Below, one piece after another: positions 1 to 64,000 of a DNA stretch of 64,000 nt. Below the pieces are notes generated by a model. That model was not told the origin of the DNA. It did not search any database and saw only the letters and a program-made list of their open reading frames with translations. The stretch's first letter is position 1; each line of letters starts with the position of its first letter. This DNA comes from Gellertiella hungarica. Its GTDB lineage: Bacteria > Pseudomonadota > Alphaproteobacteria > Rhizobiales > Rhizobiaceae. The translations under genes were made by a program, and so were the position numbers. The stretch covers positions 558,001 through 622,000 of the forward strand of contig NZ_JACIEZ010000002.1 in NCBI RefSeq assembly GCF_014197145.1, written 5' to 3'.

Positions 1-25
1 TTGCGCGGCGAAGTGGACCATAGAC

Positions 26-1552
26 GTGAAAGACCCCGAAAACGGCGCAAGCGCGCCAAAATCAGGGGCGTCTGATGCGGGCCGCAGGGCAGGGAAGCCT
101 TCCCGGCGCGGCAAGAGACGGCGGAGTGGGAGCCCCCATGCCGCCGGCATCGCCGTATCCGCAGGCCAAGCGGGCTCTGTTCCCGCCGCCGGACGTCCAA
201 ACGAGGCCGGAGACGCCAAAGCGTCCCGCAAGCGGAAACGCAGGCGGTCGAGACCCGAACATTCGCCCGAAAAACAGGCCTTGCAGCCGCGCGGCCCCCA
301 GTCGCCACAGCCTCCCCAGGCCGAAGCTCCTGCGGGCGAGGCCAGCGGAAAGGCGCGCCGCGGCCGGCGCAAGAACCGCAGCAAGCGCAGCCTGCAGGGC
401 CGCCCCATGCCGCCTGCCGCCCCAGGCGCAAGCGTCGGGCACAGGGCCGAGCCCCGCAGCGACGCCCGCATCGATCAGCCGCGGGGCGCCCCGCCCCCCC
501 AGCGCCACGCACCCGAACGGGCCTCGCCGCCCGTGGCAAGGCCGCGGGAAGAAGATCTTTACGCCGCACTCGATCTCGGCACGAACAATTGCCGCCTCCT
601 GGTCGCGCAGCCTGGGCGGCCGGGCCAGTTCCGGGTGGTGGATGCCTTCTCGCGAATCGTTCGCCTCGGCGAAGGCCTTGCCGCCAGCGGCCGGCTTTCC
701 GATGAGGCGATGGACCGCGCCGTGGAGGCGCTGCGCATCTGCGCGGCCAAGATCCGCAACCGCGATATCCGCCGCATGCGGCTGATCGCGACCGAAGCCT
801 GCCGCGCAGCCGAAAATGGCGAAAGCTTCCTGAAGCGGGTCACGGAGGAAACGGGGCTCGAGCTGGAGATCATCAACCGCGAGACGGAAGCACGGCTTGC
901 GGTCTCCGGCTGCTCCTCGCTGGTCGGACGCGAGGCGCGTTCGGTGGTGCTATTCGATATCGGCGGCGGCTCTTCGGAAATCGCCGTGCTCGACATCAAT
1001 GGCCAGCGCTCCAGCCGGCTTGCCCATCACATCACCCACTGGACATCGCTTCCCGTCGGCGTGGTGACGCTATCCGAGCGGCATGGCGGGCAGGATGTCA
1101 CGCCCGAGGTCTTCGCCGCCATGGTGAGCGAAGTCGAGGGCATGCTGGCGCGTTTCGATTGCCCGCCCTTGCCCTCCCGGGGCGATGGTTTCTACCTCAT
1201 CGGCACTTCGGGCACGGTCACCACGCTTGCGGGCGTCCATCTCAACCTGCCGCGCTACGACCGCCGGCAGGTGGATGGCCTCTGGCTCAGCGATCCCGAT
1301 GTCACCGCCATGCAGGCCAAGCTTCTGTCCTGGGGCTTTGCCGAGCGTGCGGCCAATGCCTGCATCGGCCCGGACCGGGCGGATCTCGTGCTGGCGGGCT
1401 GCGCCATCCTGGAAGCCATCCGCCGCCGCTGGCCGAGCCAGCGCATGCGGGTTGCCGACCGGGGCCTGCGCGAGGGCCTGCTCACCGACATGATGGCCGA
1501 CGATGGCGTGTGGAGCCGCAACCGCGCCCGCCGCACCCAGAAGAACCGCTGA
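26..1552 (+). CDS. Ppx/GppA family phosphatase with basic disordered N-terminus
   Basis: This is an exopolyphosphatase / guanosine pentaphosphatase family protein of 508 aa, expected to hydrolyse polyphosphate or pppGpp in the cytoplasm. The ASKHA-fold domain begins near residue 178 with the phosphate-binding motif ALDLGTNN. A second phosphate loop, DIGGGSSE, lies at about residue 311, and an INRETEA segment near 283-290 supplies the likely catalytic Glu. Residues 1-175 are Arg/Lys/Pro/Ala-rich, look disordered and are not part of the enzyme fold. The start is GTG. A later start at the domain boundary cannot be excluded, but the frame is open throughout. The stop is 10 nt before rlmE, so the two genes are probably one operon. 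The choice between Ppx and GppA cannot be made from sequence alone. Confidence 0.88.
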
Positions 1553-1562
1553 GGAAACCCGT

Positions 1563-2291
1563 ATGACCAAACCACCCGTCGGCGGAAACCGCACCGGCCG
1601 AAAGCTGGGACAGAAGGTGAAGAAGGGCAAGCTGAAGGCCTCTTCACGCCGCTGGCTCGAGCGCCACATCAACGATCCCTACGTTCAGCGCGCGAAGCTG
1701 GAGGGCTATCGCGCCCGCGCCGCCTTCAAGCTGCTGGAGATCGACGAAAAGCACCAGATCCTCAAGGGCGCGAAGCGCATCATCGATCTCGGCGCCGCTC
1801 CGGGCAGCTGGAGCCAGATTGCCGCGAAGGTGACCGATTCCACCGATGAGGACGTGCGCGTCGCGGCCATCGATTTCCTGGAAATGGCGCCCCTGCCGGG
1901 TGTGCACATCCTGCAGCTCGACTTTCTCGATCCGGAAGCGCCCGCCAAGCTGATGGAGGCGATCGGCGGTGCGCCGAATGTGGTGCTATCGGACATGGCG
2001 GCCCCCACCACCGGCCATCAGAAGACCGACCATCTGCGCACCATGCATCTCTGCGAGGTGGCTGCGCATTTCGCCGTCGAGGTGCTGGCCGAGGGCGGCC
2101 ACTTCCTCGCCAAGACCTTCCAGGGCGGTACCGAGCGGGAGCTCCTCGCCATGCTGAAGCAGAATTTCCGGCAGGTCATCCACATCAAGCCCGCCTCCTC
2201 GCGGGCCGAATCGGTGGAAATGTTCCTGCTCGCCAAGGGCTTCAAGGGCCGGAAGAAGGAAGAGGCGCAAGAGGACGAGGCGGCTGCCTGA
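1563..2291 (+). CDS. rlmE: 23S rRNA (uridine-2'-O)-methyltransferase RlmE (FtsJ/RrmJ)
   Basis: This enzyme methylates the 2'-O of U2552 in the A-loop of 23S rRNA using S-adenosylmethionine. The 242 aa product has the SAM-binding motif DLGAAPGSW at residues 75-83. The catalytic K-D-K-E tetrad of the family can be placed at K56, D144 (SDMAAP), K184 (LAKTF) and E219 (RAESVEMF). The first 30 residues are Lys/Arg-rich, as in other alphaproteobacterial members. The start MTKPP was chosen because it lies just after the ppx stop; an in-frame ATG 60 nt upstream would overlap ppx and encode unrelated sequence. It is likely co-transcribed with the phosphatase upstream. Confidence 0.95.
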
Positions 2292-2323
2292 CCGGCAAGC
2301 CCAAGGGGAGGGGAACACCAATC

Positions 2324-2707
2324 ATGCTGCTCTACATCACGCTGGGCACCAATGATCTCGAACGCGCAAGGCGCTTCTACGAAGCGGTCATGCCCACCAT
2401 CGGCCTGACGCTCGAGGGCGCGGACGAGACGGAGTTCGGCTTTGGCCGGACGGGCGACCTGCGCACCCGCTTCTGGGTCACGAAGCCCTTCGACGGTAAT
2501 CCCGCAACCATCGGCAATGGTTCGATGGTCGCTCTCGAGGCGGAAAGCCGCGCTGCCGTCGATGCCTTCTATCATGCCGCGCTCGCCCATGGCGGAACGG
2601 ACGAGGGCGCGCCGGGGCTTCGCCCCTATCACGCCCATTTCTATGCCTGCTACATCAGGGATCCGGATGGCAACAAGCTTTCCGCCGTCTGCGAACGGGC
2701 GGAATAG
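2324..2707 (+). CDS. VOC family (glyoxalase/bleomycin-resistance fold) protein
   Basis: A 127 aa single-domain vicinal-oxygen-chelate protein. The N-terminal pattern LYITLGTNDLERARRFYEAV is typical of the first beta-alpha-beta-beta-beta unit. The C-terminal part ends with the family signature RDPDGNKLSAVCE (about residues 113-125), where the Glu is the usual metal ligand. It is predicted to be a cytosolic metal-dependent dimer, but the substrate cannot be inferred; members include lyases, dioxygenases and binding proteins. A GGGGAGGGGAA ribosome site precedes the ATG. It lies 32 nt after rlmE and converges with the MFS gene, whose stop is 8 nt downstream of its own. Confidence 0.85.
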   Translation: MLLYITLGTNDLERARRFYEAVMPTIGLTLEGADETEFGFGRTGDLRTRFWVTKPFDGNPATIGNGSMVALEAESRAAVDAFYHAALAHGGTDEGAPGLRPYHAHFYACYIRDPDGNKLSAVCERAE

Positions 2708-2714
2708 CCGGCCA

Positions 2715-4112
2715 TCAGTCGTGCCCGCGGGAGGCGGGTATGCGGTGGCCTGAAACGGCCGCTCCCACGCGCTTGTCCAGCCGGACGAAGGGGATGACTG
2801 CGGCGAGCGAGAGACCGGCGACAACGAAGAAGGCCATGTGGAAGTCGGCGAGCTGAAGCTCCCCGCCGCGCAGCGCCGAGCCCCCTTCGAGGATGACTGC
2901 CGCCAGCGCGACGCCCAGCGCCAGGCTCACCTGTTGCGCCACCGAGCCCATGGAGGTCGCCTGGCTCGCCCGCTCGTCGGGGATCTCCGCATAGCCGAGG
3001 GCATTCACGCCGGTGAAGAAGAAGGAGCGGGTAAAGCCCGCCATCAGCAGGAAGGCGATCATCACCGCCACCGGTGTCGTCGCCTCGAAGAAGCCGTTGG
3101 CAGCCGTGGTCAGGGCCGAAGCGGTGGCGGCGACGATGAGGGTGGTGCGGAAGCCGATGGCGGCAAAGACGCGCTGCGCCAGGAATTTCGTGCTGATGGC
3201 GCCAACGGCACCGGTGAAGGTGATCATGCCCGACTGGAACGGGGACATGCCAAAGGCGATCTGCAGCATGAGGGGCGTGAGGAAGGGCACGGCGCCCGTC
3301 GCGACCCGAAAGATGGAACCGCCGATCGTGGCCGCCCGAAAGCCGGCATTGCGGAAGATCTCCGGATCGAGGATCGGATTGGGATGCCGCCGGGCGTGGC
3401 GCAGGTAGAGGACAAGCGCGAGAATCCCGGCGAGAACCGAGGCATAGCCGGTGACAGGCGGCAGGGCGGGCAGGCTGATCACCGATAGGCCGAAGACCAC
3501 GCCCGAAGCCGACACCGCAACCAGAACGAAACCGAACACATCCATCGGCGGTGGCCTCGGCGTTTCGATCTCCGGCAGGTGCACCGTTGCCAGCCATATC
3601 CCGAGAAGGCCGATCGGCACGTTGATCAGGAAGATCCAGTGCCAGCTGAAATAGGTGGTGATGAAACCGCCGAGCGGCGGCCCGGCCATCGGACCGATCA
3701 GCGCAGGGATGGTCAGATAGGCCATCGCCGCCACCAGTTCGCTGCGCTTGGTGGTCCGCAGCAGAACGAGCCGTCCGACCGGCGTCATCATGGCCGCGCC
3801 TGCTCCCTGCAGGAAGCGGAAGAGCACGAATTGCAGCAGGCTGCCGGCGATGGCGCACAGCACCGAACCGATCATGAAGACGAGGATCGCCCCGCGAAAC
3901 ACCGATTTGGCGCCGAACCGGTCCGCCATCCAGCCGCTGACGGGAATGAAGATCGCAAGCGCCACCATATAGGCCGTCAGGGCAAGCTTCAGGGTGATCG
4001 GCCCCACGGAGAGATCGGCGGCAATTGCGGGCAGCGCCGTCGAAATCACCGTCGCATCCATCTGCTCCATGAAGAGCGCCACGGCGAGAATGAGCGGAAT
4101 GATGCGGTTCAT
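2715..4112 (-). CDS. DHA2-family MFS drug/multidrug transporter
   Basis: A 465 aa inner-membrane proton-driven exporter of the 14-TM EmrB/QacA (DHA2) type. The N-terminus MNRIIPLILAVALFMEQMDAT carries the family's D in TM1 (MDATVISTALP). Motif A-like GWMADRFGAKSVFR follows in loop 2-3, then the motif C region GAAMMTPVGRL. The start was placed at MNRII because residues encoded upstream in the same frame are Pro/Arg/Ser-rich and not membrane-like. No clear Shine-Dalgarno is visible there, so the start is moderately certain. There is no adjacent membrane-fusion (EmrA-like) gene. The substrate is unknown. Confidence 0.88.
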   Translation of the reverse strand: MNRIIPLILAVALFMEQMDATVISTALPAIAADLSVGPITLKLALTAYMVALAIFIPVSGWMADRFGAKSVFRGAILVFMIGSVLCAIAGSLLQFVLFRFLQGAGAAMMTPVGRLVLLRTTKRSELVAAMAYLTIPALIGPMAGPPLGGFITTYFSWHWIFLINVPIGLLGIWLATVHLPEIETPRPPPMDVFGFVLVAVSASGVVFGLSVISLPALPPVTGYASVLAGILALVLYLRHARRHPNPILDPEIFRNAGFRAATIGGSIFRVATGAVPFLTPLMLQIAFGMSPFQSGMITFTGAVGAISTKFLAQRVFAAIGFRTTLIVAATASALTTAANGFFEATTPVAVMIAFLLMAGFTRSFFFTGVNALGYAEIPDERASQATSMGSVAQQVSLALGVALAAVILEGGSALRGGELQLADFHMAFFVVAGLSLAAVIPFVRLDKRVGAAVSGHRIPASRGHD

Positions 4113-4405
4113 GAAGAGAATGTCCGGTGGCCGGTGGTCATGCGGGATGCAGCGCTGGCGCGCTGGCTTTGGCATCGATCCTGCCGCCCCGGCGGGTCCG
4201 GGGCGGCAGGGACACGCGCCGGTGGAGGAGATAGCGGTTCGGGGCGATTTGTCCAGCAAAAGCGGCGCCCTGTCGTGGCGTCCCGCCGCCGGCGCAACCG
4301 GCAACCCATCAAATCGGCGTGAATGGCCCGCTGGCTTCGTTTCCCTGCCGCTCGTGCGCCCTAGTCTCTGTCCCGGGTCTGAAGCCATAAAGGGAGTGAC
4401 CGGAG

Positions 4406-5401
4406 ATGAAGAACTTGGGATTGAACAGGCGCAGCCTGATGGTAGGAACGGCTGCGGGCGTGCTCGCAGCCCCCGCGCTGATCGCGGGAGGCCGTACGGC
4501 GGAGGCAGCAATGGCGGCGGATGACGCGGCAGGCAGCATGATGGGCGAAGGCATCCGGCCCCTGAAGGTCGGCAGCTTCCGCGTGACCGTGATCCGCGAC
4601 GGGGCCCGCGCCGGTGACAAGATCAACGAGACCTTCGGAACCGACCAGCCCAAGGAGGAGGTCGCCAAGCTGCTTCGGGAGAATTTTCTGCCCGAGGATC
4701 AGTTCGTGAACAGCTTTTCCCCGGTGCTGGTCGAAACCGGCAGCGAGAAGATCCTCTTCGATACCGGCATGGGTGAAATGGGGCAGTCTTTCGGGGCAGG
4801 GCGCCTGGTCGACGGTCTTGCGGCCGCCGGCGTGAAGCCGGAAGACATCACCACGGTCGTGCTGACCCACCTTCACCCCGACCATTTCGGCGGGCTGATG
4901 AAGGGCGGCGAACCGGCCTTCCCGAAGGCCCGCTATGTGATCGGCGAGGCGGAATACGGCTTCTGGACCTCCACCGACCGCAAGGGCACGCCGGCGGAAA
5001 AGAACCACGACATGGTGATGCAGGCGGTGGCGCCGCTGGCGGAGAAGGCAACCTTCCTGAAGGAAGGCGATGCCGTGGTGCCGGGGATTACCGCCATGCT
5101 GGCGCCCGGCCATACGCCCGGGCACCTGATCTTCGGGCTGGAATCGGAGGGCCGCAAGCTGATGCTGACAGCCGATACCTGCAATCACTATGTGCTTTCG
5201 CTTCAGCGGCCCGACTGGGAAGTGCGCTTCGATGCCGACAAGGCCGGAGCCGCAGCCACACGCAAGAAGGTCTTCGACATGATCGCCACCGACCGGATCG
5301 CCTTCATCGGCTATCACATGCCGTTCCCGGCCGTCGGCTTCGTGGAAAAGTCTGGTCCCGGCTATCGTTTCGTGCCGGCCAGCTATCAGTTTGATATCTG
5401 A
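4406..5401 (+). CDS. Tat-exported metallo-beta-lactamase-fold hydrolase
   Basis: A 331 aa MBL-fold metal hydrolase. The zinc-binding motif HLHPDH occupies residues 155-160, and later His ligands sit in PGHTPGHL (about 230-237). The N-terminus has a twin-arginine-like signal (NRRSLMVG, then a hydrophobic Ala/Leu/Gly stretch to about residue 36 ending AEA), so export of the folded enzyme to the periplasm is predicted. The architecture resembles quorum-quenching-like or AidC/AttM-type MBL proteins, but the substrate cannot be assigned. It is transcribed alone, divergently from the MFS gene, and is followed immediately by a strong terminator. Confidence 0.87.
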   Translation: MKNLGLNRRSLMVGTAAGVLAAPALIAGGRTAEAAMAADDAAGSMMGEGIRPLKVGSFRVTVIRDGARAGDKINETFGTDQPKEEVAKLLRENFLPEDQFVNSFSPVLVETGSEKILFDTGMGEMGQSFGAGRLVDGLAAAGVKPEDITTVVLTHLHPDHFGGLMKGGEPAFPKARYVIGEAEYGFWTSTDRKGTPAEKNHDMVMQAVAPLAEKATFLKEGDAVVPGITAMLAPGHTPGHLIFGLESEGRKLMLTADTCNHYVLSLQRPDWEVRFDADKAGAAATRKKVFDMIATDRIAFIGYHMPFPAVGFVEKSGPGYRFVPASYQFDI

Positions 5402-5410
5402 ATAAAATCC

Positions 5411-5437
5411 AAAAGCCCGCCTCGCCAGCGGGCTTTT
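5411..5437. terminator. Rho-independent terminator after MBL hydrolase gene
   Basis: A perfect 10-bp stem (5411-5420 with 5428-5437) and a 7-nt loop, with A-rich left and T-rich right flanks within the stem. It lies 9 nt after the MBL stop and isolates that gene from guaB. Confidence 0.85.
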
Positions 5438-5504
5438 GCTATTCCCTTCGGGCAAAAGTCATGTTACCAGCCCTCGCCAACTCCACGGAACACCTCGAAG
5501 GTAA

Positions 5505-7051
<1,547 letters not shown>

Positions 7052-7052
<1 letters not shown>

Positions 7053-7627
7053 TGGCGCGTTTCTCGCCCAGCCTGTTTCCGCTGGCGGCGGGTTTTCTCG
7101 CCGCCGTTTCGCTCGGCATGCTGGCGGTCATGGGGCTCCGCATCGAGCCTGCCTTTCATGCGCTAACGGGACTTTCCATTCCCGATCTGCGGCTGGGCGG
7201 TTACGAGGCGGCCGATGTGAAGGCGCTGATCGCCGCTCTCGCCCAGTCGCCGGAAGCGGCGGCAATGCTGCGGGGCATGCATCTGGGAGCCGATCTCGCC
7301 TTCCCGCTTGCCTATGGGCTGCTGTGCCTCATGCTGCTCGCCCGCTTTGCCCCCGGAGCGACTGTTTTCCACAAGCCAGTGGCAGGTATCCGCCTCGTGG
7401 CCATGCTTGCCATGCCGGTTCTCTACATGGCCGCCGATTATGTGGAGAATATTGCGAGCCTGATGCTTTTCCCGCCAGCCCTGCCGGCACCGGAACGGCT
7501 GGCGCTGCTGACGGATCTTTTGCCGCTCGCCACGCGGGCGAAGGCGATGCTGTTCTTCATCTCGCTGATTCTGGTTCTGCGATTCACGCTCTTCCGCGAG
7601 GCCGGAAAAACGAATGCCGGCGCGTGA
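7052..7627 (+). CDS. Hypothetical four-helix membrane protein coupled to guaB
   Basis: A 191 aa protein I do not recognise. Four hydrophobic segments are visible, at about residues 8-28, 80-98, 112-131 and 163-181. A soluble loop (residues 45-75) lies between the first two and a short Lys/Arg tail sits at the C-terminus, so it is an inner-membrane protein. It begins on the last base of the guaB stop codon, so it should be translated from the guaB message. Nothing in the sequence links it to purine metabolism beyond this coupling. Its own stop codon lies in the loop of a hairpin shared with the convergent chemoreceptor gene. Confidence 0.8.
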
Positions 7628-7637
7628 GCGCCGGCAT
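7614..7637. terminator. Hairpin between convergent genes (likely terminator for the chemoreceptor)
   Basis: A perfect 10-bp GC-rich stem with loop GTGA; the loop contains the stop of the upstream plus-strand gene. On the minus strand the hairpin is followed by TCGTTTTT, so it probably terminates the chemoreceptor transcript. On the plus strand no T run follows. Confidence 0.6.
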
Positions 7638-7659
7638 CCATCGGGTCATGCCCGCCTGA

Positions 7660-9552
7660 TCAGAACTGGCTCCATTCCTCCGCGCGCTCGACCGCCGCGC
7701 CCCCCGCAACCCTGCGGAACGAGGGCGTGGGCTGTGCCTGCGGCTGACGCACGGGAAGGGGTGCCATCCGGCCTTCTGCGCCGAGGTTGAACTGCTTGAG
7801 CAGGCGGTCGAGCTGATCGGCCTCATGGGCAAGGCTGATGCTCGTCGTCGTGGTCTGCTCCACCATGGCCGCGTTCTTCTGCGTTCCCTGATCCATGCTG
7901 GCGACGGCATGGTTGATCTCTTTCAGCGCATTCGATTGCTCCTGCGAGGAGCTGATGATCGCCGCCACGTGCCGGCTGACATCCCGGACGTCGGAGACCA
8001 TGGATTTCAGCGACTGGCCGGCGGCATCCACCAGCGATACGCCGGCGGTCACCTGGTCGCGGGAACTCAGGATCAGCGCCTTGATCTCCTTGGCTGCGGT
8101 GGCCGAGCGTTGCGCCAGCTCCCGCACTTCCTGCGCCACGACCGCAAAGCCCCGGCCCGCATCGCCGGCCCGCGCCGCTTCGACCCCGGCATTGAGGGCG
8201 AGCAGATTGGTCTGGAAGGCGATGTCGTCGATCACGCCGATGATGCTGGCGATTTCTCCCGACGACTTGTCGATGTCGTAGATGGCTTCCACCGCCTTGC
8301 GCACGATCTCGCCGGAATGCTCGGCACCCGAGCGAGTCTGTTCGACCAGCCGTCCGGCATCCTCGGCACGCACGGCGGCATCCGAGACCGTACGGGTAAT
8401 CTCCTCGATGGCGGCTGCCGTCTCCTCCACGGAGGCGGCCTGCGAATTCGTGCGCCGCGCGAGATCGTCCGTCGCAGCCCGCATTTCCACCGCAGCCGCA
8501 TTGATCGCCGAGGCATTCATGCCGACGGCGCGGAGCGTATCCAGAAGCTTCTCCGCGGATACGTTGAAGTTCTGCCGCAGGGGTTCCAGCTCCTCGGAGA
8601 AGCGCCGGTCGATGCGGTAGACGAGATCGCCGGAGGCGAGGCGCGAAAGCCCCTCGCCGAGATTGTCGATGGCGAAGGTGAGGTTGGTGCGCTCCTGCCG
8701 GCGCTCCTGGTCGCGCAGCTCCCGTTCGGCCTCGCTCTCGAGGCGGGCGGCATCGGCGCGCAGCTCAAGCTCTATCCGGTTGATTTCATTGGCGCGGAAT
8801 ACGGCCACGGCCTGAGCCATGTGGCCAATCTCGTCCTTGCGGCCGAGGCCATCCACCGGGGTCTGGGTGTCTCCGGCCGCCAGCGCCGACATGCGTTCGA
8901 TGGAGCGCAGCAGGGGCCGGATGACCCCACGGCGGGCTATCAGCAGGGAGGCGGCGATGGCCAGGGTCATGGCGAGGGCCATCAGGCCCACCGTCATGAT
9001 CAGCGCCCGGTGGTTCTCGTCGCTGAGCTTCTGGCGCGACGTATCGGTTTCGGTTTTCACGAACCGCGCAAGTTGCACCAGGCTCTGGTCCATCTGATCC
9101 CCGGCCGCGTCGAGCGACAGGAAGAGGGTCTGGCCTGAGGAGCGGCTTCCGGTTTTTGCCATGTCGACGGCATTGGCCAGTTGCTCCAGCAGTTTGTCCG
9201 CCCTGAGCCATGCCTGGTTGATGCCCTGGCTGAACTTGGGAGCCAGTTCGCCTGCATCCTTGAAGAGTTCGCCGATTTCCTTGCGTGTCGCCGCCATGTC
9301 GTGCTGGCCGCCCGCACCATCGGTGGCATAGATCATGTTGCCCGCCTCGACGGTGGCGCTGCGAAACTCGGCCCTGGCTTCCATCAGCTTCGAGATGGCC
9401 GCTGTATTCATGTTGAGAAACTTTGCATATTGTATGTCGCTGCCCACCAGCTGATATCCGAGCGCGGCCAGACCCAGGCATCCGCACAGGCAAACGCCGA
9501 CGATGGGCAGGAGAATTTTCGTGGTCAGATTCAAATTGCCTAAATTAAACAT
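7660..9552 (-). CDS. Methyl-accepting chemotaxis protein (4-helix-bundle sensor type)
   Basis: A 630 aa transmembrane chemoreceptor. TM1 spans about residues 10-33, and a mostly helical periplasmic domain of about 145 aa contains no Cache fold that I can see. TM2 is at about 183-205, followed by HAMP with P-type linker (about 206-258), a second HAMP-like segment (LGEGLSRLASGDL), and the signalling hairpin tip [20 protein letters not shown] (about 445-465). The C-terminus is EEWSQF, which fits the xWxxF pentapeptide that tethers CheR/CheB. The start MFNLG was chosen because AAGGA lies 8 nt upstream; an ATG three codons earlier overlaps that site. No che genes lie nearby, so it works with a distant cluster. 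Confidence 0.93.
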   Translation of the reverse strand: MFNLGNLNLTTKILLPIVGVCLCGCLGLAALGYQLVGSDIQYAKFLNMNTAAISKLMEARAEFRSATVEAGNMIYATDGAGGQHDMAATRKEIGELFKDAGELAPKFSQGINQAWLRADKLLEQLANAVDMAKTGSRSSGQTLFLSLDAAGDQMDQSLVQLARFVKTETDTSRQKLSDENHRALIMTVGLMALAMTLAIAASLLIARRGVIRPLLRSIERMSALAAGDTQTPVDGLGRKDEIGHMAQAVAVFRANEINRIELELRADAARLESEAERELRDQERRQERTNLTFAIDNLGEGLSRLASGDLVYRIDRRFSEELEPLRQNFNVSAEKLLDTLRAVGMNASAINAAAVEMRAATDDLARRTNSQAASVEETAAAIEEITRTVSDAAVRAEDAGRLVEQTRSGAEHSGEIVRKAVEAIYDIDKSSGEIASIIGVIDDIAFQTNLLALNAGVEAARAGDAGRGFAVVAQEVRELAQRSATAAKEIKALILSSRDQVTAGVSLVDAAGQSLKSMVSDVRDVSRHVAAIISSSQEQSNALKEINHAVASMDQGTQKNAAMVEQTTTTSISLAHEADQLDRLLKQFNLGAEGRMAPLPVRQPQAQPTPSFRRVAGGAAVERAEEWSQF

Positions 9553-9879
9553 GGGTTTCATCCTTGAATTGGGCTGTAAGCGGTAGAGGCGGCCCATCGT
9601 CCTTGCCTTTAAGTTATAGAAATCGAAAATTAGAAAATAATTAAATCCGTTTGACGCGGCCTTCTGCAACGCACGGATGAACCGCGAATGCCGAAAGTGC
9701 AGCAGTTATGTTTTGTAAAATTAAAGTTGCTTTATATCTAAATAATACATGTGAATTGAGGTAATACTTTAGATTTCTGCTGTCACCGCCGTTGGAAACC
9801 GGCTAAACATCCCTGTCTTTCAAACGGCCTGCCGGCATGGCCCTTCGGCAGGGCGGACGGAACATCGGAATTCAAGGGA
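9553..9879. other. AT-rich divergent intergenic region
   Basis: About 330 nt between the chemoreceptor and tetR starts, clearly AT-richer than its surroundings (especially 9600-9790), consistent with promoters for both genes. A 7-bp inverted repeat (9828-9834 with 9846-9852) lies in the probable 5' leader of the TetR gene and could be its operator or an RNA hairpin. No other gene is visible. Confidence 0.4.
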
Positions 9880-10530
9880 ATGGCGCAGAAATCGGGTTCG
9901 GACCGGATCAACTACAGGAAAAAGCCTCAGCAGGATCGTAGCGTCCAGCGTGTCGAGCAGATCCTCGCGGCGGCACGCCTCCTGATCGGTCGCCACGGCA
10001 TGCAGGGCCTCAAGATGACCGAGATTGCGGCCGAAGCCGGCGTCCCCATCGGCTCGCTGTACCAGTATTTCCCTGAGCGCGCCGCCATCATCAAGGCCTT
10101 GTTCGATCGGACGGCAGAGGCGGTTCAGGAAAAGATCCGGTCGAGCTTCCATGCCGTCGGCAGCCTCGAAGAGGCCCTCGACATCATCTGCTCGGTGACC
10201 GACTGGTACTATCAGCAGTTCCGCGAGAATCCCGCCGATTTCGAGATCCTGATCGCCACGGAAACCGATCGGGACCTGATCATGCTGAATGTGGAGGATA
10301 GCCGGCAGGTCGGAGAGCTGTTCTACAACTCCGTCCGCCATCTGCTGCCCGAGGATTTTCCCGTCGACATGTCGACCCGCAGCTTCCTGTTCAGCCATCT
10401 GATCGGCTCCGCCATCCGCCTTGCGGTGGTGGCAGGCGAGCCGCTCGGGCGGACACTCCTCAACGACTGGAAAACCCTGATCCGGGACATGCTTTTCCAC
10501 GTCCCGGCAGGCGCGGGCCGAAGGGGCTGA
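9880..10530 (+). CDS. TetR/AcrR family transcriptional regulator
   Basis: A 216 aa one-component repressor type. The N-terminal DNA-binding domain (about residues 22-70) shows the TetR signature ILAAARLLIGRHGMQGLKMTE followed by IAAEAGVPIGSLYQYFPERAAI, a clear HTH. The C-terminal two-thirds is an all-alpha ligand/dimerisation domain with no recognisable ligand signature. A 15-residue basic tail precedes the HTH. It converges with the LysR gene (4-nt gap) and lies divergent from the chemoreceptor, its nearest candidate target apart from itself. No efflux or degradation gene is adjacent, so the ligand is unknown. Confidence 0.9.
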   Translation: MAQKSGSDRINYRKKPQQDRSVQRVEQILAAARLLIGRHGMQGLKMTEIAAEAGVPIGSLYQYFPERAAIIKALFDRTAEAVQEKIRSSFHAVGSLEEALDIICSVTDWYYQQFRENPADFEILIATETDRDLIMLNVEDSRQVGELFYNSVRHLLPEDFPVDMSTRSFLFSHLIGSAIRLAVVAGEPLGRTLLNDWKTLIRDMLFHVPAGAGRRG

Positions 10531-10534
10531 GGTT

Positions 10535-11500
10535 TCACCACCCCTGAAGCGAACCGGTTCCGCCGCGAGCGCGGAGATACCGGCCGAAGCTTTTCACGTC
10601 GCCTTCCACCTCGTCGTTCATGTTGGCGGGGGTGATGTTGTCAAGGCAGGCGGTGATGTGGTTGGTGATCGCGTTCATCAGCGATGTGGCGACGCCGGGG
10701 CGCTTCATGATGCCGATCTGCATCGGGGGCAGGGCGGGGAAGCCGTCGGCCTGGGTCAGCACCTTCATGCCCGTGCGCAGGGCCGATTCCGGCAGCACCG
10801 AAACCGCCATGCCCGCGAGAACCGCCGAGGCGACCACGGTCGAGGACCAGCTGGTGAACAGGATCTGGTACTCGCGGCCGATGCTGTCGAGCGCAGAGCT
10901 TGCGAGCTGCCGCCACTGGCAATCGCGTCGCCCGACCGCAAGCGGCACCGGCGCGTCGTCCGGGAGCGGATGGTTGGCCGAGCCAACCCAGCAGAGCGGC
11001 TCCGTTCTCACCACGTCCGACATGCGCTCCCGCGGATTGTGCGTGACCAGCGCGATGTCCAGCTCGCCCTTCGCCATCTTCTCCGCAAGATCCACGGAAG
11101 GCTCGCAGACGATGTAGAGCTCGACATTCGGGTGGGTCTTGGCGAAGCGGCCGATGATCTCGGGCATGTAGCGGTCGGCATAATCGTCGGGTGTGCCGAT
11201 ACGCAGCGTTCCCTCGAGGCGGTTGTCGTCGAAGGCGGCGATGGCCTCGTTGTTGAGGCGAATGATGCGACGGGCGTAGTTCAGGAGCTTCTCTCCCTCG
11301 CTCGTCAGGCGGATGCCGCGTCCGTCCTTGGCGAAGAGCTGCTTGCCGATGCGCTCCTCCAGGCGGCGCATCTGCATCGAAACGGCGGACTGGGTCTTGT
11401 AGACGCGATCCGCCGCTTTCGTGAAGCTGCCCGTATCCACGATGGCAATGAAGGTCTGCAACTGGTCGAGGTCGAGTGGCGCAGTCATCGGAACACCCAT
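10535..11500 (-). CDS. LysR family transcriptional regulator divergent from DUF1127 gene
   Basis: A 321 aa LysR-type regulator. The N-terminal winged HTH (about residues 9-66) reads LDQLQTFIAIVDTGSFTKAADRV, and the C-terminal effector domain spans about 95-295. Cysteines are at 132, 170, 194 and 285. A start four codons later (MTAPL) is also possible. It is divergently arranged with the small DUF1127 gene, 192 nt apart. In Brucella and relatives a LysR protein (VtlR/LsrB type) activates DUF1127 genes and AbcR small RNAs; a similar relation here is inference only. The cysteine spacing does not match what I recall for LsrB, so I do not assign that name. Confidence 0.9.
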   Translation of the reverse strand: MGVPMTAPLDLDQLQTFIAIVDTGSFTKAADRVYKTQSAVSMQMRRLEERIGKQLFAKDGRGIRLTSEGEKLLNYARRIIRLNNEAIAAFDDNRLEGTLRIGTPDDYADRYMPEIIGRFAKTHPNVELYIVCEPSVDLAEKMAKGELDIALVTHNPRERMSDVVRTEPLCWVGSANHPLPDDAPVPLAVGRRDCQWRQLASSALDSIGREYQILFTSWSSTVVASAVLAGMAVSVLPESALRTGMKVLTQADGFPALPPMQIGIMKRPGVATSLMNAITNHITACLDNITPANMNDEVEGDVKSFGRYLRARGGTGSLQGW

Positions 11501-11692
11501 GAATATGTTTGATGGTTACTATTAAAAACATGCGTTGGACTGATCAATAGTTATTTGACAAGTTTCAAGGGCAATCTCACCGGAAGCCGCCTCCCACGGT
11601 TTCCAAGCCCCTGATCCACCCCGTGCCGCCAGCGGACCGCCTCCATCCGCTGCCGGTGGCGTGGCGGATTCTTCGTAAAGAGGTCAACGACC

Positions 11693-11956
11693 ATGCACGT
11701 GATGGATGATACCTGCGCGGGTGCCATGCCCGCGGTCGCCGGGCGTCCTGCAAGGCTCTGGACTGCCCTTGTTCGCAGCCTGCGCAACAGGCTGCACCGC
11801 AAGAAGGTGCTGCGGCTCGACGGCATGACCGATCACGAACTCATGGATATCGGGCTCACGCGGCTCGACATCCAGGATGCCCTTCGCGAATCCCGTTTCT
11901 TCGAGGATCCGAGCCACCGGCTCGCCTCGGCCGCGCGGCGCCGCCGACGCGCGTGA
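11693..11956 (+). CDS. DUF1127 (YjiS-like) small basic protein
   Basis: An 87 aa Arg-rich protein. The C-terminal half carries the DUF1127 pattern: LRNRLHRKKVLRLDGMTDHE, then LMDIGLTRLDIQDAL (about residues 30-64). These short proteins are widespread in Rhizobiales; larger paralogues have been tied to phosphate, carbon and RNA metabolism, but a molecular function for this one cannot be stated. The ATG has AAAGAGG 9 nt upstream; an ATG three codons later is a less well-spaced alternative. It is transcribed alone, divergent from a LysR regulator, and is followed by a strong hairpin. Confidence 0.88.
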   Translation: MHVMDDTCAGAMPAVAGRPARLWTALVRSLRNRLHRKKVLRLDGMTDHELMDIGLTRLDIQDALRESRFFEDPSHRLASAARRRRRA

Positions 11957-11960
11957 CGTG

Positions 11961-11990
11961 GTGAAGCCGGCCCTGTCCGGCCGGCTTCAC
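11961..11990 (+). terminator. Strong hairpin after DUF1127 gene
   Basis: A perfect 12-bp stem (11961-11972 with 11979-11990) and a 6-nt loop, starting 5 nt after the stop codon. There is no good T run downstream, so it may act as an mRNA 3' stabiliser or processing element as much as a terminator. Confidence 0.55.
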
Positions 11991-12075
11991 GGTTACTCCC
12001 TTTTCCCCGCAGGGCCCATCCCAAGAAGCCCTGCCACTTCGCCGGCGGAGCATTGGCTTCGCCGGTTTTTTTATC
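11991..12075 (+). ncRNA. Candidate small RNA or 3'-UTR-derived RNA
   Basis: Downstream of the DUF1127 hairpin lies a second unit. It has a pyrimidine-rich lead, a 7-bp stem (12009-12015 with 12028-12034) whose 12-nt loop contains CCAUCCC, and then a canonical terminator at 12042-12073. An exposed C-rich loop followed by a terminator is the layout of many Hfq-dependent alphaproteobacterial sRNAs. No promoter was identified, so it could instead be the end of the DUF1127 transcript. This is inference from structure only. Confidence 0.3.
12042..12073 (+). terminator. Canonical Rho-independent terminator
   Basis: A stem of 10 bp including one G-U pair (12042-12051 with 12056-12065), loop ATTG, followed by eight T residues interrupted by nothing until 12072. 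It is oriented for plus-strand transcripts, about 85 nt after the DUF1127 stop. Confidence 0.85.
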
Positions 12076-12306
12076 CACAGCTTCCTTAGCCGGGCGCAAG
12101 GTGCGCTGGGTTGCCGGGAACCCTTGTTTTTCAGGACCTTCGGGCTGTTCAGTCCCGTATCCTCGGGCTCCGCGGGCCATTCGTTAACCCCCGTTAAACT
12201 CCGCTCCTGCTAGTCTTGCGCAGATGGCGGACAGCCTTTGTCGCGCATGATGCGGGTCGCCTCGCCGGTTCCCTCCGGCATGCTGCAGGTTTGAAGGGTT
12301 TCAGTC

Positions 12307-14877
12307 ATGCGTTTTTCCCGGAAGTTACCGCTTGTTGCAGCGCTTTTCGCGATTGCCTCCATCAGCGGAACGGCAGCGGTCGGCCTCTATTCGAATGCCA
12401 ACAATCTGGTGGCACAGGAATACGAGAAGCTCGAGGCGACGGCGGATGGCCGCCGCAACGAGGCGCGCGTCTATCTCCAGTCGATCCGCAGCGACATCAC
12501 CAGCCTCGCGGCCTCGGCCATCACCCAGCAGGCCCTCTACGGTCTTGAAGGCGCGTGGAAATTCCTCGGCGCGGACCCGAAGGCGGAGATCCAGGCGCGT
12601 TACATCGCGGGCAACCCGCATCCCCCCGCCGAGCGAATGAACTTCGATACCGCCAAGAAGGATGCCTTCGACCGGGCCCATCGGCAGAGCCATCCCTTCT
12701 TCCGCGATCACCTGATCAGCGAAGGCTATGCCGATATCCTGCTGATCGATCCCGAGGGCAACGTGATCTATTCCGTTGCCAAGCAGGAGGATCTCGGAAC
12801 CAACCTTAAGAGCGGTGCAGCCCCGGACAGCGCCCTGTCGCAGGCGGTGGCGGCTGCCCTTGTCCTGAAGCCCGGCGAACCGGCCGTCATGACCGGTTTC
12901 TCGGCCTATCAGGCCGCCGGCGGCGAAGCCTCCGCCTTCCTCGTCGCGCCGGTGCTGATGAGCGATCAGGTGATCGGCCTGGTGGCCTACCGTCTTCGCG
13001 CCACGATGCTGACGCCGATGTTCTCCAACGCGACGGGTCTGGGGCAGACGGGCGAGTCCCTTCTCGTCGATGCCAATGGCCTCGTCATCAACGACAGCGT
13101 GAAGACACCCGAAGCCGATCCGCTCGCGGTGCAGATCGACAGCGCGCTGATCGGGGAGGCGCTCGTGAACGAGCGCTCCCACGGGATGATCGAGGGATAT
13201 CGCGGCATGACGAGCTATGCGGCCCTCAGCAGGCTCGAAATCGGCGGGTTGCAGGCAGCCGTCGTTGCGCTGGTCGACCGCCAGGAGGTGAATGCGGGCC
13301 TCTTCCGGGGCATCCGCGACGTGGCGCTGGTCTCGCTGCTGATGGTCATCATCGGCACCATCGCCGGGATCCTGTACTCGCGCACGATTACCCGCCCCAT
13401 CTCGTCCCTCGTCGACAGCATGAAGAGCCTTGCCGGAGGCAACACGGCCGTGAAGCTCGAGGGCGAGGAGCGGAAGGACGAGATCGGCGACATGGCGCGA
13501 TCGGTGGCGGTGCTGCGGGAAGCGGCCATCGAGAAGCTGCGGCTTTCGGCCGAATCCGAGGATGCCCGCCGCCAGGCCGACGAGGCCCAGCGTCAGCGGG
13601 AAGCGGCCAAGGCCGAGGAACAGCGCCAGCTGGCCTTCGCGATCGACAGCCTCGGCGCCGCACTGGAGCGCCTGTCCGCCGGCGATCTGACCGCCAAGAT
13701 CCACAAGCCCTTCTCCGCCCATCTCGATCAGCTTCGGCTCGATTTCAATGCCTCGCTCGAGCGTCTTTCGCAGACCATGGCATCTGTCCATAACAATGTG
13801 GTCGGCATCAACAGCCGCGTGGTGGAAGTGGGCAAGGCCGCCAACGAGCTGACCCAGCGCTCCGGCGAGCAGCAGGCCTCGCTGAACGAAACCTCCGCCG
13901 CGATCCGCAGCATCATGGCCGCGATCCGCTCCTCGACCGAAAAGGCCGAGGTGGCATCCCAGCTTGCCCAGGCGGCACGGCGGGAATCGGACCAGTCGGC
14001 CAACATCGTCACCGATGCGGTCGATGCCATGCACCGGATCGAAAGCGCGTCGCGCGAGATTTCGCAGATCATCAACGTCATCGACGAGATCGCCTTCCAG
14101 ACCAATCTCCTGGCACTGAATGCCGGCGTCGAGGCGGCGCGCGCGGGGGAGGCGGGCAAGGGCTTTGCCGTCGTCGCGCAGGAGGTCCGGGAACTCGCCC
14201 AGCGCTCCGCAAAGGCGGCGAAGGACATCAAGGCGCTGATCACCAAGTCGGGCCAGGAGGTTGCAAGCGGCGTCGGCCTCGTCCAGCAGACGGGCGAGGT
14301 GCTGTCCTCGATCGCCGGGCAGGTGGTGAAGATCAACGACCACATCCAGTCGATCGCCGATGGCGCCAAGGATCAGTCGTCCAGTCTGGGCGAGATCAAC
14401 ACCGCCATATCGCGCATGGAAAATGCCAGCCGCCTCAGCCTCCAGGCGACCAATGACACGAATGCGAATGTCGGGCTTCTGGCCGGCGATGCGGAGGCCC
14501 TGACCTCGCTGTTGTCGCAGTTCAACACCCGCGACACGGAGTATCGCACCGCTTCCGTGACGCGTCCCGATGGCGGCACGACCGCCCAGCAGTTCGGAAC
14601 GCCGGTCCCGCCGCAGAATCCGCGTCCTCCGGCCGCTTCGAGGACGCCCCGTCCAGAACGGCCGCAGCCGCCGGCTTTCGAACCGCCGAAGAAGCCCGCA
14701 CCTCCGAGGTCGTCGCTCTTCACCTTCTCCAAGCGCATCGAATCGGTGGATAGCGCCACCCGGCCGAAGCGCCCCGTGGCCTCGCCGGCCCGCGAGCTCC
14801 TGGGCCGCGTCAGCGCAGGGCTCGGCCTCAAGCAGCAGGATACATCGAAGGACAATCAGAACTGGGAAGAGTTCTGA
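12307..14877 (+). CDS. Methyl-accepting chemotaxis protein with large periplasmic (dCache-like) sensor
   Basis: An 856 aa chemoreceptor. TM1 is at about residues 8-28. A roughly 300-residue periplasmic sensor shows double-Cache features ([20 protein letters not shown], later [13 protein letters not shown]), followed by TM2 (about 338-360), HAMP, a second HAMP-like segment ([13 protein letters not shown]) and the conserved signalling tip [21 protein letters not shown] Pro/Arg-rich flexible linker of about 100 aa precedes the C-terminal NWEEF, a close match to the NWETF-type CheR/CheB tether. AAGGG lies 7 nt before the ATG. The ligand is unknown; dCache receptors often sense amino acids or organic acids. 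Confidence 0.94.
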
Positions 14878-14897
14878 CCGATGGCAGGGTAAACGGG

Positions 14898-14922
14898 GCG
14901 GCGCTCAGGCGCCGCTCTTTTT
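14898..14922. terminator. Terminator shared by convergent genes
   Basis: A 7-bp perfect GC stem (14898-14904 with 14909-14915), loop TCAG, then TCTTTTT on the plus strand. It terminates the chemoreceptor transcript, and its right half covers the last codons of the convergent DUF937 gene. Confidence 0.8.
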
Positions 14923-15753
14923 CGTCCAGCTGTCGAAGATGGCGTCCAAGCTCTGCTGGTAGGATTTCTGCACTTCGAGGCCCGTGTCGAACATCTGGTT
15001 GATGAAGGTGCCATAGGCATCCGGCGCCGGTGCTTCCGGCGGGGCTTCCTCCGCCCTGGACGGCGCCGCAGGCGCCGCCGCCTTCGCCATCATGTCCTGA
15101 AAAGCCTTCATGTAGGGATTGAAGCCGAAGGGATCGCTTTCGGTCGCCTTCTGCTCCGCCTTCTGGGGCGTGAAGAAGGCCTGCATCGCCTGCGTGAAGG
15201 GGTTGTCGAAGAAGGTGGCCTGGGGAGCGGGTTCGCGGCTCCGGAAGCCCATCGCCTCCATCCACTGGCGCGACATGTCCGCCATGCCCTCGGCCGTGAA
15301 GGGATTGGCCGGTGAAGCCTGCTGGCCGAGTTGCCCCGTCATCTGCTTCAGCAGGCCACCCATCATGGTGTCCGCCATGATCGGCATCATCCGCTTCAGA
15401 ACGTCCTGGCCTATGCCGGTCAGTTGTTCGGCCTGTGCCGCCACGGCGCGGGAGATTTCCTTCGAGCCGAAGATCTGGGCAAGGGCCGCATTGCCGTCGG
15501 CAATGCCCTGCGGGGTAAAGGCGCGGGTGAAATCCTCGAAATAGCTCTGGTAGTTGCCGCTTGCAGCCCTGCCCATCAGGGTGGCGAAGTCGAAGGGGTT
15601 GCTGCTCTGGCGCTTGAGGCCCGCGGAAAAGGCGGGCATCAGCGCGGCGACCGCCTGGGCGGCCTGCTCCTGCGCGAGGTTGAACTGGCGCGCCAGCGCC
15701 TCCATCGCCTGGCCGTTCTGGGCCTTCATCATCAGGTCGAATAGTGGCAGCAT
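14905..15753 (-). CDS. DUF937 domain-containing protein
   Basis: A 282 aa soluble protein. The N-terminal half matches the DUF937 pattern: MLPLFDLMMKAQNGQAMEAL, ARQFNLAQEQAAQAVAALMP, then repeated Gly/Met-rich helices with MADTMMGGLLKQMTG near residue 130. The C-terminal part alternates Pro/Ala-rich linkers with short helices. The function of the family is not established. The start MLPLF is preferred because residues encoded upstream in frame are not conserved-looking and a GGGGAA lies just before it. The gene converges with the chemoreceptor and is probably monocistronic. Confidence 0.82.
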   Translation of the reverse strand: MLPLFDLMMKAQNGQAMEALARQFNLAQEQAAQAVAALMPAFSAGLKRQSSNPFDFATLMGRAASGNYQSYFEDFTRAFTPQGIADGNAALAQIFGSKEISRAVAAQAEQLTGIGQDVLKRMMPIMADTMMGGLLKQMTGQLGQQASPANPFTAEGMADMSRQWMEAMGFRSREPAPQATFFDNPFTQAMQAFFTPQKAEQKATESDPFGFNPYMKAFQDMMAKAAAPAAPSRAEEAPPEAPAPDAYGTFINQMFDTGLEVQKSYQQSLDAIFDSWTKKSGA

Positions 15754-15911
15754 CCCGTTCCCCGTCTGGTTCAGGGGCGCTCCGCGGCCATTCCCTGCTG
15801 AAGGAAGGCACATGCCGCCGGCGCCCGCCGAAGCACTATAGCGGCAAATGCCTCAACGGAAACCGCTTTCTGACATTTCGGCAGGCAACGAAGGTCTTAG
15901 GTGCGGCCGCG

Positions 15912-17285
15912 TCAGTACTGGTATTCGGAGAAGACCGGCTCCACCGACCCGTTCCAGCGACCGTGATAGAGGGCAAGCAGCTCGTCCGCGAGCGTGGCAC
16001 CCTTGGCAATCGCCTCCTCGAGCGGGGACAGGAACACGCTTTCGTTCACGCCGTCGCTGTTGCGGCAGGCGCGGTCCCGAAGGCCGTCCCGGGAGATCGC
16101 GAGGATCTCGCGACCGATCTCCAGCAGCGAACGCCCACGGATGGTCGCCCGCAGCCCTTCGGCCGGAACCGTGTCACGGAGTTTCTGCACGTCTTCGAAG
16201 GTCCAGGCAGCCGTTGCCTGCTCGGCGGCATCGAGCGCGCTTGCGGAATAGAGAAGACCCACCCAGAAGGCCGGAAGCGCGCAGATGCGCCGCCACGGGC
16301 CGCCATCCGCACCGCGCATCTCGAGGAAGCGCTTCAGGCGGACATCGGGGAACAGCGTGGAGAGATGGTTGGTCCAGTCGCCCATCGTGGGTTCCCACTG
16401 GGCAAGCTCGCCCTTCAGCGCGCCGTTCATGAACTGGCGGAAGGTCACATGGGTGCAGTCGTGATAGCGTCCGTCGCGGACGACGAAATACATCGGCACG
16501 TCGAGCGCCCACTCCACGTAGCGCTCGAAGCCGAAGCCCGGCTCGAAGGCAAAGGGCAGCAGGCCGGCGCGCTGGTTGTCCGTGTCGCGCCAGATGTCGC
16601 CGCGCCAGGAGAGAAGACCGTTCGGCTTGCCCTCGGTGAAAGGCGAGGATGCAAAGAGCGCAGTCGCGAGCGGCTGAAGCTTCAGCGACACGACCATCTT
16701 GCGACGCATGTCGGCTTCCGAGGAGAAGTCGAGGTTCACCTGGATGGTGCAGGTGCGGTACATCATGTCGAGCCCCCGCGAGCCGACCTTCGGCATGTAG
16801 CGGCTCATGATGGCATAGCGGGATTTCGGCATGCGCGGCGTGTCGGCGAAGCTCCATTTGGGGCTGCCGCCCAGGCCGAGGAACCGGATGCCGAGCGGCT
16901 CGGCCACCTCGCGCAGGGTTGCAAGGTGGTGGTTGGATTCCTTGCAGGTCTCGTGAATGGTGGAAAGCGGGGCACCGGAAAGCTCGAACTGGCCGCCGGG
17001 CTCCAGCGAGATCGCGCCCATGCCTGTCGGCGAGGCAAGACCGATGATCTTTCCCGCATCCATGATCGGGTCCCAGCCAAGCTTGTCCTGCATCCCGGTC
17101 AGGAGCGCGGAGATGCTCGCTTCGCCCTCATAGGGAACCGGGCTGTTGTCTGCGCGGAAGAAGGCGAATTTCTCGTGCTCGGTGCCGATCCGGAACGCCT
17201 CTTCCGGCTTCGACCCCGCCGCGAGATAGGCGGCCAGTTCGGAAACGGAGGAAATCGGGGTGTCGTCGGTCGTATCGCGAGCCAT
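15912..17285 (-). CDS. gshA: Glutamate-cysteine ligase (rhizobial/plant type)
   Basis: This cytosolic enzyme makes gamma-glutamylcysteine from Glu, Cys and ATP, the first step of glutathione synthesis. The 457 aa product is full length for the plant/alphaproteobacterial class of GCS2-family ligases. Visible features are RIGTEHEKFAF (residues 32-42), SLEPGGQFELSGAPL with ATP/metal-binding Glu residues, MYRTCTIQVNLDFSSEADMR, and the C-terminal YHGRWNGSVEPVFSEYQY ending. AAGAGAA precedes the ATG. It is monocistronic. An imperfect palindrome sits 75-110 nt upstream of the start and could be a regulatory site. Confidence 0.93.
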   Translation of the reverse strand: MARDTTDDTPISSVSELAAYLAAGSKPEEAFRIGTEHEKFAFFRADNSPVPYEGEASISALLTGMQDKLGWDPIMDAGKIIGLASPTGMGAISLEPGGQFELSGAPLSTIHETCKESNHHLATLREVAEPLGIRFLGLGGSPKWSFADTPRMPKSRYAIMSRYMPKVGSRGLDMMYRTCTIQVNLDFSSEADMRRKMVVSLKLQPLATALFASSPFTEGKPNGLLSWRGDIWRDTDNQRAGLLPFAFEPGFGFERYVEWALDVPMYFVVRDGRYHDCTHVTFRQFMNGALKGELAQWEPTMGDWTNHLSTLFPDVRLKRFLEMRGADGGPWRRICALPAFWVGLLYSASALDAAEQATAAWTFEDVQKLRDTVPAEGLRATIRGRSLLEIGREILAISRDGLRDRACRNSDGVNESVFLSPLEEAIAKGATLADELLALYHGRWNGSVEPVFSEYQY

Positions 17286-17360
17286 GAAGAAATTCTCTTG
17301 CCTGGTTGAAATTCAGGTGGACACCATTCTGTCCGTCTGGGTGATTGAACTGGAAACGGG

Positions 17361-17395
17361 TGACGCGCAAGTGAATTTGTTTCATGTGCGCGTGA
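17361..17395. promoter_or_regulatory. Imperfect palindrome upstream of gshA
   Basis: Arms 17361-17369 and 17387-17395 pair at eight of nine positions, with an inner TGAA/TTCA pair. A run of A residues at 17395-17401 becomes a T run just upstream on the gshA strand. It is a possible operator or promoter-associated structure; no regulator is implied. Confidence 0.3.
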
Positions 17396-17451
17396 AAAAA
17401 ATCTGAGCCGTCGCCTCTTGAATTCCCGCTTCTGCCTGCCCGCGATGGCCG

Positions 17452-18189
17452 TTACCGCCAGTCGCCGATCGCGGCCTGCACGACGGCAAGGGCCGCGACG
17501 GCGGCCGTATCCGCCCGCAGGATGCGCGGGCCGAGCGGAATCGCGGTGACGAAGGGAAGGCTGCGCAGCTGCCGCCGCTCGTCCTCGGAAAATCCCCCCT
17601 CCGGCCCGACCAGGAGCCCGAGCTTCTGGGTGGCGATCCGCGCGAGCACCGGCAGAGGGTTCTGTCCCTCGTCCCCCTCGTCGCAATAGATCAGCGTGCG
17701 TTCGCCATCCCAGTCGGAGAGAATGTCGGAGAGCTTTCGCGCCGGTTTGACGGCCGGCACCGCGAGCACACCGCATTGTTCGGCCGCCTCGATCACGTTC
17801 GCCTCGATCTTGTCGCTGGAGGGCGCCTTGCCCTGGGTGTGCTGGGTCAATGCCGGCTGCAGCACGCCCGCACCCATCTCCACCGCCTTCTGGACGAGGT
17901 AATCCATGCGGCCGACCTTCAGGGGCGCGAAGACATAGACGAGATCGGGCTGTGGTGGCTGGGGACGGGTCTGCTCGAGCATGGAAAGCCGTATCCGCTT
18001 CTTCGTCGGATAGGTCAGCCGGGCCCGCCACTCCCCGTCGCGGCCATTGAAGACGAGAAGCTCCGCATCCGTTTCCATGCGCAGCACATGGGCAAGATAA
18101 TGGAACTGGTCGTCGGTTGCGGCAATCTCCGCACCCGTGCCGAGGTCCTCGCGCACGAACAGGCGCTGCATGCGGAAATTGGCACGCAT
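17452..18189 (-). CDS. rsmE: 16S rRNA (uracil-1498-N3)-methyltransferase
   Basis: A SPOUT-class SAM-dependent enzyme methylating U1498 in the decoding region of 16S rRNA. The 245 aa product has the N-terminal PUA-like domain (RLFVREDL... [10 protein letters not shown]) and the C-terminal knotted domain. The family motifs [33 protein letters not shown] and [17 protein letters not shown] are all visible. The start MRANFRMQR was chosen because GGAGG lies 6 nt upstream and because it falls 11 nt after the pit stop. It is likely co-transcribed with pit. Confidence 0.95.
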
Positions 18190-18200
18190 GGTGTCCTCCC

Positions 18201-19685
18201 TCACAGGAAAATGATGCGAAACAGCAGGAACAGCAGGGCCGAAAGCCCGCCTGAAATCGGCAGCGTGATCATCCAGGCGCCGGCGATGGTCATGAAGTGC
18301 GAGCGACGCACCAGCAGCCTGCGCCGCAGCTCCTCGGTATCGTCCTCGCTGTCCTCCGTGACCGCCTTGCGCTTCTTCGAGGGCTTCTGTGCCGCCGGAC
18401 GCCAGCTGTTGACATACCATTCGCGGAAAAAGCCGACGCCGAAGACCGATCCCACGGCGATATGAGTGGACGAAACCGGAAGTCCCGCCCAGGAGGCGGC
18501 CAGCACGGTCAGGGCCGCCGAAAGCGCGACGCAATAGGAGCGGACGGGGTTGAGCTTGGTGATCTGCTCGCCCACGAGACGGATCAGCCTCGGGCCGAAC
18601 AGCAGCAGACCCGTCGAGATGCCGAAGGCGCCGATCGTCAGCGCCCAGAAGGGCACGATTTCACCGGGCGCCGGCGGCTGGTCGGAGACCGCCACGATGG
18701 CTGCCAGGGGACCGATTGCGTTCGAAACGTCGTTTGCGCCATGGGCGAAGCAGAGAAGCGCCGAAGAGGCAATCAGGGGAATGCGAAAGAGGATGCGCAG
18801 GGAGGCATTGCGGTTCTCGAGCCCCTCCGACTGGATGCGCACGTAGGGAATTGCGGAAAGCCACCCGACGAGCAGGAACATTCCCCCGAGCGGCAGCACC
18901 GCGTCTTCCGGAAAGCGGCCGCGGACGGCAAACTGCAGCGCGAGATAGGCGGAGAAGGCACCGGTCATCAGCCCGATCAGCACCGGGACCCACCGTCTTG
19001 CGGCGGCAATCTTGTCCTCCTTCTGGAGGATGCGCTCCTCGATGAAGAACAGCATGCCCGCAGCCAGAATGCCGCCGATCAGCGGCGAGGCGACCCAGCT
19101 CATCACGATCTGCCCGATGACGCCCCATTGCACCACGCCGAAACCGGAGGCCGCTATGCCTGCCCCGATGATCGCCCCGATGATCGAGTGGGTGGTGGAA
19201 ACCGGCGCATGAAGCCAGGTGGCGAGATTGATCCAGAGCGCGGCGGCACTGAGCGCCGCCATCATGACGGCCATCACATGGCCGTCGCCGGGAAGGGCTG
19301 CCGGCGGCACCACGTGAACCGAGATCGTCTCCGTCACGTCCCGCCCGGCAATCACGGCGCCCAGGATTTCGAAGACGGCCGCCATCAGCAGTGCCGAACG
19401 CATGCTGATCGCCCGGGCTCCCACGGCCGCGCCGGTATTGTTGGTCACGTCGTTCGCGCCGATATTCATGGCCATGTAGCCGGCCAGCGCTGCCGCGATG
19501 ATCAGGACCGCGGGGCTGGCGTGGCCGAGCGCATAGGTTCCGGCATAGACCATGGCGAGAAGAACGAAGAGCATGCCGGCGCTCGGAGCGGCAAGCCGCC
19601 TCCAGACATGCTGGGAGGCATGCTCGACAAGCGTCATCTTGTCGAGATCCTTGTCCAGCGCCGATTTCTTCTTCGTGCCGCCCAT
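18201..19685 (-). CDS. pit: Inorganic phosphate transporter, PiT/PHO4 family
   Basis: A 494 aa inner-membrane low-affinity phosphate (metal-phosphate/H+) symporter. The two inverted-repeat PHO4 signatures are present: [19 protein letters not shown] in the N-terminal half and [18 protein letters not shown] in the C-terminal half. About a dozen hydrophobic segments are visible, with a hydrophilic Lys-rich loop near the C-terminus (KPSKKRKAV). The start MGGTKKKS follows a GGGAGG site at a rather long spacing; later starts are possible. Unlike many rhizobial pit genes it has no PhoU-like (DUF47) partner upstream. rsmE follows 11 nt downstream. Confidence 0.93.
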
Positions 19686-19787
19686 GCGGAACCAGTCCTC
19701 CCTTTGCCCCGGCCCCCTGACCCTCAAAAGGGTGGGTAGAGGCTTGATGCTCCGGGGGCAAGCCCGAAAACGACGAATGCGGAGGCT

Positions 19788-20279
19788 TCAGGCGGCGCGC
19801 TGTTCCAGGCTGCGGCCGAAATCCAGGATGAGCGAGCGAAGCGTCGGCTCCCGGACCTGCTCGGCGGCCGACTTGTAGGGAAACCAGCGATGCTTGCGCT
19901 GGTCCTTTTCCGGGTAGTCGTCGAGCAGCTTGTCAACCGCCAGCGCATGCACCTGCACGCGACAGCCGACGGCGAAGTCGTCTTTCAGCACCTTGTCGTA
20001 GAGATAGTAGCCGATCGGCCGCTTCTCGACCTGGCCGGTGACGCCCGCTTCCTCGAAGGCTTCCTGAGCGGCCACGCCGTGGCCGGGCTTGTCGGCCATG
20101 GGCCAGCCCTTGGGAATGATCCAGCGGCCGGTGTCGCGGCTGGTCACGAGAAGCACCTCGACATGGCGGTCGGCAGGATCCTGCCGGTAGCAGAGCGCAG
20201 CATATTGCTGGCGCGGCGGGCGCCGGAACATCAGCTTCAGCCATGCTGCCAGTCGGGAGATCAGCGCCATGTCGAACAC
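19788..20279 (-). CDS. Nudix hydrolase
   Basis: A 163 aa Nudix-fold protein. The Nudix box is degenerate at the start but clear at the catalytic end: GHGVAAQEAFEEAGV (about residues 76-90) gives the metal-binding EAFEEAG core. PKGWP (about residues 65-69) precedes it. Such short rhizobial members resemble diphosphoinositol-polyphosphate or nucleoside-diphosphate hydrolases (DIPP-like), but the substrate is not assignable. Two Met starts three codons apart are possible (MFDM and MALI). It is an independent unit on the same strand as pit. Confidence 0.88.
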   Translation of the reverse strand: MFDMALISRLAAWLKLMFRRPPRQQYAALCYRQDPADRHVEVLLVTSRDTGRWIIPKGWPMADKPGHGVAAQEAFEEAGVTGQVEKRPIGYYLYDKVLKDDFAVGCRVQVHALAVDKLLDDYPEKDQRKHRWFPYKSAAEQVREPTLRSLILDFGRSLEQRAA

Positions 20280-20424
20280 GACTCCTTTCGAGAGAGATCA
20301 TAAATGGAAATGGCTAAGGCCGAGTTTCCATCCACGCAAGTTCTTTTTGACCGATTTGTGACGGTCGGCACCACCTGCCCGAAGCTTCCCACCGCATGCT
20401 TGCGCCGGGCGTGACAAGAAACGA

Positions 20425-20450
20425 GAAAACCCCGGCGAACCGGGGTTTTC
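20425..20450. terminator. Bidirectional Rho-independent terminator after omp gene
   Basis: A perfect 11-bp stem (20425-20435 with 20440-20450) with a CGAA tetraloop. On the minus strand it is followed by a T-rich stretch, terminating the outer-membrane-protein gene. Confidence 0.88.
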
Positions 20451-20476
20451 GGTACGTTGACGCGGAAGACGCCAGA

Positions 20477-21130
20477 TCAGAACTTCATACCGAAACCGAC
20501 GGTGACGGCATGCTGGTCGAAGTCGACATTGGTGCCGCCGATGTCGCGGTCGCCGTAGTTGTTGTAGCGGTACTCCGCACGGCCAAAGAGCGTGTCGGTG
20601 AAGGCGTAGTCCACGCCGGCGCCGACGGTAAAGCCGTTGAAGGTTTCGGTTTCCTTGTCGCCGCCGGTGACGTCGACATAGCCGCGGGCCGCGGTCCAGC
20701 CGCCCGTTGCGTAGAGCAGGGCGTTGTCGAAGGCATAACCGAGACGACCGCGAACCGAGCCGGAGACATCCGTACCGACTTCGGTTTCCGTGCCGAAGAG
20801 GGTGTAGGTGTTGCTGTTCCAGTTGTAGTTCAGGTCACCTTCGATACCGTAGACGAAGTTGCCGGACTGCATGTTGGCACCGACGAAACCGCCGAAGATG
20901 CCACCGTTGAAGTCTTCCTCGGCGGTCAGGCCGCCGCTGGCAAAGTCGGCATTGGCCCAGGTGCCGCCGCCCTGAAGACCCACGTAGCCGCCGGACCAGG
21001 TGAAGAGCGGCACGGTGGTCTGCTCGACGGGCGCAGGCGCATATTCCGTCTGTGTCACCATGTCGGCGGCGTGCGCCGAGAAGGCAAATGCAGAGGCGAT
21101 GACCGCCGAAGCAATGATGGGCTTGAACAT
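20477..21130 (-). CDS. Outer-membrane beta-barrel protein (Omp25/Omp31-like)
   Basis: A 217 aa porin-like protein. A cleavable signal peptide covers residues 1-21 (cleavage after SAHA), followed by a mature 8-strand-type barrel with alternating Gly/aromatic strands: WSGGYVGLQGGGTW, GIEGDLNYNW, VRGRLGYAFDNALLYATGGW, FGRAEYRYNNYGD. It ends in the classical C-terminal Phe (VGFGMKF) recognised by BamA. This is the pattern of Brucella/rhizobial Omp25/Omp31 family proteins, which stabilise the envelope. AAGGAA lies 8 nt before the ATG and a strong terminator follows, indicating a well-expressed single gene. Confidence 0.92.
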   Translation of the reverse strand: MFKPIIASAVIASAFAFSAHAADMVTQTEYAPAPVEQTTVPLFTWSGGYVGLQGGGTWANADFASGGLTAEEDFNGGIFGGFVGANMQSGNFVYGIEGDLNYNWNSNTYTLFGTETEVGTDVSGSVRGRLGYAFDNALLYATGGWTAARGYVDVTGGDKETETFNGFTVGAGVDYAFTDTLFGRAEYRYNNYGDRDIGGTNVDFDQHAVTVGFGMKF

Positions 21131-21406
21131 GTCACGTTTCCTTCTTTTCATAAACGCGTCGGTTACAAGTGCCCCCCGTGAAGCGACCGAGACAGGAGAT
21201 TTGTCGTTTTTCCCGTTCCTGCCGGCCCAGCCATCCCCATGGCGGGTGCCGGCCATCCCGGGTAACCCCGCTGGCCTGAGATCGGAAATGGATGCTGGGT
21301 TGGCTTTTTCCATGGCAGCCAAGAGAATTTCGATCGAAGCGAGCAACAGATTTTGTTGAAGACACCCAAAAGTGTGTCTTTTTGGTCTCACTTTGGGTGC
21401 AAGGCC

Positions 21407-22075
21407 TTATCCTACCACCATCACGTGAAGAGCACGGGGGCCGTGGGCGCCGAGAAGAATGGTCTGTTCGATGTCCGCCGATCGGGATGGGCCGCTGACG
21501 AAATTGACGGTGCGTGGCATCCGATCCTTGCCCTGCAGCATGCGCAGGCGGGCAATTGCCGCCTCCATGTCGCCCCCGATGTCGTCAGCCCGAACCACCA
21601 CCAGATGATGTTCCGGCAGGAAGGTGAGAGTCACGGGATTGTCCGGACCGGAAAGCAGCATCAGGGTGCCCGTTTCGGCAATGCCGAAGTCCGCGTGGCT
21701 GATCGCGGCGAGATCGGAGCCGTCGCTCGCGCCCGCGAGCATTTCGATTGCCGGCTCCTGCTCGAAGCCCAGCGCTTCCAGGCGGGGATCGGTGCCCCGG
21801 CGCAGCCGGGCGGGCAGATTGTGGGCACGAAGATAGGCGGCGGCAAGCGCCGGGACATCCCGGGGAAGCGGCGTGCGCTCATGGGTGGCGCCGGCCTTTG
21901 CGATCATGTCGAGGAAGAGCGCGATCCGGCCCTCCCGGTCGAGCTGGCCGCGGGAAGGCACGATGCCGGAAGCGGGTCGTGCAAGGCGGCTTTCCACGGC
22001 GAGGCACCGTGCCGTTTCGTCGCCGGTGTCGCGTGTCGCACGGATCTTCGAGAGTATGGCGCTGCGGCTGTCCAT
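21407..22075 (-). CDS. lutC: L-lactate utilisation protein LutC
   Basis: LutC is a subunit of the LutABC iron-sulfur L-lactate dehydrogenase complex that oxidises lactate to pyruvate. The 222 aa product has the LUD/DUF162 fold, with GIAETGTLMLLSGPDNPVTL at about residue 138, then LPEHHLVVV and the C-terminal ADIEQTILLGAHGPRALHV signature. The start MDSRSAIL is 2 nt after the lutB stop and has GGGAG upstream. It is the last gene of the lldR-lutA-lutB-lutC operon. An imperfect inverted repeat around 21364-21399, just past the stop, could end the transcript, although it lacks a clear T run. Confidence 0.93.
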   Translation of the reverse strand: MDSRSAILSKIRATRDTGDETARCLAVESRLARPASGIVPSRGQLDREGRIALFLDMIAKAGATHERTPLPRDVPALAAAYLRAHNLPARLRRGTDPRLEALGFEQEPAIEMLAGASDGSDLAAISHADFGIAETGTLMLLSGPDNPVTLTFLPEHHLVVVRADDIGGDMEAAIARLRMLQGKDRMPRTVNFVSGPSRSADIEQTILLGAHGPRALHVMVVG

Positions 22076-22077
22076 GG

Positions 22078-23496
22078 TCAGGCTCCCTTCTGCCTGTGGT
22101 AGGCGGCGACGAAGGTTTCGCCCTCCGGCGCGGGCAGGTCGCGATGGGCGGTCCAGCCGCCGGCCAGGGGAAGGCTGGAAAGGCGGTGGTTGCGGGCGCC
22201 CATGCGCCCGAGGAGCTTCATGCCGATGCCGGACGCCCAGCGATAGAGCGCCGGCCGCCTGGCGAAAAAGGCCCAGATGCCGAGCCCGTAGCGGCTGGCG
22301 GCGGGCGCGAGGTTGCGTTCGAACTCCCGCTCGCGCCAGTGCCGCATCATCTTGGGCAGCGGTATCTTCATCGGGCACACGCTTTCGCAGCGCCCGCAGA
22401 AGGTCGATGCATTGGGCAGGTGGCCCGACACGTTGATGCCGTTCAGCGACGGCGTGAGCACCGCCCCCATCGGCCCCGGATAGACCGATCCGTAGGCGTG
22501 ACCGCCGACGGCGTGATAGACCGGGCAGTGGTTCATGCAGGCGCCGCAGCGGATGCAGCGCAGCATGTCCTCGAATTCGGAGCCGAGCATGGCCGTCCGG
22601 CCATTGTCGATCAGCACCACGTGATATTCTCCCGGACCGTCGGGATCCTCCGGCCGCCGCGGGCCGGTGGAGAAGGTGGTGTAGACCGACATGTCCTGAC
22701 CGGTGGCCGAGCGGGCGAGAAGTCTCAGGATGCCGGCGCAATCCTCGAGCGTCGGCACGATCTTCTCGATCGAGGCGACCACCACATGCACCTTGCCGAG
22801 TGTCTGGGTGAGGTCCCCGTTCCCTTCATTGGTGACGATGACGGATGAGCCGGTTTCGGCGATGAGGAAATTGGCGCCGGTGATGCCCACATCGGCGGCG
22901 AAATAGCGCTGGCGCAGCACCGCCCGGGCTTCGGAGAGAAGGGCCACCGGCTCGGAGAGATCGCGGCTGTCGGGCAGGTGGGTATGCACCCGCCGGAAGT
23001 CTTCCTCCACCTGCTCCTTGTTGAGATGGATCGCGGGGGCGATGATGTGGCTCGGATGTTCATGCCTGAGCTGGATGATGTATTCGCCGAGATCGGTCTC
23101 GACCGGCTCGATGCCGTTCTTCTCCAGATAGTCGTTGAGGTTGATCTCCTCCGAGATCATCGACTTGCCCTTGGTCACCGTCCTGGCATTGGCCTTGCGG
23201 CAGATGCCGAGGATGATCTCGCGGGCCTGTTCGGCGCTTTCGGCCCAGTGCACATGGCCGCCGCTCGCCGTCACCCTGGCCTCGTAGGCCTCGAGATAGA
23301 GATCGAGATTGGCGAGCACATGGGTCTTGATCGCGCGGGCCTGGTCGCGCAGCGCCTCGAACTCCGGCAGGGCGGCCCGGGCAGCCGCTCGCTTGGCGAC
23401 GAAGCCCTTCTCCACATTGCCGAGCGCCTTCTGCAATTGCGGATCGTTGAGCGCGCGGACGGCATTCTGCTTGAAGGCGGGGGAGGTGAGTTCCAT
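22078..23496 (-). CDS. lutB: Iron-sulfur L-lactate utilisation protein LutB
   Basis: LutB is the electron-transfer subunit of the LutABC lactate oxidation complex. The 472 aa product has an N-terminal LUD-like domain (TVTKGKSMISEEINLNDYLE, then AETGSSVIVTNEGNGD) and a C-terminal ferredoxin-like domain. The latter has two [4Fe-4S] motifs, CIRCGACMNHCP (about 310-321) and CGRCESVCP (about 358-366). The start ATG is 2 nt from the lutA stop. Its length and domain order match B. subtilis LutB (YvfW) and E. coli YkgF. No membrane segment is evident, so it acts as a peripheral cytosolic complex. Confidence 0.95.
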   Translation of the reverse strand: MELTSPAFKQNAVRALNDPQLQKALGNVEKGFVAKRAAARAALPEFEALRDQARAIKTHVLANLDLYLEAYEARVTASGGHVHWAESAEQAREIILGICRKANARTVTKGKSMISEEINLNDYLEKNGIEPVETDLGEYIIQLRHEHPSHIIAPAIHLNKEQVEEDFRRVHTHLPDSRDLSEPVALLSEARAVLRQRYFAADVGITGANFLIAETGSSVIVTNEGNGDLTQTLGKVHVVVASIEKIVPTLEDCAGILRLLARSATGQDMSVYTTFSTGPRRPEDPDGPGEYHVVLIDNGRTAMLGSEFEDMLRCIRCGACMNHCPVYHAVGGHAYGSVYPGPMGAVLTPSLNGINVSGHLPNASTFCGRCESVCPMKIPLPKMMRHWREREFERNLAPAASRYGLGIWAFFARRPALYRWASGIGMKLLGRMGARNHRLSSLPLAGGWTAHRDLPAPEGETFVAAYHRQKGA

Positions 23497-23498
23497 GG

Positions 23499-24293
23499 TC
23501 AGCGTCCCTTTCCACCCGTGGTGCCGGCAATCGGCGGCTTGTCGGTGATCCCTGCGAGCACCTCCGCCACATGGCGCACGGCGATGGCTGAGCCTTCGCG
23601 CCTCAGCTTGCCCGCCATGTTCATGAGACAGCCCATGTCACCGGCAAGCAGCAGATCGGCGCCCGAGGCCTCGATATTGGCGGTCTTTTTTGCCACGATG
23701 GCATTCGAGATGTCGGAATACTTGATGCAGAAGGTCCCGCCGAAGCCGCAGCAGATGTCGCTGTCCTTCATTTCCTTCAGCTCCAGCCCCTCGACTGTGG
23801 CGAGCAGCTTTCTCGGCTGGGCGGAAATGCCGAGCTCGCGCAGCCCGGAACAGCTGTCGTGGTAGGTGACGGAACCGGAAAACGTCGCCGCGACCGCCTC
23901 TACCTTCCTGATATCCGTGAGGAAGGAGACGAGCTCGAACACCTTTTCCGAAAAGGCCCGGGCCCGGGCCTCCCAGGCGGGATCGCCGTCGAAAAGCCCC
24001 GGATAATGCTTCTTCAGCATGGCGGCGCAGGAGCCGGACGGTGCAACCACATAGTCGAAACCCTCGAAGACCTCGATCACCTGCCGTGCGAGGAGCCGGG
24101 CATCGGCTCGGTCGCCGGAATTGTAGGCCGGTTGCCCGCAGCAGGTCTGCGCCATCGGCACGTCCACCCGGCAGCCGGCCTCTTCAAGAAGCTTCACCGC
24201 CGAGAAGCCCACGCTCGGGCGGAAGAGATCCACCAGACAGGTGGCGAAAAGCCCCACGCGGGGGGAGGCATTGTCATGGATGGGGGTCGTCAT
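23499..24293 (-). CDS. lutA: L-lactate utilisation protein LutA (CCG-domain Fe-S protein)
   Basis: LutA is the heterodisulfide-reductase-like CCG subunit of the lactate oxidation complex. The 264 aa product contains two cysteine-rich CCG domains: CRVDVPMAQTCCGQPAYNSGD (about residues 41-61) and DSDICCGFGGTFCIKYSDIS (about 187-206). Additional cysteines are in SGSCAAML and HDSCSGLRELG. It is the first structural gene after the regulator, whose stop overlaps the lutA ATG by four bases, so expression of regulator and enzyme is coupled. Confidence 0.95.
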   Translation of the reverse strand: MTTPIHDNASPRVGLFATCLVDLFRPSVGFSAVKLLEEAGCRVDVPMAQTCCGQPAYNSGDRADARLLARQVIEVFEGFDYVVAPSGSCAAMLKKHYPGLFDGDPAWEARARAFSEKVFELVSFLTDIRKVEAVAATFSGSVTYHDSCSGLRELGISAQPRKLLATVEGLELKEMKDSDICCGFGGTFCIKYSDISNAIVAKKTANIEASGADLLLAGDMGCLMNMAGKLRREGSAIAVRHVAEVLAGITDKPPIAGTTGGKGR

Positions 24294-25123
24294 GGGTCAT
24301 TCCTGGAAGATGATGCGGTGCGCCGTGGCGTGTTTGCGGGCCGTGCCTGCCTCTGCTGGAGCCGGAGCGTCGCGATCCGGTTGCGGTCGTCCTGCCGGGC
24401 CGCCTCGCGATTGGTCTCGGTGACATAGTCGATATGCTCTTCCGCCGCGCGTCGGGCGCGGGCGGGATCCCCCGCCATGATTGCCTCGGCCAGCGCCACA
24501 TGCTGGGCCAGCAGCCGGTCGCGCGCGCCAGGCAGGTCGAAGATCAGCCGGCGGTGATAGAAGATGCCCTCCGACAGCAGCCGGTAGCAGGCCCGCAGCG
24601 TGTGCAGCAGCACGATGTTGTGCGCGGCCTCGCCGATGGCATTGTGAAGCTCGAGATCGGCTTCCATCTCGTCGTCGAAATGCCCCGCTTCGTGGGCGGC
24701 GCGCATGTCGTCGACGATCCGGGCAAGAAGCGCCCTGTCCGCCGGCGTGGCCCGCGCCGCAGCAAGCTCCGCCGTCAGCCCTTCGAGTTCGCGGCGGTAT
24801 TCGAGATAATCGGCCGTCGCCCGCTCGTGCCGGGCGATCAGCGCGGCGAGCGGGGCTGAAAAGACCTGCCCGATGATATCGGCGACGAAGGTGCCGCCGC
24901 CGTGGCGGCTGACGAGAAGCCCCCTGTTTTCCAGCTCCTTCAGCGCCTCCCGGAGGATCGGCCGCGAAACACCCAGCCGTTCTGCCAGGTCCCGTTCGCC
25001 GGGAAGCCTGTCCCCGTCGCGCAGCACCCCTTCGAGGATCAGGAGCTCCACCTGGCGCACCACTTCGTCAGCGGTGCGTCCGTGCTCGATGGGAGGAAAA
25101 AGGGCAATCAAGGGTTCGTGCAT
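24290..25123 (-). CDS. lldR: FadR-subfamily GntR regulator of the lut operon (LldR-like)
   Basis: A 277 aa GntR/FadR-type regulator. The N-terminal winged HTH (about residues 20-85) includes LPGERDLAERLGVSRPILRE, then ALKELENRGLLVSRHGGGTF. The C-terminal FCD all-helical ligand domain carries the metal/ligand histidines (DLELHNAIGEAAHN and QHVALAEAIMAGD). It is placed first in the lutABC operon with an ATGA overlap, so lactate-responsive repression is the natural inference (LldR/LutR). The chosen start MHEPL matches family length; a start 16 codons earlier would lie inside the palindrome that probably serves as its operator. Confidence 0.85.
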   Translation of the reverse strand: MHEPLIALFPPIEHGRTADEVVRQVELLILEGVLRDGDRLPGERDLAERLGVSRPILREALKELENRGLLVSRHGGGTFVADIIGQVFSAPLAALIARHERATADYLEYRRELEGLTAELAAARATPADRALLARIVDDMRAAHEAGHFDDEMEADLELHNAIGEAAHNIVLLHTLRACYRLLSEGIFYHRRLIFDLPGARDRLLAQHVALAEAIMAGDPARARRAAEEHIDYVTETNREAARQDDRNRIATLRLQQRQARPANTPRRTASSSRNDP

Positions 25124-25634
25124 GGGCGCTTCATAGCACCCGTTCGCCAAGTGGTCAATTATATGGACCACTCGTCAATGCGCGCAAGAACGATGACACC
25201 CTGAGAACCGGCATCTGTTTCTGAAGGAATGCCAAGAAGAGGGTGGCGCACGGAGGGTAACGGGTTGTTCTGGTTTGTCCGGCAGTCCGACAAGGGATGA
25301 ACGATTGCTCTGCCGCTTCGTGTGTCCTGCGGGTGCTGATCACGACGGGGCACGTTCTCCGGATCTCCGGCAGGCGGAAAACCTCTTCCGGCACCTTGTT
25401 GCACCAGTTGAGGGTCCCGGCTTTCGGCGTCGTCCTGATAAAGGGGGGATGGTGTCTGGCGCTGGTGCAGATCACGGGAAAAAGAAGGCAAGTGAAACGC
25501 AATGACGCCGCGTCAAACCAACCGGTGGCCTTGCGGCTTGATGGATGCTAAGCCGTCGCAAACAGAAGCGCGGACGAGGCCTTTCCTGGCGGATCGTACC
25601 GGCCGTTGGACGGAACAGTTGCGGGGGCATTTTC
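25124..25634. other. Intergenic region between lldR and DUF3422 gene
   Basis: About 510 nt. The left end carries the lldR promoter side with a palindrome (listed separately). In the remainder I see only short open frames without a ribosome site or protein-like composition, and no RNA hairpin/terminator pair. The DUF3422 promoter presumably lies near its right end. Confidence 0.4.
25150..25172. promoter_or_regulatory. Candidate LldR operator palindrome
   Basis: A perfect 7-bp inverted repeat AGTGGTC-N9-GACCACT, 27-49 nt upstream of the lldR start, with an AT-rich spacer. FadR-type GntR proteins bind palindromes containing GGT/ACC half-sites, so autoregulation of the lldR-lutABC operon here is a reasonable inference. 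Confidence 0.5.
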
Positions 25635-26912
25635 ATGGGCAATGGGTCCTTTTCCTTTCCGGTATCGCCGGATCGAACGCTGGCGCTCGGCGAAATCCAT
25701 GCGCGGCCCTATGCGCTGGTGACGGCTCCGCGGGTGATCTTCCAGCTGGCCTTCACCATGGAAGGCGGCTCCGCCGTGCATCATTCGGTCATTTCGGAGC
25801 TGTCGCGTGCCCGCGGCATTTCCCCGCCGGACAGGGATGCCCGCCATCACGCCATTCCCTGGGGGCAGGGAACGCTGCGCTGGGAGCGGCACACGGAATT
25901 TTCCACCTGGTTCTGGGATTGCCCCGCGCCGGAGCAGTTTGGCGCACCCATTCCCGTCCATCCCTTCGGCGACGGCTTTCATGCCCCGGGCTCGCTGATA
26001 TCGGGCATCCGCCTCGAAATCCGCCCCGATGGGCAGGAAACGGAAGCGGCCCGGCAGGTCTTCGATCCGACCAGCCTCTGCCGGAGCTTCACCAAGAACG
26101 GGCAGGCCGAGATCCTCACCGATTTCCGCCAGAACGGCGACGGCCTGACGCAGATCCTGGTGATCGACCGCGGCCTCACCCAGGCGGGCACCGGCGCGCT
26201 CGCCCAGCGCCTGCTCGACATCGAGACCTACCGCACCCTTGCCATGCTCGGGCTTCCGCTCGCGCAGACGCTTTCCCCGGAAATCCGCCGCATCGAGGAC
26301 GGGCTGACGGCGGTGACGCAGCGCATGAAGGCCCATGCCCGCGAGGAGGCCGATGCGATGCTCGGCGAGATCACCCGTCTGCATGCGGAGCTCGAGGCGA
26401 ATGCCGCGCTCAGCCTCTACCGTTTCGGGGCAAGCCGGGCCTATGACGGCATCGTGCAGGAGCGCATCCGCACGCTGGACGAGGCGCCGGTCCCGGGCTT
26501 CGAGACGCTGGGCTCCTTCCTCGGCCGGCGTCTGGCCCCGGCCATGCGCACCTGCCAGTCGATCGAGGAGCGGCAGGCAAACCTGTCGCGCAAGCTCACC
26601 CGCGCCACCGGCCTCGTGCGCAGCTGGATCGACGTGGAACTGGAGCGGCAGAATTCCGCCCTGCTCGCCTCGATGGACAAGCGCGCCAATCTGCAGCTTC
26701 GCCTGCAGCAGACGGTGGAAGGCCTTTCGGTCGCGGCCGTGTCCTATTACATCGTCGGGCTGATCGGCTATCTCGCAAAGGCGCTGCCCCACGGCGAGGA
26801 TGGCCATGGCGGGCTCGATCCCGCGCTGGTCACGGGGGCTTCGGTGCCGCTGGTGGTGCTCTTCGTCTGGCTGATGGTGCGGCGCATCCGCCGCCACCAT
26901 TCCGGCGAATAG
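25635..26912 (+). CDS. DUF3422 family membrane-anchored protein
   Basis: A 425 aa protein of the DUF3422 family, common in alpha- and betaproteobacteria. The N-terminus reads ALGEIHARPYALVTAPRVIF, the family's conserved opening, followed by a long soluble alpha/beta domain. Helical segments with coiled-coil character follow (about 230-350), then two C-terminal transmembrane helices (VEGLSVAAVSYYIVGLIGYL and LVTGASVPLVVLFVWLMV), ending in a basic tail. It is probably a tail-anchored inner-membrane protein facing the cytoplasm. No function is established. The start MGNGSF was chosen because a purine-rich GGGGG site precedes it; more upstream residues look like non-coding sequence. Confidence 0.88.
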   Translation: MGNGSFSFPVSPDRTLALGEIHARPYALVTAPRVIFQLAFTMEGGSAVHHSVISELSRARGISPPDRDARHHAIPWGQGTLRWERHTEFSTWFWDCPAPEQFGAPIPVHPFGDGFHAPGSLISGIRLEIRPDGQETEAARQVFDPTSLCRSFTKNGQAEILTDFRQNGDGLTQILVIDRGLTQAGTGALAQRLLDIETYRTLAMLGLPLAQTLSPEIRRIEDGLTAVTQRMKAHAREEADAMLGEITRLHAELEANAALSLYRFGASRAYDGIVQERIRTLDEAPVPGFETLGSFLGRRLAPAMRTCQSIEERQANLSRKLTRATGLVRSWIDVELERQNSALLASMDKRANLQLRLQQTVEGLSVAAVSYYIVGLIGYLAKALPHGEDGHGGLDPALVTGASVPLVVLFVWLMVRRIRRHHSGE

Positions 26913-26915
26913 GCC

Positions 26916-27812
26916 TCACCGTTCCCAGTAGGGGACGGGCCCGTAGAGATCGCCGAGAAAATCGATGAAGGCACGCACCTTGGCCGGCAGGAACTGCCGG
27001 CTCGGATAGACGGCCGAAAGGGTTACATGCCGCGAGCCTTCGATGCCCGGCAGCACCTGCACCAGGCGGCCGCTCTTCAGTTCCTCTCCCACATCCCAGG
27101 TGGAGCGCAGCGCAATCCCCATGCCCGCAAGCACCGCCTCGCGGATCACCTCGCTGGAATTGGTGATCAGCCGTCCTTCCGGACGGATCGCCAGCGGCCC
27201 CTCCGGGCCGACGAGCCGCCAGACCTCGCCATTGTGCGGTCTCAGGCACACGTGGCCCTTCAAGTCCGAAACATTGTCGGGCCTGCCATGGCGGCGGATA
27301 TAGTCGGGCGTGGCGCAAAGCACGCGGCGAACGGGCGCGAGCTTGCGCGCCACAAGGCTCGAATCGCCCGGCTCGCCGATGCGGATCGCCAGATCGAACC
27401 CGCCGCCGATGATGTCGGTATAGTCGTCGGAAAGGATGAGGTTCACGGAAAGCTCGGGGAAGCGGTCCATGAAGCCCTTCAGGTGCGGCGCAATGTGCAT
27501 CCGCCCGAAGGAGGTGGGCGCCGATACCTTCAGCACGCCCTGCATGCGCGCGCCACGGCCCATCACGAAGGCCTCCGCCTCCTCGACGCCGGCGAGGATC
27601 GCCAGCACCCGCGCGTAAAAACCCTGTCCTGCTTCGGTGAGCGACATCTGCCGCGTGGTGCGCTGGAAGAGGCGCGCGCCAAGCCGCTCTTCCAGCCGCT
27701 TCACGCTTTTGGAAACGACGGCCGGCTGCAGTCCGAGCGCGCGCGCCGCCGCCGACATGGATCCCGCCGTCACCACGCGGGCAAAGATTTCGAGATCGCC
27801 AAGCTGGCTCAC
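26916..27812 (-). CDS. LysR family regulator divergent from glcDEF
   Basis: A 298 aa LysR-type regulator of the CrgA/DmlR-like class. The N-terminal HTH (about residues 5-60) includes LEIFARVVTAGSMSAAARAL and PAVVSKSVKRLEERLGARLF. The C-terminal effector domain has VLKVSAPTSFGRMHIAPHLK and DLAIRIGEPGDSSLVARKL. It is transcribed divergently from glcD with 183 nt between the starts, the standard arrangement for a LysR protein controlling the neighbouring operon, so glycolate-responsive control of glcDEF is likely but unproven. Its stop is 3 nt from that of the DUF3422 gene. Confidence 0.9.
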   Translation of the reverse strand: MSQLGDLEIFARVVTAGSMSAAARALGLQPAVVSKSVKRLEERLGARLFQRTTRQMSLTEAGQGFYARVLAILAGVEEAEAFVMGRGARMQGVLKVSAPTSFGRMHIAPHLKGFMDRFPELSVNLILSDDYTDIIGGGFDLAIRIGEPGDSSLVARKLAPVRRVLCATPDYIRRHGRPDNVSDLKGHVCLRPHNGEVWRLVGPEGPLAIRPEGRLITNSSEVIREAVLAGMGIALRSTWDVGEELKSGRLVQVLPGIEGSRHVTLSAVYPSRQFLPAKVRAFIDFLGDLYGPVPYWER

Positions 27813-27995
27813 GGTGGGGCCTTCCAGATGTCCGTCCTGCCTCCATTACTAGAGGAGGAAGGGGCGTTTGCGAAGGTCCCGGCTGCCCGCTCGGCAGCGA
27901 AGGCGGTCCCCGGGGTGGATATCCCGGATAAATCGATTCCTGTTTCAGGACCAATGCTGTAGAACAGCGGGGAGCATGCATGAAGGGGGAAGCCC

Positions 27996-29432
27996 ATGGG
28001 CGAAACGATCCGGTTTCTGACGCCGAAGGCTCCGGTGCTGTCGCGGCGGGACGTCATCATTGCCGACCTGCGGGAGCTGGTGCCTGCCGAGTGCCTGGTG
28101 CATGACGAGCGGGCGCTGGTGCCCTTCGAGACCGACGGCTTCATCGCCTATCGCCGCCGTCCGCTGTGCGTCGCCCTGCCGGGCACGACGGCCGAGGTTG
28201 CGGCACTGCTGAAATACTGCCACCGCTACCAGATCCCCGTCGTGCCGCGCGGGGCGGGAACGTCGCTTTCGGGCGGCGCCATCCCGGAAGAGGATGCGGT
28301 CGTCATCTGCCTGTCCCGGATGAACCGCATCCTGGAAGTGGATGCCGCAAACCGCACGGCCACCGTGCAGGCCGGCGTCACCAACCTGTCGATCTCCGAC
28401 CGGGTGGGTCCGGAGGGCTTCTTCTATGCGCCCGACCCCAGCTCGCAGCTTGCCTGCACCATCGGCGGCAACATCGGCATGAATTCCGGCGGCGCCCACT
28501 GCCTGAAATACGGTGTCACGACGAACAATCTGCTCGGGGTGAAGATGGTGCTGGCCGACGGCGAGGTGATCGAGCTCGGCGGCAAGGCGCTCGATAGCGG
28601 CGGCTACGATCTCCTCGGCCTCGTCTGCGGCTCGGAAGGCCAGCTGGGCATCGTCACCGAGGCGACCGTGCGCATTCTCGCGCGGCCGGAAGGGGCACGC
28701 CCCGTGCTCTTCGGCTTCGAAACGCCGGAGGATGCCGGTGCCTGCGTTTCCGCCATCATCGCCTCCGGCATCATCCCCGTGGCGATCGAATTCATGGACC
28801 GGGAGGCCATCGCCATCTGCGAGGCCTTCGCCCATGCGGGCTACCCGCTCGATGTCGGTGCCCTGCTGATCGTCGAGGTCGAGGGTTCGGAGGCCGAAAT
28901 GGAGGCCATGCTGCAGTCGATCATCGCCATCGCCCGCGGTTTCGGCGTCAAGACGGTGAAGGAAAGCCAGTCCGCCATGGAAGCGGCGGCGATCTGGAAG
29001 GGGCGGAAATCCGCCTTCGGCGCGACCGGCCGCATCGCCGATTACATCTGCATGGACGGAACGGTGCCCCTCGGGCAGCTGTCGCATGTGCTGAAGCGCA
29101 CGGGCGAGATCGTCTCCGGCCATGGACTTCGGGTCGCCAATGTCTTCCATGCGGGCGACGGCAACATGCATCCGCTGATCCTCTACGACATCAACGATCC
29201 CGAGGAGGCGAAGAAGGCCGAGGCTGCAGGCAACGACATTCTCAAGCTCTGCGTGGAGGCGGGCGGCTGCCTGACCGGCGAGCACGGCGTCGGCATCGAG
29301 AAACGCGATCTCATGCGCTTCCAGTTCGCGGAGGCCGATCTGCAGCAGCAGATGGCGGTGCGCGCTGCCTTCGATCCGGGCTGGCTCCTCAACCGGTCCA
29401 AGGTCTTCCCGCTGGAGGGCAGGCCGGAATGA
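27996..29432 (+). CDS. glcD: Glycolate oxidase FAD-binding subunit GlcD
   Basis: The catalytic flavoprotein subunit of the GlcDEF complex, which oxidises glycolate (and often D-lactate) to glyoxylate, passing electrons towards quinone. The 478 aa product has the PCMH-type FAD domain (VVPRGAGTSLSGGAIPEEDA near 82-101, then IGGNIGMNSGGAHCLKYG) and the FAD-oxidase C domain. The family signature NVFHAGDGNMHP is at about 376, followed by LTGEHGVGIEKRD. GGGGGAAG precedes the ATG. The stop overlaps the glcE start by four bases (ATGA). Confidence 0.95.
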   Translation: MGETIRFLTPKAPVLSRRDVIIADLRELVPAECLVHDERALVPFETDGFIAYRRRPLCVALPGTTAEVAALLKYCHRYQIPVVPRGAGTSLSGGAIPEEDAVVICLSRMNRILEVDAANRTATVQAGVTNLSISDRVGPEGFFYAPDPSSQLACTIGGNIGMNSGGAHCLKYGVTTNNLLGVKMVLADGEVIELGGKALDSGGYDLLGLVCGSEGQLGIVTEATVRILARPEGARPVLFGFETPEDAGACVSAIIASGIIPVAIEFMDREAIAICEAFAHAGYPLDVGALLIVEVEGSEAEMEAMLQSIIAIARGFGVKTVKESQSAMEAAAIWKGRKSAFGATGRIADYICMDGTVPLGQLSHVLKRTGEIVSGHGLRVANVFHAGDGNMHPLILYDINDPEEAKKAEAAGNDILKLCVEAGGCLTGEHGVGIEKRDLMRFQFAEADLQQQMAVRAAFDPGWLLNRSKVFPLEGRPE

Positions 29433-30649
29433 GGCAGTTCTACTATCCGCGCACCGAGGCGGAAGCCGCCGACATCGTGCGGTCCCATATTGCGTCGAAG
29501 ATGCCGCTCCGGATTGCCGGCGGCAACACGCGGGCGCTCATCGGCCATCCTGTTGCGGCCGAATACGGCCTGCGCAGCACCAGCCTTTCCGGCATTCTTG
29601 CCTACAATCCGGCGGAAATGGTCATGACCGCCCGTGCCGGAACGCCGGTCCGCGAGATCGAGGCCGCACTGGCCGAACGGAACCAGATGCTCGCCTTCGA
29701 ACCGATGGATCACCGGGGCGTGCTCGGCACATCGGGCGAGCCCACCATCGGCGGGCTCTTTGCCGTCAACAGTTCGGGCCCGCGGCGGCTGACCGCCGGT
29801 GCGGCGCGCGACCATCTGCTCGGCATCCGCTTCGTCAATGGCCGTGGCGAGGCGATCAAGGCCGGCGGACGGGTGATGAAGAACGTCACCGGGCTCGATC
29901 TCGTGAAGCTGCTGGCCGGCTCCCATGGCACGCTGGGTTTCCTCACGGAGGTCACCTTCAAGGTGCTGCCGGCACAGGCGGAAACGGAAACGGTGCTGGT
30001 CTCCGGGCTCGGCGAGGCGGAGGCGGCGATTGCCATGGCAACCGCCATGGCCCTGCCGGTGGAGGTCTCCGCAGCCGCCCATCTTCCCTTCACGGTCCGC
30101 CATCGTTTTCTCGGAAACCGGCTGCCGGATGGCGCCGCCACCATCTTCCGTCTCGAGGGGCTGAAGGCTTCGGTCAAGGCACGGCTGCAGACGCTGGTGA
30201 GCGCGCTTGCGGGCTTCGGTCCCGTCAGCCGCATCGCCGCGCCGGAAAGCCGCATGCTCTGGCAGGAAGTGCGCGATTGCCGCGCCTATGCGGATGGCAC
30301 CAGCCGGGCGCTCTGGCGCATCTCGGTTGCGCCCTCGGCCGGCCACCGGATCGTCGCGGCGCTGCGGCTCGAGGCCGGGGTGGATGCCTGCTACGACTGG
30401 CAGGGCGGTCTTGTCTGGATGCGGATGGAGGCCGATCCGGAGGCCGACATGCTGCGCCGCCTCATTAAAGCCGCAGGGGGAGGGCATGCGACGCTGATCC
30501 GCGCCAGCGAGGCCGTTCGCGCAAGCGTCCCGGTCTTCGAACCGCAGGCGCCGGCGGTTGCAGCGCTTTCTGCCCGCGTCAAGGCGGCGCTCGATCCCGA
30601 TGGCATCTTCAATCCCGGCCTGATGTACCAGGAGAAAGGCGAGCGCTAG
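29429..30649 (+). CDS. glcE: Glycolate oxidase FAD-binding subunit GlcE
   Basis: The second, smaller flavin-binding subunit of glycolate oxidase (406 aa). The FAD-binding PCMH domain is recognisable (RIAGGNTRALIGHPV near residue 30; GGLFAVNSSGPRRLTAGAARD near 108; GRVMKNVTGLDLVKLLAGSHGTLG near 150), but the C-terminal oxidase domain is reduced compared with GlcD, as is normal for GlcE. It is translationally coupled to glcD through an ATGA overlap and separated from glcF by 6 nt. Confidence 0.95.
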   Translation: MRQFYYPRTEAEAADIVRSHIASKMPLRIAGGNTRALIGHPVAAEYGLRSTSLSGILAYNPAEMVMTARAGTPVREIEAALAERNQMLAFEPMDHRGVLGTSGEPTIGGLFAVNSSGPRRLTAGAARDHLLGIRFVNGRGEAIKAGGRVMKNVTGLDLVKLLAGSHGTLGFLTEVTFKVLPAQAETETVLVSGLGEAEAAIAMATAMALPVEVSAAAHLPFTVRHRFLGNRLPDGAATIFRLEGLKASVKARLQTLVSALAGFGPVSRIAAPESRMLWQEVRDCRAYADGTSRALWRISVAPSAGHRIVAALRLEAGVDACYDWQGGLVWMRMEADPEADMLRRLIKAAGGGHATLIRASEAVRASVPVFEPQAPAVAALSARVKAALDPDGIFNPGLMYQEKGER

Positions 30650-30655
30650 CCCGTC

Positions 30656-31996
30656 ATGCAGACCCGTTTCTCGACCGAACAGCTTGCCGACCCGCGCATC
30701 GCGGAAGCGGAAAAGATCATCCGAAAATGCGTGCATTGCGGCTTCTGCACGGCCACCTGCCCGACCTATGTCACGCTCGGCAACGAACTGGACAGTCCGC
30801 GCGGGCGGATCTACCTCATCAAGGACATGCTGGAAAACGGCCGCGCGGCGGATGCGGAAGTGGCCCTGCACGTCGACCGCTGCCTGTCCTGCCTTGCCTG
30901 CACCACCACTTGCCCTTCCGGCGTCGATTACATGCATCTGATCGACCAGGCGCGGGTCCATGTGGAGGAAACCTATCGCAGGCCGCTTGCGGACCGCTTC
31001 ATCCGTGCCCTTCTTGCCCGCGTGCTTCCCTATCCCGGCAGGTTTCGTCTGGCGGTGCGGATGGCGACGCTTGCCCGCCCTTTCTCCGGCCTCTTCTCCC
31101 GGATTGCCGGGCTGAAGCCGCTCTCGGCCATGCTGGCGCTGGCGCCGCAGGCGCTGCCCCGGCGGCTTGACCAGCCGAAGAACGGGCTTTTCCCCGCCCA
31201 GACGGCGCGGCGCGGCCGCGTGGCAGTCCTTGCGGGCTGCGCCCAGTCGGTGCTCGATCCCGAGATCAACCGCTCGGCCATCGCGCTGCTGACCCGGCTC
31301 GGCATCGACGTGGTCATGCCGAGGGGGGAGGGGTGCTGCGGCGCGCTCACCCATCACATGGGCCGGGAGGAAGAGGCCAAGGCCCATGCCCGCCGCATCA
31401 TCGACGGCTGGATGGCGGAAATCGAGGGCGAGGGTCTCGATGCCATCGTCATCACCACCTCGGGCTGCGGTACGGTGATCAAGGATTACGGCCATCTCTT
31501 CCGCGACGATCCGGCCTATGGCGAGAAGGCGGCGCGCGTTGCCGCCCTTGCCCGCGACGTGACCGAATATCTCGCCACGCTCGAGCTTCCGGATCTGAAG
31601 GCCAATGGCGTTTCGGTCGCCTATCACGCGGCCTGTTCGCTCCAGCACGGGCAGAAGATCACGCTCCAGCCGAAGGCGCTGCTGCGCAAGGCAGGCTTTG
31701 CGGTGCGCGAACCGGCGGAAGGCCATCTCTGCTGCGGTTCTGCCGGCACCTACAACATTCTCCAGCCGGAGATCGCAAGCCGGTTGCGGGACAGGAAGGC
31801 GGACAACATCCGTGCAACGAAGGCGCAGATCATCGCTGCCGGCAATATCGGCTGCATGACCCAGCTTGCAGGCGCACTGGATGTGCCAATCCTGCACACC
31901 GTCCAGCTTCTGGACTGGGCCTATGGCGGAGAACACCCATCATTTCTTAATGAGAAAAGTATTATGTTAAAACCTGTGGAGGTGCCCGCGACCTGA
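30656..31996 (+). CDS. glcF: Glycolate oxidase iron-sulfur subunit GlcF
   Basis: The electron-transfer subunit of glycolate oxidase (446 aa). Two [4Fe-4S] motifs lie in the N-terminal part: CVHCGFCTATCP (about residues 24-35) and CLSCLACTTTCP (about 77-88). Two CCG domains follow, with EGCCGALTHHM near 224 and HLCCGSAGTYN near 358, equivalent to those of LutA and heterodisulfide reductase. It completes the glcDEF operon; a small exported protein begins 25 nt later and may be co-transcribed. Confidence 0.95.
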   Translation: MQTRFSTEQLADPRIAEAEKIIRKCVHCGFCTATCPTYVTLGNELDSPRGRIYLIKDMLENGRAADAEVALHVDRCLSCLACTTTCPSGVDYMHLIDQARVHVEETYRRPLADRFIRALLARVLPYPGRFRLAVRMATLARPFSGLFSRIAGLKPLSAMLALAPQALPRRLDQPKNGLFPAQTARRGRVAVLAGCAQSVLDPEINRSAIALLTRLGIDVVMPRGEGCCGALTHHMGREEEAKAHARRIIDGWMAEIEGEGLDAIVITTSGCGTVIKDYGHLFRDDPAYGEKAARVAALARDVTEYLATLELPDLKANGVSVAYHAACSLQHGQKITLQPKALLRKAGFAVREPAEGHLCCGSAGTYNILQPEIASRLRDRKADNIRATKAQIIAAGNIGCMTQLAGALDVPILHTVQLLDWAYGGEHPSFLNEKSIMLKPVEVPAT

Positions 31997-32021
31997 TGGC
32001 CCTCCCTTAAAGGAGAGTGCC

Positions 32022-32504
32022 ATGCGGAATTTCCTGCTTCCTGCGGCCATCCTCACGGCCGCTGCGCTGCCCGGTGCGGCCGATGCCGACGAACGCTTCG
32101 GCTGCATGGCGGAGGACAGCCGCCTCAAGCTCGCTGCCCACGTGGAGTTCGCCGACGAGCTCGGCGGTCGCCTCTCGCATCTGTCCGGCCGCTTCACCGT
32201 GCACGAAAAGGGCGCACCCGCCACGCTTTCGGACCGCCGCCTCAGCAGCCAGATGCTGGCGCAGAGCTGGGCGGAGGATGGTCTCGTGATGGTGAGGCTC
32301 TATGACGACAGCGACCGTGTTCCCCTCGACGTCACGCTTGCCGCCGCTGCGTCCGGCATGGCGGGCAGCCCGCTCCAGGGCCACTATCTGATCCGCGAAC
32401 GGCAAGAGAAAGGGCCCGGCTTCCACATGGAAGGGGCCCTGTTCTGCCAGCGTCAGCCGCCGCGGGATCCGCTTTCCGCAGATCCGCCGTCAGAAGCGGA
32501 ATGA
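32022..32504 (+). CDS. Small exported protein downstream of glcF
   Basis: A 160 aa protein I do not recognise. A clear signal peptide spans residues 1-22 (cleavage after ADA), and the mature part contains two cysteines (FGCMAED and LFCQRQ) that could form a disulfide in the periplasm. A strong AAAGGAGAG site precedes the ATG 25 nt after glcF, so it probably belongs to the glc transcript. It is not GlcG-like. Its last 15 nt overlap the 3' end of the convergent outer-membrane gene, and a hairpin that may terminate that gene lies inside this coding sequence. Confidence 0.8.
   Translation: MRNFLLPAAILTAAALPGAADADERFGCMAEDSRLKLAAHVEFADELGGRLSHLSGRFTVHEKGAPATLSDRRLSSQMLAQSWAEDGLVMVRLYDDSDRVPLDVTLAAAASGMAGSPLQGHYLIRERQEKGPGFHMEGALFCQRQPPRDPLSADPPSEAE
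32411..32440 (-). terminator. Probable minus-strand terminator inside a coding sequence
   Basis: A 12-bp stem with a two-base bulge (32411-32424 with 32429-32440) and a 4-nt loop, followed on the minus strand by TTCTCTT. It lies 50 nt beyond the stop of the outer-membrane gene, within the convergent small exported protein gene. Confidence 0.5.
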
Positions 32505-33179
32505 CACCCCGAAATTGACGGCATTCGTCCAGATGTTGGTGTCCAGCGTGGCGTTGTTGTCGATGTCCACATTCACGAAGGAATAGTTGCCCTTGTATTC
32601 GGCAAAGACCGACCAGCGATCCGTCAGGCGGTAGTCGATGCCGGCCTGCGCCTGCAGCGTGGCGCCGCCGATCTGGTACTCCGAGGTGATGCCGCTCGGG
32701 CGGGTCACTTCCACATGCGGCACGTTGATACCCGCACCGGCACCCACATAGGGTGTGAAGCTGGTGTTCTCGATGGGGAAGCGATAGAGCGCGTTCAGCG
32801 TCAGCAGGTTGAGGCCGTCGGTGAATTCGAAGTGGGTCCAGCCCGGCGTCGATGCCAGCGTCTCGTCATCCGCATAGACCTTGGCATGGGTGAAATCGAG
32901 CGACAGGCCGAGATCCGGCATGCTGTCGACCGCACCCCACCAGACACCCCGGGCGCCGAGATAGAGCGGCATCTCGAAGGAGTTGCCTTCCCATCCGGCG
33001 GTGAATTCCGTTCCGTCGGATGTGGATACGGTGCTGTGCGGCGCGCCCTGCAGGCCACCATAAACCTGGATGTCGAAATCGTCGGCGCTTGCACCGGCAA
33101 GTCCGATGGACAGAGCTGAGACGGAGGCAATGAAACCGACCTTGCCGGCAGTTTTCAGGCGACGGAGCGTCGAGCGCAT
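32490..33179 (-). CDS. Outer-membrane beta-barrel protein, LpxQ (lipid A oxidase)-like
   Basis: A 229 aa exported barrel. The signal peptide runs to about residue 31 (after GASA), and the mature protein has short amphipathic strands and a terminal Phe. Segments such as GWEGNSFEMPLYLGARG, LDFTHAKVY, FEFTDGLNLLTLNALYR, FTPYVGAGAGINVPHVEV and IWTNAVNFGVSFRF strongly resemble, from memory, proteins annotated in Rhizobiales as lipid A oxidase LpxQ, which converts the proximal glucosamine of lipid A to 2-aminogluconate. The enzymatic assignment is inference; a generic OmpW/Omp25-like barrel is the alternative. AAGGAG lies 6 nt before the ATG. Confidence 0.75.
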   Translation of the reverse strand: MRSTLRRLKTAGKVGFIASVSALSIGLAGASADDFDIQVYGGLQGAPHSTVSTSDGTEFTAGWEGNSFEMPLYLGARGVWWGAVDSMPDLGLSLDFTHAKVYADDETLASTPGWTHFEFTDGLNLLTLNALYRFPIENTSFTPYVGAGAGINVPHVEVTRPSGITSEYQIGGATLQAQAGIDYRLTDRWSVFAEYKGNYSFVNVDIDNNATLDTNIWTNAVNFGVSFRF

Positions 33180-33354
33180 GGGCTCTCCTTGAGACGAAGC
33201 ACAGGTTGAAAGGCGAATCTTCCATGTTCTCGCACTATCGGTTCTGAATTGCAACTACGGCTCGTAAAATATCAGTCAGCATCGTCCAGATTTGGTGCAA
33301 TCATGGCGGGGCTGCATCAGTGGCAATAGTTCGCTTCGCCTGAATAAACGGAAA

Positions 33355-33381
33355 GACGCGCGGCCGGAGGGCACGCGCGTC
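33355..33381 (-). terminator. Possible terminator of the first L,D-transpeptidase gene
   Basis: A perfect 8-bp stem (33355-33362 with 33374-33381) with an 11-nt loop, followed on the minus strand by a T-rich stretch (TTTCCGTTTATT). It lies 38 nt beyond the stop codon. Confidence 0.4.
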
Positions 33382-33418
33382 CTGTCGTAAAGGCTCGAAA
33401 GGCGGAGCTGAGATCCGC

Positions 33419-34099
33419 TCAGCCGCCGAAGAGGGTCCGGAAGAAATCGAGACCGCGGTCCTCGTAGTTCACCTTGCCCTGCTTGTTGCCCGGGCCGATG
33501 ACGATGACCTTCGCCCCGATGGCGACCCGCGAATAGAGATCGATCACATCCTTGTTCATCATGCGAATGCAGCCGGAGGAGAGGTTGAGCCCGATGCTCC
33601 AGGGCTGGTTGGTGCCGTGGATGCGGAAGGCGGTGTCTCGTCCCTTGCGGTAAAGATACATGGCGCGCGCGCCCAGCGGATTGTCTTCGCCGCCCTTCAT
33701 GTGCACCGGAAGGAAATGGCCCTTGGCCGCCTCGCGTGCGCGCATCTCCGGCGGCGGCGTCCAGTCCGGCCATTCCTGCTTGCGGCCGACCTTGACCACG
33801 CCCGACCAGCCGAAGCCCTCCTTGCCGACGCCGACGCCGTAGCGGATCGCCCGGTTGCCGCCCTCGACGAGGTAGAGGAACTTGTTGTTGGTATCGATGA
33901 TGATCGTTCCCGGCGCCTCGTCCGTCGCAAGCCGCACGAGGCGCCGCTTGAACTGCTGAGGCACCTGGCGATGCGTGTTGTAGGTAGGTTCGGCCCGCGA
34001 ATTGCGCGCCAGTGCGGGCTCCTGCGCGGCGGCCATGTCGGCCGCCAGCATGCCCGCCACAAGTCCTGCCATCGCAAGACCCATCCTGATCGTCTTCAT
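33419..34099 (-). CDS. Exported L,D-transpeptidase (YkuD domain), paralogue 1
   Basis: A 226 aa periplasmic enzyme. The signal peptide spans residues 1-25 (after AAA), followed by a YkuD catalytic domain (about 65-210) with the active-site motif HGTNQPWSIGLNLSSGCIRM carrying the catalytic Cys. Such enzymes form 3-3 peptidoglycan cross-links or attach proteins to peptidoglycan, and several rhizobial members anchor outer-membrane barrels. The core PGTIIIDTNNKFLYLV starts the domain. AAGGAAG precedes the ATG. The second paralogue lies upstream on the same strand, 122 nt apart. Confidence 0.92.
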   Translation of the reverse strand: MKTIRMGLAMAGLVAGMLAADMAAAQEPALARNSRAEPTYNTHRQVPQQFKRRLVRLATDEAPGTIIIDTNNKFLYLVEGGNRAIRYGVGVGKEGFGWSGVVKVGRKQEWPDWTPPPEMRAREAAKGHFLPVHMKGGEDNPLGARAMYLYRKGRDTAFRIHGTNQPWSIGLNLSSGCIRMMNKDVIDLYSRVAIGAKVIVIGPGNKQGKVNYEDRGLDFFRTLFGG

Positions 34100-34221
34100 T
34101 GTCGTCTTCCTTCCCAGCCCCGGAAATATCGGGTCTATCCCGCCTGAAACGCTAAACCCAAATTGCAAAACCGCAAGTGGAAATCTGCCTTCCGGCCTGC
34201 ATGGTCGGGTCACCGTGTTCT

Positions 34222-35034
34222 TCAGAGCACGATGACCTTCGTGCCGACCTTTACCCGTTCGTAGAGATCGACCACATCCTCGTTGCGCATGCGGATGCAG
34301 CCGGAGGAGACGGCATAGCCGATCGTCCACGGCGCATTGGTGCCGTGGATGCGGTACAGCGTGGAGCCGAGATACATGGCGCGTGCGCCGAGCGGGTTTT
34401 CCACCCCGCCTTCCATGCTGGCCGGCAGGATATGGCCCTTTGCGGCCTCGCGGGCCCGCATTTCGGCCGGCGGGTTCCAGGTGGGCCATTCCTGCTTGCG
34501 GGTGATGCGGTGGGTTCCGCGCCACTCGAAGCCGGGCTTGCCGACACCGACGCCATAGCGCCGGGCTTCCCCATTGCCGAGCACGAGATAGAGGAAGCGT
34601 TCATTCGTATCGATGACGATGGTCCCGGGCTTCTGCTCGGTATCGTATGCCACCGTCTGGGGCAGGTAGGCGGGATCGATGGGCCGGCGGGCGGGATCGC
34701 GCGAGGGCACGAAAGCGACGGGCTCGGCTGCCGGTGCTGCCGGGTTGATTGCCTGCGGCCGCATTGCGGCAGCCGGCATCCCGAAGAGCGGCTGCTTCTG
34801 GCGATAGACCACCACGCTGCGCTGCTGGCCGTTCTGGAAGACCATCGGCCGGTAAACCACCTTGCGGGACGAATAGACGACGGCGCCGCCCTGGCCGAGC
34901 TGCATGACCCAGGGAGCCGTCAGCGCCGGATCGACCATCACGGGTGCGCCCGACCGGTAGCGGTCGCGGGCTTCTGCGGGCAGGGCCGCAAGGGAGGAGA
35001 GGGCAAGCAGGACGGCGGCAGTTTTCTTCAGCAT
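34222..35034 (-). CDS. Exported L,D-transpeptidase (YkuD domain), paralogue 2
   Basis: A 270 aa periplasmic enzyme. The signal peptide spans about residues 1-22 (after AEA). A Pro/Ala-rich N-terminal region of about 90 aa precedes the YkuD domain. The active site HGTNAPWTIGYAVSSGCIRM (about 232-251) contains the catalytic Cys. Its catalytic domain is very similar to the gene downstream (shared KQEWP.W.PP.EMRAREAAKGH and NPLGARAMYL), indicating tandem duplication, with divergent N-termini that probably set localisation. It lacks the 20-residue extension found after the catalytic domain in paralogue 1. Confidence 0.92.
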   Translation of the reverse strand: MLKKTAAVLLALSSLAALPAEARDRYRSGAPVMVDPALTAPWVMQLGQGGAVVYSSRKVVYRPMVFQNGQQRSVVVYRQKQPLFGMPAAAMRPQAINPAAPAAEPVAFVPSRDPARRPIDPAYLPQTVAYDTEQKPGTIVIDTNERFLYLVLGNGEARRYGVGVGKPGFEWRGTHRITRKQEWPTWNPPAEMRAREAAKGHILPASMEGGVENPLGARAMYLGSTLYRIHGTNAPWTIGYAVSSGCIRMRNEDVVDLYERVKVGTKVIVL

Positions 35035-35297
35035 GGGCAGACTCGCTACAAACAGCCGGAACGGTTCCGGCGACCCGGTAAACGTAAGCGCGCCCGTTTT
35101 CGATCCATGGGCTGCTCTTTGCCCGCAATGGTGGCGATGATCCGCCAGATAATGGTTAACGGGTGGAGTTTCGCCTTTAACCGAATGCATAAACCTTTTG
35201 TCAGGGTTAGCGCCCGGTTTGGAAACAGGGTAAGCAGGTGGTAAATGCAGCCGAAGCGGGCCGGAAACAGGCCCGGCGGCTGCGGGAAGGAACTGGA

Positions 35298-35933
35298 ATG
35301 GACGAGGCGATCGAGGGAATCATCCGCGAGGACCATGGCGTGGGCCGCTGCTCCTGGTATGGCGGTCTTGCGGATTACCGGCGCTATCACGACGAGGAGT
35401 GGGGCCGCCCCGTCGCGGATGACCGGCGTCTGTTCGAGAAGATCTGCCTCGAAGGCTTCCAGTCGGGCCTTTCCTGGCTCACCATCCTGCGCAAGCGGGA
35501 AAACTTCCGCTCCGCCTTCGCCGGCTTCGATTTCCACCGGGTCGCCGCCTTCGACGAGACGGATGTCGAACGTCTGGTGCTCGATGCGGGCATCATCCGC
35601 CACCGGGGCAAGATCGTCTCGACCATCAACAACGCGCGCCGGGCGGTGGAGCTTGTTGCCGAGCGTGGCTCGCTGGCGGCTTATTTCTGGAGCTTCGAGC
35701 CCGATGAGGCCGAGCGGCCCGCCCGGATGGACCTGGCAACGCTGCGCGTCAATCCGACAAGCCCCACCTCGGTGCGTCTTTCGAAGGATCTGAAGAAGCG
35801 CGGCTGGACCTTCGTCGGTCCAACCACCATCTACGCCTTCATGCAGGCCATGGGCCTCGTCAACGACCATCTCGACGGCTGCCATTGCCGGCCCGTGATC
35901 GAGGATCTCCGGAGGGATTTCAAGCGACCATGA
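35298..35933 (+). CDS. tag: DNA-3-methyladenine glycosylase I
   Basis: A base-excision repair enzyme removing 3-methyladenine from alkylated DNA. The 211 aa product has the Tag signature: N-terminal RCSWYGGLADYRRYHDEEWG (zinc Cys and His), FEKICLEGFQSGLSWLTILRKRE in the helix-hairpin region, and the C-terminal zinc ligands in HLDGCHCRPVI. The start MDEAIEG was chosen because AAGGA is at ideal distance; a GTG 20 codons upstream is possible. Its stop overlaps the next start by four bases. Confidence 0.94.
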   Translation: MDEAIEGIIREDHGVGRCSWYGGLADYRRYHDEEWGRPVADDRRLFEKICLEGFQSGLSWLTILRKRENFRSAFAGFDFHRVAAFDETDVERLVLDAGIIRHRGKIVSTINNARRAVELVAERGSLAAYFWSFEPDEAERPARMDLATLRVNPTSPTSVRLSKDLKKRGWTFVGPTTIYAFMQAMGLVNDHLDGCHCRPVIEDLRRDFKRP

Positions 35934-36364
35934 CCGCGAAAACGTTCCGTTTCCGTCCCGCTCTCGTTGCGCTTGCGCTGGGGCTTGCGGCTGCCGCCCC
36001 GGCCTTCGCCGCCTACGAGCTCTATCCCGGCGAGCGCCTTCAGGGGATCGCCGTGCCGCTCAAGGGACCGCTGACGCTGAGCGGCTGGACGCGGGAAGGG
36101 CGCGGCATCGTCTACAGCCTGCCGGTCAAGGCGGGCGAGAGCTTCCGCTTCCGGTTCAAGCCGCGCAACAATTTCGTGGGTCTCGTCGTCTTCGACGAGC
36201 AGGGGGAGGACGAGGAGGAGCTCTTCTCCGTTCAGGGCACGGAAGCGGACAAGGTGCTGAAGGCCGAAACGGATACCAGCTGGATCATCCGCCCCTATTA
36301 CGCGCGCATGTCGCCGCGCCGCGGGCCGGGCGCACCCTATTCCATCGAGATCATTCCCGAGTGA
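35930..36364 (+). CDS. Small exported protein coupled to tag
   Basis: A 144 aa protein of unknown function. A signal peptide covers residues 1-27 (FRFRPALVALALGLAAAAPA, cleavage after AFA). The mature domain is beta-rich with a short acidic stretch (DEQGEDEEELFS) and the ending PYSIEIIPE, suggesting a periplasmic binding or stability domain. It overlaps the tag stop by ATGA, so it is translated from the tag message. It converges directly on the HAD hydrolase gene with no gap. Confidence 0.78.
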   Translation: MTAKTFRFRPALVALALGLAAAAPAFAAYELYPGERLQGIAVPLKGPLTLSGWTREGRGIVYSLPVKAGESFRFRFKPRNNFVGLVVFDEQGEDEEELFSVQGTEADKVLKAETDTSWIIRPYYARMSPRRGPGAPYSIEIIPE

Positions 36365-37075
36365 TCAGCGGGCGATGTCCTGGATCAGCGGCAGCAGATG
36401 GCCGAGATCGGGTATCTCGCGGAAGCGGGGCGCCTCGCGCGGCACCTCCACATGTTCGTAGACCCAGGTGAGTTCGTGCGGCACGAAAATGCCCCAGGCA
36501 CCGCTTGCCAGCGCCGGAACGATATCCGATTTCAGCGAGTTGCCCACCATCGCCGCGCAATCCGGCCCGCCCGCCGTCTTCGAAAAGATCCGCCGGTAGG
36601 TGGTTGTGGACTTGTCCGAGACGATCTCGACCGCATCGAAGAAATCGCCGAGACCTGACTGGGCCAGCTTGCGCTCCTGGTCGAAAAGATCGCCCTTGGT
36701 GATCATCACGAGGTAATACTGGCCGCGCAGGGCCTCCAGCACATCGCGCGCATGGGGCATGGTTTCCACCGGGTGCTTGAGCAGCTCCCGGCCGATGGCG
36801 AGGATGTCCCCGATCACCGAGGCGGGCACCTTTCCCTCGGTGATCTCCACCGCGGTCTCGATCATCGAGAGGGTGAAGCCCTTGATGCCGAAACCGTAAT
36901 AGGCAAGGTTCCGCTTCTCGGCCTCCAGCAGCCGCGACGTGATGTGCTCGCCCTTGGCAAAATCGCTGAGCAGGTCGGTGAACTGCTGCTCCGTCAACCG
37001 GTAGAACTGCTCGTTCTGCCAGAGCGTGTCATCCGCATCGAAGCCGATGGTGGTGATCTTGCGCAGGCTCATCAT
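36365..37075 (-). CDS. HAD superfamily hydrolase
   Basis: A 236 aa haloacid-dehalogenase-like hydrolase. Motif I is FDADDTLW (nucleophile D13, D15), motif II MITKGD (about 115-120), and motif IV MVGNSLKSDIVPAL (about 175-188). An alpha-helical cap lies between motifs I and II. It is expected to be a Mg-dependent phosphatase; the substrate is unknown. The start at the first of two adjacent ATGs overlaps the upstream stop as ATGATGA, so it is translationally coupled to the Rossmann-fold protein, suggesting a shared pathway. Confidence 0.88.
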   Translation of the reverse strand: MMSLRKITTIGFDADDTLWQNEQFYRLTEQQFTDLLSDFAKGEHITSRLLEAEKRNLAYYGFGIKGFTLSMIETAVEITEGKVPASVIGDILAIGRELLKHPVETMPHARDVLEALRGQYYLVMITKGDLFDQERKLAQSGLGDFFDAVEIVSDKSTTTYRRIFSKTAGGPDCAAMVGNSLKSDIVPALASGAWGIFVPHELTWVYEHVEVPREAPRFREIPDLGHLLPLIQDIAR

Positions 37076-37866
37076 GGGGCATTTCTCCGCGAGACATTGA
37101 ACACATGGGCCATAACCCGATGCCGCAGCGCGTAATTCTTGCTGGCTTCGCCAAGCGGAGCAACGGGCCAGTCCCAACTTTCCCCGGCTTCCGGCAGGGC
37201 CGCGCCATGGGTGAGATCCACGCGATCCTCCACCGCGCCCGCCCGATTGACGATCTCGAAGCCGATGTCGCTGACCAGAAGAGCAGGGCAGGACAGCGCC
37301 CGAAGTCCCTCCAGATGCACCTCGACGACCTTGCCGAGCAGGGCCTCCCGCTCCTCCTCCCCCATGGCCGGCTCCTCCTTCTCCAGCCGCCGCCCGGCAC
37401 CGATGGCAAGCTGGGAAAGCAGGTTCGCGGAAATCACCAGATCGAGATAGGGAACCCGGGCGAGAAAGGCGAGGGGTTCTGCCGCGTCGCCCCTTCTGAT
37501 CGCCTGGAAACCGGAGACATCCCGGTGGATGAGGCGGAAGCTTCGCGCGCCCTGCCGCCAGAGGCGGGCGCGCGTGCTCGCAAGATGGAGAAGGTCGACG
37601 AGGATCACCGTATCGAAAGCGTTCCCCAGCAGGCGAACCGGCATGTCCCGCATCAGCCCGGAGCCGAGTATCACGCAGCTGCGGCGCGCGGGCAGGGCGC
37701 TTACCGTCTCCGCAACCACCCGCCTGGTGTTCTCCTCATGCGCCCTCCACGCCGCCGCGCATCGGTTGGCGCGCGACCACAAGCTGACGGAGGACGGGAT
37801 GAACGGACGAAAGGCGGGCGGCGTGAGTGGCCAGGTTGCCGCATAGTTCAGCGCTTCGAGGATCAT
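37072..37866 (-). CDS. Putative Rossmann-fold (methyltransferase-like) protein
   Basis: A 264 aa protein without a family I can name. The segment SCVILGSGLMRDMPVRLL near residue 65 resembles a SAM- or nucleotide-binding glycine loop, followed by DTVILVDLLHLASTRARLW (an acidic residue at the end of beta 2). The later VDLVISANLLSQL-like strand (YLDLVISANLLSQLAIG) resembles motif IV/post-I of class I methyltransferases, so a methyltransferase-like role is a guess. The ATG overlaps the stop of the toxin gene upstream (ATGA), and its own stop overlaps the HAD start; all three read as one coupled unit. Confidence 0.75.
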   Translation of the reverse strand: MILEALNYAATWPLTPPAFRPFIPSSVSLWSRANRCAAAWRAHEENTRRVVAETVSALPARRSCVILGSGLMRDMPVRLLGNAFDTVILVDLLHLASTRARLWRQGARSFRLIHRDVSGFQAIRRGDAAEPLAFLARVPYLDLVISANLLSQLAIGAGRRLEKEEPAMGEEEREALLGKVVEVHLEGLRALSCPALLVSDIGFEIVNRAGAVEDRVDLTHGAALPEAGESWDWPVAPLGEASKNYALRHRVMAHVFNVSRRNAP

Positions 37867-38138
37867 CGATAGATATTCTTCCTGTTCCCGATTTCGAAGA
37901 CCAGCACGACGGGTTGCCTGTCGCGGATCTCGCGGACGATCCGGTAGTCGCCGACGCGGTATCGCCATTTATCTTCATAGTCGGGACCCTGAAGCGCTTT
38001 GCCGATACTCCGCACGTCCTGGAGGTTGGCGAGGCGGACTTCCAGAAAATCATGGATCCGCCTGCGCTGCTTCGGATCAAGCTTTTCGGCGAATTTTCGT
38101 GTAGACTTCCGGTACCGTATCGTCCAGCGCGAGCCCAC
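37863..38138 (-). CDS. RelE/ParE-superfamily toxin
   Basis: A 91 aa RelE-like toxin, predicted to be a ribosome-dependent mRNA interferase. WTIRYRKSTRKFAEKLD opens the family fold. Later DKWRYRVGDYRIVREIRDRQ and LVFEIGNRKNIYR match the conserved C-terminal strands of RelE (R/Y catalytic residues, GxRKxxYR-like end). A GTG start at 38138 was chosen because family members begin just before the W-x-I-x-Y segment; there is no ATG at that place. This makes a roughly 62-nt overlap with the antitoxin gene, much longer than usual. The stop overlaps the next gene's ATG. Confidence 0.8.
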   Translation of the reverse strand: MGSRWTIRYRKSTRKFAEKLDPKQRRRIHDFLEVRLANLQDVRSIGKALQGPDYEDKWRYRVGDYRIVREIRDRQPVVLVFEIGNRKNIYR

Positions 38139-38343
38139 TCCAAAACTTCTTGGCGTCTTTGAATTCGTCCTCGCCATTGCGGATGCGTTCCAGCGCTTCC
38201 TCGGCAGCCTTGAGGTCTTCCGTGTCCTCTGCGGCTTCCAGGATGGCATCGAGGATAAAATGGCGCACCGGCTCGCCCTTCCCGGCGGCGGCGGCTTCGG
38301 CCCGTTTGAAAAGGTCTTCGGGAATATCGACTGGCTGGCTCAT
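38077..38343 (-). CDS. RelB/DUF-type antitoxin partner
   Basis: An 88 aa acidic protein lying directly upstream of, and overlapping, the RelE-like toxin gene. The N-terminus MSQPVDIPEDLFKRAEAAAA, then GEPVRHFILDAILEA, looks like a ribbon-helix-helix/RelB-like DNA-binding unit. The ALERIRNGEDEFKDAKKFWSGLALDD segment is the typical toxin-wrapping tail. Most relatives stop about here, whereas this one continues for 13 more residues (TVPEVYTKIRRKA) in the toxin gene's second frame. GAGG lies 6 nt before the ATG. It is expected to neutralise the toxin and autorepress the operon. Confidence 0.8.
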   Translation of the reverse strand: MSQPVDIPEDLFKRAEAAAAGKGEPVRHFILDAILEAAEDTEDLKAAEEALERIRNGEDEFKDAKKFWSGLALDDTVPEVYTKIRRKA

Positions 38344-38509
38344 GCGGTCCTCGCATCGGCTGCTTGCAATGGCCTGATCATAGTCCTCTCAAGGCGGCAA
38401 GGCCAGCGGCCTTTCACGCGCTTCTAAAACGCCCTCCGCCCTTGCCGCTGCGGGCTCAATCCGCTAGGAACCGCACGAACAGAAAGCCTCGGTAACCAAG
38501 AGTCCCGAC

Positions 38510-40024
38510 ATGAGCGAAAAGTCAAAGAAACCGCAGAAGCTGAAAGCCCGCTTGCCTCGTGGTTTTGTCGATCGCCATGCCGGCGACATCCGCGCCGTCG
38601 AGGAGATGGTGGCGAAGATCAAGGCGGTCTACGAGCGCTACGGCTTCGATCCCGTCGAAACCCCGCTCTTCGAATATACGGATGCGCTGGGCAAGTTCCT
38701 GCCCGACAGCGACCGGCCGAACGAGGGCGTGTTCTCGCTGCAGGACGACGACGACCAGTGGATGAGCCTGCGCTATGACCTGACCGCGCCGCTCGCCCGC
38801 CACGTGGCCGAGAACTTCAACGAGATCCAGCTTCCCTACCGCACCTATCGTGCGGGCTATGTCTTCCGCAATGAAAAGCCCGGCCCCGGCCGCTTCCGCC
38901 AGTTCATGCAGTTCGATGCCGACAGCGTTGGCGCCCCCGGCGTCCAGTCAGATGCGGAAATGTGCATGATGATGGCAGATACGCTCGAGGCGCTCGGCAT
39001 CAGGCGCGGCGATTATGTGATCCGCGTCAACAACCGCAAGGTTCTCGACGGCGTGATGGAGGCGATCGGCCTCGGCGGCGAGGAGAATGCCGCCCGGCGT
39101 CTCAACGTGCTGCGCGCCATCGACAAGCTGGACAAGTTCGGCGAGGAAGGCGTGCGCCTGCTGCTCGGCGAGGGCCGCAAGGACGAAAGCGGCGACTTCA
39201 CCAAGGGTGCGGGCCTGAACGAGGAGCAGATCGGCAAGGTTCTCTTCTTCGTCGGTATCAAGAATTACGCCGAAAGCGCAGACGCGCTGGCGGCACTTGT
39301 GGCAGGCACGTCGAAGGGTGCAGAAGGCGTCGAGGAACTGAACCTCATCGGCGCGCTGGTATCGGGCGCCGGCTATGACAGCAGCCGCATCAAGATCGAT
39401 CCCTCCGTCGTGCGCGGCCTCGAATACTATACCGGCCCGGTCTACGAGGCCGAGCTCACCTTCGACGTCACCAACGAGAAGGGCGAGAAGGTCGTCTTCG
39501 GTTCGGTTGGCGGCGGCGGGCGCTATGACGGGCTCGTTTCGCGCTTCATGGGCCAGCCGGTGCCGGCCACGGGCTTCTCCATCGGCGTTTCGCGCCTGAT
39601 GACGGCGCTGAAGAACCTCGGCAAGCTCGGTCAGGACGAGGTGCTGGCACCTGTCCTCGTCACGGTCATGGATGGCGACGTGGAGGCCATGGGCCGCTAC
39701 CAGCGCTTCACCCAGGCCCTGCGCAACGAGGGTATCCGCGCCGAGATGTACCAGGGCAACTGGAAGAAGTTCGGCAACCAGCTGAAATATGCCGACCGCC
39801 GCGGCTCGCCGGTCGCGATCATCCAGGGCGGCGACGAGCGCGCCTCGGGCGTCGTGCAGATCAAGGACCTGATCGAGGGCAAGCGCCTTTCCGGCGAGAT
39901 CGAGGACAACGCCACCTGGCGCGAGGCGCGGGTGGCCCAGGTCACCGTGCCGGAAGCCGAGCTTGTGGAAACCGTCAAGCGCATCCTCGCCGAACAGGCA
40001 GAGGATCGGGCGAGGGCGAAGTGA
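38510..40024 (+). CDS. hisS: Histidyl-tRNA synthetase
   Basis: A class II aminoacyl-tRNA synthetase charging tRNA-His. The 504 aa product has motif 2 ([20 protein letters not shown], about residues 114-133), the histidine-specific motif [15 protein letters not shown] (about 303-317), motif 3 ([13 protein letters not shown]) and a C-terminal anticodon-binding domain. It includes the insertion usual in rhizobial HisS ([19 protein letters not shown]). It is followed by hisZ and hisG in the same orientation, but a 217-nt gap containing a perfect 40-bp inverted repeat separates hisS from hisZ. Confidence 0.97.
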
Positions 40025-40041
40025 ACATGTTGCCGAGGGCT

Positions 40042-40202
40042 TTCCCCTCCCCCTTGTGGGGAGGGGTCAGGGGTGGGGGTATCTTGGCGCACCGGCTTGC
40101 TGTCGCGCGCAAGAATGATATCTCCCGCCTTGCCCGGACAGTCCTTTCTTTTCGTGCGGAATTACCCCCACCCCTGACCCCTCCCCACAAGGGGGAGGGG
40201 AA
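40042..40202. repeat. Perfect 40-bp inverted repeat element between hisS and hisZ
   Basis: Arm 40042-40081 is the exact reverse complement of arm 40163-40202, with an 81-nt spacer. Each arm is GC-rich and is itself partly palindromic, with a 9-bp C/G stem around a 5-nt loop. This is the form of short palindromic intergenic repeats of rhizobia (RIME/REP-like); I cannot assign a named family. In RNA it would fold into a very stable structure between hisS and hisZ. Confidence 0.85.
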
Positions 40203-40241
40203 GGTTGCCGCAAGTGCTTCCTTCCCGAAGGGAGGCCGTCA

Positions 40242-41387
40242 ATGTCCCGAGGTCACCCCATGCCTCTGATGAAACTTCCCGCCTTTGCGGCAGAACTCTC
40301 CGGCCTGCTTGCCGCGCGTGGCACGGAGCGGGTCGATACCGCCGTGATCCAGCCGGCCGAGCCCTTCCTCGACATGGCCGGTGAGGATCTCCGCCGCCGG
40401 ATCTTCATGACCGAGAGCGAGACCGGGGCAAGCCTTTGCCTGCGGCCGGAATTCACCATTCCCGTCTGTCTGCGCCATATCGAGACCGCCACCGGCACGC
40501 CGCGGCGCTATTCCTATCTGGGTGAGGTCTTCCGCCAGCGGCGCGACGGTCCGAACGAGTTCTATCAGGCCGGCATCGAGGATCTCGGCGATGCCGCGAC
40601 CGATGCGGCCGACAGCCGTGCGATCGGCGATGCGCTCGACATTCTGGCGGCGCTGCTGCCGGGCCGGACGATCACCACGATTCTCGGCGATCAGGCGGTT
40701 TTCGAGGCCGTGGTCGGAGCGCTCGGCCTGCCGTCCGGCTGGCAGAAGCGCCTCATCCATGCTTTCGGCAACATGGCGCAGCTCGAAACCTGGCTCACGC
40801 GGCTTGCCGAGCCGCAGCCGGTGACGGGCCTGACGGACGAGGTCCGCGGCCTTCTCGAAGCCGGCGACGAGGCGGCGCTGATCGGCTGGATCGACCGCAC
40901 GATGGCCGCAACCGGCTATTCCACCAATGCAAGCCGCAGCCCCGAGGATATTGCCCGGCGGCTGAAGCAGAAGCTGGCGCTCGCGGAAACCCGGCTCGAT
41001 CCCGGCAAGATCGCCGTCCTCCGCCGCTTCCTCTCGCTCTCGGTTCCGCTTTCGGAAGCACCCGCCGCGCTCGACGGCTTTGCGGCAGGGGCGGGGCTGG
41101 ATCTCGGTCCGGCGCTCCAGGCGTTCCGCGAGCGGGTCTCGGCGCTCACGCGCCTCGGCGTCGATGCCGCCGCGATTACCTACCGCGCCGCCTTCGGGCG
41201 ACCGCTCGATTACTACACCGGCCTTGTCTTCGAAATGACCGGTCCGAACGGTGCCGTGCTTGCGGGTGGCGGGCGGTTCGACCGGCTGCTGACGCTGCTG
41301 GGCGCCGAGCGTGCCATTCCCGCCGTGGGCTTCGCCCTCTGGCTCGACCGGATCGAAACGGCCCGCGCGACAGGAGGCGAGGCATGA
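40242..41387 (+). CDS. hisZ: ATP phosphoribosyltransferase regulatory subunit
   Basis: HisZ is a HisS paralogue lacking aminoacylation activity; it associates with short HisG to form the active, histidine-inhibited ATP phosphoribosyltransferase. The 381 aa product keeps class II synthetase motifs in weakened form ([58 protein letters not shown]) and has no C-terminal anticodon-binding domain. GGGAGG precedes the chosen ATG; a second ATG six codons later is an alternative. It overlaps hisG by four bases. Confidence 0.95.
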
Positions 41388-42079
41388 CCATCACCATCGC
41401 ACTGCCCTCCAAGGGCCGGATGAAGGACGATGCATCGGCCATCTTCGAACGTGCCGGGCTGAAGATCTCCGGCATCGGCAACGACCGCAATTATCGCGGC
41501 CGGGTCGACGGGCGGGAGGACATCGAGATTGCCTTCCTGTCCGCGTCCGAGATTGCCCGCGAGATCGGCAATGGCGGCGTCGATTTCGGCGTGACGGGCG
41601 AGGACCTGGTGCGCGAGGGGCTGGCGGATGCGGATCGCCGGATGGAGATTGCCGCCCGCCTCGGCTTCGGCCATGCGGATGTGGTGGTTGCCGTGCCGGA
41701 AATCTGGCTCGATGTCGCCACCATGGCCGATCTCGGCGATGTGGCGGCGGATTTCCGCACCCGCCATGGCCGGCGGCTTGCCATCGCAACCAAATACTGG
41801 CGCCTGACGCAGCAGTTCTTTTCCTCGCAGCACGGGATCCAGCTTTACCGCATCGTCGAAAGCCTGGGCGCGACGGAAGGCGCCCCGGCCGCCGGTTCCG
41901 CCGATATCATCGTCGACATCACCTCCACCGGCTCGACCCTTGTCGCCAACCATCTCAAGATCCTTGACGACGGGGTCATCCTGAAGTCGGAGGCCTGTCT
42001 CGTGCGCGCAAAAAAGCCCGCGCACGAAGGCAGCGGGCTTGTGTCGGAGATCGTGGAGCGCGTTCGCGCGGCGCTCTGA
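41384..42079 (+). CDS. hisG: ATP phosphoribosyltransferase catalytic subunit, short form
   Basis: This enzyme catalyses the first step of histidine biosynthesis (ATP + PRPP to phosphoribosyl-ATP). The 231 aa product is the short HisG type that lacks the C-terminal regulatory domain and depends on HisZ. Visible motifs are [12 protein letters not shown] at the N-terminus and the PRPP-binding loop [19 protein letters not shown] (about 173-191). Coupling to hisZ by ATGA overlap fits equal stoichiometry. The last 25 codons also contain, on the opposite strand, an intrinsic terminator for the convergent PilZ gene. Confidence 0.96.
42010..42040 (-). terminator. Rho-independent terminator for PilZ gene, inside hisG
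   Basis: An 8-bp perfect stem (42014-42021 with 42033-42040), 11-nt loop, followed on the minus strand by six T residues (42010-42015). It lies 44 nt past the stop of the PilZ gene, wholly inside the hisG coding sequence. Confidence 0.8.
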
Positions 42080-42083
42080 GCCT

Positions 42084-42440
42084 TTAGCGCAGCACGCGTG
42101 GCATCGGCTTCATGTCCTCGTGGAAGAAGCGGAAATAGGATGCCACCTGCGCATAGGTGCTGGAGGTGTGCTTCAGGCGCACGCCCACCGTGCCGTTGCG
42201 ATACCAGGAAACGGTTCCGTTCAGGTGCCCGAGTTCCTTGCCGTAGAAGGAAACGGGGATGCCGGGCGTCATTTCCCGGGGCTGCTCGAGCGCCAGGCCG
42301 ATGCCCTGCTCGGAGAGATTGACGACCCGGCACATGATTTCCGCGTTCATGTATTTGAGGCGACCGAAAAGGCGCACTTCCGAACGCGCTTCCTTGCGTG
42401 CCTTGATCCCGCCCGCTGCTGCCTGACCTGCCGTCGTCAT
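42084..42440 (-). CDS. PilZ domain protein
   Basis: A 118 aa single-domain PilZ protein, probable cyclic-di-GMP receptor in the cytosol. The binding signature is present: an Arg-rich RSEVRLFGR segment (about residues 19-27, giving the RxxxR) and NLSEQGIG (about 41-48, matching [D/N]xSxxG). Residues 1-15 are a flexible Ala/Gly tail. The C-terminal SYFRFFHEDMKPMPRVLR is not part of the core. The downstream target (motility, cellulose or other polysaccharide) cannot be inferred. The gene is monocistronic and converges on hisG. Confidence 0.88.
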   Translation of the reverse strand: MTTAGQAAAGGIKARKEARSEVRLFGRLKYMNAEIMCRVVNLSEQGIGLALEQPREMTPGIPVSFYGKELGHLNGTVSWYRNGTVGVRLKHTSSTYAQVASYFRFFHEDMKPMPRVLR

Positions 42441-42550
42441 ATCGTCCGTCTCCCGCTTTTATCGTTGGGGGCAGACTAGCAGCCACATATTGTATATTCA
42501 TAAATCTGCATGGTTCACCAAGGGTAACCGCAGCAGGCGGCATTCGATCG

Positions 42551-42577
42551 AAAAAGCCCCCCGCTGGCGCGGAGGGC
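42551..42577 (-). terminator. Rho-independent terminator after doxX
   Basis: A 9-bp stem including one G-U pair (42556-42564 with 42569-42577), 4-nt loop, followed on the minus strand by five T residues (42551-42555). It lies 28 nt beyond the DoxX gene stop. Confidence 0.75.
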
Positions 42578-42604
42578 GAGGCATGGGAACAGGCGTCGTG
42601 CCGA

Positions 42605-43042
42605 TCAGGCGAGGGCAGGAGCGCCGCGGCGGGCGTCGACGGAGAGCGCGCCTGCACCGACCGTTGCCAGCAGGATATAGGCGCCGGCCAGCGTCAGGTT
42701 CTTCATCAGCATGATCTGGTTCAGCGTGGACAGCCAGCCATTGGCTTCCGGCGGGAAGGTCGGAACATTGATCGCGCTGCCGTGGAAGACAAAGCCGGTG
42801 AACACGCAGAAGATGGCCAGCGCCCAGCCGACGATGCGGACCTGATAGCCGACCAGCACGGCCAGACCGGCCACCAGTTCGAAGAGACCGGCAAGATAGG
42901 CAAGCGCGGTCGGGGCCGGCAGGCCGGCGCCGGCAATCATCCCGGCAGTGCCGGACGCATCCATCAGTTTGCCGAAGCCGGCCATGATGAACATGAAGGC
43001 GAGCAGGACGCGGGCCACCAGAATAAGGATATCGCGAGACAT
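42605..43042 (-). CDS. DoxX family membrane protein
   Basis: A 145 aa inner-membrane protein with four hydrophobic helices (about residues 5-22, 43-66, 70-90, 112-132). The DoxX signature is visible: LVARVLLAFMFIMAGFGKL at the N-terminus and AYLAGLFELVAGLAVLVGY in the second segment. Relatives include a subunit of archaeal quinol oxidase and bacterial proteins linked to redox or sulfur stress; function here is unknown. It is monocistronic, with its own terminator, and divergent from the glutathione transferase gene. Confidence 0.88.
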   Translation of the reverse strand: MSRDILILVARVLLAFMFIMAGFGKLMDASGTAGMIAGAGLPAPTALAYLAGLFELVAGLAVLVGYQVRIVGWALAIFCVFTGFVFHGSAINVPTFPPEANGWLSTLNQIMLMKNLTLAGAYILLATVGAGALSVDARRGAPALA

Positions 43043-43190
43043 GGAAAACTCCCTGGCATGGTGTGATCCGCCCGGCCCGGGGCCGGAAACGGTTTCGAGA
43101 CGATCGCCGCGCCACTATGGCGGAGCGAACAACTGTCGTAATGGTTACCCATTTCTTGACAAAAGCGAAATATAAACAACCAACGACACA

Positions 43191-43211
43191 TCGTTCAAAA
43201 TTCCTGAACGA
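43191..43211. promoter_or_regulatory. Inverted repeat in the doxX-gst divergent promoter region
   Basis: A perfect 7-bp palindrome TCGTTCA-N7-TGAACGA in AT-rich sequence, about 90 nt upstream of the glutathione transferase ATG and about 150 nt upstream of DoxX. It is a plausible operator for a redox or aromatic-responsive regulator; no regulator gene is adjacent. Confidence 0.35.
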
Positions 43212-43297
43212 ATGCCGATAAAGTTTTATGGTATTTCTGTATTGCGGGCTTCGTATGCGGTTCCTACCTTGCCTGTCGAACCAACGGAGACCCTGTC

Positions 43298-43999
43298 ATG
43301 ACCGATCTTTCCGCCTTCCCCGTCACCCGCCGCTGGCCGGCTGCCAATCCCGACGTGCTCCAGCTTTACTCGCTCGCGACGCCGAACGGCGTGAAGGTAT
43401 CCATTGCGCTCGAGGAGCTCGGCATTCCCTACGAGGTTCACAAGGTGACCTTTGCCGACAATTCCCAGAAGAGCCCGGAATTCGTGTCGCTGAACCCGAA
43501 TGGCCGCATCCCCGCCATCCTCGATCCGCACGGTCCGGGAGGCAAGCCGCTCGGCCTGTTCGAATCCGGCGCGATCCTCGTCTACCTTGCGGAGAAGGCC
43601 GGCAAGCTCCTGCCGTCCGATCCCGCTGCACGCTACGAAACGCTCGCCTGGGTGTTCTTCCAGATGGGGGGAGTGGGGCCGATGTTCGGCCAGTTCGGCC
43701 ATTTCTTCAAATATGCCGCCGACAAGGTCGCGAACAATTCCTATCCGGTCGAGCGCTATCGCGACGAGGCAAAGCGGCTTCTCTCCGTGCTCGAGGCGCG
43801 GCTTGAGGGGCGCGACTATCTGATGGGCGACGAATACTCCATCGCCGACATCGCCACCTTCCCGTGGGTGCGTGGCACCGATGTGTTCTACAATGCGCGC
43901 GAGGTTCTGGAGCTGGACAGCTTCCCGCGGGTGATGGCCTGGGTGGAGCGCTGCTGGGCGCGGCCAGCAAGCCAGAAGGGCTGGGCAGTACCGGCCTGA
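43298..43999 (+). CDS. Glutathione S-transferase (Ure2p/YfcG-like)
   Basis: A 233 aa cytosolic glutathione-dependent enzyme. The N-terminal thioredoxin-like domain has SLATPNGVKVSIALEELG (the N-G motif replacing the catalytic Ser/Cys in YfcG/Ure2p-type proteins), NPNGRIPAI with the cis-Pro, and FESGAILVYLAEK binding the gamma-glutamyl group. The helical C-terminal domain has YSIADIATFPWV. Relatives show disulfide-bond oxidoreductase or peroxidase activity. GGAG precedes the ATG and a strong terminator follows. Confidence 0.92.
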   Translation: MTDLSAFPVTRRWPAANPDVLQLYSLATPNGVKVSIALEELGIPYEVHKVTFADNSQKSPEFVSLNPNGRIPAILDPHGPGGKPLGLFESGAILVYLAEKAGKLLPSDPAARYETLAWVFFQMGGVGPMFGQFGHFFKYAADKVANNSYPVERYRDEAKRLLSVLEARLEGRDYLMGDEYSIADIATFPWVRGTDVFYNAREVLELDSFPRVMAWVERCWARPASQKGWAVPA

Positions 44000-44025
44000 G
44001 GCGGGGCTCGCGCACTGCTTCACGT

Positions 44026-44051
44026 AACCCGGCCGAAAGGCCGGGTTTTTT
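44026..44051 (+). terminator. Rho-independent terminator after gst
   Basis: A 9-bp perfect stem (44026-44034 with 44039-44047) with GAAA tetraloop and a T run to 44051. It is 27 nt after the stop and also close to the 3' end of the convergent gene. Confidence 0.88.
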
Positions 44052-44072
44052 CATGGGTGTGGCTGGACGCCT

Positions 44073-44537
44073 TCAGGCGAAGCGCGCAATGAAGGGCAGG
44101 GGCACCTCGGCGATTTCCGCTTCCACCTTGAAGCGCGGAAAGATGAAAATGCCGCGCAGCGTCAGCCCGCATTCCTCCTGTTCCCGCAGCGAGCGGGCGA
44201 TGCAGAAGACCGGCTGGCTGCGGCCCTGGCCGAGCTGCAGCGAGGAGGAGAAGCAGAAGGACGAGGGTGCTGCCGCGGCCTGTTCGAACAGGCTGAGAAT
44301 GTGACGGCGGTCCTGCGGGTCGTAGGCACGGGTCAGGCTGGTAAGTCCGCAGCGGCCGGAACCGAGATTGTGCAACGCCGCCGTCCACCGGCCGACGCTG
44401 ATGACCCCTTCCTCCAGATCGGCGGACCAGTCTTCCGAAATGCAGTAATCCGAAAGGGCAGCCTCGCTCCCCGCGCCATCGGCGATGGCGGGCATGCGGG
44501 CAGGATTCCGTCCGGCAGTCTCGACGATCTTGAACAC
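44073..44537 (-). CDS. Conserved-looking protein of unknown function (possible PAS-like fold)
   Basis: A 154 aa protein with a GTG start preceded by GGGGGA. I do not recognise a family. The alternating helix-strand order (GVISVGRWTAALHNLGSG, then YDPQDRRHILSLFEQAAAA, SSFCFSSSLQLG, QPVFCIARSL, LRGIFIFPRFKV) is reminiscent of a PAS sensor domain, but this is a weak guess. No signal peptide or membrane helix is evident. It stands alone, convergent with gst. Codon use is like its neighbours, which supports a real gene. Confidence 0.65.
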   Translation of the reverse strand: MFKIVETAGRNPARMPAIADGAGSEAALSDYCISEDWSADLEEGVISVGRWTAALHNLGSGRCGLTSLTRAYDPQDRRHILSLFEQAAAAPSSFCFSSSLQLGQGRSQPVFCIARSLREQEECGLTLRGIFIFPRFKVEAEIAEVPLPFIARFA

Positions 44538-45160
44538 CTCAATCCCCCAGTTCGGCTGTGGCGGCAGCCGTCTTGCGCTCGATCCAACCGGCGCTGGAAA
44601 GCTTCCGGTTGCATTTCGAAGTCACGCCAGAACGAGCCCGGGCAGGTACCGTCGGGCTTCGCTGGCCGCGTTCCGGGAATTTACGGGTGCCCCAACCCCT
44701 GACGGGACAATCATAAACCGGCGGAACAACAATAGGTGCGGTGATGTCCATCCGCACGCACCGCCATCTGTTATAGCCGGAAAACGGCATCTTGTTGTGA
44801 TATGGCGACGGCCGAACAAATCATTTCGGCGAACGGATGTATAAATAAGGTATGGAATATTGCAATCCCATTTTATGGCTGCATAAATTCACAGTATTAA
44901 CCGCTGGGTTGCAGGAAGCCCCTGCCGATTTCTGGTTCTCCGGCTGGCGAATACCTGACAAAAGTCAGAAAACACCAATGCCCCTCCGCCGCTGCCCTTC
45001 TCGCGGGATCAGCTGGTTCAGGCTGATACAGTATTGTTATCATTGATGTTTGCGTGATGGTGGCGGGAGCGGCAACGCTCTTCCTCTGCCGTCCGGCACC
45101 TCCCTCTGTCCCTGCGGGCGTGGAGATTGGCGATGTGCACCCGCGCCGCACGGTGTGGTG

Positions 45161-45371
45161 GAGTTTGCCGATGCGCACCCCCCTCTGCCCTGCCGGGCAT
45201 CTCCCCCTCAAGGGGGGAGATTGGGATGGGGATTCTTGGGGCAGTCCCCAGCCACCTTTTTGCGGATGAGACGCCAGTTGTCTGGGGAAATCAAAAACCG
45301 CAATGTCGATCTCCCCCCTTGAGGGGGAGATGCCCCGGCAGGGGCAGAGGGGGGTGCGGTGCGGCAAACTC
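45161..45371. repeat. Near-perfect ~61-bp inverted repeat, rhizobial intergenic mosaic type
   Basis: Arm 45161-45221 and arm 45309-45371 are reverse complements apart from two single-base insertions and a short mismatch block, separated by 87 nt. The core contains C5-6/G5-6 runs around CAAG. The pattern resembles RIME-like intergenic repeats of Rhizobiaceae; the family name cannot be confirmed here. Confidence 0.8.
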
Positions 45372-45411
45372 CACGCCCTGCCAGGCAGGGGGGTGCGGTG
45401 CGGCAAACTCC
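45349..45411. repeat. 24-nt tandem partial copy of the repeat arm
   Basis: The stretch at 45349-45372 recurs exactly at 45388-45411, 39 nt later. It is a partial third copy of the outer end of the inverted-repeat arm, showing the mosaic has been extended. Confidence 0.75.
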
Positions 45412-45471
45412 CCGCCGTGGCTGCAGAAGGATTCAGCGCGCTAATCCCGCTTCGCGCCGTCCCTGGTAAGC

Positions 45472-45500
45472 AAAAAAAGGCGGCCCCTGAGAGCCGCCTT
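45472..45500 (-). terminator. Rho-independent terminator of groESL
   Basis: An 8-bp perfect stem (45477-45484 with 45493-45500), 8-nt loop, followed on the minus strand by seven T residues (45472-45478, overlapping the stem base). It lies about 118 nt beyond the groEL stop; the intervening sequence is the palindromic duplication. Confidence 0.82.
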
Positions 45501-45528
45501 CCTGATGTCAGTCCTGTTGGACCGACAT

Positions 45529-47297
<1,769 letters not shown>

Positions 47298-47318
47298 TCA
47301 AAGGATGGGGTTCGGCTA

Positions 47319-47615
47319 TCAGCCGATGATGCCCATGATGTCGGCTTCCTTCATGATCAGAAGGTCTTCGCCGTTGAGCTTCACTTCGGTGCCGGACCAC
47401 TTGCCGAACAGGACGCGGTCGCCGACCTTGACGTCGAGAGCAACAATCTTGCCGGATTCATCGCGGGCGCCCGAGCCGACAGCGACGATTTCGCCTTCCT
47501 GCGGCTTTTCCTTTGCGGTGTCCGGAATGATGATGCCGCCCTTGGTCTTTTCTTCAGACTCGACGCGACGAACGACGACGCGATCGTGGAGCGGACGGAA
47601 ATTGGTGCTTGTCAT
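47319..47615 (-). CDS. groES: 10 kDa co-chaperonin GroES
   Basis: The heptameric lid of the GroEL chamber, cytosolic, 98 aa. [19 protein letters not shown] opens the protein; the mobile loop region [12 protein letters not shown] (about residues 23-34) binds GroEL. It is the first gene of the groESL operon, with the CIRCE operator and a housekeeping promoter 60-125 nt upstream. HrcA-mediated repression relieved by heat is expected, based on established knowledge of CIRCE. Confidence 0.98.
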
Positions 47616-47675
47616 TGTCTAATCCCTCGATCAAATGACTTGGCGGATCGCTCATGGGACCCGCGTGGATGGGTG

Positions 47676-47702
47676 TTAGCACTCACCTTGGTCGAGTGCT
47701 AG
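47676..47702. promoter_or_regulatory. CIRCE element (HrcA operator) of groESL
   Basis: TTAGCACTC-N9-GAGTGCTAG matches the CIRCE consensus TTAGCACTC-N9-GAGTGCTAA at all but the last base. It sits just downstream of the -10 box, so bound HrcA would block initiation and the 5' leader. Confidence 0.95.
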
Positions 47703-47710
47703 CGGCTTGG

Positions 47711-47738
47711 AGATAAGGATGGCCCTTCGGAGAGTCAA
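47711..47738 (-). promoter_or_regulatory. Sigma-70-type promoter of groESL
   Basis: On the minus strand: -35 TTGACT (47733-47738), 16-nt spacer, -10 TTATCT (47711-47716). CIRCE begins 8 nt downstream of the -10 box, spanning the expected start site. Confidence 0.8.
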
Positions 47739-47785
47739 GAACGGCACGCTGAAAAAAATCGGCGCCGGGCCGCGGAGCGCAAAGC

Positions 47786-49240
47786 GTGGTTAAGGCCATC
47801 AAGCGGCCCCCGGCTGCCGAGGACAGTCCCGAGGTGGATCCACCGGGTCTGGCGCGGGCCAGTCTCACCTGGGCAAAGATCGGTTTTCTCAGCTTTGGCG
47901 GGCCGGCAGGCCAGATCGCCATGATGCATCGCATCCTGGTCGAGGAGAAGAGGTGGATCGGCGAGGAGCAGTTCCTGCATGCGCTGAACTTCTGCATGCT
48001 GCTTCCCGGCCCCGAGGCCCAGCAGCTCGCCACCTATTGCGGCTGGCTCATGCACGGCAAGCGGGGAGGGGTTGTCGCCGGCTCGCTTTTCGTCCTGCCG
48101 GGACTTGCGGTCATCCTGCTGCTCTCGAGCCTCTATGCGCTCTACAGCGATACCCACTGGCTGGACAGCCTGTTTCTCGGCCTGAAGGCCGCGGTGCTTG
48201 CGATCGTCGTCGACGCGCTGATCCGTGTCGGGCGGCGGGCCCTCACCAGCCGCTTTCACCAGGGGGTGGCGCTTGCGGCCTTCCTTGCTCTCTTCCTCTT
48301 CAACCTGCCCTTTCCGCTGGTCATCCTTGCGGCTGCGGCCTCCGGCTATCTGGCCCTGCGGCGCGGCCTGATCGACAAGCCGAAGCTCAAGAAGCTTCCG
48401 GCCCTCAAGGGCAAGCGCCCGAAGAAGCCGGGCCTGACGGCCACGCTGAAGACGGTCCTGGTCTGGGGGGCGATCTGGATGGCGCCGCTGCCCATTCTAT
48501 GGATGCTGCCCGCCGATCCGGACCTGATCGCGGAAGTGATGACCGGCGCACCGAATACCTTCGCCACCGTGTTTCTCTTCTTCTCCAAGATGGCGCTGGT
48601 GACCTTCGGCGGAGCCTACGCGGTGCTTGCCTATGTGGGGCAGACGGCCGCCAGCCATTATGCCTGGCTCAATGCGGGCGAGATGCTGGACGGACTTGCG
48701 CTTGCGGAAACGACACCCGGGCCGCTGGTGCTGGTGCTGTCCTTCGTGGGCTTCCTGGCCGGCTATCGCAACCCCTCCGGCTTTCCGGCGCTGGCGGGCG
48801 GTCTTGCCGGCGGGGTGCTGGCCGCATGGGCCACCTTCCTGCCGAGCTTCCTCTTCATCTTCGCCGGCGCGCCCTACATCGAGAGGCTGCGCACGAACAG
48901 GGCCCTCTCCGGCGCCCTTTCCGCCGTCACCGCCGCGGTGACGGGCGTCATTCTCAACCTCTCCGTCTGGTTTGCGCTTCACGTCATCTTCCGCTCCAGC
49001 CACCGGGTGGCGCTGCTGACCTATTCCACGGGAACGGGCGCCGGCGAGACCGCGCTGCCGCTGATGTCGCTGCCTGTCCCCGATGTGACGACCATCGATC
49101 TGCCCGTTGCGCTTCTCTCGGCGCTGGCGCTGCTGCTCGTCTTCCGGTTCAAGGCAGGCATGGTCACGGTGCTGGGCATATCGGCGGCGCTCGGCTTCGG
49201 CTGGCGCCTGCTTGCACCCTCCCTGGGTTTCGCACCATGA
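47786..49240 (+). CDS. chrA: ChrA-family chromate transporter (two-domain)
   Basis: A 484 aa inner-membrane protein of the long-chain CHR family, expected to export chromate or a related oxyanion. It shows the internal duplication of the family: KIGFLSFGGPAGQIAMMH near residue 31 and KMALVTFGGAYAVLAYV near 272, each starting a homologous six-helix half. A Lys/Pro-rich cytoplasmic linker (about 196-215) joins the halves. The start is GTG. No chrB or chrF regulator is adjacent, so chromate specificity is not certain. It is divergent from groESL. Confidence 0.9.
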   Translation: MVKAIKRPPAAEDSPEVDPPGLARASLTWAKIGFLSFGGPAGQIAMMHRILVEEKRWIGEEQFLHALNFCMLLPGPEAQQLATYCGWLMHGKRGGVVAGSLFVLPGLAVILLLSSLYALYSDTHWLDSLFLGLKAAVLAIVVDALIRVGRRALTSRFHQGVALAAFLALFLFNLPFPLVILAAAASGYLALRRGLIDKPKLKKLPALKGKRPKKPGLTATLKTVLVWGAIWMAPLPILWMLPADPDLIAEVMTGAPNTFATVFLFFSKMALVTFGGAYAVLAYVGQTAASHYAWLNAGEMLDGLALAETTPGPLVLVLSFVGFLAGYRNPSGFPALAGGLAGGVLAAWATFLPSFLFIFAGAPYIERLRTNRALSGALSAVTAAVTGVILNLSVWFALHVIFRSSHRVALLTYSTGTGAGETALPLMSLPVPDVTTIDLPVALLSALALLLVFRFKAGMVTVLGISAALGFGWRLLAPSLGFAP

Positions 49241-49322
49241 GGAAGACGAAATTTTGGGCGGATGCGCTTGCCTTCCGGGGCGTCCTTTGTCATGTCACCC
49301 ACACCGAACCTTATGGACTGGA

Positions 49323-50180
49323 ATGATCATGGCCGAGCGCATCCAACGTTTCGAGGACATCACGCCGAATTATGACGTGGTGCTTTGCGATGTCTGGGGC
49401 GTCCTTCACAACGGGGTCGACGCCTTCGCCGAGGCATCCGACGCGCTGATCGCAGCGCGCAAGGCGGGTGCGACCGTCGTGCTTCTCACCAACTCTCCCC
49501 GTCCGACCCCTGGTGTCACCGCACAGCTGCGGCTGATCGGCGTGCCGGACGAGGCCTATGACGGCACCGTCACCTCCGGCGACGTGACCCGCAAGCTGAT
49601 CGCGGAAGGCCCGAAGAAGGTCTTTCTTCTCGGTCCCGAGCGCGACCTGCCCCTGATCGAAGGCCTCGGGGTCGAGCGGACCTCCGCGGAAGAGGCGGGC
49701 GCCATCGTCTGCAGCGGCTTCTTCGACGACGAGCGCGAGACGCCGGAAACCTATCGCGAGATGCTTTCGGCCTTCATCGCCCGCGGCGTGCCCATGATCT
49801 GCGCCAATCCCGACCTGGTGGTCGAGCGCGGCAGCCGGATCATTCCCTGCGCCGGAGCCATCGCCCAGCTTTACGACAGGCTGGGCGGCGAGACGCGGAT
49901 CGCCGGCAAGCCGCACCGGCCGATCTACGAGGCAGCGCTTTCGCTGGCGGCCGGCCTTCGGGGCGGCACGCTGGACAAGGCCCGCGTGATCGCTATCGGC
50001 GACGGCATGGTGACCGACGTTCGCGGCGCTCTGGATCACGGTCTCGATCTCCTTTACATCAGCGGCGGCATTCATGCCGCGGACTATGTGCAGGAGGGCC
50101 GCACCAACGAGGCTCTGCTTGCGGACTTCCTCGCCAGGCACGATGCGCATGCCCGCTACTGGATGCCGCGGCTGGCCTGA
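49323..50180 (+). CDS. TIGR01459-type HAD class IIA hydrolase
   Basis: A 285 aa haloacid-dehalogenase-like protein of the NagD/class IIA type. Motif I is VLCDVWGVLHNG (about residues 19-30, nucleophile Asp), motif II LLTNSPRP, motif III GKPHRPIYEAAL and motif IV AIGDGMVTDVRGAL (about 222-235). The VWGVLHNG variant is characteristic of the alphaproteobacterial TIGR01459 group, whose substrate is not established. Two in-frame starts two codons apart are possible. Placement immediately before ribF (40-nt gap) is common in rhizobia and hints at a phosphatase role near flavin metabolism, which is unproven. Confidence 0.9.
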   Translation: MIMAERIQRFEDITPNYDVVLCDVWGVLHNGVDAFAEASDALIAARKAGATVVLLTNSPRPTPGVTAQLRLIGVPDEAYDGTVTSGDVTRKLIAEGPKKVFLLGPERDLPLIEGLGVERTSAEEAGAIVCSGFFDDERETPETYREMLSAFIARGVPMICANPDLVVERGSRIIPCAGAIAQLYDRLGGETRIAGKPHRPIYEAALSLAAGLRGGTLDKARVIAIGDGMVTDVRGALDHGLDLLYISGGIHAADYVQEGRTNEALLADFLARHDAHARYWMPRLA

Positions 50181-50220
50181 GCCAGGCCCGAGGGGACAAA
50201 ACGGATTTCAAGGACCTGCA

Positions 50221-51201
50221 ATGACCGTCTTCCATCGCAATGACAGTCTTTCTCCCCTGCCGGATCACCTGAAGGGCGGGGTCGTGGCCATCGGCAATTT
50301 CGACGGTGTCCATCGCGGTCATCGCGCCGTGCTGGAACGGGCGCTGCAACTGGCCGAGGCCCGGGGACGCCCGGCGCTGGTCTTGACCTTCGAACCGCAC
50401 CCGCGCTCGGTCTTCAAGCCCGATCAGCCGGTTTTCCGCATCACGCCCGCGCCGCTGAAGGCCCGCATCCTCGAGGCGCTCGGCTTCCAGGGCGTCATCG
50501 AATATCCGTTCACCCTTGAATTCTCGCAGCGTTCCCCGCAGGACTTCATCCAGTCGATCCTGATCGACTGGCTGGGCGTTTCGGATGTCGTGACCGGCTT
50601 CGATTTCCATTTCGGCCGCAACCGCGAGGGCGGACCCGCCTTCCTGATGGATGCCGGCACCCGCCACGGCTTCGGCGTGACGCTGGTCGATGCCTTCCGA
50701 GATGAAAATGCCGATGTCATCTCCTCCAGCCGCATCCGCGACCGCATTGCCGAAGGCCATGTGGCCGAGGCCGCCGGCCTGCTCGGCTATCGCTACACGG
50801 TGGAAGCGGAAGTGATCCACGGCAAGCAGCTCGGCCGCACCCTCGGCTACCCGACCGCGAACATGGCACTGCCCATGGAAGTGCCGCTCCGGCCTGGCAT
50901 CTATGCGGTCAAGTTCCGCATGGGCGACGGATCGATCCACAATGGCGTCGCCAGCTTCGGCCATCGTCCGACGGTGACCGAAAACGGCCGCGCGCTCCTC
51001 GAAACCTTCGTCTTCGATTTTTCCGGCGATCTCTACGGACAGGTCTGCGCCGTATCCTTCTTCGGGCATCTGCGCGACGAGCAGAAATTCGACGGCCTCG
51101 AAGCCCTCGTGGTCCAGATGGAGCAGGACGACCAGGAGGCCCGCGCACTGCTTGCCGGTGTCACCCCGCTCGGGCCTGTGGATGCGGCGGTTTGCTTCTG
51201 A
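50221..51201 (+). CDS. ribF: Bifunctional riboflavin kinase / FAD synthetase
   Basis: RibF phosphorylates riboflavin to FMN and adenylylates FMN to FAD. The 326 aa product has the N-terminal FAD synthetase nucleotidyltransferase domain (VVAIGNFDGVHRGHR at about 21-35; SSSRIRDRIAEG at about 170) and the C-terminal riboflavin kinase domain (GRTLGYPTANM near 208, NGVASFGHRPTV and ETFVFDFSGDLYG). AAGGA precedes the ATG. It ends directly against the convergent ParE remnant (stop codons adjacent). Confidence 0.96.
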   Translation: MTVFHRNDSLSPLPDHLKGGVVAIGNFDGVHRGHRAVLERALQLAEARGRPALVLTFEPHPRSVFKPDQPVFRITPAPLKARILEALGFQGVIEYPFTLEFSQRSPQDFIQSILIDWLGVSDVVTGFDFHFGRNREGGPAFLMDAGTRHGFGVTLVDAFRDENADVISSSRIRDRIAEGHVAEAAGLLGYRYTVEAEVIHGKQLGRTLGYPTANMALPMEVPLRPGIYAVKFRMGDGSIHNGVASFGHRPTVTENGRALLETFVFDFSGDLYGQVCAVSFFGHLRDEQKFDGLEALVVQMEQDDQEARALLAGVTPLGPVDAAVCF

Positions 51202-51499
51202 TTACCGTTCACCGAACAGCAGGCGGTTCATGTCCATGCTTGCGCGAACCACATGCGGGATGACGACCGTGTCGCCCGACTGGCGATAGAGGATCAGATA
51301 GTTTCCATGCACCCGGCGCCGTATATTCCTGTCCCGATGGGAGGCAAACAGCGGAAAGGCGAGGGGAATATCGGCAAGTTCCTCGCATTTCTCGGAGTTC
51401 AGCGAGGAATGTGGCCGCACGGGCCGGGTTGTGCTCAGCGATGAAATCACCGATCGCGACCAGGTCTGCCACTGCCTTCGAGGTGGAGACGACGTCCAT
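51202..51499 (-). pseudogene. ParE-type toxin gene broken by a frameshift
   Basis: The N-terminal part of a ParE/RelE-superfamily toxin (TSKAVADLVAIGDFIAEHNP, about 37 codons from the ATG at 51499) continues in a different frame as ADIPLAFPLFASHRDRNIRR and VHGNYLILYRQSGDTVVIPH to the stop at 51202. Joining the two gives a normal ParE of about 98 aa. The break lies at about 51385-51395 in a GA-rich stretch, consistent with a 2-nt deletion or 1-nt insertion. It follows the ParD-like gene by 48 nt. A sequencing error is the main alternative. Confidence 0.75.
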
Positions 51500-51547
51500 T
51501 GTGAAAAGGTCTTAATTAAACAGATAGAAAAAGATGCGTCCGCCGGA

Positions 51548-51781
51548 TCAACTGGCGAAGCGCGTCACAAGCCTGGCCCGCACATCCGCTGCGGAATGGA
51601 TCCGGCCGGCGCCGAGATCCGCAAGTCCCTCTTCGATGCCGGCGTCTATGGACTGGAGAAGGCGCTCTCGCTCCGCAACGAGGCGAACACCTTCATCCAG
51701 CACGTCGCCAGGCGTGGAAAAGTGGCCGCTTTCCACCGGCTGCTCCACGGTCTCTTCGAGATTGCCTGGATCGTTTCTCAT
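51548..51781 (-). CDS. ParD-like antitoxin
   Basis: A 77 aa ribbon-helix-helix antitoxin. The segment VESGHFSTPGDVLDEGVRLV is the ParD DNA-binding/dimerisation signature, and the tail with ERLLQSIDAGIEEGLADLG is typical of the toxin-binding region. The start MRNDPG was chosen because GGGGAG lies 9 nt upstream; an ATG seven codons earlier is possible. The partner toxin downstream is frameshifted, so this antitoxin may be an orphan that could still bind its operator or related toxins. Confidence 0.75.
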   Translation of the reverse strand: MRNDPGNLEETVEQPVESGHFSTPGDVLDEGVRLVAERERLLQSIDAGIEEGLADLGAGRIHSAADVRARLVTRFAS

Positions 51782-51865
51782 GCAGGATACTCCCCGGTTC
51801 ATGAGCGACAGCTTAACAGGAAGGCGCCTGCCCGTCCATCATGGCTTTTGCCGGTTTGCTTCTGA

Positions 51866-52294
51866 TCAGCGCTTCAGCCGCTGGTCGAACGGATACTGGT
51901 AGGTCGCCGCAATCGCGATGTCACCCGCAAGCGGATGCCGGGGATTGATGAGGATGTTCCGGGCCGCCGGCATGACGGCCGACGGCACGTCGATCAAAAG
52001 GGTTTTTGCGTCTTCGAGAAGCCGCGAGCCTTCCGCCTGTGTTCCGGCGAGATCGGCAAAATCGGCGGTTTCAACCCGGTGGATCGGCGCGCCGCCGGGG
52101 CAGGTGATCTTCAGCAGCTGGTAGTGGCTCGGTACATCTTCGAAATCCATGTGAACAAGAATTTCGAGCATGGCCGTCGAGGGGTGGTCGGCGCAGTAGG
52201 TCACGGGCAATCCCTGCCGATGCCAGCGCCCCGGGGCCAGCAAGCCCCCACGTCCGCTGAGGTCGGCGAAGGCCGAGATGCGCCAGATATCCAT
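51866..52294 (-). CDS. RES-domain toxin (NAD+-targeting)
   Basis: A 142 aa RES-family toxin. The signature WRISAFADLSGRGGLLAPGR, then WHRQGLPVTYCADHPSTAML, contains the conserved Arg, Ser/Gly-rich loop and Tyr, followed by EILVHMD with the conserved Glu. Characterised RES toxins (MbcT, RES of Pseudomonas putida and Sinorhizobium) degrade NAD+ by phosphorolysis or hydrolysis, arresting growth. It lies 3 nt after its Xre-type antitoxin gene. This is the intact module of the toxin-antitoxin patch between ribF and ileS. Confidence 0.9.
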   Translation of the reverse strand: MDIWRISAFADLSGRGGLLAPGRWHRQGLPVTYCADHPSTAMLEILVHMDFEDVPSHYQLLKITCPGGAPIHRVETADFADLAGTQAEGSRLLEDAKTLLIDVPSAVMPAARNILINPRHPLAGDIAIAATYQYPFDQRLKR

Positions 52295-52297
52295 GGC

Positions 52298-52714
52298 TCA
52301 GAGGAAAATGCCGTGTTCGATGCGGTTGAGCTCCTGTTCCACGAGCAGGGCACCGCTTTCGGAAGGAAGAAGTTCGATCGGCGCCACCCCTTCCAGGGCC
52401 CGACAGGGCTTGCGCAACCAGCGCTCGGCCTTGGCCTCGTCTCCAAAAACACGACGGGAATGGGCGGCAATGCGCTCCACCCGCAAGAGGCTGTCGTTTT
52501 CCTGTATCGTCAGCGGTTCGTTCGCTTGCAGGCGGCGGGCAAGCGTGCGGCGGGGCGCCACCAGGCGATAGATTTCCTCCTGCGAGAACCCGTATTGCCT
52601 CAGCCGGTCAACCGCGCGCGCGGAGTGGATCCGGTAGGCACCGCCCGAAGCGGTGGCGACCCGTTGCGAAAGAATCTCGTCCCGCTGCGGTATGCTGTGT
52701 GCAAGCTCGGTCAT
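52298..52714 (-). CDS. Xre/MbcA/ParS-type antitoxin of the RES toxin
   Basis: A 138 aa antitoxin. The N-terminal helical DNA-binding part includes GFSQEEIYRLVAPRRTLARR, and the C-terminal DUF2384 domain has VFGDEAKAERWLRKPCRALE, then GVAPIELLPSESGALLVEQEL and NRIEHGIF. The C-terminal residues occlude the toxin's NAD site in studied pairs. The start MTELAHS has AAGGA 9 nt upstream and a good promoter 35 nt further up; earlier in-frame residues are not conserved-looking. Autorepression of the operon is expected from family knowledge. Confidence 0.9.
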   Translation of the reverse strand: MTELAHSIPQRDEILSQRVATASGGAYRIHSARAVDRLRQYGFSQEEIYRLVAPRRTLARRLQANEPLTIQENDSLLRVERIAAHSRRVFGDEAKAERWLRKPCRALEGVAPIELLPSESGALLVEQELNRIEHGIFL

Positions 52715-52748
52715 GACGGAAGATCCTTGCTTTTGCCAACTGCCCTTC

Positions 52749-52777
52749 AATATAGGCGCAAATGGCACGATGCTCAA
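52749..52777 (-). promoter_or_regulatory. Promoter of the xre-res toxin-antitoxin operon
   Basis: On the minus strand: -35 TTGAGC (52772-52777), 17-nt spacer, -10 TATATT (52749-52754), giving a leader of about 28 nt before the antitoxin ATG. Good match to the alphaproteobacterial housekeeping consensus. Confidence 0.65.
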
Positions 52778-53008
52778 GCGGAGCCAAAACCCCTTTCCTT
52801 TCGCGGGAAAAACGCTTAAACAACCGGCCATCATGAGCAAGCTCTTCCGGCGTCCTATTCTTCGAATTATTGGCCCGGCCTTCCGCGCGATCTGACGCTG
52901 CTGGAAGTCCGGGATTTCTGGCGTTCGCCGCAAGGCCGCGAACGCAAGCCCTCACGCCTCTATCCCCAAATCCAAAGCGCATGAAGCCCGTCGGGGCCGC
53001 GCTCCAGA

Positions 53009-55927
53009 ATGGCCGAGACCATGACCGAGACCGAAACCAAGATCGATTATTCCACCACGCTTTACCTGCCGCAGACCGATTTCCCGATGCGTGCCGGCCT
53101 GCCGCAGAAGGAGCCCGAAATGGTGGCCCGCTGGCAGAAGATGGACCTTTACAAGCGGCTCCGCGCCTCCGCCGCCGGCCGGGTGAAATTCGTGCTGCAT
53201 GACGGCCCGCCCTATGCCAACGGCAACATCCATATCGGCCACGCGCTGAACAAGATCCTCAAGGACGTGATCGTCCGCTCCTTCCAGATGCGCGGCCGCG
53301 ATGCCAACTACGTGCCCGGCTGGGATTGCCACGGCCTGCCGATCGAATGGAAGATCGAGGAAAAGTATCGCGAGAAGGGCAAGAACAAGGACGAGGTTCC
53401 GGTCAACGAATTCCGCAAGGAATGCCGCGAATTCGCCAGCCACTGGATCGGCGTGCAGACCGAGGAGTTCAAGCGCCTCGGCATTGAGGGCGATTTCGAG
53501 AACCCCTACACGACCATGGCCTTCCACGCCGAAGCCCGCATCGCCGGCGAACTGCTGAAGATCGCCAAGAGCGGCCAGCTCTATCGCGGCTCGAAGCCCG
53601 TCATGTGGTCGGTGGTCGAGCGCACCGCGCTCGCCGAAGCCGAAGTCGAGTATCAGGATTACGAGAGCGACACCGTCTGGGTGAAGTTCCCGGTCACCAA
53701 GGGGCCGGAAGATTTTGCCGGCGCATCCGTCGTCATCTGGACGACCACCCCCTGGACCATGCCGGGCAACCGCGCAATCGCCTTCTCCTCGCGCTATCCT
53801 TACGCGCTCTTCGAGGTGGAAACCGCTGAAAACGCCTTCGGCCCGCAGCCCGGAGACCGGGTGATCTTCGCGACCCGTCTGGCCGATGATTGCGCCGCCA
53901 AGGCCAAGGTCTCGCTGAAGATGGTCCGCCACATCGAGCCGGAAGAGCTCGGCACGGTCGAATGCGCCCATCCGCTCGCCTCGCTCGGCTATTCCTTCCG
54001 TGTGCCGCTTCTCGATGGCGATCACGTCACCGACGATGCCGGTACCGGCTTCGTGCACACCGCACCCGGCCACGGCCGCGAGGACTTCGATGCCTGGATG
54101 GCGGAAGCCCGCAATCTGGAAGCCCGCGGCATCTCCTCGAAGATCCCCTTCACGGTCGACGATGCCGGCTTCTACACCGCAGACGCGCCCGGCTTCGGCC
54201 CGGATCGCGAAGGCGGACCTGCGCGCGTCATCGACGACAAGGGCAAGAAGGGCGATGCGAACGATGCCGTCATCAAGGCGCTGATCGCGGCCAACAACCT
54301 CTTTGCCCGCGGTCGCCTGAAGCACACCTATCCGCACTCCTGGCGTTCCAAGAAGCCGGTGATCTTCCGCAACACGCCGCAGTGGTTCGTCTACATGGAC
54401 AAGACGCTCGACGACGGACGTACGCTGCGCGACCGGGCGCTTTCCGCCATCGACGACACCCGCTTCGTGCCCGCCGCCGGCCAGAACCGCCTGCGTGCCA
54501 TGATCGAGGGCCGTCCGGACTGGGTGCTCTCGCGTCAGCGCGCCTGGGGCGTGCCGATCGCCGTCTTCTGCGACGAGAAGGGCGAGATCCTGGTCGATGA
54601 CGCCGTCAACGCCCGCATCCTCGAGGCCTTCGAGCAGGAAGGCGCCGATGCCTGGTTTGCCGACGGTGCCCGCGAGCGCTTCCTCGGCGACCGCGCCTCC
54701 GAAGGCTGGACGCAGGTGAAGGACATTCTCGACGTCTGGTTCGACTCGGGCTCCACCCACACCTTCACGCTGGAAGACCGTCCGGATCTCAAGTGGCCGG
54801 CGGATGTCTATCTGGAGGGTTCCGACCAGCATCGCGGCTGGTTCCATTCCTCGCTGCTCGAAAGTGCGGCGACCCGTGGCCGCGCGCCCTATGACGCCGT
54901 CATCACCCATGGCTTCACCATGGATGAGAAGGGCCAGAAGATGTCGAAGTCGCTCGGCAATGTCGTCTCGCCGCAGGACGTGATGAAGGAATCGGGCGCC
55001 GATATCCTGCGCCTCTGGGTCATGACCACCGACTACTGGGAAGACCAGCGCCTCGGCAAGACGATCATCCAGACCAACATCGACGCCTATCGCAAGCTGC
55101 GCAACACCATCCGCTGGATGCTCGGCACCCTGGCGCATGACAAGGGCGAGGAGATCGCGCTTGCCGACATGCCGGAACTCGAAAGGCTGATGCTGCACAA
55201 GCTGGCCGAACTCGACCGGCTGGTCCGCGACGGCTACGATGCCTTCGACTTCAAGAAGATCTCCCGCGCGCTGATCGATTTCTCGAATGTCGAGCTCTCG
55301 GCCTTCTACTTCGACGTCCGCAAGGATGCGCTCTATTGCGACGCGCCCTCGAGCGTGAAGCGCCGCGCCTCGCTGGCCGTCATCCGCACGATCTTCAACT
55401 GCCTCGTCACCTGGCTTGCGCCCATGCTGCCCTTCACCACCGAAGAGGCCTGGCTGTCGCGCTATCCGGAGAAGGAGAGCGTGCATCTCGAGCAGTTCCC
55501 CGAGGTTCCGGCCGAATGGCTGAACCCGGCACTGGACGAGAAGTGGGAAAAGATCCGCACCGTCCGCAAGGCGGTGACCGGTGCTCTGGAAATCGAGCGC
55601 CGCGAAAAGCGGATCGGCTCTTCGCTGGAAGCGGCCCCCGTCGTCCACGTGGCGGACAAGGACCTTCTGGCGGCGCTGTCCGGCCAGGATTTTGCGGAAA
55701 TCTGCATCACCTCGGCCATCTCGGTCGTGGAGGGCGAGGGGCCGTCGGACGCCTTCCGGCTGGACGACGGTACGAAGGTGGCGGTCGAGCCGAAGCTCGC
55801 TTCGGGCAGGAAGTGCGCCCGCTCCTGGAAGATCACCGACGATGTCGGGTCGGACCCGTCCTATCCCGACGTATCCGCCCGCGATGCGGCGGCGCTGCGC
55901 GAGCTGGGCGTTGCCCCGGCTGCGTGA
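53009..55927 (+). CDS. ileS: Isoleucyl-tRNA synthetase
   Basis: A class I aminoacyl-tRNA synthetase charging tRNA-Ile, 972 aa. The HIGH motif is [10 protein letters not shown] (about residue 75), the CP1 editing domain has [29 protein letters not shown] follows, and KMSKS is at about residue 643 ([10 protein letters not shown]). The C-terminal zinc ribbon is degenerate: only GRKCARSWK remains where zinc-binding relatives have CxxC...CxxC. The start could be the ATG at 53009 or one four codons later; both give normal proteins. Confidence 0.97.
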
Positions 55928-56085
55928 GGCGGCCAAATTGAGGATGACCGGCCGGATGAATTGCGCTTTCGTGGTTCATCCGGTACAACCGGCCTGAAAT
56001 TGGCCGGATTTCCGCGGCAGGTGACATTCGACAAGGGTGTGCCGCCTGTCCTGGAGTGGCGCACCGGCGAGGCTGGAAGGGTTAC

Positions 56086-56712
56086 ATGAGCAATCTGCGT
56101 GCTATTCGCGTTATCGCCGGGCTGACCGGTCTTCTCGCAGCGACCGCGGCCTTGAGCGGCTGCGTCAGCAGCCCGACCTACGGGACCGGCACGACGGCTG
56201 CCGAACAGCTGGTGGACGACATCGGTGCAGCCGCGACCATCGGTGGCGGCGGCAAGAAGAAGAACATCAAGTATGCACCGCGTCCGGGTCTGGTCGTTCC
56301 CCCGGCCGGCGAACAGACCGCGCTGGTAACGCCGCAGCCTTCCGTTGCCGACAAGGACAACGGCCAGTGGGCCGAAAGCCCCGAGGAAATGCGCGCCCGT
56401 CTGGCCCAGGAAGCGGAAGACAACCGCAACAATGCAAGTTATCAGTCGCCTCTGGCGAAGGGTCCGGGCTTCGGCGACAAGCCGGGCGTGTCCTCCCAGG
56501 CGCAGTTTGCCCAGTTCCGCCAGAACATCCAGACCCAGAAGGGCAACTACGAAGGCCGCCGCTATCTTTCCGATCCGCCGCCGGTCTATCGCCAGGCCGA
56601 TCCGGCAGCGCTTACCGATCTCGGCGAACCGGAAAAGGTCAAGGAAAAGCGCCGCCGCAAGGCAGCCGTGGTCGAAGGAACCGGCGCCAGCTGGTGGCAG
56701 CCCTTCCAATAA
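56086..56712 (+). CDS. Lipoprotein of unknown function
   Basis: A 208 aa exported lipoprotein. The signal peptide ends in lipobox LSGC with Cys26 as the lipidation site. The mature part is low-complexity and hydrophilic, with Gly/Lys and Pro-rich stretches, a segment SPEEMRARLAQEAEDNRNNA, and a basic C-terminal region (KVKEKRRRKAAVV) ending WWQPFQ. It resembles conserved rhizobial lipoproteins found after ileS, but no function is known to me. Ser at position +2 would not block outer-membrane sorting. GGAAGG precedes the ATG. Confidence 0.85.
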   Translation: MSNLRAIRVIAGLTGLLAATAALSGCVSSPTYGTGTTAAEQLVDDIGAAATIGGGGKKKNIKYAPRPGLVVPPAGEQTALVTPQPSVADKDNGQWAESPEEMRARLAQEAEDNRNNASYQSPLAKGPGFGDKPGVSSQAQFAQFRQNIQTQKGNYEGRRYLSDPPPVYRQADPAALTDLGEPEKVKEKRRRKAAVVEGTGASWWQPFQ

Positions 56713-56768
56713 GCGGCTCTCCCAAGAATTCGGGGTCGCCTTTTGGCATGAAACCACGCATGGTCACG

Positions 56769-56798
56769 ATGGCCGCCCCGATCCGGGCGGCCATTTTC
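56769..56798 (+). terminator. Rho-independent terminator after the lipoprotein gene
   Basis: A 10-bp perfect stem (56769-56778 with 56785-56794), 6-nt loop, followed by a short T run. It lies 56 nt after the lipoprotein stop and 31 nt before the GNAT gene. Confidence 0.75.
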
Positions 56799-56829
56799 AT
56801 GTCCGCACACAAAGCATGAGGAATTCGAC

Positions 56830-57330
56830 ATGACGTTTGTCCTTCGCCCGGCCACGCCCGACGACGCAGCCACCATTCTGCGCTTCATCCGGGAGCTGGC
56901 TGCCTATGAGCGCGCCGAACACGAGGTCGAGGCGACGGAAGAGACCATCCGCAGCTCGATCTTCGGCGAGGGGGCGGTCACGCGGGCGCTGATGTGCGAA
57001 GTCAACGGCAAGGCTGCAGGCTTTGCGGTGTGGTTCTACAACTATTCCACCTGGCAGGCCCGCAAGGGGCTCTATCTGGAAGATCTCTACGTAACGCCGG
57101 AGTTCCGCGGTTCGGGCGCCGGCAAGCTCATCCTGCGCAAGCTGGCCGAAATCGCGGTGAAGGAAGGCTGCGGCCGCTTCGAATGGAGCGTGCTGGACTG
57201 GAACGAACCGGCGATCCGCGTCTACAAGGCCATCGGTGCCGAACCGCAGGACGAGTGGGTCCGCTACCGGTTGTCGGGCAAGGCACTGCACGATTTCGCC
57301 GCCGGCGTGACAGAAGCCGCACCCGCCTGA
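56830..57330 (+). CDS. GNAT N-acetyltransferase (SSAT/thialysine-acetyltransferase-like)
   Basis: A 166 aa cytosolic acetyl-CoA-dependent acyltransferase. The segment FYNYSTWQARKGLYLEDLYV followed by TPEFRGSGAGKLILRKLAEI gives GNAT motif A (R/Q-x-x-G-x-G/A), and FEWSVLDWNEPAIRVYKAIGAEP gives motif B. The pattern NYSTW...GLYLEDLYV and the C-terminal W..YRL are typical of the spermidine/spermine acetyltransferase-2 or thialysine group, so a small polyamine or diamino acid is the likely acceptor. The gene is probably monocistronic. Confidence 0.9.
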   Translation: MTFVLRPATPDDAATILRFIRELAAYERAEHEVEATEETIRSSIFGEGAVTRALMCEVNGKAAGFAVWFYNYSTWQARKGLYLEDLYVTPEFRGSGAGKLILRKLAEIAVKEGCGRFEWSVLDWNEPAIRVYKAIGAEPQDEWVRYRLSGKALHDFAAGVTEAAPA

Positions 57331-57444
57331 GGTCAGGCACTCAAGCATTGCAGCTCCCAAAAATGGTTTTCCCGGCGAGATTGCTTTGCCGGGCGATCAG
57401 GATAGTCTGCGCGCATTCGCAAACCTCCCTTCCTGGACCTTTGG

Positions 57445-58719
57445 ATGCGCCCGACTTTCCTTGCCCTCCTGACTGCATTTCTTTCCGCCACCACCGTTGC
57501 CGAGGCAGCCGAGGCCTGGACCTACAAGGGCACGTTGGGGAAGTTTCCCATCATCGTGGAAATGACCGAGCTTGCCGCCGACGGCACGCGTCAGGCGCGG
57601 TACAGCTATCTCGCAAAGGGCGTGGACATCCCGCTGCATGCCCCGGCTTCGGATGAGGAGGACAGCTTCACCTTTGCGGAGGAAGCGCCCTGCACGCCGA
57701 AAACCTGCGTTTCCTCGATGAGCGGCGACGGCACGAACCAGAAGCCGGCGCCGATTGCCGCCGACTGGTCGCTGACCTTCTCCGACGAGGGCAACCACCT
57801 TTCCGGAACCTGGAAGGACCGCAAGAGCGGCAAGACCCTGCCGGTCGAGCTGGACTATGTGGAGACGCGCAATGTGGATGCGGAGTTCGATTCCGCCCTG
57901 CCGCTGGTTCTGGACAGCCTGCTCGATTCCGAACGCATCGAGAGCTTTCCCTATGACGACCTGAAGTTCCAGCGGCCCTACAAGAAGGGTCCGGTCCAGG
58001 AGTTCAACGGAGCCAGGTTCCGGATCGACGAAGACCCCCGCATCGCGCTCGGCTATCCCGCCATCGAGTCGCTCGAAGGGGCCAGCCCCGATGCGGCCAA
58101 CCGCTGGCTCCAGGATCAGCGCATCCGCATGTCGCTGCGCGATTTCGCCTGTGCTGCCCGGGCCTACCAGGATTTCGGCTGGGACGAGAACGTGATGGCG
58201 GACAAGAGCCCCTATCGGTCCGATCAGATGGCCCGGCTGGAATACCTGTCGGACCGCCTCGTCGGTCTGACCGAAAGCGGTTCCTTCTTCTGCGGCGGCG
58301 CTCATCCAGACAATTTCTGGAACTACCGCCTCGGGGACGTGAAGACGGGCAAGACCGTTGCACCCGAAAGCCTGGTCAAGGGCTTCACCTTCCGCGATTA
58401 CAACGACAAGCCGATGGACCCTGCGGACGCGAGTGAGGAAAACCCCGGCCAGTACAAGCCGGACGCCAGCCTCGTCGAGCGGGTGAAGAAGGAGCGTCCG
58501 ATCGACGAAAGCGAGGCCGAAAGCGGCTGCGAAATGGACACCTTCATCCGCGAGAACCTCTCCGTTGCCTTCAAGGGTCACAATCTCGTCTTCGTGCTGA
58601 AGGATCTGCCGACCTATGCGGCCGCCTGCTACACCGATCTCTATTCCATCCCGCTGACCGAGGCGCGCGATTACCTGACCGCGGAGGGCCAGCGCTATTT
58701 CGTCGAGCTCGACCGGTAA
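57445..58719 (+). CDS. Exported protein with C-terminal DUF3298-like domain
   Basis: A 424 aa secreted protein. The signal peptide spans residues 1-23 (after AEA). A beta-rich N-terminal domain of about 130 aa (AWTYKGTLGKFPIIVEMTEL onward) is followed by a domain starting FDSALPLVLDSLL. The C-terminal half contains SGSFFCGGAHPDNFWNYRLG, then DVKTGKTVAPESLV, the pattern of DUF3298 (RsiV-like) domains. Several cysteines suggest disulfides. It is probably periplasmic; the ligand or partner is unknown. It stands alone and converges with tadA. Confidence 0.82.
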   Translation: MRPTFLALLTAFLSATTVAEAAEAWTYKGTLGKFPIIVEMTELAADGTRQARYSYLAKGVDIPLHAPASDEEDSFTFAEEAPCTPKTCVSSMSGDGTNQKPAPIAADWSLTFSDEGNHLSGTWKDRKSGKTLPVELDYVETRNVDAEFDSALPLVLDSLLDSERIESFPYDDLKFQRPYKKGPVQEFNGARFRIDEDPRIALGYPAIESLEGASPDAANRWLQDQRIRMSLRDFACAARAYQDFGWDENVMADKSPYRSDQMARLEYLSDRLVGLTESGSFFCGGAHPDNFWNYRLGDVKTGKTVAPESLVKGFTFRDYNDKPMDPADASEENPGQYKPDASLVERVKKERPIDESEAESGCEMDTFIRENLSVAFKGHNLVFVLKDLPTYAAACYTDLYSIPLTEARDYLTAEGQRYFVELDR

Positions 58720-58722
58720 GGA

Positions 58723-59172
58723 CTAGCGGCGCTCCGCAAAGAACTGCCGGAGAATCTCCGCCGCCTCGCGCTCGGCAATACCGGAATAGACATCGGGAGC
58801 GTGATGGCAGGTCGGCTGCCGGTAGAAGCGTGCGCCGTGATCGACACCGCCGCCCTTCGGATCCTCCGCGCCGTAGTAGAGGCGGCGGATCCGTGCGAAG
58901 GAAATGGCCGCGGCACAGAGGGTGCAGGGCTCCAGCGTGACATAGAGATCGGCGCCTTCGAGACGTTCGTCCTCAAGTGCCGCGCAGGCCGCGCGGATCG
59001 CCAGCACCTCGGCATGGGCGGTCACGTCGCGCAGCTCGCGGGTGCGGTTCCCCGCCGCGCCGATCACCCGGCCATCCTTCACCACGACGGCACCGACGGG
59101 CACTTCGCCCCGCCTTGCAGCGGCGCGCGCTTCCTCGAGCGCCCGCTCCATGTACGGATTTGTCTCCGTCAT
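58723..59172 (-). CDS. tadA: tRNA-specific adenosine deaminase
   Basis: TadA deaminates A34 to inosine in tRNA-Arg(ACG), needed to read CGN codons. The 149 aa product has the zinc-binding and catalytic motifs TAHAEVLAIRAA (HAE, about residues 52-54) and LEPCTLCAAAI (PCxxC, about 82-86), with the family tRNA-contacting region RRLYYGAEDPKGGGVDHG. The start MTETNPYM was chosen because AGAGGAAA lies 8 nt upstream and the N-terminus matches the family. It is divergent from the pseudouridine synthase gene. Confidence 0.95.
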   Translation of the reverse strand: MTETNPYMERALEEARAAARRGEVPVGAVVVKDGRVIGAAGNRTRELRDVTAHAEVLAIRAACAALEDERLEGADLYVTLEPCTLCAAAISFARIRRLYYGAEDPKGGGVDHGARFYRQPTCHHAPDVYSGIAEREAAEILRQFFAERR

Positions 59173-59242
59173 CCGCAGATTTCCTCTTAACCCCGGCCTT
59201 TCGACCTGATAGGACACCGGGTCAAACCAAGGCAAACAGCAA

Positions 59243-61042
59243 ATGACATCCAAAGACAAGTCCAGCCGTGGCGGCAGGCCCGCCGCAGGGCGCGACGGCG
59301 CCAATCGCAACCGCTCCGGCAAACCTTCCGGCAAGCCGCCGGGGAAGCGTTTCGGCGGCCCGCGCGGCGCTGACCGGCCCGCCGACGGCGAGCGATCCGA
59401 ACGCCCCTTCGCCAAATCGCGCCCCGCAGGCGCGCGCGACGAGGGCGCAAAACGCGAAAAGAGCCATTTCGGGGAAAAGCGCGAAGGCCGCTCCTTCGGA
59501 AAGCCTGCCGGCAAGGGCAAGCCCTTTGCGGCCAAAGGCGATGCACGCCCGGCACGTCCCGCACGCCCGCGTCCGGCACCGGTTGCCGTCGAAGCGGCGA
59601 CCGACGGTCCGAAGCCCGAGCGCATTTCCAAGCTGCTGGCCCGCGCAGGCGTTGCCTCGCGCCGCGACGTCGAGCGGATGATCATGGAAGGCCGGGTCTC
59701 GCTGAACGGCACGGTGCTGGACACGCCGGTCGTGCTTGCGACGCTTGCCGACAAGATCGAGGTGGACGGCATGCCGGTGCGGGGCATCGAGCGCACCCGC
59801 CTGTGGCTCTATCACAAGCCTGCTGGCCTCGTGACGACCAATTCCGATCCGGAAGGCCGTCCGACCGTCTTCGACAACCTGCCCGACGATCTGCCGCGGG
59901 TCATGTCCGTCGGCCGGCTCGACATCAACACCGAAGGCCTGCTGCTGCTGACCAATGACGGCGGCCTCTCGCGCGTTCTCGAACTGCCCTCGACCGGCTG
60001 GCTGCGTCGCTACCGCGTGCGCGCCCATGGCGAGATCGACCAGGCGAAGCTCGACACGCTGAAGGACGGCATTGCCGTCGACGGCGTGCTCTATGGCGGC
60101 ATCGATGCCGTCCTCGACCGCCAGCAGGGCCACAATGTGTGGATCACCATGGGCTTGCGCGAAGGCAAGAACCGCGAGATCAAGAACGTGCTGGGCGCGC
60201 TCGGTCTCGACGTGAACCGCCTGATCCGCCTGTCCTACGGCCCGTTCCAGCTGGGTGACCTGCCGGAAGGCGCGGTGGTGGAGGTGCGCGGTCGCCTGCT
60301 GCGCGACCAGCTCGGCCCCCGCCTGATCGAGGAGGCCAAGGCCAATTTCGACGCCCCCATCTTCAACCAGCCTGTCCGCGAGGAGGGTGAGGCCGAGGCA
60401 GACGAAGCCCCGGCAAGGAAACCCGCCCGGGCAAGACCCGCGGCAGCGGACCACGCCTTCGACGATCGCCCCGAACGCCGGGGCAAGCCGGCAGCAGGCG
60501 GAAAGCCGTTCAAGGGCAAGGGTTTCGACCGCAAGGACGAGCGCGACGACCAGTTCGATGCCCGCCCGAAGCGCAAGCCGGCCGGCACGACGCGCACCGC
60601 CAATGTCTGGATGGCGCCGGGCGCCAAGCCCCTTTCCGACAAGCAGCGCTCCAAGCGCGGCGCGATCCCCAATGCCAAGCCCGTCGTTGCCTCGCCCGAT
60701 ATCAAGGGACCGCGCGTCAAGGTGACCCGTGCCCAGGAGGACCGGGACTGGATCCGCGCCGAGAATCCCGCGCCGAAGAAGGACGAGGGCGGCTTTGGCG
60801 GCCGCAAGTCCTTCGGCGACCGCAAGCCGCGCGAGGACCGCGACGACCGTCCGCCCCGTGGCGAACGGGCTGACAGGGGCTCCTTCGGTGACCGGCCTGC
60901 CCGGGGCGACCGTCCGGCGCGCGGCGAAAGGGGTGATCGCCCCATGAGCCGCAAGCCCTCCGGCGACCGCCCCTTCGGCGGCAAGCCTTCCGGTGGCCGT
61001 CCGTCGGGCAAGCCCGGCGGCCCGCGCGGCAGGAAGGGCTGA
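59243..61042 (+). CDS. Ribosomal large-subunit pseudouridine synthase, RluB/RsuA family, with long basic disordered ends
   Basis: A 599 aa member of the RsuA/RluB family, which isomerises a uridine in 23S (RluB) or 16S (RsuA) rRNA. The S4 RNA-binding domain begins near residue 126 ([20 protein letters not shown]) and the catalytic motif [17 protein letters not shown] near 227 supplies the active-site Asp. Residues 1-120 and about 380-599 are Arg/Lys/Gly/Pro-rich and low-complexity, with repeated GDRP, GERGDRP, FGDRP-like units in the last 90 residues. RluB of E. coli is about 290 aa, so half of this protein is disordered extension. rsmD follows 6 nt later. Confidence 0.93.
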
Positions 61043-61048
61043 GCCACC

Positions 61049-61606
61049 ATGCGCATCGTCGGTGGAGACCTGCGCGGGCGCGCGCTCGCCACGCCGAAGA
61101 CAAACGCCATACGGCCCACCACGGACCGGACGCGCGAAAGCCTGTTCAACATTCTTGCCCATACCTATCCCGATGCGCTGGATGGGGCGCGGATGATGGA
61201 CCTCTTCGCCGGGACCGGCGCCGTCGGCATCGAGGCGCTCTCGCGGGGGTGCCGCTTCGGCCTCTTCGTCGAATCGAGCGTCGAGGGCAGGGGCCTGCTC
61301 TGGCAGAATATCGAGACGCTGGGCTTGACCGGCCGGGCGCGGATGCTGCGTCGGGACGCCACCGATCTCGGCTCTGCCGGGACGATGGAAGCCTTTCATT
61401 TTGCCTTTGCAGATCCGCCCTATGGTCAGGGTCTCGGGGAGAAGGCGCTTGCCGCCGCTGCCGCCGGCAACTGGCTGAAGCCCGGCGCGCTTGTCGTTCT
61501 GGAAGAACGGGCCGATATTGAGCCGGCAATGGATGCGGTTTTCCAGCGACTGGAAGACCGCACCTTTGGCGATACCAGGATGCATTTCTACCGCTATAGG
61601 CCCTGA
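61049..61606 (+). CDS. rsmD: 16S rRNA (guanine-966-N2)-methyltransferase
   Basis: A SAM-dependent enzyme methylating G966 of 16S rRNA. The 185 aa product begins MRIVGGDLRGRALATPK, the family opening, with TRESLFNIL, SAM motif I MMDLFAGTGAVGIEALSRG (about residues 49-67) and the catalytic DPPY (about 127-130) typical of N2/N6 methyltransferases. It follows the pseudouridine synthase by 6 nt, so two rRNA modification genes form an operon. Confidence 0.95.
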   Translation: MRIVGGDLRGRALATPKTNAIRPTTDRTRESLFNILAHTYPDALDGARMMDLFAGTGAVGIEALSRGCRFGLFVESSVEGRGLLWQNIETLGLTGRARMLRRDATDLGSAGTMEAFHFAFADPPYGQGLGEKALAAAAAGNWLKPGALVVLEERADIEPAMDAVFQRLEDRTFGDTRMHFYRYRP

Positions 61607-61640
61607 CCTCCCGGGCCATGCGGATCGAGGACGGATACGC

Positions 61641-62522
61641 ATGACCCGCGCGCACCATGCCGGCAGGACCAGCCCTTCGGGCAGCACGCCCACGATTGCC
61701 ATCGCCTTCGGCGGCGGCGGCGCCAGGGGCCTTGCCCATATTCACGTCATCGAGGCACTGGACGAGCTCGGCATACGGCCGGTAGCGATCTCGGGTGCTT
61801 CCATCGGCGCGATCATGGGGGCCGGCATGGCCGCCGGCCTCTCCGGCGCTGAAATCCGCGAGCACACGCTCGCAACCGTCGGCAACCGCGCCAATGTCGT
61901 CAACCGCCTCTGGAGCCTTCGTCCCTCCACGGTCAAGGCCGCCATGTCGGGCGGCTTTCGCATGGGCCAGTTCAATCTCGAGCGCATCCTGGGCGTCTTC
62001 CTGCCGGAAGCCCTGCCCGAGGATTTCGCCGACCTCCAGATCCCGCTCAAGGTCTCGGCCACCGATTATTACGGCCAGTGCGAGAAGGTCATCGAGACGG
62101 GCGCGCTCGTGAAGGCGCTTGCCGCGAGTGCAGCGCTGCCGGCAATCTTCATGCCTGTCACCGTCGAGGGCAGGGTGATGATCGATGGCGGCATCTTCAA
62201 CCCCGTGCCCTACGAGGAGCTTCTGCCCCTGGCCGACATCGTCATCGGCATCGATGTGGTCGGAGGGCCCGAGGGCGACGGCACCCATGTGCCCAACCGG
62301 CTGGACAGCCTGTTCGGTGCAAGTCAGCTGATGATGCAGGCCAACATCGCGCTGAAGCTGAAGCTCGGCCCGCCCCACATCTTCCTGCGACCGGCCGTCA
62401 ACCGCTTCCGGGTGCTCGATTTCCTCAAGGCAGGCCAGGTGCTGGACGCCTCGGCCGGCATCAAGGAAGACCTGAAACGCGCGCTCGAGAGCGAAATGGA
62501 GAAGCGCCTCAGGGCCTCCTGA
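61641..62522 (+). CDS. Patatin-like phospholipase family protein
   Basis: A 293 aa serine acyl hydrolase of the patatin/RssA type. The oxyanion motif GGGGARGLAHIHVIEAL (about residues 25-41), nucleophile elbow GASIGAIMG (about 52-60, Ser54) and the dyad Asp in DGGIFNPVP (about 195) are all present. RssA-like bacterial members are cytosolic or membrane-associated lipases of uncertain substrate. GAGGA lies 10 nt before the ATG. It is 34 nt downstream of rsmD and may share its transcript. Confidence 0.92.
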   Translation: MTRAHHAGRTSPSGSTPTIAIAFGGGGARGLAHIHVIEALDELGIRPVAISGASIGAIMGAGMAAGLSGAEIREHTLATVGNRANVVNRLWSLRPSTVKAAMSGGFRMGQFNLERILGVFLPEALPEDFADLQIPLKVSATDYYGQCEKVIETGALVKALAASAALPAIFMPVTVEGRVMIDGGIFNPVPYEELLPLADIVIGIDVVGGPEGDGTHVPNRLDSLFGASQLMMQANIALKLKLGPPHIFLRPAVNRFRVLDFLKAGQVLDASAGIKEDLKRALESEMEKRLRAS

Positions 62523-62732
62523 CGATATCCGATTTCATGATCCCGATCGGGAGCAGCGGCAGCTCCGGCGGCTTTTCCCGCCCATGGCGGATACGCAGGA
62601 TCTTGGATGTCTCCAGCGCGAATTCGATGATCCACGAGATAGGCGCCCATAAAAAATGATACCGGGTGATCTCCGGTATCTCGCGTCCTTCACTCGCGAG
62701 ACAGGTCTTCAGGGCACGGCCCCGACCTGTTG
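62509..62732 (-). pseudogene. Protein-like open frame without a start codon (possible gene remnant)
   Basis: On the minus strand, a frame open from about 62732 to the TGA at 62509 encodes a plausible polypeptide, including WAPISWIIEFALETSKILRI and then RHGREKPPELPLLPIGIMKS, with G/C-rich third codon positions. No ATG, GTG or TTG lies before the protein-like part, and the frame overlaps the 3' end of the patatin gene. I do not recognise the sequence. It may be the C-terminal remnant of a gene whose 5' end is lost, or chance. Confidence 0.25.
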
Positions 62733-62842
62733 CAGCACGTCAGGGGCAGCCTGAGGTTCAGGGGAGCGGATAACTGTTGTTCTGACACAGATATTCTCCC
62801 CTTTTATAATGCCGGAATGGACAAGAAGGGCGAGAGCTCCGT
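62523..62842. other. Intergenic region between patatin-like and Kef genes
   Basis: About 320 nt between convergent genes. It contains a hairpin that probably terminates the Kef transcript, and the start-less minus-strand frame described separately. Nothing else is recognisable. Confidence 0.4.
62651..62680 (-). terminator. Probable terminator of the Kef-type antiporter gene
   Basis: An 8-bp perfect stem (62658-62665 with 62673-62680) and 7-nt loop, followed on the minus strand, after two bases, by six T residues (62651-62656). It lies about 160 nt beyond the stop codon. Confidence 0.6.
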
Positions 62843-64000
62843 TCAGGTCTTGGCTTCTTCCGCCACCTTTCCGTGCCGGGGCTTCATCAGCGGCTCCGGC
62901 GTGACCGGGCGGGTGTGGAGCTTGTCGGTGCCGGCATAGATGCCTTCGGCGGCCTGTATGGCGAGCCGCTCCTCGTCGCGGCGGCGGATGTCCCGGCGGA
63001 TCTCGTCGGCCGTCGCCTCGTCGGTGCCGAGCGCCTCCAGCGTGCGGGCGCCGAAAAGCAGGCCGGATTCCAGCGTCTCGCGCAGCTCGTATTCCACGCC
63101 CTTTTCCCTGAGCGCGATGGTGTGGATGCGGTCATAGGAGCGCACGAAGAGCCGCACGTCGGGAAAATCGGCCTGCACGAGATCGACGATGCGGTCGGTG
63201 ATGTCGCGCTGATGGGTGCAGATCGCGACGATCTTCGCCCGTTCGATGCCGGCGGCGATAAGCACGTCCTTGCGGGTGCCATCGCCGAAATAGATGCGGA
63301 AGCCGAAGCGCTCCGCCTGCCGGACACGATCGGCAGAGGTGTCGATGATGGTCACGTCGCGTCCGGCGGCAAGCAGCATCTGGGAGGCGATCTGTCCGAA
63401 GCGGGAGAAGCCGATCATCAGCACGTCGGAGCCGGCGCCTTCGAAATCCTCCTCCAGTTCCTCCTTCTCGCCCTTGGTCAGCATCCGGCGCGAGAGGGCG
63501 GAGCCGAGCGGTGTGAGCGCCATGGAAAGGGTGACGACCGCAATCAGCAGCGAGGCGGTTTCTGCGGAGAACAGGCCGGAAGCCGCCGCCGTGGTGAACA
63601 GCACGAAGCCGAATTCGCCGCCCTGCGGCAGGAGGAAGGCGATGCGGATCGCGTCGTTGTGGCTGGAGCCCGTCATGCGGCACAGGCCATAGATCACGCC
63701 CGCCTTCAGCAGCATCATGGCCGGCACGGCAATGGCGATCACCACCAGCTTGTCGAGGAGCACCTCGATCTCCAGCGAAAGGCCGACCGCCATGAAGAAG
63801 GTCGCGAGCAGAATGCCGCGGAAGGGTTCGATATCCGCTTCCAGTTCGTGGCGGTAGCTGCTTTCCGCCAGCATCACGCCCGCAAGAAAGGCACCCATGG
63901 CCATCGAGAGGCCAACCGCCTGCATCAGCGTCGCCGAACCGAGGACGAGGAAAAGCGCTGCCGCAATCATCGCCTCGCGCGCACCGGTGCGCGCAATCAC
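62843..64000 (-). CDS. Kef-type K+/H+ antiporter, C-terminal part (cut by window edge)
   Basis: The last 385 or so residues of a CPA2-family potassium/proton antiporter; the N-terminus lies beyond the window. The remaining membrane part shows several helices, including MAMGAFLAGVMLAESSYRHE and RIAFLLPQGGEFGFVLFTTA. It is followed by a cytosolic TrkA-N (RCK) domain with the Rossmann motif LMIGFSRFGQIASQMLLAAG and the acidic IIDTSADRVRQAERFGF, then a C-terminal tail. KefB/KefC are gated by glutathione adducts and protect against electrophiles; KefB versus KefC versus YbaL-like cannot be settled from this part. Confidence 0.9.
   Translation of the reverse strand: MIARTGAREAMIAAALFLVLGSATLMQAVGLSMAMGAFLAGVMLAESSYRHELEADIEPFRGILLATFFMAVGLSLEIEVLLDKLVVIAIAVPAMMLLKAGVIYGLCRMTGSSHNDAIRIAFLLPQGGEFGFVLFTTAAASGLFSAETASLLIAVVTLSMALTPLGSALSRRMLTKGEKEELEEDFEGAGSDVLMIGFSRFGQIASQMLLAAGRDVTIIDTSADRVRQAERFGFRIYFGDGTRKDVLIAAGIERAKIVAICTHQRDITDRIVDLVQADFPDVRLFVRSYDRIHTIALREKGVEYELRETLESGLLFGARTLEALGTDEATADEIRRDIRRRDEERLAIQAAEGIYAGTDKLHTRPVTPEPLMKPRHGKVAEEAKT

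Follow-up and report, generated by a model that had tools for sequence, protein, structure and literature searches.

Genes for DUF559 proteins (PF04480) often lie between inverted arms of a superfamily of short palindromic repeats, mostly with the arms arranged heads-inward, and the family of the arms goes together with the clade of the DUF559 protein. The same heads-inward arrangement is seen in a pair of arms between hisS and hisZ of Gellertiella hungarica (genome G000, 4.77 Mb in 36 contigs), in the 64,000-nt stretch of DNA analysed here and called the window (G000:C2:558001-622000; genomes are labelled G, contigs C and the loci compared L). Many alphaproteobacteria contain hairpin pairs of the large family to which this hisS-hisZ repeat belongs; the palindromic repeat family of its arms is referred to below as family A.

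Based on our observations, we consider it more probable than not that the window feature is a non-autonomous, heads-inward family A dimer, spread by a DUF559 nuclease that recognises the hairpins, and copied in trans. DUF559 genes inside repeats akin to the CGTC REPs, with matching clades, offer a concrete candidate enzyme and make the question testable. What DUF559 nucleases do is poorly known, and a link to palindromes would point to a possible role for them; such a system would also help to account for the differences between closely related species in operon gaps like that of hisS-hisZ. In the literature searched, which includes few subscription papers or preprints, we found no paper that connects DUF559 to palindromic repeats.

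The hairpin dimer between hisS and hisZ and its copies

The preliminary description reported two 40-nt arms that match without mismatch over an 81-nt spacer, and the arms (40042-40081 and 40163-40202) are indeed 100% complementary and 81 nt apart. The dimer and its flanking genes are arranged as follows.

38510..40024, + strand: hisS, upstream flanking gene (ORF and orthologues)
40042..40081, - strand: left arm (hairpin at 40044-40066, followed by the head at 40067-40081, which faces the core)
40082..40162, no strand: 81-nt core (closest match in the rest of the genome: E 0.12 across 20 nt)
40163..40202, + strand: right arm, identical to the left one in inverted orientation (head at 40163-40177, hairpin at 40178-40200)
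40242..41387, + strand: hisZ, downstream flanking gene (ORF and orthologues)

Each arm consists of a hairpin, the palindrome CCCCTCCCC-ACAAG-GGGGAGGGG, and a 15-nt head, TACCCCCACCCCTGA; the heads face the core, an orientation termed heads-in or TT. The earlier view that each arm is itself palindromic holds for the 23-nt hairpin part and fails for the head. The hairpin 23-mer occurs twice in the window (at most 3 mismatches) versus 0 times in 100 shuffles, and no strong match to the core was found elsewhere in G000. The hisZ ORF opens at 40242, and the start conserved in the relatives compared is probably an in-frame ATG at 40260.

The + strand RNA of 40025-40240 is predicted to fold with -143.5 kcal/mol (z -11.3; 0/200 shuffles as low). 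A consensus search of 39900-40400 revealed neither an intrinsic terminator nor a sigma-70 promoter, no U-tract terminator was seen in the hisS-hisZ gap, and no Rfam family reached its gathering score in the window. The dimer may uncouple hisS from hisZ-hisG. A phage origin was rejected, as 40030-40210 had no match among 50,697 phage records.

Two minor features of the window concern the same kind of repeat. A - strand ORF at 39697-40092 has the arm translated as a protein tail (e.g. TPTPDPSPQGGGE). Another palindrome, this one of family C (CACCCCCCTCTGCCCTGCCGGGCATCTCCCCC...), occupies 45158-45411; its arms are 33 nt long and 91% complementary, and an extra partial arm copy is located downstream.

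The arm is not unique in the genome, and its interpretation as a dispersed REP/RIME-like palindrome was borne out: G000 contains about 18 family A arms or partial arms at nine loci, eight of which are inverted pairs. A 35-mer of the arm matches 12 places in G000 (at most 3 mismatches) versus 0 for the reversed control, the hairpin alone matches 13, and blastn adds more degenerate arms. Four pairs are heads-in (C1:85k, the window, C6:99k and C10:138k) and four are heads-out (C1:419k, C1:672k, C2:687k with a third, partial hairpin, and C9:53k), while C15:43k holds a lone hairpin. By eye, the heads-in pairs have cores that are unrelated to each other, and between the two arms of any one pair there are 0 to several base differences. 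Because the arms of G000, compared by eye, differ within several pairs, yet can be identical between pairs, local inverted duplication is disfavoured as the source of each pair.

An exact scan of genome contigs detected the 35-mer in at least 116 other stretches, and all 116 listed titles are alphaproteobacterial. The perfect identity of the two arms had been taken to imply recent insertion, gene conversion or selection. Perfect arms as evidence of recent insertion were rejected in view of these exact copies and of the same element in G004, the closest genome found for this stretch, where it lies in DNA that is 95% identical and its two arms differ at 1 position.

Among the matches listed, 97 of 121 exact arms have a partner within 320 nt (56 TT, 40 HH and 1 HT) and 24 are single, 20 of the 121 being near a locus edge; family A thus shows the inverted-dimer organisation of REPINs. 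Core length in the same listed matches is specific to the lineage: Methylobacterium has mostly TT cores of 39 nt, Bauldia TT cores of 86 nt, and Mesorhizobium and its relatives HH cores of about 66 nt. These fixed unit lengths suggest that the spreading unit is the dimer rather than the single arm. Relaxing the arm pattern gave hits in 7 of 200 genomes sampled from the phylum, and all seven belong to the order of G. hungarica itself.

Contigs C23 and C35 of G004 and C7 and C21 of G003 (L094, L095, L102 and L105) end in or next to dimers. As contigs break in or beside palindrome dimers, assemblies may undercount these elements.

DUF559 genes between inverted arms

The main test was prompted by the family A locus C1:419k, which adjoins a DUF559 gene. 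This gene (G000:C1:418853-419173) encodes an A-clade DUF559 protein and lies 40-45 nt from the family A dimer; of the two DUF559 genes in G000, one adjoins A arms and the other C arms. In six genomes, one of which (G008) was selected for its many palindromes, 9/9 free-standing DUF559 genes adjoin palindromes of these families, a tenth match being located within a 1105-residue frame. Four DUF559 genes, 33-190 nt from the arm, were present in the class-wide loci with an exact arm (116 listed, 878 kb).

A gene was scored as spanned when inverted arms (minimum 20 nt and 80%) lay on both sides of it within 300 nt. Of 199 genomes in the order, 92 had a PF04480 match, and 40 of the 92, contributing one place each (generally the best match), made up the order set. 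Here 26/40 DUF559 genes were spanned versus 2/195 control genes of 240-900 nt taken from these loci (one of those two is also a DUF559 gene), and a dimer was found within 450 nt of DUF559 in 19/40. In a second, class-wide set the figures were 19/29 versus 0/41, and control genes in the hisS stretches were spanned in 1/335 cases. For all loci, 54/82 DUF559 genes were spanned (order 26/40, class 19/29, six genomes 7/9, found through the arm 2/4) and 28/82 were not, versus 2/586 controls. Heads-in arms account for 27 of the 54 spans and heads-out arms for 6; 5 are unclear, and 16 are short or have no readable hairpin. In the order set the density of inverted repeats differed as well, with 26 in 54.8 kb near DUF559 versus 23 in 394 kb further off.

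Arms and DUF559 genes might merely share permissive intergenic sites, which would render the association non-functional; dimers do concentrate in long gaps (7/51 gaps of at least 400 nt versus 0/62 gaps of 20-60 nt). However, only 2/170 controls whose two flanking gaps each measured 80 nt or more were spanned, versus 54/82 DUF559 genes (p 1.7e-31), and gaps adjoining DUF559 were occupied in 25/73 cases versus 15/218 for other gaps, an odds ratio of 6.9 when stratified by gap length. Shared permissive sites are therefore disfavoured as an explanation, and we give them little credence.

The clearest single case is L144, where exact copies of the window arms, heads-in, immediately enclose a DUF559 ORF that lies upstream of a putative glyS-like gene. 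L319 has near-identical arms in the same arm-DUF559-arm arrangement, upstream of a putative glyS, and L386, from the window's family, is an arm-DUF559-arm locus with near-identical family A arms; L165, L219 and L195 are arm-flanked DUF559 loci that follow a putative pdhC-like gene. Several DUF559 ORFs (those of L144, L195 and L388) terminate by reading into an arm.

Among annotated plasmid records, 6/8 were spanned under looser limits (arms of at least 16 nt, within 350 nt). Two of the six are Deinococcus plasmids, in which the gene lies amid phenylacetate or 4-hydroxyphenylacetate genes. The unspanned annotated records comprise a cyanobacterial one, in which no inverted arms were found, and a Sinorhizobium one with a dimer beside, not around, the gene. 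At L381 (S. meliloti pSymB 2669557-2672847) DUF559 lies between 114-nt inverted repeats matching at 110/114 positions and containing two hairpins each, and an ISRm16 transposase gene adjoins. L387 (G057:C1:129500-132000) comes from a 3.7-Mb genome in which the exact hairpin pattern occurs only twice, flanking its only DUF559 gene.

At the level of whole genomes, palindrome and DUF559 showed no clear correlation over the 24 genomes G037-G060: DUF559 was found in 4/6 palindrome carriers versus 7/18 non-carriers. The carriers G037 and G041 gave no PF04480 match.

The L144 protein matches PF04480 with E 2.9e-37. Its structure model (mean pLDDT 75, built from 4 sequences) resembles 3hrl (Z 15.2), the homing endonuclease I-Bth0305I (3r3p_A; Z 12.2, rmsd 2.6 over 94 residues) and Vsr (1cw0_A; Z 10.6), and on the strength of this model DUF559 is a predicted nuclease with the Vsr/EDxHD fold. 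Profiles of defence systems gave only weak partial matches, to large proteins. PMC9403480 assigns a DUF559 gene to the EDxHD homing endonucleases, which share the fold of our model; unlike those enzymes, DUF559 is free-standing between palindromic arms and was not seen here inside an intron or intein. Because the arms flank its gene so consistently, DUF559 is a good candidate for what spreads the hairpin pairs.

Arm families, DUF559 clades and the proposed mode of spread

By a rough scheme of counting motifs on the inverted arms, the arms of 70/82 loci fall into four classes (S 27, A 26, B 12 and C 5); a classifiable arm was absent at 12/82 DUF559 loci. On a tree of 69 DUF559 domains these classes require 15 changes versus a shuffled mean of 33.4 (0/200 as low). 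Class C corresponds to one DUF559 clade (98/87) and class A arms to 16/17 rows of another (91/81); class B alone is barely clustered, with 9 changes versus 11.2 when shuffled (15/500 as low). Close relatives share both nuclease and arms and therefore inflate this test, and since the tree has only 110 columns and related genomes contribute to it, we regard it as supporting, not decisive.

Stronger evidence comes from one orthologous gap in which nuclease and arms are swapped together. In this hydantoinase-like gap, G000 and G004 have an A-clade DUF559 gene with A arms, G002 and G003 have a B/S-clade DUF559 gene with B arms, and G001 has neither.

Palindromes alone are exchanged as well. Four more loci of G000, and a fifth in part, were set against those of four relatives (gene names are putative). 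At an acyl-CoA dehydrogenase/CoA-transferase-like gap G000 has family A, and G003 and G004 have another palindrome. At a transporter-like gap G000 and G002 have family A, and G003 and G004 a CGTC-like dimer. A third gap is empty in G002, contains A in G000 and both A and B in G004. At L113 (G003) and L112 (G004) a further inverted palindrome family, AAATGGCGTCTTTC...GAAAGACACCATTTTCGCC, fills a gap that has family A in G000. The exchanged DNA, in hisS-hisZ and in the other gaps compared, extends to the neighbouring stop or start codons, and for this reason the exchange looks like replacement of the whole intergene rather than a clean insertion.

The main rival explanation sees in DUF559 a repair or resolving nuclease of the Vsr kind, standing beside hairpins that it processes, tolerates or is regulated by, while the dimers spread by other machinery or by recombination. 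Its fold matches Vsr, the G000 protein weakly matches TIGR00632 vsr (5.6e-4, below the cut-off), and no clean empty site or target duplication was seen in the loci compared. A nuclease engaged only in repair, however, accounts poorly for a gene placed inside the inverted arms, for an arm family that tracks the nuclease clade, and for units of nuclease plus arms that replace each other at one locus. We therefore regard a repair role as rather unlikely, even as the main rival.

In organisation, the elements described here resemble the GTAG REPINs and their RAYT (TnpA-REP) transposases: they are short intergenic hairpins in inverted pairs (HH or TT), and the gene of an enzyme is flanked by the repeat. 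Unlike in REPIN/RAYT, the flanked enzyme of the family A superfamily is DUF559, with its Vsr/EDxHD fold. RIME1 and RIME2 of Rhizobium are likewise rhizobial intergenic repeats; RIME1 contains two large palindromes, and RIME may be family B or C of this study.

GTAG and CGTC REPs form hairpin dimers in HH or TT orientation, with variable TT cores as a rule of thumb (PMC3733652). The window dimer fits such variable TT cores, whereas those of Methylobacterium and Bauldia, among the matches listed, are of fixed length and partly conserved. The same paper describes the CGTC REPs as a large alphaproteobacterial group, reported without a dedicated transposase, and marked by a CGTC (TGTC/CCTC) tag, A-T pairs at the start of an 8-9 bp stem and a CCA-like tail. 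Family A resembles them, as they are described there, in being mostly alphaproteobacterial and in having stems of 8-9 bp, loops of 4-5 and dimers. Unlike them, it has no CGTC tag, its first stem pairs are C-G and not A-T, and its head is long and GC-rich; on the description in PMC3733652, family A was rejected as a CGTC REP.

The dimeric layout and the variable TT cores would also be expected of a classical REP/REPIN mobilised by a RAYT, and the preliminary description had proposed looking for a TnpA-REP transposase elsewhere in the genome. No match to PF01797 (Y1_Tnp) was obtained in G000, which is 99.99% complete, whereas 5/14 control genomes match; the enzyme associated with the repeat is instead the DUF559 nuclease. 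The arm, moreover, carries no CGTC tag and no GTAG at the foot of the hairpin (the latter by eye, on one strand only), in contrast to the GTAG REPs. The absence of PF01797 largely refutes a RAYT as the mobiliser in G000, unless it was lost recently, and this explanation now seems hardly credible.

By analogy, our best reading is that nuclease and palindrome would work like REPIN and RAYT with an unrelated enzyme. The DUF559 protein would recognise its cognate hairpins and cut or nick the DNA, and the break would be repaired by copying the arm-core-arm unit into the site, in a homing-like manner; short dimers such as that of the window may be copied in trans. We define DUF559-associated palindromes as those whose arms, in inverted orientation, flank DUF559 in some genomes and which have a DUF559 of the matching clade in the same genome, and the arm family of the window shows both features. 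In a wider formulation, to which we give about even credence, DUF559 and its cognate palindromes would constitute an undescribed homing-like class present in more than one phylum, whose clades spread arm-nuclease-arm units of about 0.45 kb together with short non-autonomous dimers, and whose families compete for, and displace one another from, shared docking sites in housekeeping operons such as hisS-hisZ.

The hisS-hisZ gap in relatives

The gap between hisS and hisZ is near zero in most Rhizobiaceae sampled and has repeatedly been opened by dimers of different palindrome families. Family B (CCCTCATCCG...CTTCTCCCC) occupies it in G003, whereas G002 has family C (CCTCTG...CATCTCCCC), G007 both C and B, and G033 an A-like heads-out pair. 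The preliminary description had proposed that orthologous gaps be inspected for loss of the element; the gap is not conserved across genera, so it does not represent a conserved leader. On a hisS tree the state of the gap needs 11 changes, and occupied-or-not needs 5.

The gap might alternatively require a strong RNA structure between hisS and hisZ-hisG, for which different palindromes would be recruited. The low z-score of the folded RNA is consistent with such a selected regulatory hairpin, and by eye 12 of 33 genomes have a dimer, of several families, in this gap. An automated count, in which G004 was excluded and G000 was outside the set, found a dimer in 7/30 hisS-hisZ gaps versus 11/362 other gaps (Fisher p 1.3e-4); the gap had been picked because the window has an element there, a bias that only the omission of G000 and G004 removes. 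This count mispredicts several hisZ starts: G031 was scored as occupied, and without it the figure is 6/30 (p 8e-4), while G018, G035 and G036 are occupied only by eye.

On the other hand, 19 of the 33 genomes lack both a dimer and a small ORF here, and 14 of the 19 have hisS and hisZ overlapping or at most 7 nt apart; other housekeeping gaps also carry elements. A selected regulatory hairpin thus appears to us an unlikely explanation. Under the preferred reading, that of a dimer spread by a DUF559 nuclease, the hisS-hisZ element might still be kept or tolerated as an RNA hairpin for stability or attenuation between the two genes, and may influence their expression; we put this forward more tentatively than the steps of copying.

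The remaining two of the 33 genomes scored by eye have a small ORF in the gap: in G013 and G021 (L065 and L070) a small putative glyoxalase/VOC-like ORF is found instead of a palindrome dimer.
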